From Nitrospirota bacterium (GTDB lineage: Bacteria; Nitrospirota; Leptospirillia; Leptospirillales; Leptospirillaceae): a stretch of 32,014 bases of DNA. Made by a program: the position numbers and the translations under genes. The DNA lies in the NCBI GenBank assembly GCA_021816465.1, contig JAKAYF010000021.1:1-32014 (forward strand), in the 5' to 3' direction. Shown piece after piece: positions 1 to 32,014 of the stretch; position 1 is the stretch's first letter, and each line of letters begins with the position of its first letter. The notes under the pieces were generated by a model, which did no database searches, was not told where the DNA came from, and was given only the letters and a program-made list of their open reading frames with translations.

Positions 1-340
1 GCGCTTCTTTGGCGATCGGGGGAGCTTCGGTCTTTTCCCTTTGCGCCAGGAGCTGTTGTTCCGGAAGAGCCGGAGATTCTGGCGGCTGGGGGGATGGGGC
101 GCGGGCTTTTGGAGGTGGTTCTCCATCATCGTCTTTTGACGCCTCGTAGCCTTCTTCCTTAAGGGCTTCGCGAAGGACTGTGAAATCAACAGGAGATGTG
201 GACTCGATCTCGGCCATTCCCTTTTCAAGAGACACATCGGCGCGTGTAACCCCCTTCTGGCTGAGAAGAGCTTTCGTCACATGTCGAACGCAATTCTGGC
301 AGGTCATTCCGGAAACGCGGAAGCTTTGGGTGTGCGGCAA
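1..340 (-). CDS. Heavy-metal-associated (HMA) domain protein, 5' part only
   Basis: Only the first ~113 residues are in the window; the gene continues past position 1. I place the start at the TTG at 340-338, because an AAGGAG ribosome site lies about 6 nt upstream (around 347-352). Near residue 12 is the metal-binding loop MTCQNC, followed by a sequence with the βαββαβ pattern of a small HMA domain (ending around EEGYEAS). A Pro/Glu/Gln-rich linker of at least 40 residues comes next. Known relatives carry this domain at the N-terminus of copper P-type ATPases, in metallochaperones and in some regulators, and the two Cys of MTCxxC bind Cu(I) or a similar soft metal. Which of these follows here cannot be seen. 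An ATG lies inside the domain, but starting there would cut off the first strand. Confidence 0.75.
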   Translation of the reverse strand, partial: MPHTQSFRVSGMTCQNCVRHVTKALLSQKGVTRADVSLEKGMAEIESTSPVDFTVLREALKEEGYEASKDDDGEPPPKARAPSPQPPESPALPEQQLLAQREKTEAPPIAKEA

Positions 341-433
341 GATTGACTCCTTTTTGTCAGATTTTTGTTGATGGTTTCAAGAGCCCGACCAAAATTATCC
401 TACGTTCATTATTCTGTGGGCAAGATGGAACGC

Positions 434-1681
434 TCAATCGGGTGGAGGGGGGATGGAGGCACCTGTCATTGATTTCCGGTAGAGAAAGAAAAAAAGGATC
501 AGGGAGAGCAGTCCGCATAACGCCCCCAGAAAAAGAGGGGTGTTGGTCATTCCTTTCTTCCAGAAGAAACCTGCCAGTGCAGGACCGAACACCGCCGCGA
601 TTCCAAGGGATGAGAGATGAATGCTCTGTGCCCATCCGGCATGTTGCCGTCTTACCAGTGTTCCCGCAAGAGCCTGCCGGATTCCCCCCGGACCCCGGAG
701 ACAGGCAAATCGGAGCGTGAAGAGAAGACAGGCCCACGCAAAGGATGCTGGCAGGGGCATGAGGAAAAGGGATATGACAGCTATGATCTGGAGGAGGATC
801 GTTGCCCGGAACAGATGTGTGTGAGGCCGGTTTTTTGCGAGAAGGAAGGAAAAAAAGGCTGCGGAAAGGAAGGAAATTCCCAGAACAAGGGAGACTGTTT
901 GAGGTCCCATCTGGAATCTGATCATGAACCAGTATGAGATTGATGGGTCTGTAATCCCCATGGAAAGGCCGAAAAGGGCATTCGACATGGCAAGCACAAA
1001 AAGGTTTTTCTTCTCAGCAGGAAGGAGCGGATCCCCTCCTGTCTCCCCGGTTTCCCCATGCCCCGGGCTTTTTTCGAAGCGGGCCGCCTTGAGGAGCAGA
1101 GCCATATTCAAGAGGGAGGAGAAGACCATGATCAGGAGAAGGTCCCTGAGATTTGCGGAGGGAAGAAGATCCCGGCCATGGGAAAATGCTGCCCCTGCCA
1201 GGGCGCCTGATCCCATTCCCAGAAGCCCCGAGGCAAGGTTGTTGCTGACGCTTGGGAAAAAACGGCTTATATCGGTTGTTCTGAGGAGAGCTGTCTGTTC
1301 AGCTGGAGTAAATGGCCCGGGGGATCCGTTTGAACGTTGCCCAAGTCCTGACAGAGCGGCGGCGATCCAGAGGAACACGGGGTGGGGGTACCACAGAAAA
1401 AACAGGCATGGCGTCATGGTGACGATCTCCCCCGACAGGAGAATGGGGATGCCTTTTATTCGATCAGCCATTCGGCCGATCGCCAGAGTCAGGAGAAAAT
1501 CAAAAAGAAGTCCCGATGAAAGGGCAAGCCCGGCAAAAACAGGGGACCACCCCAGACGGTGAAGATCCGGAAGAAACCATGCGACCAGAAGTCCCTGGGC
1601 GATGCCCCTGAAAAATCGATTCGCAGAAAGGGCCAGGGGGACCCATCTGGATGTGTCCCGGACGACGGGTGGAACGCTCAA
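434..1681 (-). CDS. MFS transporter
   Basis: A 415-residue polytopic inner-membrane protein with about 11-12 hydrophobic segments. A motif-A-like cytoplasmic loop (GRMADRIKG, around residue 70) lies between predicted TM2 and TM3, which is typical of the major facilitator superfamily. The middle holds a hydrophilic, Glu/Lys-rich loop (around residues 205-220) between the two six-helix halves. The substrate cannot be told from sequence; drug or small-metabolite efflux is the usual guess and is inference. The start is TTG at 1681, just one base past the TGA of the GT9 gene, with no good ribosome site of its own, so translation is probably coupled. It shares its general family with the MFS gene at 29179-30387 but not obvious sequence identity. 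Confidence 0.85.
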   Translation of the reverse strand: MSVPPVVRDTSRWVPLALSANRFFRGIAQGLLVAWFLPDLHRLGWSPVFAGLALSSGLLFDFLLTLAIGRMADRIKGIPILLSGEIVTMTPCLFFLWYPHPVFLWIAAALSGLGQRSNGSPGPFTPAEQTALLRTTDISRFFPSVSNNLASGLLGMGSGALAGAAFSHGRDLLPSANLRDLLLIMVFSSLLNMALLLKAARFEKSPGHGETGETGGDPLLPAEKKNLFVLAMSNALFGLSMGITDPSISYWFMIRFQMGPQTVSLVLGISFLSAAFFSFLLAKNRPHTHLFRATILLQIIAVISLFLMPLPASFAWACLLFTLRFACLRGPGGIRQALAGTLVRRQHAGWAQSIHLSSLGIAAVFGPALAGFFWKKGMTNTPLFLGALCGLLSLILFFFLYRKSMTGASIPPPPD

Positions 1682-1682
1682 A

Positions 1683-2930
1683 TCAATGGATCTTTATCCT
1701 GACAAGGGAATCCTGGATCAGTCCGGGAACATGACTCTCATTCTGTGGAGAGTATCTTGCCGGATTGAACCGCCACTCCTGTGGTCCGGGATATTTCCTC
1801 TGGCCAGTCAAAAGAGATTCCATTGCAATGAAGACCGAGTCAGGAGAGATGGCCTGAATGCATTTATTGTCCCCCGCACAGGGCGGTGTCGGGGTATGGT
1901 GCAGACATGGACTGCAATAGATCGGTTCATAGAGGAAAATGCATTTGGGTGGATCGGGACGGTAAAGGACCAGATCGGGGTGGGTTGGTCCGAACATGGC
2001 AACGGTGGGAGTGCCGAGAGCAAGTGCCAGGTGGAGGGGACCACTGTCGTTTGTCAGGAAGAGGGAAGCTTTTTTGAGAAGGGCCGATGTTTCCTGGAGC
2101 GTCAGCTGTCCTGCCACGTTTCGGATGGAACGGCCTGAAGCGGAAAAAAATTCAAAAATTGGCTGGTTGTATTTGTATTCGCCGAGGCTTCCGGTAAGAA
2201 GGACATTGGTTTCCGGAAATTTCCGGAAAAATGACTCAAGCACGGTGATGAAGTGAGTTTTCGGCCAGCGGCGTTCGTGGGACAGGCTTGAGGCATTTGG
2301 ATTGATCATGAGAAGCCTTCGCCGGGGATCAGGCAGGTCAAACTTGTCCAGAACGCGTTCCTGTTCTTTTGAAGAGAAAATCATGGGGATTCTGGGAGAC
2401 TGCGTTAATGGCCCAAGACCAAGAAGGTTTCCTACCTGTCGGAAGACGGTGGCGAGAGGCTGGTGCCTGTTGAAGTAGATGGAGTGTGTGAGAAATCGGT
2501 CCCTTGCCCGGTTCGGAGTGCTTTTGAGTCCTACCCGTATGGGGGCTCCACTTGAAAGCGACAGGAGCATCGAGAGCGACTGGTGGGTATGGATTTGCAA
2601 ATCGATAAAAATCCCCGGCTTGACCATCCGGAGCATGCGAATCTTTTTCCAGAATGACAAAGGGGATCTCAGAAAGTTGGCGATATCCGTTTTGGAAAAA
2701 AGAATTGTTTTTGTGACCTGGGGCAGGATTTTTGTAAGTTCTTCATTTTTGTTATGGGTCAGGAGAATAATATCGGATTTCGGAAAACGATTTTTGAGCG
2801 CATCAAGAAGCGGAATAATTGTGACAAGGCTGCCCCATCCCGAAAATTTGCACACAACGATGGGGGTTGAGTTATTGTTCGCCACCTGTTCTGCTATTTC
2901 AGATGCATGATGGTTCCCGTTGCCTTTCAT
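1683..2930 (-). CDS. Glycosyltransferase family 9 (heptosyltransferase-like)
   Basis: 415 residues with the two-Rossmann GT-B layout of ADP-heptose:LPS heptosyltransferases (WaaC/WaaF/RfaQ group). The N-terminal acceptor domain opens with IVVCKFSGWGSLVTIIPLL, the family's first β-strand and P-loop-like turn. The usual GD at that turn is replaced by GS, as in some GT9 branches. The donor-binding half shows INPNASS around residue 210 and the family signature TNDSGPLHLALALGTPTVAMFG around residue 294. A Cys-rich stretch (YCSPCLHHTPTPPC) follows, common in this family. The expected role is adding a heptose or related sugar to lipopolysaccharide core or another surface glycan at the cytoplasmic face. 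ATG start at 2930. The MFS gene begins 1 nt after its stop, so the two form an operon. Exact sugar and acceptor are unknown. Confidence 0.87.
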   Translation of the reverse strand: MKGNGNHHASEIAEQVANNNSTPIVVCKFSGWGSLVTIIPLLDALKNRFPKSDIILLTHNKNEELTKILPQVTKTILFSKTDIANFLRSPLSFWKKIRMLRMVKPGIFIDLQIHTHQSLSMLLSLSSGAPIRVGLKSTPNRARDRFLTHSIYFNRHQPLATVFRQVGNLLGLGPLTQSPRIPMIFSSKEQERVLDKFDLPDPRRRLLMINPNASSLSHERRWPKTHFITVLESFFRKFPETNVLLTGSLGEYKYNQPIFEFFSASGRSIRNVAGQLTLQETSALLKKASLFLTNDSGPLHLALALGTPTVAMFGPTHPDLVLYRPDPPKCIFLYEPIYCSPCLHHTPTPPCAGDNKCIQAISPDSVFIAMESLLTGQRKYPGPQEWRFNPARYSPQNESHVPGLIQDSLVRIKIH

Positions 2931-3007
2931 AAGGTTCCGGTCCGAATCTTTTCAGAATGCATGGCTTGGGGTCCCTTTCGGGAAGAGCGTTGGCAGACCA
3001 ACGTTTT

Positions 3008-3748
3008 TCAGTCTGCCTGTTGTTCCTCTCCCAGGATCTTTTCATATTCGATTACAGCCTGTGGCGGGAGATTCTTCTTTCCGTGAACCATCGAGGACAG
3101 AAGGTTTGTTCCAAAGGTCAGCTCGCTCATGATGACCCCGCCTATATGGAGAACGACGATTCCGACAATGATATACATTCCCGTGCTGTGAATGTTTGAG
3201 AGCAGGTCATCAATGGATTTTCTGGTCGCGTGGTCCAGAGTGTGGAGGGCTGGTACCGGCCAGTAGCCCCAGTTGAGACTTCCCCAGAGAGCTCCCGTCA
3301 CGATCTGGAGAGGCAGGAGAATAAAAAGGAGCGGAACATAGAGAAATCTTCCCAGCCGGTTGTGGCCTGGTTCGGGAGGTTCTATCGGTTGTCCGTTCCG
3401 GTCTCTCGGAGGGGTTTTATGGATACTGATTTCGTGGCGCAATACCTCCATGACCGATTGTCCTTTTTCGGCAATTCGAAGGTCGCGCGCACGGCTGAAA
3501 GTCTTTCCCCTGAACAGGAGATAAAATCGGTAGAGAAAAAATCCTGTGAAGACAAGACCGACAATCCAGTGCGTTTTCTTGAAAAGCCCGGATGTTTCCT
3601 TGGAAAGTCCCAGCTCCTTGTGCCAGTCAAAGATAAAGGATGTTTCAAGAAGGAGAAGGATGGAAAGGGCATTTGCCCAATGCCAGATCCGAAGTCCGGG
3701 TTCCCATATCGAGGTGATTTTAATGGCCGGTTGGGTGTCGTTGGTCAA
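3008..3748 (-). CDS. Cytochrome b561/Ni-Fe-hydrogenase-type b cytochrome
   Basis: 246 residues with four main hydrophobic helices. The histidine pattern matches the membrane di-heme cytochrome b family (Pfam Ni_hydr_CYTB type): H23 in helix 1 (IWHWAN), H60 before helix 2 (KTHWIVG), and H187 and H201 in helix 4 (SNIHSTG, VLHIGG). Such proteins pass electrons between the quinone pool and a partner enzyme or soluble cytochrome. The partner is not encoded next door, since the neighbours are a GT9/MFS pair and a lipoprotein. The soluble loop between helices 2 and 3 (residues 80-130) is longer than usual and charged. ATG start at 3748. Transcription probably begins from the promoter at 3854-3882, leaving a leader of about 100 nt. 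The family call is firm; the physiological partner is unknown. Confidence 0.85.
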   Translation of the reverse strand: MTNDTQPAIKITSIWEPGLRIWHWANALSILLLLETSFIFDWHKELGLSKETSGLFKKTHWIVGLVFTGFFLYRFYLLFRGKTFSRARDLRIAEKGQSVMEVLRHEISIHKTPPRDRNGQPIEPPEPGHNRLGRFLYVPLLFILLPLQIVTGALWGSLNWGYWPVPALHTLDHATRKSIDDLLSNIHSTGMYIIVGIVVLHIGGVIMSELTFGTNLLSSMVHGKKNLPPQAVIEYEKILGEEQQAD

Positions 3749-3841
3749 TTTTTGTGCTCCTGAGGTGCGATTGGCGTTACCCCCTTGCGGTGTGGATATC
3801 TCCTGTGTTCAAGACAGCAAAAAGAATCCAACACTGGGAGC

Positions 3842-3910
3842 GTCAATTGATGCTGTATATCAGTAAAGATCTTATCGGTCAATTAATGCCGTATATCAGT
3901 AAAGATCTTA
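3842..3910. repeat. Tandem direct repeat, two 33-bp copies with 36-bp period
   Basis: Copy 1 is 3842-3874 and copy 2 is 3878-3910. They share 31 of 33 bases, differing at the 8th and 13th positions, and a 3-bp spacer separates them. Each copy contains GTCAATT, TGTATATCAG or CGTATATCAG, and the palindrome AAGATCTT. They lie 94-162 bp upstream of the cytochrome b start. Read on the minus strand, the junction of the two copies forms the promoter listed separately. The near-identity suggests a recent duplication or a doubled regulator site. Confidence 0.9.
3854..3882 (-). promoter_or_regulatory. Predicted sigma-70 promoter of the cytochrome b gene
   Basis: On the minus strand, TTGACC (3882-3877) is followed after exactly 17 nt by TATACA (3859-3854). 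This is close to the consensus and points at the cytochrome b gene starting at 3748. The -35 comes from repeat copy 2 and the -10 from copy 1. Seen directly as sequence match; activity is inferred. Confidence 0.6.
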
Positions 3911-3935
3911 ACCGTGATCCTTCATTCTGTTTGTC

Positions 3936-4712
3936 TCAACTGCCCCCATCCGGCAATACAAGACGGGCCAGAGGTGTTTTGCAGGCCTTCCCTTCCTGAT
4001 ACGGAGTCAGGGCCAGCTGCAGGTACGAGTCTCCCGCCGGAAGTTCGAGTGTCTGGTGGACAGGACAGAATCCGGAAAAAACAAGATCGAGAATATAGCG
4101 TCCGGCAACCATGGGTGGTGCAATGAATCGTCCGGTCGGGTCAAGAGAAACCTGCCTCGTTGTTTCTCCCGGGCCCTCTGCCGTGAGAAAAAAACTCAGG
4201 GTTGCGGGAGATGATCCCGGTGTTTTGGGGAGTCCATTGATGATGCCGGACAGGAGAGCCGGTTTTTTAAGATGAGCGCCCTCTTTGTCGACCGTCTTCC
4301 CTGACAGGATGATGGTTCCCTGACCACAGTGGATAAAAGAGACTCTGACCAGTTCGATCCTCAAGGGCACCGGCTGTCCCGGGCTCCGGGGAACGATGAT
4401 CTCTCCCTTGATGGGGCAGTAGCCGACCGGTTGCGTCGAGATCAGGTAATGTCCGGGCAGGACATCTGCCACAAACGATCCATCGGATCTTGTCAGAATT
4501 TCCCTGTTGTCGCGGACATCTTTTCCCTTGAGAAAAATCGTCGTATGGTTGATCGGCAGTCCTTCCGAGACGACTGTTCCGGAGAGTCTTGTCCTGTCTC
4601 TTCCGGGGGAGGATGCGCCGTTGATGCTCTGGCAGGATGACAGAAGCGCAAGGGATACCAGAAGTGCCGATAGCAGAAGAGGGAAATAAAGGGCCTGTCG
4701 AGTCTTTTTCAC
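3936..4712 (-). CDS. Lipoprotein with carboxypeptidase-regulatory-like (CNA-B/β-sandwich) domain
   Basis: I choose the GTG at 4712-4710, with a GAAAGG site 10 nt upstream. This gives 258 residues starting with a textbook lipoprotein signal: KK near the N-terminus, a Leu-rich core and the lipobox LLSSC, so that Cys27 is lipidated. The upstream ATG at 4778 would bury this signal behind 22 residues. The mature part has a repeated Ig-like pattern typical of carboxypeptidase regulatory-like domains: RLSGTVVSEGLPI, then RSDGSFVADVLPGHYLI, and again LDPTGRFIAPPMVAGRYIL. Such domains are structural or binding modules on the cell surface. Several cysteines (GYCP, IHCG, GFCP, KACK) are spaced so that disulfides are possible. 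It lies upstream of and codirectional with the cytochrome b gene, but the 187-bp gap carries a separate promoter. Function is unknown. Confidence 0.7.
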   Translation of the reverse strand: MKKTRQALYFPLLLSALLVSLALLSSCQSINGASSPGRDRTRLSGTVVSEGLPINHTTIFLKGKDVRDNREILTRSDGSFVADVLPGHYLISTQPVGYCPIKGEIIVPRSPGQPVPLRIELVRVSFIHCGQGTIILSGKTVDKEGAHLKKPALLSGIINGLPKTPGSSPATLSFFLTAEGPGETTRQVSLDPTGRFIAPPMVAGRYILDLVFSGFCPVHQTLELPAGDSYLQLALTPYQEGKACKTPLARLVLPDGGS

Positions 4713-4961
4713 GAGAGCAAAACCTTTCAACGGAAAACTGTTAGAATTTTTGAAAATCTGACCAGAGGGACTATCCAAAAAGGGAAGAGACAGGATCGAA
4801 CTTGCTGTTCCTCAAGTATAATCAAATTTGTTGTTGTTGGAAAATCGGCAGAACTTGCCTGTGAACAAGGCGGTTTTCCCTATCTGCCCTGTGCCGGACT
4901 TGTTCCTTTCGCAAATGGGCAGGTGACCTGTTTAAGTAATATCGAATCATGAAAGAGGAAT

Positions 4962-5915
4962 GTGAAAAAAAGGATTTTTACTCTTGCCAGAGGCTATTGG
5001 GCCGTTGTCCTGACGACTCTGATATGGGGTTTTCACTATGTTGTTCTTTATGAGCCCCTGAGGATTCTCTCCCCGCGACATTTTTTGACGCTGCGTTTCG
5101 GTTGGGGAGCTGTTTTTCTGTTTCTTCTGGGGAGCAGACTTTTTTCCCTTCTAAGAGGTCTCACACGAGGGCAGTGGGCGGGACTGGCCTTTTTGGCCGT
5201 TCTTTCGACGATTTCTTACCAGATATCCTTCTTTAAGGCGGTATCCCTTCTGGATCCGCTTACGATTTCCCTGATCCTGTCGCTCGGTCCGCTTCTTCTT
5301 GCTGTTTTTGGCCATATCAGTGCAGGTGAGCGGTATAAAAAAATCCAGTGGGGCGGGATGCTGGTTGTTGTTCTGGGGACGGCCGTTCTGGTGGGAGGAG
5401 GTCCACCTGCCGGGCTTGGCCCCTTCTGGATGAGGGGGCTTTTATGGGGAGCTCTGTGTCTTTTCCTCTTTGTTCTTCAGACACTCTGGTCCAGGAGGCT
5501 TCTCCGGACGCTTTCGCCGGTGACTGTAACGGTTCTTCCGATCCTGATCGGGGGAATCCTGATCGCCCTGTCGGATCCGAAAGGACTGCTTCTCGCTCCT
5601 GCCGAAAGCGTTCCTGCGGTGTATTTTGCCCTGTTCTACACGATCCTGATCGCTCTCTATCTGGCCTATTTTCTCTGGAACAGGGCCCTTTCCACCCTGG
5701 GAAGCACCAGAACCAGCTTTCTTGTCAACGGTCAGCCGATTGTGACGGCCTTGGGGGCGATTGTTTTTCTGGGGAAGCCCCTTTCCTTCCATCAGGTATC
5801 AGGCGGGATTCTGATGCTGTCAGGATATGTGCTGTTTTTTGTTCCGGAACTTACTGGTCAATCGATCCCGGAGGAATCTTACGAAGCGGTGTCGGACAGA
5901 AAACCCATGACGTAG
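4962..5915 (+). CDS. EamA/DMT-family transporter
   Basis: 317 residues with ten predicted membrane helices in two EamA halves: about residues 10-145 (starting YWAVVLTTLIWG) and 155-300 (ending FHQVSGGILMLSGYVLFF). The signature layout is that of drug/metabolite exporters of the RhaT/YdcZ/RarD-like superfamily. Members export amino acids, nucleobases or other metabolites across the inner membrane; the substrate here is not predictable. The start is GTG at 4962, with an AGAGGA site just upstream. The gene stands alone, divergent from the lipoprotein at 3936-4712 and convergent with the PLD-like gene, whose stop lies 30 bp past this one. The 249-bp region upstream (4713-4961) must contain the promoter, but I see no convincing -35/-10 pair. 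Confidence 0.85.
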   Translation: MKKRIFTLARGYWAVVLTTLIWGFHYVVLYEPLRILSPRHFLTLRFGWGAVFLFLLGSRLFSLLRGLTRGQWAGLAFLAVLSTISYQISFFKAVSLLDPLTISLILSLGPLLLAVFGHISAGERYKKIQWGGMLVVVLGTAVLVGGGPPAGLGPFWMRGLLWGALCLFLFVLQTLWSRRLLRTLSPVTVTVLPILIGGILIALSDPKGLLLAPAESVPAVYFALFYTILIALYLAYFLWNRALSTLGSTRTSFLVNGQPIVTALGAIVFLGKPLSFHQVSGGILMLSGYVLFFVPELTGQSIPEESYEAVSDRKPMT

Positions 5916-5945
5916 GGTTTTCCTGGCGGCTGATGACAGGCCGTT

Positions 5946-6665
5946 TCAGTCGTATCTCCTTCGGCGTCTCGTTTCTTTTGGAAGATGTTTCATGTTGTTT
6001 GGCCGATGCCAGAGATGGTCAAATTCCTTCGTGAACTGTCTTGCCATTTTAGGGTCTGTTGTCAGAAACAGGTTGTTGTCCTGCTGGAGTCTGTGTCCGC
6101 AGGAATACCGTCTGCATGCTGCACCCTCCCCGGGAGGAGACCAATTGGCAGACCCTGTCCTCAGGATTTTTCCGTCGACGATATAAGACTTCAAGTGCAT
6201 GATATTGCTTCTTCCATTCCGTTTGATCCGGATCTCGATTCCTGGCTTTCCAGACAGCTTTTTGCTCTGGTCGCCATGGTCGTGGATCTGTGTCCGGTCC
6301 CGGTAGATCCGGATTCTGATCCCTTTTCCTGCTTCTTCGAGAAGAACTCCCGAAAGATTTCTGTCGGTAAAGGCATACATGGCGATGTCGATCGTTTTTT
6401 TGGCTTTTTTAAGAATTGCAATATCGATTTTTTCAAGATTCTCTGCCGGGGAGTAGTGTTCTCCCATTTCGGGAGATCCGTTCAGAAAGGATCCGGCAAA
6501 GGCCGGGCGGATGGCTTCTGGAGAGAAAAGAAGGAAAGGGAGCAGCGCGAGAGCCATCCATGGGAATCCTTTCGTCCGGACCCCTTGTCGTGCTTCCTGC
6601 CGGGGGCTATGATGAACGGGTATACATGGCTTTGGAACGATTTCTTTCTTTATGGAGGAATGCAT
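5946..6665 (-). CDS. Phospholipase-D-superfamily nuclease-like exported protein (single HKD)
   Basis: From the ATG at 6665 (AGGAG site 5 nt upstream) the protein has 239 residues. A hydrophobic stretch (MALALLPFLLFS, residues 37-48) and an AxA-like end (PAFAG) look like a signal peptide with a long basic leader. A shorter start at ATG 6557, with AAGGA upstream, is an alternative. The catalytic domain has one complete HKD motif: H157, K159 and D164, then GSAN at 171-174. It follows the IDIAMYAFTD strand typical of the Nuc/PLDc_2 endonuclease group, which works as a homodimer because each chain has one HKD. Known relatives hydrolyse DNA phosphodiesters or phospholipids. Residues ~181-194 contain two Cys in a stretch that looks like a small insertion between NWS and QDNNLFL. 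The product is probably periplasmic. Its start codon overlaps that of the divergent thioredoxin gene. Confidence 0.75.
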   Translation of the reverse strand: MHSSIKKEIVPKPCIPVHHSPRQEARQGVRTKGFPWMALALLPFLLFSPEAIRPAFAGSFLNGSPEMGEHYSPAENLEKIDIAILKKAKKTIDIAMYAFTDRNLSGVLLEEAGKGIRIRIYRDRTQIHDHGDQSKKLSGKPGIEIRIKRNGRSNIMHLKSYIVDGKILRTGSANWSPPGEGAACRRYSCGHRLQQDNNLFLTTDPKMARQFTKEFDHLWHRPNNMKHLPKETRRRRRYD

Positions 6666-7089
6666 GAATACTCCTGTCAAGTGTCCGGTGTGTGGAGTGT
6701 TGAACAATGTTGACCCGGGACGTCCAGGACCACGTTGTGGCGCATGCAGGGCTCCCCTCTCTTCGGGAGGGGTTCCGGTTACAGTAACCGATGCCACCTA
6801 TCAATCTCTCGTCCTGGATTCTTCCGTTCCGGTCCTTCTGGACCTTTGGGCCCCATGGTGCGGGCCCTGCAGGATGGTTGCTCCCATATTGGAGCAGCTC
6901 GCAAAAAAGTACAACGGGAGGATTACTGTTGCCAAGCTCAATGTCGATGAAAACCCCGTGACCGCCCAGCGCCTTGAGGCCAGGAGCATCCCTCTGATGG
7001 TTTTTTTCAAAAACGGAGTTCCCGTCCAGCGCCTTGTGGGGGCAATGGGCCTCCTGGAGATCGAACGCTCCCTCGGACTTTCCACCTGA
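6664..7089 (+). CDS. trxC: Thioredoxin 2 (TrxC-type) with N-terminal zinc-binding module
   Basis: 141 residues. The first 30 hold two CxxC pairs (C7/C10 and C25/C28), which form the small zinc-binding module seen in TrxC. A full thioredoxin fold follows, with the active site WCGPC at residues 65-69 and the cis-proline loop RSIPLMVFF. The role is cytoplasmic disulfide reduction, in E. coli linked to oxidative stress. I choose ATG 6664, since a GGAGG site lies 5 nt upstream at 6654-6658; an in-frame ATG at 6652 overlaps that site. The aminopeptidase follows after 29 nt on the same strand. The 5' end overlaps the start codon of the divergent PLD-like gene, so its promoter must lie inside that gene. 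Confidence 0.88.
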   Translation: MNTPVKCPVCGVLNNVDPGRPGPRCGACRAPLSSGGVPVTVTDATYQSLVLDSSVPVLLDLWAPWCGPCRMVAPILEQLAKKYNGRITVAKLNVDENPVTAQRLEARSIPLMVFFKNGVPVQRLVGAMGLLEIERSLGLST

Positions 7090-7118
7090 TCATGTCTTAA
7101 CCCGAAAGGATTCACCTG

Positions 7119-9719
7119 ATGTCCGACATGTCCTGCTATCAGCTTCCCCTCGATGTGCGTCCAACCCATTACGATCTGGCGCTGAAGATAGACATGGATG
7201 CGCTGACCTTCTCCGGAGAGGTCAGGATCCATCTTGATGTCCGCCGTGATACAACCGAGTTTGTCCTGAACTCTGTTGATCTGGTCATTGACTATGCAAC
7301 GGCCTTTGTGAAGGGTGACCCTTCTCCGCTCCGGGTCCTCGGGGACCGTGAGTACGAGCGTGTTGTCCTGAAGGCGGAAAGGCTCTTTGAAGCCGGTTCC
7401 TCAGCTATCCTGGAGATTGTTTTCAGTGGAAAGGTCAATGACCTTCTCGCAGGGCTGTATCAGAGCCATTTCAAAACGCCTGACGGGGAAAATCGGCTTC
7501 TGGTCACCACCCAGTTCGAGGCTACGGATGCCCGCAGGGTTTTTCCCTGCTGGGACGAGCCTTCAGCAAAGTCGACTTTTTCTCTCGTATTGACTGTTCC
7601 GGAAAATCTTGCCGCTTTGTCCAACATGCCGGTAATCCGGGAAAAGGTTCTGAAAGACGGAATGAAAGAGATTGCCTTTGCAAAAACTCCCCGGATGTCG
7701 ACTTATCTTCTCCATTTTTCCGTCGGAGACTTTGAGGAGGTTAGTGACAGGACGGTCGATGGGACCCTCGTTTCCGTGTGGTCGACAAAGGGCAAAAAGG
7801 ACCAGTGCCTTTTTGCCCTTGATGTGGCAAAGCGCCTTCTTCCCTGGTTCAACAACTATTTTGGCATTCCTTACCCTCTTCCCAAGATGGATCTTCTGGC
7901 CATTCCTGATTTTGCAGCTGGCGCCATGGAAAACTGGGGCATATTGACCTATCGGGAAACGGCCCTTCTTGTTGATCCAGCAGTTGCGTCTGCGAGGACG
8001 AGACAACGGGTGGCGATCGTGGTTGCTCACGAAATGGCTCACCAGTGGTTCGGAGATCTCGTAACGATGGCCTGGTGGGATGACCTTTGGCTCAATGAAG
8101 GGTTCGCTTCATGGATGGAAGTCAAGGCTGTTGACTATCTTTTCCCGGAATGGCGCATGTGGGAGCTGTTCCAGGCAGAGGACATGACCGAAGCCTTCGA
8201 CCTGGACGGAATGGAGGAATCCCACCCTGTCCAGGTGGACGTTCGGGACCCTCATGAGATCAACGAGATCTTTGATGCCATTTCCTATACGAAGGGCGGC
8301 TCCCTGATCAGAATGCTGGAAGGGTATCTGGGCGAAGATGTTTTCCGGGAGGGGTTGTCGGACTATTTGAAGCGTCACAGTTATGGAAATGCTCGTACTC
8401 AGGATCTCTGGAACGCGCTTGGCCGGAAGGCCGGCCAGGATGTCCGGTCAATCATGGAGAGCTGGACCCTCAAAAAGGGATATCCGGTTGTTCGTCTGGA
8501 GGAAAAGAATGGTCTTTTAGCTGTTCAGGAGCCATTTGCAAACCATCCGGAACGGATGAAGGAACTTCTTTCCGCCCCATCAAAAGACAGGTGGCAGGTT
8601 ATGATGGGAGTCCGTCTCGAGGAAAACGGTCGATTGTCCGAGAGATCATTCCTTCTTGGCGAAGGGAAAACAACCTGTCCTTTTCCCCTGGAATCCATCC
8701 GCAGCCTTAATGTCGGCGGAAGGGGATTTTATCGTGTGAAAAACGAGGGAAGCCTGCGAACAAGAATCCTTTCCGAAATTGCGGCCGGGAGGGTTTCCGC
8801 CGCGGAAAGCCTTGGATTTGTCAATGACGAGTTCTCCCTGGCGCTGGCCGGAATTTCCAGGATCGAGGATTTCCTGGATACGGTGAATGTATTTCGTACT
8901 CAGGAAAGCTATGTTGTCTGGGCCGATATCATCGCTCACCTCTGCTACCTTGACCAGCTGCTTGCTTTCGAGCCCGCATGGGGTTCGTTTGCGATGTTCA
9001 TCAGGGATGTCTGTCGAGGGGGATTTGAGCGTCTTGGATGGGTGGTTTCAGACGGAGAGGACCATCAGACGAGACTTCTCCGCTCCCTGCTTCTGGGCGC
9101 CCTGGGACGTGCCGGGGATGAGTCTGTCCTGACGCGATGCGAAGAGATGTTTCTGGCGTTTTTGAAGGATCCTTCCTCGCTTCATCCGGATTTAAGAATT
9201 GCTGTTTTCCGGACCGTCATCGCTGGGGGGCGTCTGCCGGACGCCTTTGGAGTTCTCAGGGAGAAGGCATTGACCGAGTCTCATCAGGAGGAGAAAATGC
9301 GTTTTCTGACCGGTCTTGCCTCTTCGAGAAAGGCTGAGGAAATCTGTTTGCTGCTGGAAGACAGCCTTTCGGACAGGATCCGCTCCCAGGATACTGTGTC
9401 GGTTGTGGCTTCCGTCGCTGACAATCCCTACGGTCGGGAACACGCATGGACCTTTTTCACGGAGAGGTTCCAGGAGTTTTCACGCCGTTACTCCAGCGGT
9501 GGATTTGCCCTTTCAAGACTGATTCGTTCGATGGGCGACAACCGGAAAGATCCGGTCTTTGCCGGAAGGATTCAAGAGTTTTTTGAGAAAAATCCTCTGA
9601 CCGGCGGTCAAAGGGCTATTCGACAGACGCTCGAGTCGATTGATTTTAACCGGGCGGTCTGGTCGGAACAGGGAGAGGGCCTGTCGAAAAAATTATCCGC
9701 CCTGTTTCCGGAGAGATAA
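7119..9719 (+). CDS. M1-family zinc aminopeptidase (puromycin-sensitive/ERAP-like)
   Basis: 866 residues, the usual length for M1 peptidases. The exopeptidase signature GAMEN is at residues 268-272. The zinc site HEMAH is at 304-308, with the third ligand E327 in LNEGFASW. The N-terminal β-saddle domain contains TQFEATDARRVFPCWDEP, diagnostic of the M1 family. The helical C-terminal part (from about residue 525) resembles the ERAP1_C-type domain that closes over the active site. The enzyme should remove N-terminal amino acids from peptides in the cytoplasm; no signal peptide is visible. ATG start at 7119, with AAAGGA 8 nt upstream. It follows the thioredoxin gene by 29 nt and may be cotranscribed. 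Substrate preference cannot be read from the sequence. Confidence 0.93.
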   Translation: MSDMSCYQLPLDVRPTHYDLALKIDMDALTFSGEVRIHLDVRRDTTEFVLNSVDLVIDYATAFVKGDPSPLRVLGDREYERVVLKAERLFEAGSSAILEIVFSGKVNDLLAGLYQSHFKTPDGENRLLVTTQFEATDARRVFPCWDEPSAKSTFSLVLTVPENLAALSNMPVIREKVLKDGMKEIAFAKTPRMSTYLLHFSVGDFEEVSDRTVDGTLVSVWSTKGKKDQCLFALDVAKRLLPWFNNYFGIPYPLPKMDLLAIPDFAAGAMENWGILTYRETALLVDPAVASARTRQRVAIVVAHEMAHQWFGDLVTMAWWDDLWLNEGFASWMEVKAVDYLFPEWRMWELFQAEDMTEAFDLDGMEESHPVQVDVRDPHEINEIFDAISYTKGGSLIRMLEGYLGEDVFREGLSDYLKRHSYGNARTQDLWNALGRKAGQDVRSIMESWTLKKGYPVVRLEEKNGLLAVQEPFANHPERMKELLSAPSKDRWQVMMGVRLEENGRLSERSFLLGEGKTTCPFPLESIRSLNVGGRGFYRVKNEGSLRTRILSEIAAGRVSAAESLGFVNDEFSLALAGISRIEDFLDTVNVFRTQESYVVWADIIAHLCYLDQLLAFEPAWGSFAMFIRDVCRGGFERLGWVVSDGEDHQTRLLRSLLLGALGRAGDESVLTRCEEMFLAFLKDPSSLHPDLRIAVFRTVIAGGRLPDAFGVLREKALTESHQEEKMRFLTGLASSRKAEEICLLLEDSLSDRIRSQDTVSVVASVADNPYGREHAWTFFTERFQEFSRRYSSGGFALSRLIRSMGDNRKDPVFAGRIQEFFEKNPLTGGQRAIRQTLESIDFNRAVWSEQGEGLSKKLSALFPER

Positions 9720-9735
9720 CGCGAAAGCATTCCGG

Positions 9736-9763
9736 GACATTCCGAAGGTTTCCCCGGAATGTC
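9736..9763. terminator. Hairpin between convergent genes, possible terminator
   Basis: GACATTCCG (9736-9744) pairs perfectly with CGGAATGTC (9755-9763) around a 10-nt loop. It sits between the stops of the aminopeptidase (+) and the YHS/SLOG gene (-) and overlaps the latter's stop by 2 bp. No T-run follows on either strand, so it is not a classical intrinsic terminator. Confidence 0.4.
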
Positions 9764-10484
9764 AGCCGGTGATATGGACCGATGGTCTTCGGAAGTGATT
9801 GGTTGTGTACTCGTTCATGAGATTGTTCAAAAGGATGGCCGGGTCCGGGTGGTAAAGAAGACGGCTTCCGGTTTCCTTGCCGATTTTTTTGACGATGTCT
9901 GGAAGGATTTCGGTAATTCCTCCGGAACCTTCCAGAACTCCGATCAGCTTTCCTTCATCATAGGCGATGGAAAACTCGCCAAGGGTTCCCGAGTGGCCTC
10001 CGACGATCAGTACAAGATCGCTTGAGCGGATATTGATGACCTCGCGCCCCATCAGTCCGGACCCTGTAAAAATGATAATATCGAAAAGGTCGTTTGGTGA
10101 CTGGTATCTGTTGATGTGTTCCTGCTCCGAAAGGGCGGGCGATATGCCGATCGAGACCCCACCGACCTCCTTGAAGCCGGATGCGGCTTCGTATGGAAGT
10201 CCCGGACAGGCTCCAGTGATGAGTCCCAATCCGCGATTGGCGATTTCCCTGCCGAGACGTCGGGCAATTTCCCTGTGCTTGTGTTCAAGGTCGCCGGATG
10301 CGGCGCCCATGACACCAACGGTAAAGAGTCTTCCCGGAGGCGCGGAGACCTTGCCCGGGTCTTTTTCAAATATTTCAAGGCACTGGGGACTGTGAAAATA
10401 AAGGATTCTCCCCTTGTGGATGCGTATCGCATAGGAATGCTGCAGTGTTGGGATTTTTGTTCCGCAAACGGGATCGACTGTCAT
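9762..10484 (-). CDS. YHS-domain/SLOG (TIGR00725, LOG-like) fusion protein
   Basis: 240 residues with two parts. Residues 1-45 form a YHS-type metal-binding module: DPVCG with C7, then YFHSPQC with C35. The family's common YFCS is YFHS here, with His replacing one Cys. Residues ~52-240 form a Rossmann-like domain of the SLOG/lysine-decarboxylase-like superfamily, closest by eye to the TIGR00725 group. It shows TGACPGLPYEA around residue 90 and GGHSGTLGEF at 162-171, the nucleotide/phosphoribohydrolase loop (compare PGGxGTxxE of LOG enzymes). LOG proteins cleave nucleoside monophosphates, while many SLOG proteins bind nucleotide ligands. No enzyme activity can be assigned. ATG start at 10484, with AAGGAG 4 nt upstream. 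It is divergent from the ynfA-like gene. Confidence 0.8.
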   Translation of the reverse strand: MTVDPVCGTKIPTLQHSYAIRIHKGRILYFHSPQCLEIFEKDPGKVSAPPGRLFTVGVMGAASGDLEHKHREIARRLGREIANRGLGLITGACPGLPYEAASGFKEVGGVSIGISPALSEQEHINRYQSPNDLFDIIIFTGSGLMGREVINIRSSDLVLIVGGHSGTLGEFSIAYDEGKLIGVLEGSGGITEILPDIVKKIGKETGSRLLYHPDPAILLNNLMNEYTTNHFRRPSVHITG

Positions 10485-10565
10485 TATGCTCCTTTGGTCT
10501 TTAATGTGGACTGGGAGATTTTACTTTGCGGCAGATAGTGCGACAAAAAGGGAGAAAGATTCAAG

Positions 10566-10916
10566 ATGGGATTCTTGTCAGGTCTTCGCGTCCTTGTTCA
10601 GACGCTTCCGTGGTTCGTTCTTTCCGGGATCCTGGAAGTGGGTGGCGGCTACCTTGTCTGGAGGTGGTTGAGGGAGCAGCAAAGCCCATGGCAGGGGGTA
10701 GCGGGGATGATCATTCTCGCCTTGTACGGAATTTCGGCGACAAAGATTCCGGCACCTTTCGGGAGAGTCTATGCGGCTTATGGAGGGGTTTTCATTGTTG
10801 TTTCCATCTTCTGGGCGATGGCTTTTGATCACTTCAGTCCCGATGGATGGGACAAGGCGGGGGCTGTTTTGGTTCTTTTTGGCGTGGGAATGATGATTTT
10901 GGCACCGAGGGGATGA
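10566..10916 (+). CDS. ynfA: UPF0060/YnfA-family membrane protein
   Basis: 116 residues with four transmembrane helices. Family-typical phrases are visible: [14 protein letters not shown] in helix 1-loop, [26 protein letters not shown] across helices 2-3, and the conserved [21 protein letters not shown] end. The family resembles small multidrug resistance transporters; its substrate is not established. The length matches the family (about 108-116). ATG start at 10566, with a weak GGGAG further upstream than ideal. The stop codon overlaps the uvrB start as ATGA, so the two genes are translationally coupled, although uvrB usually has no functional link to YnfA. Confidence 0.88.
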
Positions 10917-12967
10917 TTTTGGAGGAGCATCATTCAGGCAACGCATTCAGGATCGCCTCCGGGTTCATTCCTTCCGGGGATCAGGGGAGGGCGATAGAGG
11001 TCCTTTCAAAAGGAGTCAGGGAAGGAAGGAATTTCCAGACGCTTCTGGGTGTGACCGGATCGGGAAAGACCTTTACCATGGCAAAGGTTGTTGCCGAGCT
11101 TGACAAGCCGGCGCTCGTCCTGGCCCCGAACAAGACCCTGGCGGCTCAGCTTTACCGGGAATTCAAGACATTTTTCCCGGAGAACAGGGTCGAGTATTTC
11201 GTGAGTTACTATGACTATTACCAGCCCGAGGCCTATCTGCCGTCTACGGACACTTTTATCGAAAAAGACTCGGCAATCAATGAACTGATCGACCGGATGC
11301 GCCATTCGGCAACTTCCGCCCTTCTTGACCGGAGGGACACACTGGTTGTCGCTTCCGTTTCCTGTATCTATGGTCTGGGATCTCCCGAGTCATACAAGAA
11401 GATGCATCTTTATCTTGAACGGGGGCTTGTCATCCGGCGGGAGAAGCTTCTCGAAAGGCTTGTGGGCATACAGTACCAGAGAAATGACATGGACTTGAAA
11501 CGGGGAACGTTCCGTGTCAGGGGGGATGTCATCGATGTTATCCCGGCTTCCTATGAGGACAGGGCTATCCGGATCGAACTTTTTGGTGACGAGATCGACC
11601 GATTGCGCGAATTCGATCCTCTGACAGGCGCGGAACTTTCCCAGATGTCCTCGGTGATTATTTATCCGGGGACACACTATGTTCTCCCTCCGGACCAGAT
11701 GGAGGCAGCTCTTTCCAGCATCGAAGAGGAGCTCGTCGACAGGATCAGGTTCTTCCGGAAGGAAGGAAAGCTGGTTGAAGCGCAACGGATCGAGCAACGT
11801 ACGCTTTTTGATCTGGAAATGATCAGGGAGGTGGGATATTGCCACGGGATCGAGAACTACTCAAGACACCTGTCGGGAAGAAAGCCGGGGGAACCCCCTC
11901 CCACCTTGTTCGACTATTTCCCGAAGGATTTTCTGGTCTTGATCGATGAGAGCCACGTGGCTGTTCCCCAGGTCGGAGGGATGTACCATGGAGACCATTC
12001 CAGGAAAAAAAGCCTTGTGGAATATGGTTTTCGTTTGCCATCAGCGTTTGATAACAGACCCATGACATTTCCGGAGTTCGAGTCGGTTTTGCCTTCGGTT
12101 ATTTTTGTTTCAGCAACCCCTGGTCCTTATGAACTGGAAAAATCCAAAGGGGTCACCGTTGAACAGGTTATCAGGCCGACCGGCTTGACCGATCCTGTCA
12201 TTGAGGTGCGCCCGGCGAAGACCCAGGTCGAGGATCTTCTGGGAGAGATCCATTTGACCGTCGGTTTGTCAGATCGGGTTCTTGTGACTGTCCTGACAAA
12301 GAGGATGGCGGAGAATCTTACTGAATACCTTGAAGAGAGGGGCATTCGCGTCCGCTATCTGCACTCCGAGATCGACACGCTTGAGCGGATGGAGATTTTG
12401 CGCGATCTCCGCAAAGGAGTTTTTGACGTTCTGGTCGGGATCAATCTTTTGCGGGAAGGGCTGGATCTTCCGGAAGTAGGGCTTGTGGCTATTCTTGATG
12501 CCGACCGTGAAGGCTTTTTGCGTTCCAGGCGCTCCCTGATCCAGACGGCGGGACGTGCCGCCAGAAACATTCGCGGCCGGGTCATTTTTTATGGCGACTC
12601 CATGACGGGATCGATGCAGGAGGCCATGGATGAAACGGAGAGGCGCCGGCGTGTGCAGATCGCCTACAACAAGGAGCACGGCATCTCTCCCCAGGGGATC
12701 ATCAAAAATATCCCGGAGAGCCTTTATGCGGTTTCAGAGGGGGATTATACGCAACCGATGACCTTTGCCGAGGAGAAAAAGGAAAAGGATGTCGACGGAC
12801 AACTGTCCGATGCTGACATTCGCAAGCTGATGGAGTCGGCGGCCGCATCCCTGGACTTTGAGCGCGCAGCATATTTTCGCGATGTCCTGAAAAGTCGCGG
12901 AAAGGACGTTGACGGCCGTGGGATCAAAATTGCCGGAAAGCCCGGGCGTTCAAAGAAGAAGGGATAG
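10913..12967 (+). CDS. uvrB: UvrABC excinuclease subunit B
   Basis: 684 residues, close to E. coli UvrB (673). Helicase motif I (Walker A) is GVTGSGKT at residues 46-53. The β-hairpin and damage-binding region shows [12 protein letters not shown]. The Walker B variant is DESH, and motif VI reads QTAGRAARN. The C-terminal UVR domain that contacts UvrA/UvrC is [23 protein letters not shown]. UvrB verifies lesions handed over by UvrA and recruits UvrC in nucleotide excision repair. I start at ATG 10913, because the conserved N-terminus ([13 protein letters not shown]) follows directly. An upstream in-frame start at 10847 would lie inside ynfA. The start overlaps the ynfA stop (ATGA). The only ribosome-site-like bases (GAGGGG) abut the ATG, which also points to coupling. 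Confidence 0.97.
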
Positions 12968-12975
12968 CAGGCCTT

Positions 12976-13254
12976 TCAGGAGTTCCTGTAGATATAGTAT
13001 CCGAGAACCATGCCGAGAAGGTTGAGCAGGTTGATGTGAACGCTTGTGCCGATGGTGATGTCCAGGAGAACAAGCTTCAACGTGAGAGGCCCGCTTGACC
13101 CGACTGTGACATGGGTCAGGAAGATGTCCGCGAGCGGTCCGGAAGGCAGAAAAAGGTTAAATACGGCAGTCAGGATGGATCCGAATGCTGCCCCGAGAAA
13201 TAGAAAAAGAATGAGAAGCCCCATCCCCTTTTTTTGTTGTCCTGCAAATGCCAA
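12976..13254 (-). CDS. DUF4321-family small membrane protein
   Basis: A short hydrophobic protein with two predicted helices: GLLILFLFLGAAFGSIL near the N-terminus and INLLNLLGMVLGYYIY at the C-terminus. Between them, PLTLKLVLLDITIG matches the pattern of DUF4321 proteins, which occur widely in Firmicutes and Nitrospirota with unknown function. I favour the TTG at 13254-13252 (92 residues), because AGGA lies 7 nt upstream and the extension adds basic residues before helix 1. The ATG at 13224 (82 residues) has only an adjacent AAAGGGG, without spacing. It is convergent with uvrB, with 8 bp between stops. Confidence 0.7.
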   Translation of the reverse strand: MAFAGQQKKGMGLLILFLFLGAAFGSILTAVFNLFLPSGPLADIFLTHVTVGSSGPLTLKLVLLDITIGTSVHINLLNLLGMVLGYYIYRNS

Positions 13255-13831
13255 GTGTCTGTCCTGACTGTTATCAGCGATAGTGCTGTGCTGTCTGTTT
13301 CGTCCCGTTATTTGTGCCACGCCGCCAGTTCCCGTCACTCGTTCCTGAGTGGCGGCCGGGCAACTCCTTTTTATCAGACTAATGAAGCACGATCAGCTAA
13401 AAAAATCAAATTTCCCTTTCAGAATAAGGCGGTGCCTGTTCCCTGCGGCTCGCCTGTGGACTTCCGGAAGCCTATATCCTGCTCCATTGTCTCAAGATAG
13501 GCACAGGAGGAGAGGAGGCTCGCTGATAGGGCCCGGATGGAGAATGGTCCGGGTTCGCTTCGGAACAGAAGAATCGTTGTTGTGTTCTTTGCCATCTCTC
13601 TGGTTTGCTTCTCTTTTTTATATTTTTAGGGGAATATTGCATTTTCAAGCCGGTATGATCCATCATGATGGCGTACGGTGCGCCTGTCTGTAGAGATGGG
13701 ATGACAACTTGTTGCGGATCCCTTCGCCGGAGATCATTGTTGCGGATAAGTGTTTTTGCAGGAGCGGGGAAGAGGCGTTCCTTCATGGATGAAATACAGG
13801 CCAGAGTGGTCCGGGTGCGTTGCTCTTGAAG
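13255..13831. other. ~580-bp region without a convincing gene
   Basis: The region separates the DUF4321 gene (-) from the globin-kinase operon (+), so it should hold promoters for both. Several inverted repeats are visible: GCCGCCA/TGGCGGC (13321-13327 and 13350-13356), with an inner CACTC/GAGTG; the palindrome CTTCCGGAAG (13461-13470); and GCCTAT/ATAGGC (13470-13475 and 13497-13502). I tested it by eye for tRNA, tmRNA, RNase P, 4.5S and 6S landmarks and found none. Open frames here lack ribosome sites and recognisable products. Confidence 0.5.
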
Positions 13832-15445
13832 ATGGGCGGGTCCCTTGAAAAAGCCCGGGAGATGGCCCGGAGACTTGATCTTTCCGCAGAGGGAATCCAG
13901 CGAAGGAAAGACTTTCTCCGGATTGCTCCGGAAGAAGAGGTCGCTGTCCGGGCTCTTGTTCCGTTCTTCAGGGAGCATGGTCCGGAGTTCGTGCAGATTC
14001 TTCATGATCGCATCAATTCTTTTCCCGACAGCCGGGTGATCCTGGAAAAAACACACTCCCAGGCATGGCTCAGGGCAAGGCATGCCGAGTATTTTGTCGA
14101 ACTGGTCTCCGGGCCCTATGATCAGGGTTATGTCCACAACCGCCTTGCTGTGGGGATTATCCACCAGGTGATTGGTCTGGGTCCTGAGTGGGTCCAGTCT
14201 TCCTTTGCGCTTTTTCTGGAGTGGGCCAATGCTCTCCTCAGGGCCGATCCCGCTTCTCCGTGCGTCAATAATCCTGCTCTTCCCGAGATCCTCCTGAAAA
14301 TTGTCTTCTTTGACTCTGGCCTTGTCATGGACTCCTATTTCATGGCGGAACGGGAGCGCATGGATGTGCTGTCCCGTGTTTTTGAAAAGAATGTGGAGGC
14401 TGTCTGGATTCTGGACGGACAATGGTCTGTTTCTCACGCCAACCAGACCTCTGAAAAAGTTATCGGATGGAGTCCGGAGGAGCTTGCTGGAAGATCTCTT
14501 GAGGAGTTTCTCGGGAAAGAGCAGGGGCTGTCTTCTCTTTTCACCGGCGAGATCGGGAAAGTCGCCATGGAGGAGGGCCATTGGGAGGGATCCCTTTTTC
14601 TGCGGCACAAAAATGGCAGCCTCTTTCCTGTCTGGGCTACGGTTAATGTTTTTCGCCGCCATCCATCGGAGGAATCCATGTATATCCTGGAGTTCAGGGA
14701 CAGGACCCAGGAGCAGAAAATGCAGGATGAACTCCTCCAGAAGACAAAAGATCTCCTCCGGTCCAATCGCGATCTCGAACAGTTTGCCTATGTTGCCTCC
14801 CATGATCTTCAGGAACCTCTTCGCATGGTGACAAGCTATACGCAGCTCCTCGCCCGTCGATACAAGGGGAAATTGTCGGATGAGGCCGATGAGTTCATTC
14901 ACTATGCCGTTGATGGTGCGATCAGGATGCAGTCCCTGATCAACGCGCTTCTGTCTTATTCGAGGGTCGATTCCATGGGAAAGGAGCTTGTTCCCTGCGA
15001 ATCCCGTGTGGCTCTTCAGAATGCCCTGGAAAACTTGAAGATGGCCATCTCTGAATGCGGTGGACAAATTGAAGCGGAAGACCTGCCTGTTATTCTTGGA
15101 GATCCGGTCCAGCTGATGCAGCTGTTCCAGAATCTGGTGGGAAACGCCATCAAGTTTCGCTCCCCCGACAGGGCTCCGGTTGTGAGAATATCTGCTCGCC
15201 GGGATGGAAAATTTTGGCTTTTTTCAGTTTGTGACAATGGAATTGGAATCGCGCCACAGTTTTACGAGAGAATTTTTGTGATTTTCCAGCGCCTTCACAC
15301 CAAGGAAGAATATCCCGGAACGGGTATAGGGCTTGCCATGTGCAAGCGGATTATCGAACGACATGGCGGGACAATCCGGGTGGAATCCCGTCCGGGAGAA
15401 GGGTCTGTGTTCCATTTTACGCTCCGGTCATTCGGGGAGGGGTAG
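13832..15445 (+). CDS. Globin-coupled PAS sensor histidine kinase
   Basis: 537 residues from ATG 13832; a TTG at 13820 is an alternative, and neither has a strong ribosome site. Residues ~10-175 form a globin-coupled-sensor (protoglobin-like) domain. Its signature [11 protein letters not shown]...[13 protein letters not shown] places the proximal heme ligand at H111. A PAS domain follows at ~180-290 ([14 protein letters not shown]... to [11 protein letters not shown]). The transmitter is of the Cph1/phytochrome type: phosphoacceptor H324 in [11 protein letters not shown]-box [10 protein letters not shown] around 433, G1 DNGIGIA around 468 and G2 GTGIGLAM around 496. There is no membrane segment, so it is cytoplasmic. 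Globin-coupled sensors bind O2, NO or CO through heme. Downstream lie an Rcp1-like regulator (44-nt gap) and a receiver-GGDEF-EAL protein, the likely phosphorelay partners. Confidence 0.88.
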
Positions 15446-15489
15446 CAATATCCGGAGGTCGGTGCCGGAGCAATGAAGAAGGATGTGCG

Positions 15490-15954
15490 ATGATCAGAAT
15501 TGAAGAGATGGGAAGACCGGTAGAATTTCTGCTTGTGGAGGACAATCCGGGTGATGTGCGACTGACCAAAGAGGCATTAACAGACAGCAAGGTCAGGAAC
15601 AATCTCAATGTTCTGGGAGATGGCTTTGCCGCCATGGATTTCCTTCACCGGAATCCTCCCTACGAGAATGCCCAGAGGCCTGACATTATTCTTCTTGACC
15701 TGAATCTTCCCAGAATGGATGGGCGTGAGGTCCTTTCAAGGATCAAGGCTGATCCGGATCTCAGGCGAATACCGGTGGTCGTGATCACTTCCTCGGAAGC
15801 AGAGCAGGATATCCTTAAAACCTATGACCTTCACGTGAACTGCTATGTGACGAAGCCGGTGGATCTTGACCAGTTCATCAAAGTTGTCCAGTCCATCGAA
15901 ACGTTCTGGCTGACAATCGTAAAGCTTCCCAGCCCCGACATCCTGGAACGGTGA
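15490..15954 (+). CDS. Rcp1-like single-domain response regulator
   Basis: 154 residues forming one CheY-like receiver with no output domain. The acidic pocket is E17/D18 in [10 protein letters not shown], the phosphorylation site is D70 ([13 protein letters not shown]), the switch Thr/Ser lies in [10 protein letters not shown], and the invariant Lys is in YVTKPVD. The extended βα loop ([13 protein letters not shown]) and the C-terminal Phe-rich tail are typical of Rcp1, the partner of the cyanobacterial phytochrome Cph1. This agrees with the Cph1-like transmitter encoded just upstream. I start at ATG 15490, which has AAGGA 6 nt upstream. It probably carries the phosphoryl group onward or acts by protein contact. 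The next gene starts 4 nt past its stop. Confidence 0.92.
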
Positions 15955-15957
15955 CCG

Positions 15958-18081
15958 GTGATTGAAAAGTCTCTCAAGGTTCTCGTTGTCGAGGATAATC
16001 CCGGAGATGTTCTTCTTGTGCAGGAAATGCTTCGCTCTGCGAGCGAAGACAGGATACAGCTTTTTTCTGTCAATCGGATTTCCCGGGCCGGCGGTCTTCT
16101 GGATGAAATGTCTGTCGATGCGATTTTACTCGATCTGGGACTTCCCGACAGCAATGGTCTTGAAACGCTTCGGAATATCCATGAAGTCTGCGAGGAGACT
16201 CCGATTATCGTCCTGTCTTCCCAGGAAGATGAACAGCTTGCGGTGACGGCCCTTCAGGTTGGTGCGCAGGACTTTCTGGTCAAGGGAACATTCAATGGGC
16301 ATATCCTGATCCGGTCTATCTTCTATGCCATCAAGCGAAAAGAGATGGACTCGAAGCTTTTTTATATGGCCTATCATGATCCCCTGACCGGACTGTCAAA
16401 CCGCAAGCATTTTCATGAACACCTGCTGCACTCGATTGCCTGGAGCGAACGGGCGGCACAAAAGTTTGCTGTTATTTTTTTTGATCTGGACAATTTCAAG
16501 AAGATCAACGACACGTATGGTCATTTGGCCGGGGATCACCTGCTTAGGCAGGTCTCCGACCGGATCCGGCGCGTTGTCCGGAAAGTGGATACCGTTGCCC
16601 GAATGGGCGGGGACGAATTCGCGATCATTCTGAACAATCTCGCAAACTTCAGCTACGTCGCCCATATGGCGAGAAAGATCAGGAAATATTTATGTCGTCC
16701 CTATACTGTCGAATCCACTCTTCTTGAAATCGATTTTTCGATGGGAATCAGCCTTTATCCTCTTGACGGGCGTAGCGAGTCCGATCTCGTCCGGAAGGCT
16801 GACAGGGCCATGTATCAGGCCAAGGCGTCCGGAGCGAAGAGGTTTCATTTCTACAACAATGAAATGGACGACAGGGAAACCAGCAGGCAGAACGTTCGTG
16901 CCGACTTTAAAAATGCGATCAAAAACAACGAGCTCTGCCTCCACTATCAACCGATTATCAGTCTTCGTACCCATGAGATCATGTCTGTCGAGGCGCTTGT
17001 TCGCTGGAGACACCCCAGAAGGGGGTTCCTGTTTCCCGGAGATTTCCTGACGGAGATTATGGGGACGGAGTTGATTGTTTCTCTTGGAGATTTCGTTTTT
17101 GAATCAGTCTTTTCATGCCTTTCCAGATGGAAGTCCCAGGGGATCCTGATCCCGGTCAGCGTCAATGTCGATCTCATGCAGATGAAACAGCCTGATTTTT
17201 ATAAAAAAATACTGAGGCTTATGGCCCGTTATCCGGATGTTCCTCCACACCTTTTAGAGATAGAAATTCTCGAGACGACTTCTGCGGAGGACTTTCCAAA
17301 CCTTCGGGAAGTTCTTGATTCGCTCCATGGGCTGGGGGTCAGTCTTTCCATCGATGATTTCGGGACAGGGTATTCCTCTCTTTCCTATCTTAAGAAAATC
17401 CCGTTCGATACGCTGAAAATAGACCAGAGTTTTGTGATCAGCATGCTTGAGAACAGGGAAAATCTTGCCATTATCGAAAGCATCTCCAGCCTGGCAAGGA
17501 TTTTTGGCCGCAATGTGGTAGCGGAAGGCATGGAAAAGATGTCCTACAGTCCGATGTTGATGGCGATGGGATGTGAGATGGCCCAGGGATATGCCATTTC
17601 GAAACCGCTTCCGCCTGAGGAGTTTATTGATTGGAGATCTCTCTGGCTGGAAAGGGACCACTCCGAAGGAGTCCTGCCTGGCTCGAATATTGCCGAGCTG
17701 TCTATACTTCTGACCCAGATATCGCATCTGTCCTGGATACAAAAGATTATTTCCATGGCTGAAAAAGTGGATGATTCTTTCTCCTCCATACCTGAGGAAG
17801 AAGGGTTGGAACGATCACCTGTTGAGGGCTGGTACAGCAATGAAGGCGTTTCCCTTTACGGCGATATCCCGACATTCGAACGACTTTCCTCGACCCACAG
17901 GGAGTCGGTGGACCTTGTTCGGGAAGTTTTCAGGAGAATCCGAGAAAAAAATAAAAATGCCACCAGGTATTATTCCCGCCACCTGCTTTTGCAGAAAGAC
18001 TCCCTTCTTGCTCTTTATGGAGCCCTTCAAAAAGATGCTCTCTTTCATTCGATAATGCGTGGAAAATTGGAAAAAGCCTGA
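15958..18081 (+). CDS. Receiver-GGDEF-EAL c-di-GMP protein with CZB-like tail
   Basis: 707 residues from a GTG 4 nt past the preceding stop. Domains in order are as follows. Receiver at 5-125, with E12/D13 and phosphorylation site D59 (LLDLGLPDSNG). GGDEF at ~135-300, with active site GGDEF at 217-221 and an inhibitory I-site RKVD at 208-211 at the canonical distance. EAL at ~315-560, with EAL at 345-347, EIEILETT at 434-441, DDFGTGYSSL at 466-475 and KIDQSF around 487. Both catalytic signatures look intact, so it could make and degrade c-di-GMP, with phosphorylation or the I-site setting the balance. The last ~125 residues resemble a CZB (chemoreceptor zinc-binding) domain: H590 in SHLSW, GWYSNEGVSLYG and H647. 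The expected Cys and last His are absent. It likely acts as output of the globin kinase encoded upstream. Confidence 0.92.
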   Translation: MIEKSLKVLVVEDNPGDVLLVQEMLRSASEDRIQLFSVNRISRAGGLLDEMSVDAILLDLGLPDSNGLETLRNIHEVCEETPIIVLSSQEDEQLAVTALQVGAQDFLVKGTFNGHILIRSIFYAIKRKEMDSKLFYMAYHDPLTGLSNRKHFHEHLLHSIAWSERAAQKFAVIFFDLDNFKKINDTYGHLAGDHLLRQVSDRIRRVVRKVDTVARMGGDEFAIILNNLANFSYVAHMARKIRKYLCRPYTVESTLLEIDFSMGISLYPLDGRSESDLVRKADRAMYQAKASGAKRFHFYNNEMDDRETSRQNVRADFKNAIKNNELCLHYQPIISLRTHEIMSVEALVRWRHPRRGFLFPGDFLTEIMGTELIVSLGDFVFESVFSCLSRWKSQGILIPVSVNVDLMQMKQPDFYKKILRLMARYPDVPPHLLEIEILETTSAEDFPNLREVLDSLHGLGVSLSIDDFGTGYSSLSYLKKIPFDTLKIDQSFVISMLENRENLAIIESISSLARIFGRNVVAEGMEKMSYSPMLMAMGCEMAQGYAISKPLPPEEFIDWRSLWLERDHSEGVLPGSNIAELSILLTQISHLSWIQKIISMAEKVDDSFSSIPEEEGLERSPVEGWYSNEGVSLYGDIPTFERLSSTHRESVDLVREVFRRIREKNKNATRYYSRHLLLQKDSLLALYGALQKDALFHSIMRGKLEKA

Positions 18082-18211
18082 TTTTTGCCGGCGGAGAGCG
18101 TCAGTGTGTTCCCTTTTTTATCCTTTTTTTAAGGCAGCTTTCCCCTTTTGGCCATTCCATGACAAGAAGATTTCATCCTTCATGAACTGAAAGTGACGGC
18201 TGCTTCCACCG

Positions 18212-18245
18212 CCGAACCTGAAAAATGGGTGTCGCGGAGGTTCGG
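18212..18245. other. Inverted repeat upstream of the arsR-like gene
   Basis: CCGAACCT (18212-18219) and AGGTTCGG (18238-18245) form a perfect 8-bp inverted repeat with an 18-nt gap. It sits in the 278-bp stretch between the c-di-GMP gene and the repressor gene. No T-run follows. It may be a weak terminator of the upstream operon or a protein site; I cannot tell which. Confidence 0.35.
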
Positions 18246-18287
18246 GGGCTTACCACAAGACTTGCGGCACTAATGTCTTTGTCATTC

Positions 18288-18313
18288 TTGACATGGTTCT
18301 AACTTGACATGGT
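18288..18313 (+). repeat. Direct repeat TTGACATGGT, two copies
   Basis: The 10-mer TTGACATGGT occurs at 18288-18297 and again at 18304-18313, a 16-bp period. The second copy contributes the -35 hexamer TTGACA of the repressor promoter. The first could be a second, upstream -35 or an activator half-site on nearly the same helix face. Confidence 0.8.
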
Positions 18314-18332
18314 CATAATATTATAACATTAT
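18304..18332 (+). promoter_or_regulatory. Predicted promoter of the arsR-efflux operon
   Basis: A perfect -35 TTGACA (18304-18309) is followed after 17 nt by CATTAT (18327-18332), which matches 4 of 6 bases of the -10 consensus. A better hexamer, TATAAT (18330-18335), exists at a 20-nt spacing. The operator palindrome overlaps this -10 region. Translation starts about 20-25 nt downstream. Confidence 0.6.
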
Positions 18333-18341
18333 AATATTATG
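18314..18341. promoter_or_regulatory. ArsR-family operator: perfect 11-bp palindrome
   Basis: CATAATATTAT (18314-18324) and ATAATATTATG (18331-18341) are exact reverse complements separated by the 6-nt spacer AACATT. The AT-rich interrupted palindrome is of the kind bound by dimeric ArsR/SmtB repressors. It covers the -10 and ends 19 nt before the repressor start, as expected for autorepression. The palindrome is seen directly; binding is inferred. Confidence 0.75.
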
Positions 18342-18359
18342 AGAGTTGAGGAGAGAAAA

Positions 18360-18662
18360 ATGATGACAGGAAAAATCCCTCCGGGAAAGGCTGTAAAGGG
18401 AGCCAGATGTCTACGGATCCTTGGGCATCCAGCGCGTCTTTCGGTGATTGCCATTCTTGCGGAAGGGGAGAGGAGCGTGAACGATCTTGCAGGACTTGTC
18501 GGAGTGAGTCAGTCCAATCTTTCCCAGCACCTTGCCCTCCTGAAAGACAGGGGGATCATCGACTCTGTCCGCGAGGGACATCAGGTTTTTTACCGGATTG
18601 CCAATCCGAGAGTCATGGAGTTTATGCGTCTGATGGAGGAGCTGTTTTGCCATGAATCCTGA
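18360..18662 (+). CDS. ArsR/SmtB-family transcriptional repressor
   Basis: 100 residues from ATG 18360, chosen because GAGGAG (18348-18353) lies 6 nt upstream. An earlier ATG at 18339 overlaps the operator. The winged helix-turn-helix is plain: GHPARLSVIAIL, SVNDLAGLVGVSQSNLSQHLALLKDRGII, then the wing SVREGHQVFYRI. The usual α3 metal motif (ELCVCDL of ArsR/SmtB) is missing, since SVNDLAG has no Cys. There are only two Cys, C17 near the N-terminus and C97 in LFCHES at the end. The recognition helix and tail recall the BigR/SqrR group, which senses persulfides through two Cys, but the first Cys sits elsewhere here. It overlaps the TolC gene by 11 nt and should repress the whole efflux operon until an inducer acts. 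The inducer is unknown. Confidence 0.87.
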   Translation: MMTGKIPPGKAVKGARCLRILGHPARLSVIAILAEGERSVNDLAGLVGVSQSNLSQHLALLKDRGIIDSVREGHQVFYRIANPRVMEFMRLMEELFCHES

Positions 18663-20103
18663 AATCCGTTTTGCCGGAAGGTGGTCTTTGCCCTTTTCCC
18701 GATTCCTTCTCTGCATGCTGTTTTTTGGGGTCTTCTGGAAAGCCTCCGGGGCCAGTGCCCTGACTTTGTCGGAGGCCGTCTCCCAGGCCCTTTCCAAAAA
18801 CCCGTCCCTTCTCGAATCAAGCCTGTCGGGCGCGATCATGCATGCCAGAAAGATTCAGGCAATGGGAGCATGGCTTCCGGCAATGTCTGTAAGCGAGTCG
18901 GCCATCAGTACGACCAACCCCCTGAACGCTTTCGGCCTTCTGCTCAATGAGGGGGTTGTTCAGGCGGGGCAGCTTTCGAATGTCAATGAGCTGAACAACC
19001 CTTCGGTTACCCAAGCGTTCGGTTTTGCGGCGGTTGTTTCCGAGACGGTTTTTCAGGGTGGCAGGCGATATTTTACCTACCAGGCATCCACGAAAGGGGA
19101 GCAGGCAGCGAACCTGCAGGTTGAAAGAACCCGGGAAGAACTGATCTCCAATGTCACGAAGGCTTATTTCAATGTGGTTGTTTCGGAGAAAAATCTTGAA
19201 GTGATTGACCGGGAGCGTGCGGCAGTGCAGTCCTCTCTTGCCCGGGCTTCCGAGTCCTACAAGGAGGGCGGAATCGACAAGACGATGTTCGATGAGGCAA
19301 AGCTCGAATCCCAGTCCGTCGAACTGTCCTATTTCAGGGCGAAAAAAGCTGTGGAAGTGAACAAGATGAAACTTGCGAGACTGATGGGTATTCCATCTGG
19401 AAACCTTCGGGACGCATTGTCCAGGGAGCGCTTCAGTCTTCCTCCCGGAGGGGTAAGGTGGGCCCGTTCTGTTATCGATCGTTACTCGACGGCGAAAAAT
19501 CAGGCTGTTTCTTCAGAGGCCCTTTCTCACCGCCCGGACTATCAGGCCAGCGTTCTGGAAGTGAAAAGTGGTTCGAGCCAGCTCTCCGCAGCGCATTCAG
19601 GGTTTTGGCCGGCGCTGTCTGCGCAGGGAATTTTTAATGAATATGCGCAGGGAATCAATACCTGGGGAAAGCAGGACTACACGGTCATGGGGACGCTAAG
19701 CTGGTCGATCCTGAATGGGCTCTCCGACAAGGAGGAAAGTGAAAGGTCTCATGCAAGGCTTCGTCAGGCCCTCTATTCCAGGCAGGATCTGAAGTCAAAA
19801 ATCGTTTACGAGGTGGAGAAGGCCCGGAGTGATGCCAGAGTGCTGGAGTCGACGCTTGAGTTTGACAGCCAGAAGGTCAGCATCCGTTCGGAAGAGGAAC
19901 AAGTGGAAAAAGATCGGGTGACCCAGGGGATTGATCCCCCGGTCAAACTTCTCGAAGCGGAGGTTCGTCTGGCCAATGCCAGGCTTGCATGGCTTTCGGA
20001 CAAGACTGCACTTATGGATGCGGGGGTTGATCTTTTGCTGGCAACAGGGGAGCTGGGCAACAGGGGGATGGTTCCGGGAGCGATGGAGGTTTCTGGAAAA
20101 TGA
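18652..20103 (+). CDS. TolC-family outer-membrane efflux protein
   Basis: 483 residues with a signal peptide (RFLLCMLFFGVFW core, cleavage around ASA). The mature protein then starts LTLSEAVSQALSKNPSL, a standard outer-membrane efflux protein opening. The two-fold repeat of long helical segments and β-strands is visible: one half around residues 40-250 and the second around 290-470. TolC-like proteins form a trimeric barrel and periplasmic tunnel, the exit duct of tripartite pumps. The ATG at 18652 lies inside the repressor gene (11-nt overlap). The stop overlaps the adaptor start as ATGA at 20100. It works with the next two genes as a single pump. Confidence 0.9.
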   Translation: MNPEIRFAGRWSLPFSRFLLCMLFFGVFWKASGASALTLSEAVSQALSKNPSLLESSLSGAIMHARKIQAMGAWLPAMSVSESAISTTNPLNAFGLLLNEGVVQAGQLSNVNELNNPSVTQAFGFAAVVSETVFQGGRRYFTYQASTKGEQAANLQVERTREELISNVTKAYFNVVVSEKNLEVIDRERAAVQSSLARASESYKEGGIDKTMFDEAKLESQSVELSYFRAKKAVEVNKMKLARLMGIPSGNLRDALSRERFSLPPGGVRWARSVIDRYSTAKNQAVSSEALSHRPDYQASVLEVKSGSSQLSAAHSGFWPALSAQGIFNEYAQGINTWGKQDYTVMGTLSWSILNGLSDKEESERSHARLRQALYSRQDLKSKIVYEVEKARSDARVLESTLEFDSQKVSIRSEEEQVEKDRVTQGIDPPVKLLEAEVRLANARLAWLSDKTALMDAGVDLLLATGELGNRGMVPGAMEVSGK

Positions 20104-21194
20104 AAGGTTTTATGATGGAAAAGTTGATAGCACTATGGAAAAAGACGTCTTTTACGGGTGTTATTGGAGTGTCTCTCCTGTGTCTGGAGTCTTCTTGTCA
20201 TGAGTCGTCCAGACCTCCGGAAAACAAGATCCTCCCTTCTGTCAATGTCCGTGTCTCGGAGGTCACACATGGAGGTGCCACTCATTTGTCCAGGGTTTCC
20301 GGTGTTGTCGAAGGTGAAAAAGATGCCAGGATCAACAGCAGGGTTCAGGCAAGGGTCGAGTCTGTCCGTGTTCGGACAGGCCAGCTGGTTCGCAAGGGAG
20401 ATCTTCTGCTCAAGCTCTCCGGGCGGGCCGTTTCCGACAGGGTGGCTGCGGCCCGTGCCCGCTTTGATGATGCCCATGGGCGATTCTTGAGAGTGGATGC
20501 CCTCTATCAGAAAAAAGAGGCTTCAAGGCAGGAATGGGATGAGGCCAGGGCCCGGGACCTGATGGCATCCGCAGACTACTCTGCAGCAAAAAATGCGTTG
20601 TCGATGACTCGCATTACCGCTCCCTTTTCCGGCAGGGTGGCTCTCCGGAACGTCAGGGTCGGGGATGTTGTCAGCCCCGGTTTTCTTCTTGCTGAAGTCC
20701 TGAGGGAGGGGAATCTCCGGGTTACGGCCAATATTCCAGAGCATCTTGCAGGTGATATGGTGCCCGGGACGCGTCTTGCCTTCAGGGTCAAGGTCAATGG
20801 AACGACAAGGGATTTACCGGCGACGGTCCATTCGGTCTCGCCGAGATCCGACCCGGGAACCCATACTGTCCTCCTGAGGGCGGATCTCGGTGGTGTTCCC
20901 GGGTTGCGTCCGGGTTCTTATGGGGTGCTCCTGTTGCCCTCCGGCAAGGAGTCCGGTGCTCTTGTCCCGAAAAGTGCCGTGATTGATCACGACGGAATCC
21001 GGGAAGTTTTTGTCGTCGAAAACGGAATGGCGGAACTTCGGTTCATCAGGACCGGTCATCTGAAAGCTTCTCCTGCCCATGGTGGTCCTTTTGTAGAGGT
21101 GCTGTCGGGGCTTAATCCCGGAGAGAAGGTTGTCACCTTTCATGATGGAGAGCTGATGAATCAGAGTCCTGTCCACGTGTTGGGAGAAAGCTGA
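20100..21194 (+). CDS. RND efflux periplasmic adaptor (HlyD/AcrA family) lipoprotein
   Basis: 364 residues. The N-terminus has KK, a hydrophobic stretch (GVIGVSLLCLES) and the lipobox LESSC, so it is likely lipid-anchored at Cys33. The barrel-sandwich (lipoyl-like) halves flank a short helical hairpin: RINSRVQARVESVRVRTGQLVRKGDLLLKL first, then MTRITAPFSGRVALRNVRVGDVV. The β-barrel and membrane-proximal parts follow, ending PGEKVVTFHDG. The adaptor links the inner-membrane pump to the TolC-like duct. The ATG at 20100 overlaps the preceding stop and has GGAGG about 10 nt upstream. The TGA at its end overlaps the pump gene's ATG by one base (TGATG at 21192-21196). Internal ATG codons at 20112 and 20115 are possible alternative starts. 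Confidence 0.9.
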   Translation: MKGFMMEKLIALWKKTSFTGVIGVSLLCLESSCHESSRPPENKILPSVNVRVSEVTHGGATHLSRVSGVVEGEKDARINSRVQARVESVRVRTGQLVRKGDLLLKLSGRAVSDRVAAARARFDDAHGRFLRVDALYQKKEASRQEWDEARARDLMASADYSAAKNALSMTRITAPFSGRVALRNVRVGDVVSPGFLLAEVLREGNLRVTANIPEHLAGDMVPGTRLAFRVKVNGTTRDLPATVHSVSPRSDPGTHTVLLRADLGGVPGLRPGSYGVLLLPSGKESGALVPKSAVIDHDGIREVFVVENGMAELRFIRTGHLKASPAHGGPFVEVLSGLNPGEKVVTFHDGELMNQSPVHVLGES

Positions 21195-24100
21195 TGTTGG
21201 ACAGCCAGAAACATGGATCTGGATTCGCGGGATGGCTTTCCCGCACGTTCATCGATTCTCCGCTGACACCGGTCCTGATCCTGATTTCTCTTGCTCTTGG
21301 TGGCCTGGCGATTATGAAAACACCAAGGGAGGAGGATCCCCAGATCAAGGTTCCCATGATGGATCTTTTTGTTTCGGATCCGGGAATGTCCGCAACGGAG
21401 ATGGCCCGCCACATCGTGGCACCGCTTGAGCGTCATCTTTCCCGCATCAAGGGAGTCAAGGCCGTCTACTCCCGCTCCGAAAGCGGAACGGCTGTCGTGA
21501 CTGTTCGCTTTCATGTCGGCGAGCCTATGGGGAGGAGCCTGGTCAAGATATACAGCGAAGTCATGAAGAGCCGGGGATATCTTCCCAGGGACACGGGCCC
21601 TGTGGTTGTCAAGCCGATGGATATCAATGATGTGCCTGTCATGGCGGTGACATTGTATTCGGGAAGCGAGTCCGATGCGGTCCTGCGTCGTCTTGCGGAG
21701 GAAGTTGCATCGAGTTTCAAAAGAATCCCGGGAACGGGGCAAGTCACGGTCATTGGTGGAAGAATGCGCACTGTCAGGGTTGTCCTGAGTCCCTCCGCTC
21801 TGACGGCACACCATTTGACCGCTCTTGATATCTCCTCTGCGATCTGGCGGTCGAACAGGAGTATCGATCTCGGAAGCTTTGACCGGAACAATATTTCCTA
21901 TCAGGTAGCGCTTTCCGGTTCCCTGACAAAGGTTTCCCAGCTTCGGAACCTGGTCGTTTCCGTTCAGAACGGAAAAAGCATTCATCTGTCCCAGGTTGCA
22001 ACGGTGACCGATGGTCCCGGTCCGCTTGACAGTTATGTCTGGATCGGCCATCCACCAACTTCCCCCGAGGCGGGAGACCAAACCGCGGTGACTGTTGCGG
22101 TCGCCAAGAAAAAAGGAATCAATGCTGTTCTTGTTTCCGGCAAGATTCTCGAGAAGATGAAAGATCTCTCGGCAAGAAAGATTCCTTCTGATATTCACTG
22201 GACTGTGACCAGAAATTATGGTCATACGGCCAATGAAAAAGCTGATGATCTTTTATTGCATCTTGTTGTTGCAACAATTGCGGTGATTCTTCTCGTCGCA
22301 CTCGGTCTTTCTCTTCGGGAGTCCGGTGTTGTGGCCGTTGCAATCCCGGTGACGCTTGCCCTCACATTGTTCGGATCGATGATGATCGGCTACACCGTCA
22401 ACCGGGTTACCCTGTTTGCTCTGATCTTTTCTATCGGAATCCTGGTGGATGACGCAATCGTTGTGGTTGAGAACATTAATCGCCATTTTCATTTCCTGGG
22501 AGGAAAAAGAGACCGGGATACCCTTCTTGAAAGAGCCGTCTATGCGGTTGGAGAGGTTGGCAATCCAACAATCCTGGCAACTTTTACGGTGATAGGAGCC
22601 CTGTTTCCCATGGCGTTTGTCAGCGGGCTGATGGGGCCTTATATGCGTCCGATTCCGGTTAACGCCTCGCTTGCAATGACCGGGTCTCTGCTTGTGGCCT
22701 TGACGGTGGTTCCTTTTCTGGCTCTCCGGATGGTTCCCCCGGCAGGTCATCACAACAAGGTGATGGGGAAGATCGACGGGGGAATCCGCCATCTGTACAG
22801 GGTGATCATGGTTCCGCTGCTGGAGTCACGATTGCGGCAAAATCTGTTTTTTGGAGTGGTTCTTTTCCTGACGGTCGGGGTCATGGCTTTTTTTGAGACC
22901 AGGACGCTTTTGCTGAAGATGCTTCCCTTCGACAACAAGAGTGAGCTCGATGTTGTTATTGACATGCCGGCGGGGACGACACTTGAGACGACCGCCCGAA
23001 CGGCTCTGGCGCTTGAAGGTGTTATTTTGCGCGACCCGTCGGTTTCTTCGGATCAGGCCTATGTCGGCCTTGCTGCCCCGTTCGACTTTAACGGACTTGT
23101 CAGACATTACTACCTGCGGCGTGGGAAAAGGGTTGCCGAAATCCATGTCAATCTCCTGCCGAAAGAGAGGCGTTCCCTGCAAAGCCACCGGATTGCGGAA
23201 GAACTCGAACGGAAGCTGTCTCCTGTGGCGGCATCCTTCGGTGCAAGGATCAAAATGGTCGAAGTGCCGCCAGGGCCTCCGGTCATGGCCCCGATCGTTG
23301 CCGAGGTGATGGGGCCGGATCAGGCTTCGATCACCGCCTATGCCGAAAAGGTTCGGGATGTTTTTCGGCATAGCAGTGGGGTGATTGATGTCGATTCAAC
23401 TCTTCCCGATCCGCAGGTCCGCTACAGGATCCGTGTCGATCAGGAAAAGGCGGCCCTTTCTGGGGTTTCGACCGAGGAGATTGAAAAGGCTCTGGCGCTT
23501 GGACTGCACGGTGAGACGGGTGAATTGCATACGGCTTCGGGAAAAGGCTACGTCCCCATTATTCTGGAGGTTTCGAGGAAGGATCGTTCCTCCATCAAGG
23601 ATCTGGATTCGATTATGGTCCGATCGGGCAACGGTCATCTTGTTCCCCTGGGAACGCTGATCGATGTCTCCAAAGAACAGGCTCCTGCCGTTCTTTACCG
23701 CAAGAATCTTCGTCCCGTGGTCTATGTAACGGGCAATACAACAGGATCGGGCAGGAGTCCTGTCTATGCGGCCGTGGATCTTTCGAGAAAGCTTCCTCCC
23801 GCGGACCTCTCGGGCCACATGGAGCCTGTACGCCAATATTTCTGGGGTTATCCGTCATCGAGTGAAAATCTTTCTGTCCGCTGGGGTGGCGAATGGCATG
23901 TGACCTATGTGACCTTCAGGGACATGGGGATCGCCTTTGTTGCCGCGATTGTGGTCATTTACCTCCTGATCGTGATTCAGTTCAAAAGCTATGTCACCCC
24001 AATGATCATCATGTCGCCTATTCCGTTAGCCCTGATTGGTGTGATCCCGGGCCATGTGTTGCTGGGGTCGAACTTTACGGCGACCTCAATGATCGGTTTT

Positions 24101-24424
24101 ATTGCCCTTGGAGGAATCATGGTTCGGAACTCGATCCTTCTGGTGGACTTCATGCATACGAAAAAAGCAGAGGGAGTTGACCTGAAGCAGGCGGTTCTGG
24201 AAGCCGGTGCGATCAGGACACGTCCCATATTGCTGACAGCGCTGGCGTTGGTTGCCGGCTCCTTTGTCATCCTCTCCGATCCGATTTTTCGGGGAATGGC
24301 GATTGCGCTTCTGTCCGGGTCGATCGTTTCGACGGTCCTGACGCTCGTGCTTGTTCCCCTCCTGATTGCCCGGGTGGAGGGGAGTCGCTGGTCGGAAGGC
24401 CGGCGGGAAGTGGCGGGAAACTGA
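21194..24424 (+). CDS. RND-family efflux pump inner-membrane protein (AcrB-like)
   Basis: 1076 residues, the size of AcrB-type pumps, with twelve helices: TM1 near residue 30, then clusters at about 335-530 and 870-1060, separated by large periplasmic loops. Helix 4 carries GILVDDAIVVVENI, whose paired aspartates match the proton-relay Asp407/408 of AcrB. That fits drug/organic-substrate pumps better than the CusA/CzcA heavy-metal group, though this is by eye. PREEDPQIKVPMMDLFV and MARHIVAPLERHLSRIKGV near the N-terminus are typical of a large, poorly characterised RND branch. It takes substrate from periplasm or membrane and drives it out through the adaptor and TolC-like duct using proton flow. 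Control by the ArsR-type repressor is expected. The specific substrate is unknown. Confidence 0.93.
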   Translation: MLDSQKHGSGFAGWLSRTFIDSPLTPVLILISLALGGLAIMKTPREEDPQIKVPMMDLFVSDPGMSATEMARHIVAPLERHLSRIKGVKAVYSRSESGTAVVTVRFHVGEPMGRSLVKIYSEVMKSRGYLPRDTGPVVVKPMDINDVPVMAVTLYSGSESDAVLRRLAEEVASSFKRIPGTGQVTVIGGRMRTVRVVLSPSALTAHHLTALDISSAIWRSNRSIDLGSFDRNNISYQVALSGSLTKVSQLRNLVVSVQNGKSIHLSQVATVTDGPGPLDSYVWIGHPPTSPEAGDQTAVTVAVAKKKGINAVLVSGKILEKMKDLSARKIPSDIHWTVTRNYGHTANEKADDLLLHLVVATIAVILLVALGLSLRESGVVAVAIPVTLALTLFGSMMIGYTVNRVTLFALIFSIGILVDDAIVVVENINRHFHFLGGKRDRDTLLERAVYAVGEVGNPTILATFTVIGALFPMAFVSGLMGPYMRPIPVNASLAMTGSLLVALTVVPFLALRMVPPAGHHNKVMGKIDGGIRHLYRVIMVPLLESRLRQNLFFGVVLFLTVGVMAFFETRTLLLKMLPFDNKSELDVVIDMPAGTTLETTARTALALEGVILRDPSVSSDQAYVGLAAPFDFNGLVRHYYLRRGKRVAEIHVNLLPKERRSLQSHRIAEELERKLSPVAASFGARIKMVEVPPGPPVMAPIVAEVMGPDQASITAYAEKVRDVFRHSSGVIDVDSTLPDPQVRYRIRVDQEKAALSGVSTEEIEKALALGLHGETGELHTASGKGYVPIILEVSRKDRSSIKDLDSIMVRSGNGHLVPLGTLIDVSKEQAPAVLYRKNLRPVVYVTGNTTGSGRSPVYAAVDLSRKLPPADLSGHMEPVRQYFWGYPSSSENLSVRWGGEWHVTYVTFRDMGIAFVAAIVVIYLLIVIQFKSYVTPMIIMSPIPLALIGVIPGHVLLGSNFTATSMIGFIALGGIMVRNSILLVDFMHTKKAEGVDLKQAVLEAGAIRTRPILLTALALVAGSFVILSDPIFRGMAIALLSGSIVSTVLTLVLVPLLIARVEGSRWSEGRREVAGN

Positions 24425-24454
24425 TTTTGGGATTTCTGATAATGGAGGAGTAAG

Positions 24455-24667
24455 ATGTCGATGGAAAGAATGATCCGTGCATTGGCCGGATCCATGATAC
24501 TGATCAGCCTGCTTTTGTCTGTGTATGTTTCAAGGGAGTGGCTGTGGCTGACAACGTTTGTGGGAGCCAATCTCCTGCAGTCCTCAATAACCCGCTGGTG
24601 TCTTGCGGAATCCATCTTGAGAAAAATTCTCCGGAGACCTGCTCAAGAAGAAAAGAATTGCTGTTGA
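24455..24667 (+). CDS. DUF2892 (YgaP-like) small membrane protein
   Basis: 70 residues. MERMIRALAGSMILISLLLS, then WLWLTTFVGANLLQSSITRWC, matches the two-helix DUF2892/YgaP transmembrane domain, including the NLLQS phrase and the Cys after it. The C-terminus ends in NCC. Such proteins often sit near sulfur or thiol stress genes: YgaP itself is a membrane rhodanese, and BigR operons carry a DUF2892 protein. ATG 24455 is 4 nt after GGAGGAG; ATG 24461 has a longer 10-nt spacing. It sits 30 nt after the pump gene and 13 nt before the dehydrogenase, so it is part of the same operon. Confidence 0.8.
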   Translation: MSMERMIRALAGSMILISLLLSVYVSREWLWLTTFVGANLLQSSITRWCLAESILRKILRRPAQEEKNCC

Positions 24668-24680
24668 TCCGGAGACCTGG

Positions 24681-25682
24681 ATGAAGGCGATGGTTCTCTC
24701 CAGATCGGGGCCTGTCGGCCCTGACTCCCTTATTTTGCGGGATCTCCCCACTCCTTCTCCCGCACGGGGCGAGGTTCTGATCAGGGTTCGTTCCTGCGGT
24801 GTTTGCCGGACGGATCTTCATGTTGTCGAGGGTGATCTTCCGGGTGTTCCCCCCGGGGCCATTCCCGGTCATGAAATTGCAGGTGAGATCGCAGCTGTCG
24901 GGGAAGGGGTCACCGGGTGGAAGCCCGGTGACCCTGTCGGCATGGCATGGCTATACAGCTCATGCGGTTCCTGTCGGTTCTGTCTTTCAGGGAAAGAAAA
25001 TCTGTGCCTTTCTCCAAAATTCACCGGGTATGACAGGCCTGGCGGCTTTGCGGAATATGTCGTGGGAGATGCGCGTTTTGTTTATCACCTGGGTTCCGGT
25101 GGGGATCCTTCCCTGATGGCACCGCTTTTATGCGCCGGCATTATCGGGTATCGGGCTTTTACAAGGCTTGGCCTGTTGCGTGGGCAGCATCTGGGGCTTT
25201 ACGGATTTGGCGCATCGGCGCACCTTGTTCTTCAAATGGCTCAATCATCCGGCATGCATGTTTCTGTCATCAGCAGGGGGGATCGCCATCAGGCTCTGGC
25301 CCGGGAAATGGGGGCGGATTTTGTCGGGCCTTCGGGGACGCATCCGCGCAAGCTTCTTGATGGGGCGATCCTGTTTGCTCCGGCCGGAGAAATCGTACCG
25401 GATATCATGCTTGACCTGGATCGTGGGGGAAAGCTTCTTATTGCCGGGATCCATCTCTCAGACATTCCGTCTCTTGTCTATCAGGATCAGCTTTTTCTGG
25501 AAAAGAGCCTTGGTTCTGTTACCGCAAATACCCGGGAAGACGGACGTGGTCTTTTGAAGATGGCCGAGACGTTTGGGATTCAGCCCAGAATCAGGAAGTA
25601 TCCACTTCAGGATGCTTCATTGGCCCTGATGGATTTAAAAAACGACCAGATCATGGGAGCTGCCGTGCTAACGGTTTCGTGA
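24681..25682 (+). CDS. Zinc-dependent alcohol dehydrogenase
   Basis: 333 residues of the medium-chain dehydrogenase family. Catalytic zinc ligands are C42 (CGVCRTDLH), H64-E65 (PGHE) and a Cys in APLLCAG. The structural zinc loop is C95, C98, C101, C109 (CGSCRFCLSGKENLC). The NAD(P)-binding Rossmann domain follows, with LYGFGASAH as a variant of GxGxxG. The overall style recalls the AdhP/TIGR02822-type bacterial enzymes, which oxidise primary alcohols or reduce aldehydes. The ATG at 24681 is preceded by CCGGAGACC, a fair ribosome site. Being the last gene of the repressor-efflux operon before a strong terminator, it may detoxify an aldehyde or alcohol related to the pump substrate (inference). 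Confidence 0.88.
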   Translation: MKAMVLSRSGPVGPDSLILRDLPTPSPARGEVLIRVRSCGVCRTDLHVVEGDLPGVPPGAIPGHEIAGEIAAVGEGVTGWKPGDPVGMAWLYSSCGSCRFCLSGKENLCLSPKFTGYDRPGGFAEYVVGDARFVYHLGSGGDPSLMAPLLCAGIIGYRAFTRLGLLRGQHLGLYGFGASAHLVLQMAQSSGMHVSVISRGDRHQALAREMGADFVGPSGTHPRKLLDGAILFAPAGEIVPDIMLDLDRGGKLLIAGIHLSDIPSLVYQDQLFLEKSLGSVTANTREDGRGLLKMAETFGIQPRIRKYPLQDASLALMDLKNDQIMGAAVLTVS

Positions 25683-25715
25683 CCGATGGAAACCAGAAGT
25701 TTTCAGGGGAACTCT

Positions 25716-25749
25716 AAAAAGGCCCTCCGTAAAAGGAGGGCCTTTTTTT
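25716..25749. terminator. Strong bidirectional intrinsic terminator
   Basis: GGCCCTCC (25721-25728) pairs with GGAGGGCC (25735-25742) around the 6-nt loop GTAAAA. It is flanked by A5 and T7, which extend the stem to 13 bp and give a U-tract on both strands. It ends the dehydrogenase operon (+) and the convergent exported-protein gene (-), whose stop it touches. Confidence 0.92.
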
Positions 25750-26095
25750 ACTCGACGTTAATGGTCACTTTGGACTTCGGTCCAAGGATCTTGTGGCCTG
25801 CAGTAGCAACCTTGAGTGTCAGGGTATGCTTGCCTTTTGGTAACTTGATCTTGACAGGGTTCTGATGGGTCGGTTCAGCAAACTGTCCATCGATGAAAAG
25901 GTGCACATGGTCACCCTTTGGTCCCTTGTGAAGGATGTAATGGATGACGACGGGGCTATGAACGGTCGATCCGCTTTTGGGAGATGTGATCCTGACAGAT
26001 GTCTTGTCGGCCGCAAATGCCGGAGATGAAACGAGACCCAGGGAGAAAAACGCGGCAGATATAACGGATGCGGTGACCATTTTCAACTGATTCAT
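25748..26095 (-). CDS. Small exported protein with Ig-like/DUF4399-like domain
   Basis: 115 residues from ATG 26095, with an excellent AGGAGG site 4-5 nt upstream. A signal peptide is clear (KMVTASVISAAFFSLGLVSSPAFAA, cleaved near AFA-A). The mature ~88 residues form a β-rich domain: VRITSPKSGSTVHSPVVIHY, then GDHVHLFIDGQ, then LPKGKHTLTLKVA and a final strand TINV. This resembles DUF4399/Ig-like periplasmic domains that share the HVHLFID and LPxGKHTL phrases. The HVH motif and other His (HY, H at HQN, GHK) could bind a metal, which is only a guess. It is a single-gene unit convergent with the dehydrogenase, sharing the bidirectional terminator. Confidence 0.75.
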   Translation of the reverse strand: MNQLKMVTASVISAAFFSLGLVSSPAFAADKTSVRITSPKSGSTVHSPVVIHYILHKGPKGDHVHLFIDGQFAEPTHQNPVKIKLPKGKHTLTLKVATAGHKILGPKSKVTINVE

Positions 26096-26269
26096 GGTTC
26101 CTCCTTCTTGGCATGTTGAGGTTTTGATCTTTGTTGAAAATCCTATGAGGTGTGGCAAGCGATATTGCGCCAGCGACCTCCGGAAATGGGGCCGGCCGTC
26201 CGAAAACGGGCTGGCATCCTCCGATTGGATAAGTCTACCATGATTTTTGCGAAAATGGTTTTTTATTAA

Positions 26270-26545
26270 CAGATCCGATTTGCTCGTCAGGAAGTCCGAA
26301 CGATCATCAATTCGTATGAACGGATCTTTGTTGAGGATATTGCCATAGGCGAAATGAACGCCCATCAATGCTTGTGCCGAAGCATTCGTGGGGTGGCGTG
26401 GTCGCGACTTCCTCCTGTGGCCATAGACCGAAGAGGCAATGTCCGACTGGACCTGTCATTGTTTGTGCTGTGGCACGGAAAAGGATCGGGACACCAACGC
26501 CTCCCCGAATATTTTGAAACTCGGGGTTTCGTCTCGGTTTTGGCA
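26270..26545 (+). pseudogene. Frameshifted relic of IS200/IS605 TnpB (RuvC/zinc-finger part)
   Basis: Three frames together spell the C-terminal third of a TnpB. First, from ~26275, FARQEVRTIINSYERIFVED, then IAIGEMNAHQCLCRSIRGVAW, corresponds to the RuvC strand with the catalytic Glu (VED) and the following GM...L..I...GW helix. The frame then shifts, and from ~26395 VVATSSCGHRPKR gives the first zinc-finger half (TSxxCxxCGH). A second shift leads, from 26439, to DWTCHCLCCGTEKDRDTNASPNILKLG, the second zinc-finger half with the final RuvC Asp of DRDxNAAxNIL. An in-frame stop precedes 26270, so about 70% of the gene is missing. It cannot be functional as a nuclease. It dates an old insertion next to the FlgO/SPFH cluster. 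Confidence 0.8.
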
Positions 26546-26561
26546 GGAGGCACACTTGATC

Positions 26562-26594
26562 TTGATGCCAATGTTCAAACAAGAGGTATATAAT
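26562..26594 (+). promoter_or_regulatory. Possible promoter of the small acidic protein operon
   Basis: A perfect TATAAT lies at 26589-26594, just after the TnpB relic and ~80 nt before the next start. The best -35, TTGATG (26562-26567), is 21 nt away, which is long; with TATATA (26587-26592) the spacing is 19. Weak support. Confidence 0.35.
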
Positions 26595-26672
26595 GCAGGC
26601 AGGAGGGTTATGAATATTCATGGGCCCTTTGTGAAGCTTGCAGTTTGGATACGACTAACCTGGAGGTGTCTC

Positions 26673-26906
26673 ATGGAATCGGATCGTTACATTGTGATTC
26701 GAAACAGGCTTCTTGATCTTGATGGGGAGATTTCAAAAGATCACTTTGTGATCGGAAGCCGCTGGCAGGCTCTTGAGCAGGACATCGACGAAGGGGAGAA
26801 CGATCATTTGTTTTCAAGTGATGAAGCATCCGCTCTCCGGGAGCTTCTTGAGGATTTGCGTACCGAACACGATCTTCGGATGAATTCCGGCACCTTGGGG
26901 AGCTAG
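26673..26906 (+). CDS. Small acidic hypothetical protein
   Basis: 77 residues from ATG 26673, chosen because TGGAGG lies 6 nt upstream. The protein is soluble, acidic and mostly helical by eye, with heptad-like leucines (RNRLLDLDGEI, SALRELLEDLR). I do not recognise a family. Its frame stays open back to 26439 and so reads in from the TnpB relic, but the ribosome site argues for the internal start. It precedes the FlgO-like lipoprotein gene by 4 nt, suggesting cotranscription. It could be a small adaptor or a regulator; there is no direct evidence for either. Confidence 0.6.
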   Translation: MESDRYIVIRNRLLDLDGEISKDHFVIGSRWQALEQDIDEGENDHLFSSDEASALRELLEDLRTEHDLRMNSGTLGS

Positions 26907-26910
26907 TCTG

Positions 26911-27522
26911 ATGGAAAACAAGCCCTGCAGTTTTCTTTCCCCGCTTGTTCCGGGAAGGGGTCGTCTATTTTCTTTCCTTATTGTTCTATTTTTGTTCATG
27001 ACTTCCTGCCAGACATCCCCGGCAGAACATTTTTCTCCCCAGATTGTTACAGGAGGCGGGGCTCGGGAGACTCCCGTGACTGTTTCGAGGGATCTGACCT
27101 CGAAAATTGACTCTGTTCTGGATGCCACGCTTGAAAAAGGGAAACCTCAGGAGCGTGTTATTGTCCCAAAATTTATGGACAATCGTGGTGTTTCCCGTGT
27201 TCTTGGTCGGTATTTGGCGTCGAGAATCAGTGAGGGTTTGTCGACTGATCCCGCCCTGAATGTGGTCGATTCCGGAAAACTCAGGCAGAAAATGCATCTG
27301 GAGGCTATTTCACAGGGTGGACAGGGGTCCTCCTCGATGGTGATGATTGCCAGGGAGTTGAATGCCGACCGGATCGTTCTGGGGAGATTGACTGACCTGG
27401 GGCAGCAGATTGAGATATCGGTGAGGGTCATTTCTGTTTCAGACGGGAAAGTTCTTGGACAGGTTTCGAAATTGGTGAAGAAAAATGGTTCGTTCCTGAA
27501 TCTCTGGGACGTTGGCCCATGA
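26911..27522 (+). CDS. FlgO-like lipoprotein
   Basis: 203 residues with a lipoprotein signal: basic start, FSFLIVLFLF core and lipobox FMTSC, lipidated Cys33. The mature part matches the FlgO-type outer-membrane domain: RYLASRISEGLSTDPALNVVDSGKLRQKM, then ARELNADRIVLGRLTDLG, and a last strand pair ISVRVISVSDGKVLGQVS. In Vibrio, FlgO is linked to flagellar sheath/outer-membrane stability. Elsewhere, FlgO-like and TolB-N-like domains are general envelope modules, and no flagellar gene is in this window. ATG at 26911, 4 nt after the small acidic protein gene. The SPFH lipoprotein gene starts about 46 nt past its stop. Confidence 0.75.
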   Translation: MENKPCSFLSPLVPGRGRLFSFLIVLFLFMTSCQTSPAEHFSPQIVTGGGARETPVTVSRDLTSKIDSVLDATLEKGKPQERVIVPKFMDNRGVSRVLGRYLASRISEGLSTDPALNVVDSGKLRQKMHLEAISQGGQGSSSMVMIARELNADRIVLGRLTDLGQQIEISVRVISVSDGKVLGQVSKLVKKNGSFLNLWDVGP

Positions 27523-27568
27523 ACCCCGGGAGGGGGGTATGGGGTTCGTGCAACAATTGGAGGAATCA

Positions 27569-28429
27569 ATGAAAAATCTGGAAAAGGCCGCTGGTGCCGT
27601 TGCCCTCGCGGCTCTTTTGTCGGGATGTGCTGTTTCGATCAGTCCTGGAGAGGCAGGTGTTTTCTGGAGCATCAGCCATGGGACGGACAAGGCACATATT
27701 TACAGGGAGGGAATTCAGATCATTGCCCCCTGGAACCAGATGTATATCTACTCCCTGAGAACACAGGAAGCAAGGCTCAATCTGAATGTATTGACGGTGA
27801 ACGGTCTTCCGGTCGGAATGGATGCTTCTGTCCTTTACAAGGTGGATGCAAAATACCTTCCAACGCTTCAGGAGACCGTTGGCCCCGACTACTTTCATGT
27901 GCTGATTGCTCCTTATGTTCGTTCCGAGACGAGAAAAATTGTCGGCCGATATACTCCTTCCCAGATCTATTCCAACCAGAGGGAAAAGATCGAGCGATCA
28001 ATCCTGAAGCATCTTCGCGAGAAACTGAAGGGGTATCCTGTTACGGTCAGCGGGTTCTTGATCAGGAATGTCAAGCTGCCGAGGGTGATCAGGGTGGCGA
28101 TCGAGCATAAACTGACCGAGGAGCAGAACTTCCAGAGGATGGAGTATGTTCTTGACATTGCTCGCAAGGAAGCCCAGAAAAAACGGATCGAGGCGGAAGG
28201 CATTTCTGCTTTCCAGAAAATTGTTCAGGAAAACCTGACTTCGCAGTACCTGACATGGAAAGGGATTCGGGCAACAGAGGAGTTGGCGAAGAGCCCGAAT
28301 GCGAAAATCGTCATTATCGGAGGTGGAAAAAATGGTCTTCCCGTGATCTTGAACGCAGATCCGGGAACTGCTGGCAGAAGAAGCATCAATCACTCATATC
28401 GCGGAAAGGATCGATCAAATGGCAACTGA
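27569..28429 (+). CDS. SPFH/prohibitin-domain lipoprotein
   Basis: 286 residues from ATG 27569, with GGAGGA 4-5 nt upstream. The N-terminus is a short lipoprotein signal (AAGAVALAALLSGC, lipidated Cys20). The rest is an SPFH/band-7 domain: SPGEAGVFWSISHGTDKAHIYREGIQIIAPWNQMYIY, LNVLTVNGLPVGMDASVLYKVD, and RSETRKIVGRYTPSQIYSNQREKIE. A long Glu/Lys/Gln coiled-coil follows (EEQNFQRMEYVLDIARKEAQKKRIEAEGISAF), typical of prohibitin assembly. Prohibitin-like proteins form ring scaffolds at membranes. A lipid-anchored form without a TM helix would place the ring at the periplasmic side, which is unusual. It overlaps the peroxiredoxin gene by 11 nt. Confidence 0.83.
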   Translation: MKNLEKAAGAVALAALLSGCAVSISPGEAGVFWSISHGTDKAHIYREGIQIIAPWNQMYIYSLRTQEARLNLNVLTVNGLPVGMDASVLYKVDAKYLPTLQETVGPDYFHVLIAPYVRSETRKIVGRYTPSQIYSNQREKIERSILKHLREKLKGYPVTVSGFLIRNVKLPRVIRVAIEHKLTEEQNFQRMEYVLDIARKEAQKKRIEAEGISAFQKIVQENLTSQYLTWKGIRATEELAKSPNAKIVIIGGGKNGLPVILNADPGTAGRRSINHSYRGKDRSNGN

Positions 28430-28913
28430 ACAATTCTTGAAGGAAGGGGATCTGGCTCCTTCCTTTACTGCGGGTGTTCTTGGATACGAGTCTCCGGAAA
28501 TAAGTCTTTCGGATCTTCGTGGACGATCTGTCGTCCTGTATTTTTACCCAAAGGACGATACTCCGGGATGTACGCGTGAAGCATGTGACTTCAGGGATGC
28601 CTTTGAGGTTCTAAAGAGGGCTGGGGTTCTTGTTCTGGGTGTATCCCGGGACTCCCTTTCGAGCCATGAAAAGTTCGTCAGTAAATACGGACTGAACTTT
28701 CCCCTCCTGTCGGATCCTGATGGAGCGATTTGTACCGCTTACGGAGTTCTGAAAGAAAAAAACATGTATGGACGAAAATCGATAGGGGTTGAGCGGACGA
28801 CTGTCGTGATCGGCCCTGATGGCACCATCAGGAAGGTCTACCCAAAGGTCAAGGTTGACGGCCATGTCGGGGCCATTCTGGGGTTCTTGGGTTTGTCAGC
28901 CCCCCAGCAATAA
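28419..28913 (+). CDS. bcp: Peroxiredoxin of the PrxQ/BCP type
   Basis: 164 residues. The peroxidatic Cys51 lies in the motif DDTPGCTREACDFRD, and the resolving Cys56 is five residues on, which is the atypical 2-Cys PrxQ/BCP pattern. The thioredoxin-like fold elements (VVLYFYPK, VLGVSRDSLSSHEKF, FPLLSDPDG, RTTVVIGPDG) are in order. The enzyme reduces H2O2 and organic hydroperoxides using thioredoxin; a TrxC is encoded at 6664-7089. There is no signal peptide, so it is cytoplasmic. The ATG at 28419 overlaps the SPFH gene by 11 nt, indicating a tightly coupled operon. Confidence 0.92.
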   Translation: MATEQFLKEGDLAPSFTAGVLGYESPEISLSDLRGRSVVLYFYPKDDTPGCTREACDFRDAFEVLKRAGVLVLGVSRDSLSSHEKFVSKYGLNFPLLSDPDGAICTAYGVLKEKNMYGRKSIGVERTTVVIGPDGTIRKVYPKVKVDGHVGAILGFLGLSAPQQ

Positions 28914-28931
28914 GGAATCAGGAGAGATTTC

Positions 28932-29171
28932 TTGAACTCATTCGATGACATGGGGGGGAGGAAGGTCCTTTGGGGTCTTCTTGTGGTATGGATAGGGCTT
29001 CTTTATATGGCTCACTCCATGGAGTCTGCCATGGGACCGGGAAACGACGGGGTGGAACGGATGCTGCCGTCCGGGCCACAGAAGGGCCCTCATCCTCATG
29101 GGAAAGGAAGATCTCCCCAGCAGGGCGGGATTGTTCCACCACACTTTCAGCCGACAGCCTCTGGTCGCTGA
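28932..29171 (+). CDS. Small hypothetical membrane protein
   Basis: 79 residues from a TTG at 28932, supported by AGGAG 7 nt upstream. An ATG at 28950 is an alternative. One hydrophobic helix (VLWGLLVVWIGLLYMAHSM) is followed by a Pro/Gly/His-rich hydrophilic tail (GPQKGPHPHGKGRSPQQGG). No family recognised. It follows the peroxiredoxin gene by 18 nt and is probably the operon's last gene. It is convergent with the MFS gene, with 7 bp between stops. Short length and a non-ATG start limit confidence. Confidence 0.5.
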   Translation: MNSFDDMGGRKVLWGLLVVWIGLLYMAHSMESAMGPGNDGVERMLPSGPQKGPHPHGKGRSPQQGGIVPPHFQPTASGR

Positions 29172-29178
29172 CTGTTTT

Positions 29179-30387
29179 TCAGGCTTCTCCGATATTCCGG
29201 TCTTTGAGGAGAAGCATTGTTCCCGCTGTAATGAGGGCAAGAGTTACCTCGAGGACCTTGATTCTGTAACCATGTTCCCAGCCCCATGCGGCAGCGGGTT
29301 GGAATCCGAGTATTCCCATCGTGCTGAAAATCTCCAGCTGGGAAAATCCCCTGTTTTTTTTGTCTGTTTTCAGCCGTGAGGAAACCCGGGTTTTAACCGC
29401 TATCGATGTCCAGAGTTCTCCGGCTCCCCAGACAGCCATGCCGGCAATATAAAAGGCCGTTCCGCTGGCAGGGCCAAGGAGAAGAATGATTGCCGTTGCA
29501 AGAAGGAGCGGTCCAGGCAGGAGGTCGAGTCGTTTTTCCGGGTTGATCTGCCTGAAGGACAGAAAGAGTCCTGATGCGACATGGACAACACTTGAGAGGA
29601 TGAATCCGACGCCCATCATGATGGCCAGGCCGCTCTGCTCATTGAATCGGAACATCAAAAGTGTCGCGGGAAATATCGACACCTTCAAAAGTACTCCACC
29701 CAGGAGAGTCGAGAGCCATCCCTTCCCCCCAGTTGAAAGGACTCCTCTGGCAAAAGATGGGGAAGGTGCTTGCTCAGTGTCACTGCTTTCTGGAGGAGAG
29801 ACTGTTTTTTTTCGGGCCATGTTCGATGCGGTGATGGCCCAGAAAAAGCATAAGGTACCTGGAATGGCCGTCAGATAGAAGAGCGTGGGGACAGAAAGTC
29901 TTCCCGTAAGGGCTGTTGCAACCAGCGGACCGATGATTCCACCGGTCTGGTCAAGTGTCTGTATCCTGGAAAATGCTCTTGACAGCCACTCTTTGGCAAT
30001 GACATTTGAGACAAGGGCGTCTCTTGCCGGTCCACGCAACCCCTTTCCAAACCAGGAGACCGACTTCAGGAGAATAATGGCACCAGGTGCTGACACGACC
30101 CCCATGAGGGGTGTTGAGACAGCTGTCAGCCCGTAGCCGATCCTGACAAAAAGACTCTGTTTCCGGGGTGTTCCTCCCCATTTTGCGGTGCTGATGGCTC
30201 CACCCATTCTGGCGACTTCCGCCACTGATTCCATGATTGAAACCGTAACAGCGGTTCCTCCGAGATGAAGAATCCATAGCGGGAGAAGCATATGGGCCAT
30301 TTCATAGGCAAAATCGGCATAGAGGCTTGTTTTTCCAAATGCCATGACAATGGCCTGTTCTTCTTTTTCAATCTTTGAATCCATCAT
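29179..30387 (-). CDS. MFS transporter
   Basis: 402 residues from ATG 30387, which overlaps the preceding stop (ATGA) and has AAAGG 5 nt upstream. About 11-12 helices are predicted. The first half shows the TM2-3 loop AKWGGTPRKQSLF in the place of motif A and KGLRGPARDALVS, a phrase seen in MFS groups with FGKGLR-x-P-RDAL, before IQTLDQTGGIIGPLVA. The central loop (KKTVSPPESSDTEQAPSPSF) separates the halves. Substrate is unknown. Translational coupling to the exchanger-like gene suggests a joint transport role. Confidence 0.85.
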   Translation of the reverse strand: MMDSKIEKEEQAIVMAFGKTSLYADFAYEMAHMLLPLWILHLGGTAVTVSIMESVAEVARMGGAISTAKWGGTPRKQSLFVRIGYGLTAVSTPLMGVVSAPGAIILLKSVSWFGKGLRGPARDALVSNVIAKEWLSRAFSRIQTLDQTGGIIGPLVATALTGRLSVPTLFYLTAIPGTLCFFWAITASNMARKKTVSPPESSDTEQAPSPSFARGVLSTGGKGWLSTLLGGVLLKVSIFPATLLMFRFNEQSGLAIMMGVGFILSSVVHVASGLFLSFRQINPEKRLDLLPGPLLLATAIILLLGPASGTAFYIAGMAVWGAGELWTSIAVKTRVSSRLKTDKKNRGFSQLEIFSTMGILGFQPAAAWGWEHGYRIKVLEVTLALITAGTMLLLKDRNIGEA

Positions 30388-31274
30388 GTGCGCCTTTCCG
30401 TCCTTGACCTTGCCCAGAAAGTTGAGAAAAGAAGTGCGCCGATCAGTACCCCTCCTGCCGCAAAATGTCTTTCCTGAATGATCCACGGGGAGAGAAGGAG
30501 TCCTGACGCAAGAGAGACGGTCAATTGAAAGTGGATCGATCCCCAGAGGATTCCATAGGCTGCAGGAATATCTCTTTTCCTGAGAAGCATGAAGAGGGAG
30601 AGCGCTTCCGGCGATTCTGTCGACAGTGAGGAGAGAACGATGGAGAGGAGAAAAATAGTATCCCCACCGCCAGATCCTCCAAACTGAAGGATCCCCTTTA
30701 ACAAGAGGACGGGACCGATAAAAAGAAGTCCGACTCCGGACAAGAACGAAAGGACTGTCCTTAAAAAATGGGGACTATCCGGTTTGTCTGGAGTCGTGTC
30801 GTCCGGATCCTCTCCTTTGACTCCCAAAAGGATGGCCGGGTAGAGAAAGAGAAGCAAAATTGCAACGGTCCAATGGAGAGCTGGTGAGCGGAAATATCCG
30901 GCCAGAAGGGCCAGTGTCAAGCCTGCTGCCAGAATGGGGGCCTCTTTGGCCAGCTGGTTTTTCTCTTGAATGGGGACAGGCGATTTTCGGGTGATGAAAA
31001 GGGTCATGGGCCAGAGTATGGCGATGAGAAAGAGTGGGGCTCCAAGTATGGCCCCGATCCCGGCATCTTTTCGTCCCGCTCCGGAGCCACCTAAAAAGGA
31101 GAAAAGAGGCAGGATCAGTTCCGGAATGGAAAGAGAGATGTTGCCCAGGATGCGGCGACCGATTGAGTGATTTTTGAAAAGATGTTTGGTCAGTGCCTCT
31201 GCTGAATGAGAAAAAAGGGCACTTCCCCCGAGAATCAGGAGAAATCCTCCGGCGGTTAAGACTATCGCTGGCAT
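30384..31274 (-). CDS. Divergent Na+/Ca2+-exchanger (CaCA)-family membrane protein
   Basis: 296 residues from ATG 31274. The upstream ATG at 31328 has a GGAAGG site touching it, too close to work, and adds a non-hydrophobic leader. About ten helices are predicted. Two inverted repeats recall the α-repeats of CaCA antiporters: NISLSIPELILPLFSF...GAGRKDAGIGAILGAPLF and LSSLSTESPEALSLFMLLRKRDIPAAYGILWGS. The classical GTSLPE reads LSIPE and LSTESPE, so the ion-binding acidic residues are kept while the Gly-Thr is lost. YrbG-type relatives exchange Ca2+ or other cations for Na+ or H+; the ion here is uncertain. The stop overlaps the MFS start. Confidence 0.7.
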   Translation of the reverse strand: MPAIVLTAGGFLLILGGSALFSHSAEALTKHLFKNHSIGRRILGNISLSIPELILPLFSFLGGSGAGRKDAGIGAILGAPLFLIAILWPMTLFITRKSPVPIQEKNQLAKEAPILAAGLTLALLAGYFRSPALHWTVAILLLFLYPAILLGVKGEDPDDTTPDKPDSPHFLRTVLSFLSGVGLLFIGPVLLLKGILQFGGSGGGDTIFLLSIVLSSLSTESPEALSLFMLLRKRDIPAAYGILWGSIHFQLTVSLASGLLLSPWIIQERHFAAGGVLIGALLFSTFWARSRTERRT

Positions 31275-31760
31275 TGGGATTGGCCTGTTTGATATTTTGT
31301 TGTGTGGCAGAATGCGAGATGTTGACATCCTTCCGCCGCTAACACTGAGAACGGGTGTGGCAACGGATTCCCAGGATTACTCAAGGGATTTTGGGGTTCT
31401 CCGATGTCCAGATGGAGCGGAGACGGTTGAAGCAGAGGATCGAATGCGTCTTCCGGGAGCCATTCCGCTTCTTCTTTGGGAAGGGTGACCTGGGGGCTTA
31501 TTTTGAAGACGGAATGTCCTTTCTGTTCTTTCTGTCGTGCTTTCGTCTTCATATCCTAATGTTCAGTTGCAGACAAAGCGACAGCATCCGAATTTTTGCC
31601 AGGAAATCCAGTCTGCTTTTGATCCGGTTCAGACGAGATTTCAAGAGGCTTGCAGACTATAATGACTTTACTAGGGAAGGTTGTCGATCCCGCTTCATGT
31701 TCTCGAAGATGCCCCGGATTGTCAATGAGAAGTCCCCGGGGTCCGGAAACAGGCGCCTGA
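31275..31760. other. ~490-bp region without a convincing gene
   Basis: The stretch lies between the exchanger-like gene and the TnpA fragment and must include the promoter of the former. A 96-codon frame on the minus strand (31262-31552) is Pro-rich, has AGGA touching its ATG, and resembles nothing I know. No TnpB is recognisable in any frame, so the TnpA element seems not to be followed by an intact partner on this side. IS-end or flanking sequence is likely. Confidence 0.4.
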
Positions 31761-32014
31761 TTATTTGGAAAGAAGGATCTTTTGCAAGGAGACCGATTGA
31801 ACATCTGCCCGAGCATTCCCCTTCTTAGCCCGAAGGGCAAGAGGGGGGCAATCGGGCGGTTTTGTTTTTCTTCTTCCTGCTTTTTCAGTCGTTCCCTGAG
31901 ATTCCACATAGCGTCGGACCGTTTCGAGTGTTGCGCCGCCGACACTCCCCACATAGTAAGCCCGGTGCCAGAAATACGGTTTCTGGTAGAACGGCTTCAG
32001 ATGCTCGGCAAAGC
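31761..32014 (-). CDS. tnpA: IS200/IS605-family TnpA (Y1 transposase), C-terminal part
   Basis: The frame enters from the right edge and ends at 31761, so only the last ~84 residues are seen. HLKPFYQKPYFWHRAYYVGSVGG, followed by ATLETVRRYVESQG, is the C-terminal core of IS200-like TnpA. The catalytic tyrosine is the Y of RRYVESQ. TnpA cuts and joins single-stranded IS ends. After the usual end (around ESQG) there is an extra ~43-residue tail, rich in Lys/Pro, that runs through a strong hairpin. This suggests a lost or relocated stop codon near the element's right end. Whether the 5' part is intact cannot be seen. Confidence 0.8.
   Translation of the reverse strand, partial: FAEHLKPFYQKPYFWHRAYYVGSVGGATLETVRRYVESQGTTEKAGRRKTKPPDCPPLALRAKKGNARADVQSVSLQKILLSK
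31818..31846. repeat. Imperfect hairpin near the IS200/IS605 element end
   Basis: CCCCTTCTTAGCCC (31818-31831) can pair with GGGCAAGAGGGG (31835-31846) around the loop GAA, with two single-base bulges. IS200/IS605 elements carry subterminal hairpins recognised by TnpA, and this one lies just past the conserved TnpA end, so it is a candidate right-end hairpin. Confidence 0.5.

Follow-up and report, generated by a model that had tools for sequence, protein, structure and literature searches.

The 187-nt gap between two co-directional genes in the window (the whole stretch of 32,014 nucleotides analysed) carries a 36-bp tandem repeat that is absent from two relatives of the same genus, and the junction between its two copies forms a sigma70-like promoter pair, P1, that exists only when both copies are present. 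A second promoter-like pair, kept in three species, stands upstream of the first gene. We somewhat favour an account in which a slippage-type duplication arose inside an operon and left at its junction an internal promoter that is weak and perhaps incidental. The genes and repeat units are as follows.

3936 to 4778, minus strand: cpd, co-directional with the cytochrome gene and upstream of it, encoding a carboxypeptidase regulatory-like domain (Pfam PF13620, E 2.7e-11)
3878 to 3910, minus strand: repeat unit A, upstream, TAAGATCTTTACTGATATACGGCATTAATTGAC, 33 nt (TRF and exact location)
3842 to 3874, minus strand: repeat unit B, downstream, TAAGATCTTTACTGATATACAGCATCAATTGAC, 33 nt, 36 nt from unit A
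3860 to 3871, minus strand: core GATCTTTACTGA of unit B (alignment and exact matches)
3008 to 3748, minus strand: gene for a cytochrome b561-type membrane protein (Pfam Ni_hydr_CYTB, E 3.2e-20)

The 36-bp repeat at 3842-3910, reported in a preliminary description of this DNA, is real: TRF returns a period of 36, 1.9 copies and 93% match. Units A and B lie head-to-tail at a lag of 36 and agree at 31 of 33 positions, differing at two. Chance does not account for this self-match of the gap, since no more than 21 positions matched at the same lag in any of 300 mononucleotide shuffles, and the differences between the two units make a simple assembly echo unlikely. On the minus strand, the gap runs from the end of cpd at 3936 to the TTG start of the cytochrome gene at 3748; this TTG is preceded by AGGAG and is aligned in both relatives. 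The cytochrome protein also matches NCBIfam TIGR02125, a model of the b-type subunit of hydrogenase, at a score below the cut-off. From the start of its protein, the cpd product reads as lipoprotein-like, and cpd more likely begins at the GTG at 4712 than at the listed TTG.

Within the genus, the comparison covers three genomes: that of the window (G000) and two relatives, G001 and G002. The nearest named relative is the Leptospirillum MAG DAHWBS010000006.1, at 87% protein identity, which suggests that the window, too, belongs to Leptospirillum. The gap measures 187 nt in the window against 161 nt in G001 and 160 nt in G002, and each relative carries a single core, GATCTTTATTGAC, at the aligned place; in the alignment, both the tandem and TATACA are absent from the two shorter gaps. 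Two near-identical head-to-tail copies are found in one lineage only. In a family-wide search of 21 genomes, an 85-base stretch containing the repeat matched strongly in the window alone, with chance-level hits (E 0.36 to 2.3) in four other genomes, and a 19-base piece found no match in viral contigs. The two copies differ at 2 of 33 positions, whereas the gap is 63-70% identical to those of the relatives (79-83% for the cytochrome gene), so the duplication seems to postdate the divergence of these species, barring homogenisation of the copies.

An older half-site could have given rise to the tandem. Upstream of its core, G002 carries the diverged TAAAATCTTCACCG, which matches the head of the unit at 11 of 14 positions (P 0.001, one of six tests); a 20-mer and a 26-mer gave P ~0.04 within the same six tests, and nothing resembling a relic of the unit was found by this set in the left flank of G001. 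The TATAC/GCAT part of the unit is missing in G002. Protein trees of the cytochrome and of an aminopeptidase leave the three genus members unresolved, and a codon tree places G002 outside the window and G001 (support 89/88); under this placement the short form would, weakly, be ancestral. In 400,000 sampled bases of G001, we also observed two-copy tandem duplications at locus L075 (15639-15744, 53 bp, 100%) and locus L070 (17301-17385, 40 bp, 88%).

The promoter-like elements around the repeat are the following.

3854 to 3882, minus strand: P1, TTGACC (unit A) and TATACA (unit B) 17 nt apart, spanning the junction (exact location)
3823 to 3828, minus strand: GATTCT, -10 of an older candidate promoter, P0, at the place of GATTCT/GATCCT in the relatives
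4815 to 4843, minus strand: promoter-like pair TTTCCA-17-TATACT upstream of cpd, kept in three species

The spacing of exactly 17 nt given in the preliminary description is borne out: TTGACC occupies 3882-3877 and TATACA 3859-3854. TTGACC matches TTGACA at five of six positions, as expected of a sigma70 -35 element, the spacer falls within the 16-18 nt range (17 and 18 are the enriched spacers in the genus), and a TG stands one base before the -10. TATACA ends in A and thus departs from TANNNT, and P1 is absent from both genus relatives. P1 was scored with an E. coli-like matrix of general base frequencies and with a genus matrix learned on 303 upstream regions of the window's genome and G001, the number of sites behind the latter being small (EM mixing share 0.04). 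By both, P1 is the top sigma70-like site in the gap. It also proved correct that a single copy would lack the pair: when either unit is dropped in silico, P1 is lost and the best remaining score in the gap falls from 7.8 to 3.3 (E. coli-like) or from 6.0 to -3.7 (genus).

Duplication as such seldom produces a site of this quality. We simulated 4000 duplications of 36 bp for each matrix, taking the DNA from 244 upstream regions: the P1 score was newly attained in 0.6% (E. coli-like) or 1.5% (genus) of them, 18-21% of draws being already as good and ~10.5% improved at all. Since few simulated duplications reach its score, P1 is not a trivial by-product of duplication, a rarity to be read with the caveat that the finding was picked by eye out of 32 kb. 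Sites scoring at least as well as P1 occur in 2.5% (E. coli-like) or 7.0% (genus) of 4000 random stretches of 187 nt from the same genome, figures that supersede a smaller first background of 48 stretches (1/48 and 7/48, respectively), and in 20-21% of 105 upstream regions of the genome itself.

In this genus, TTGAC-type sites hardly ever lack a final T in the -10. In the 303 upstream regions, the base following TTGACn-17/18-TANNN is T in 18 cases, A in three (one of them P1), G in one and C in none; TTGACn-17/18-TANNNT occurs at 18 forward against two reverse-strand sites, while TANNNA, TANNNC and TANNNG together stand at four against four. The standard promoter scan omitted P1 because its -10 lacks this final T. 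The -10 consensus learned for TTGAC-type promoters of the genus is TAGAAT, with spacers of 17-18 nt (few sites, from the window's genome and G001).

Transcription may instead enter from upstream of cpd. Here TTTTCCAA and GATTATACTT are identical across all three species, and TTTCCA-17-TATACT scores 9.1 against 7.8 for P1 under the E. coli-like matrix, a value equalled by 0.9% of random stretches. Under the genus matrix it scores poorly, 68% of random stretches doing as well, because that matrix demands TTGAC. Scans of 1600-5500 found no minus-strand terminator-like site, including between cpd and the cytochrome gene. A conserved pair upstream of cpd and the lack of a detected terminator fit, without proving, a single transcription unit. 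A cpd ortholog is present in both genus relatives. The cytochrome has a match in 16 of 21 family genomes, and cpd lies upstream of its gene only in the three loci of this genus, among 16 loci with upstream DNA extracted. The minus-strand sequence AAAATTCTAACAGTTTTC at 4733-4750, immediately preceding the probable GTG start codon of cpd, is likewise identical in three species and could be either a leader element or coding.

Our favoured reading is thus that a slippage-type event duplicated 36 bp in tandem in this lineage, in the gap of a two-gene unit running from cpd to the cytochrome gene. The main promoter would probably be the conserved TTTCCA-17-TATACT, from which transcription would continue into the cytochrome gene; the weak sigma70-like pair at the copy junction would be there by chance and may initiate some low-level internal transcription, for which it was probably not selected. 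The near-identity of the two units, the shorter gaps of the relatives with their single core, the conserved pair upstream of cpd, the lack of a detected terminator, the -10 of P1 without a final T and the other two-copy duplications of similar size in the G001 sample speak for it. Against it stand the rank of P1 as best site in the gap and the few simulated duplications that newly match its score; moreover, the genus matrix places P1 above 93% of random stretches and rates the upstream pair poorly.

The preliminary description had proposed that the duplication may have created or strengthened expression of the cytochrome gene, and a working P1 that sets or raises this expression, perhaps replacing a broken TTGACT-17-GATTCT, is possible, if doubtful. 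The ideal spacing, the TG, the need for two copies and the rarity of such an outcome all argue for it, as do the relatives, in which TTGACT lies 17 nt before GATCCT (G001) or GATTCT (G002) at the aligned place. The window retains GATTCT with its nearest TTGAC (3846-3841) at a distance of just 12 nt, so that P0, if it ever worked, is broken here whatever the copy number, which leaves room for P1 and weighs against our favoured reading. In E. coli, moreover, random DNA easily becomes a promoter (PMC5906472). The missing final T, the share of random stretches that score as high and the conserved pair upstream of cpd all count against a working P1, and P0, the site supposedly replaced, is itself weak by both matrices (5-6% of random stretches are as good under the E. 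coli-like and 27-51% under the genus matrix). The fuller version, in which the duplication created a new internal promoter that replaced P0 and uncoupled the cytochrome gene from cpd in one Leptospirillum lineage, we consider unlikely. Of the original proposal, then, the pair itself, its dependence on two copies, its rank in the gap and the absence of tandem and TATACA from the relatives stand; the role of P1 as promoter of the cytochrome gene finds no support, given its -10, the conserved pair upstream of cpd and the absence of a detected terminator.

Two further readings give the repeat itself a function. That it is an operator pair for a regulator, with either the palindrome AAGATCTT or the conserved core GATCTTTAYTGA at its centre, seems very unlikely, although the core is kept at this place in three species. 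The palindrome, put forward earlier as a possible regulator site, lies on the minus strand at 3909-3902 and 3873-3866 and is broken in both G001 and G002, which leaves that suggestion weak; it occurs three times in 20,368 upstream bases, two of these being the repeat, versus 27 times in 335,690 bases overall. With up to one mismatch, the core GATCTTTAYTGAY is found at 58 places in the three genomes against three for a reversed-pattern control, and with up to two mismatches the 15-mer TCAGTAAAGATCTTA is found at nine places in the window's own genome, two of which are the repeat and the other seven of which compare with one for the control, a reversed word being a poor control for codon-like words. 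Placement by locus covered all six exact core matches in the three genomes and part of the 52 one-mismatch places: four exact matches belong to this locus, two of them in the window, and the other two fall inside long ORFs, so that no second intergenic site was found among the six. A looser regulon may exist around the near matches, yet neither a conserved palindrome nor, among the exact core matches, recurrence before other genes was found, and the 36-bp spacing, at ~3.4 helical turns, would not place the copies a whole number of turns apart. We regard a role for the repeat at the RNA level, whether as a structured leader or as a site of processing between cpd and the cytochrome gene, as highly improbable. 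Pairing of the two copies through AAGATCTT is possible in the fold predicted for the gap, but the z-score of -1.5 is not significant, with 14 of 200 shuffles folding as well, and Rfam gave no match in 3500-5100 up to E 1.

A different arrangement is seen upstream of orthologous cytochrome genes in other genera (g5 and others), where a TATGAT-type -10, preceded by TGTG, lies within an inverted repeat, TGTGGTATGATG...CATTnTACCACAGA (loci L044-L049, L052-L055 and L057, identified by eye and not equally clear in all). This looks, from its sequence, like an operator over a promoter, and the cytochrome gene seems to be divergent to its neighbour in these loci.

Should P1 work, nature would have built a promoter here in a single step through a short duplication, and copy number would be a reversible switch for the expression of a membrane cytochrome in a lineage of iron oxidizers. 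Should it be idle, the locus would illustrate that perfect spacing of a hexamer pair says little unless the -10 fits and the pair is conserved. In the partly covered literature (titles and the starts of abstracts), we found neither a promoter formed where the copies of a short tandem duplication meet nor mapped transcript starts from Leptospirillum.

Short two-copy tandem duplications arise by replication slippage, and the repeat resembles these in that two almost identical units, some tens of bases long, are joined head-to-tail and confined to one lineage; here the copies lie in the gap of co-directional genes, and their junction is promoter-like. Gene-scale amplification is reportedly another way in which tandem duplication raises expression. 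Increased expression is invoked in both cases, but here the unit is 36 bp and no gene is copied. A further parallel is with de novo sigma70 promoters: Yona et al. 2018 (PMC5906472) showed that point mutations in non-promoter DNA can give expression. In both cases a small change brings TTGACA-like and TATAAT-like hexamers into register; there the changes are point mutations with expression, whereas here the change is a duplication, with an imperfect -10, known from sequence.

Follow-up and report, generated by a model that had tools for sequence, protein, structure and literature searches.

The closest precedent for the gene triad described here is the AfGcHK/NmpU-NmpT-NmpS system of Anaeromyxobacter and Myxococcus, where two genes adjoin that of a soluble globin-coupled histidine kinase, one for a receiver protein and one for a protein that joins REC to an output, and both products are phosphorylated by the kinase (PMC11841059, PMC8697598). 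For NmpU, the AfGcHK homolog, the two targets are NmpT, a likely phosphate sink, and the receiver of NmpS (PMC11841059), and the output of the system is a REC-kinase feeding an NtrC-like regulator. AfGcHK is active with six-coordinate heme and inactive in the five-coordinate Fe(II) form, and its distal Tyr45 matters for recognising O2 (PMC8697598). A second study compared globin-coupled sensors that have a distal Tyr in common, a residue with an important part in binding O2 (PMC10882959). A related gene arrangement is the cyanobacterial Cph1-Rcp1 cassette, in which a kinase with a PAS-GAF-PHY input is followed directly by an Rcp1-like regulator and then by a REC-X gene. Protoglobin sensors that control c-di-GMP, namely DosC/YddV and GCS-HD-GYP, are one-component fusions with a distal Tyr. 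Direct proof of a stimulus acting on the sensory domain of a histidine kinase to steer c-di-GMP is described as exceptionally rare (PMC8846402).

The window examined here (the whole 32,014-nt stretch of DNA that was analysed) comes from a 1.98-Mb Nitrospirota genome, about 80% complete, which has Leptospirillum and Nitrospirae MAGs as its named relatives. At 13832-18081 on the forward strand it carries three co-directional genes with operon-like packing (gaps of 44 nt between kinase and regulator and 3 nt between regulator and the third gene), encoding a globin-PAS-histidine kinase, an Rcp1-like regulator consisting of a single receiver, and a REC-GGDEF-EAL protein, hereafter GE (Table 1). This composition had been proposed from a sequence-only reading, and both the ORF layout and Pfam bore it out, with every domain named for the triad scoring above curated cut-offs (HisKA 6e-11 and HATPase 2e-27 on the kinase; 1e-19 for the receiver of the regulator and 1e-19 for that of GE). 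We favoured ATG 13832 over TTG 13820 as the kinase start because the Met of the homologs falls at the ATG position; for the regulator, a longer ORF from GTG 15340 would overlap the kinase gene. Residue numbers are counted from ATG 13832, ATG 15490 and GTG 15958. No RNA element was found in the whole window with Rfam at the gathering threshold, and promoter and terminator scans gave results near chance. Elsewhere in the window, 9762-10484 (-) encodes a YHS-like domain (below the Pfam cut-off) fused to a SLOG (LDcluster4) domain.

Table 1. Coordinates of the triad and its features in the window.
Feature	Position	Strand	Details
Kinase (HK), Globin-PAS-HisKA-HATPase	13832..15445	+	537 aa; ATG start matches homolog N-termini
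Protoglobin domain	13892..14353	+	PF11563, E=9.6e-21; similar to AfGcHK, HemAT and 2w31 structures
His58 codon (distal B10 Tyr position; AfGcHK Tyr45)	14003..14005	+	alignments
His111 codon (putative proximal heme ligand; AfGcHK His99)	14162..14164	+	alignments
PAS domain	14372..14701	+	PF00989, E=3.3e-6
Cph1/BphP-type transmitter (HisKA + HATPase_c)	14774..15427	+	Pfam, Foldseek, tree
Phospho-His324 codon of kinase transmitter	14801-14803	+	
Rcp1-like single-domain response regulator (RR), phospho-Asp70	15490..15954	+	154 aa; ATG start; PF00072
REC-GGDEF-EAL protein (GE), receiver Asp59	15958..18081	+	707 aa; GTG start; Pfam and residue table
GGDEF domain, motif and I-site intact in window protein	16369..16839	+	PF00990, E=1.6e-47
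EAL domain, catalytic residues all intact	16900..17607	+	PF00563, E=6.6e-64
C-terminal helical bundle of GE	17620..18078	+	AF2 pLDDT 84; weakly DosC-MID/CZB-like

A scan with one genome per species yielded 12 relatives including the globin (L009-L019 and L062), all named Nitrospirae or Leptospirillum, and in every one of these other Leptospirillaceae loci the three genes are present in the order of the window. The triad also stands in this order in L109, a complete genome of the same genus, with identities of 78, 93 and 79% for kinase, regulator and GE; among the orthologs, regulator identity ranged from 76 to 93%, far above the conservation of GE. L109 also has flanking genes in common with the window, uvrB-DUF4321 upstream and arsR-tolC-mfp-RND downstream (in the window, the genes that come immediately after the triad, at 18339-24424 (+), encode an ArsR-type regulator, TolC, a membrane-fusion protein and an RND pump). 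In L018 and L062, some window genes from 3.0-9.7 kb directly precede the triad and uvrB is absent, and the remaining loci have essentially none of the tested window neighbours within their flanks. The triad thus stays together while its surroundings differ between loci. Between the window and L109, dN/dS was about 0.12 for the kinase, 0.04 for the regulator and 0.10 for GE, values that are only indicative with dS near saturation. Because 12/12 loci and L109 keep the order, and because dN/dS against L109 is low, the co-occurrence of the three genes is not chance. The H, N and G boxes of the kinase and the receiver Asp and Lys are conserved among homologs, and across 396 Nitrospirota genomes the globin profile gave matches above 250 bits only in the family of the window, the next best match scoring 130 bits.

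One related genome departs from this pattern. In G004 (L151, G004:C55, 595-3757) the kinase is frameshifted and shortened, what is left of it continues into the last part of the Rcp1-like gene, and little of the regulator survives, with the REC-GGDEF-EAL ORF still intact; the enzyme may therefore act without that kinase. This retention, together with the far better conservation of the regulator than of GE, fits a scheme in which the main targets of the kinase are the Rcp1-like regulator and further partners, GE being a co-transcribed neighbour with an input of its own. We regard that scheme as improbable, since the triad is kept together across lineages and the third place in Cph1-Rcp1-type cassettes is usually taken by a REC-X gene.

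The cassette itself could be followed well beyond the family. The transmitter shares 37% identity with the RpBphP2 kinase domain (Foldseek) and has an Rcp1-like single receiver directly downstream, so that the Cph1-type transmitter and Rcp1-like partner named by the sequence-only reading were upheld by Pfam and by the loci we read. Similarity to the transmitter brought up 68 related kinases from outside the family, a cyanobacteria-rich set whose fractions are not population rates; 55 of them have an Rcp1-like gene directly downstream, and in 50 of those a REC-X gene comes next. In the loci read, the inputs that Pfam shows include phytochrome, MASE3, MASE6 and ETR1_N, and the place of X is filled by a kinase, by PAS-GGDEF, by PAS-GGDEF-HD or by PAS-GGDEF-EAL. 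Two Phormidium loci (L056 and L072, 5495-10870) encode a phytochrome, an Rcp1-like regulator and a REC-PAS-GGDEF-EAL protein consecutively, and are a light-input version of the globin circuit. The window triad thus resembles the Cph1-Rcp1 cassette in transmitter type and gene order, and differs from it in that a globin-PAS input replaces PAS-GAF-PHY (Pfam found no GAF or PHY match in the kinase) and in that X is GGDEF-EAL, as in Phormidium, rather than a kinase.

That the globin had taken the place of a light sensor, as previously suggested, holds in the sense of an exchanged input module, for which Phormidium supplies the phytochrome counterpart. Descent of the transmitter from cyanobacterial phytochromes was not supported: in the transmitter tree (a quick search with SH-aLRT support only and some long branches), the Leptospirillaceae kinases group together (SH-aLRT 99), apart from a clade of phytochromes (96). 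The same tree places two more types of globin kinase from the phylum at other points, and since the three types occupy separate positions, globin-kinase fusions seem to have arisen at least three times. In another Nitrospirota family (L143-L146), a globin is fused directly to a BphP-like kinase that adjoins an Rcp1-like regulator, as in the Leptospirillaceae; unlike the Leptospirillaceae triad, these loci lack the PAS domain, show no REC-GGDEF-EAL gene and belong to a separate transmitter clade, and the member of that family that we read, L136, has a distal Tyr.

Turning to the input, the globin fold expected at the kinase N-terminus was recovered by domain search above the cut-off, which, joined to a kinase output, places the protein among the globin-coupled sensors, and the domain aligns with the solved AfGcHK, HemAT and 2w31 globins. 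His111, previously picked out as the heme ligand position, aligns with the proximal His99 of AfGcHK and is invariant (13/13). At the distal position, Tyr45 of AfGcHK is replaced by His58 in the kinase and in every ortholog, the broken G004 copy included, so that the distal Tyr which marks the O2-sensor subset of globin-coupled sensors is absent from all orthologs aligned. We also sampled 92 further protoglobin sequences, most of them from three other phyla, with a bias to high scorers and not counting the window or AfGcHK; position B10 is Tyr in 84 of them and His in 4. B10-His proteins of another phylum are L195, L208, L209 and L217. Within the phylum, the globin sensors that rank next have Tyr at the distal position, among them a GGDEF-EAL globin protein from the same genus, and in the membrane-anchored globins of the phylum the residue varies (Tyr, Ser, one His). 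These four protoglobins and the one membrane-anchored globin led us to reject a B10 His unique to the Leptospirillaceae kinase; by alignment, a distal His is uncommon and recurrent among protoglobins, and fixed in this kinase.

With His58 where the distal Tyr would bind O2, plain O2 sensing by the kinase, one of the two switches (O2 or NO) first put forward, cannot be assumed from these alignments. His58 may hold O2 as the putative ligand, or it may ligate the iron, in which case NO, CO or the redox state would be sensed, and these options are sub-readings of our best explanation; the AF2 model of the kinase, of moderate confidence (pLDDT 73), is without heme geometry. A classical O2 sensor, in which His58 would donate a hydrogen bond in place of Tyr and O2 would activate the kinase as in AfGcHK, has a little under an even chance: the globin fold and proximal His are present, a distal His stabilises O2 in other globins, and relatives are aerobic iron oxidisers. 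Against it stands the absence, in all kinase orthologs, of the distal Tyr common to the globin-coupled sensors of the published comparison (PMC10882959). Rather unlikely is that His58 ligates the iron to give a bis-His, six-coordinate heme switched by redox or displaced by strong ligands only. His58 is invariant at B10, and six-coordinate globin sensors exist in GsGCS and HGbRL, but their ligands come from His66 at E11 and a Lys at E10, respectively, not from B10 (PMC4476040), and a B10 His also occurs in the 4/92 protoglobins above. If His58 can bind iron, a switch like that of AfGcHK would differ here.

With respect to the output, the window GE retains an intact GGDEF motif, metal Asp and I-site RKVD as well as the receiver residues Asp, Ser and Lys, and at the residue level has the makings of a bifunctional enzyme. 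The earlier description of intact GGDEF, I-site and EAL signatures therefore applies to the window protein, while across the family it extends to EAL only: the EAL catalytic residues are intact in 13/13 proteins (residue table), and GGDEF features are eroded in most homologs, with the I-site lost in four (L014-L017), the otherwise conserved AMYxAK stretch eroded in nine (L009-L017) and GSDEF in place of GGDEF in L062. The homolog in L019 is frameshifted, possibly through an assembly error. Because EAL is intact in all and GGDEF eroded in most homologs, c-di-GMP hydrolysis is the more likely shared output of the family; GE is predicted to break down c-di-GMP, and may synthesise it as well. The C-terminal 150 residues form a helical bundle in the AF2 model and have no accepted Pfam family; the top Foldseek match, 4zvc (DosC middle domain), was not significant (E=0.12), and a CZB zinc-binding domain was rejected (12.6-15.5 bits against a cut-off of 29.4, E=0.02-0.18, zinc ligands not conserved).

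Building on the domains, motifs, gene order, conservation and cassette modularity observed, we propose, with a probability of roughly 0.66, that the triad forms a single circuit. A soluble globin-coupled kinase would read the ligand or redox state of a putative heme held by His111, and the signal would run from the globin via the PAS domain to the Cph1-type transmitter. By analogy with NmpU, the kinase would feed both neighbours, phosphorylating Asp70 of the Rcp1-like regulator, which would serve as a phosphate sink or side branch, and Asp59 of GE. Phosphorylation of Asp59 would then raise or lower the c-di-GMP activity of GE, most likely EAL hydrolysis, with GGDEF acting as a GTP-regulated partner or a second enzyme. 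A globin kinase feeding two receivers had been presented as an unusual route; it is already known for AfGcHK/NmpU (PMC11841059, PMC8697598). Unlike that system, the Leptospirillaceae kinase has a PAS domain between globin and kinase, a distal His and a Cph1-type transmitter, its partner is a single receiver and its output is a c-di-GMP enzyme. As in DosC/YddV and GCS-HD-GYP, a protoglobin sensor would control c-di-GMP, here by a two-component route. A more specific version, which we consider unlikely, makes the lineage-fixed B10-His kinase a sensor of redox or NO with a six-coordinate heme and has it control the hydrolysis of c-di-GMP through phosphorylation in acidophilic iron oxidisers, organisms for which redox state is a key variable.

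The triad is real, conserved, coherent and made of known parts, and it is the combination and the unusual heme pocket that appear to be undescribed. Our literature search found no paper on a Leptospirillum globin kinase; the L. ferriphilum 'dosC' is probably another gene, since it is described as encoding a GGDEF protein (PMC8357829). To a specialist, the surprise would lie in a distal His that is fixed and in a phytochrome-Rcp1 cassette that comes in a globin version, not in globin kinases as such. The Cph1-Rcp1-REC-X cassette emerges as a kit whose sensors and outputs can be exchanged, and the Leptospirillaceae kinase as a natural test of the role of a distal His in a globin sensor. c-di-GMP is a biofilm signal, the triad is found in iron-oxidising Leptospirillum bacteria, and leptospirilli form biofilms that are important in bioleaching and acid drainage; with this compact and conserved unit, the steering of c-di-GMP by a kinase could be put to the test in these organisms.
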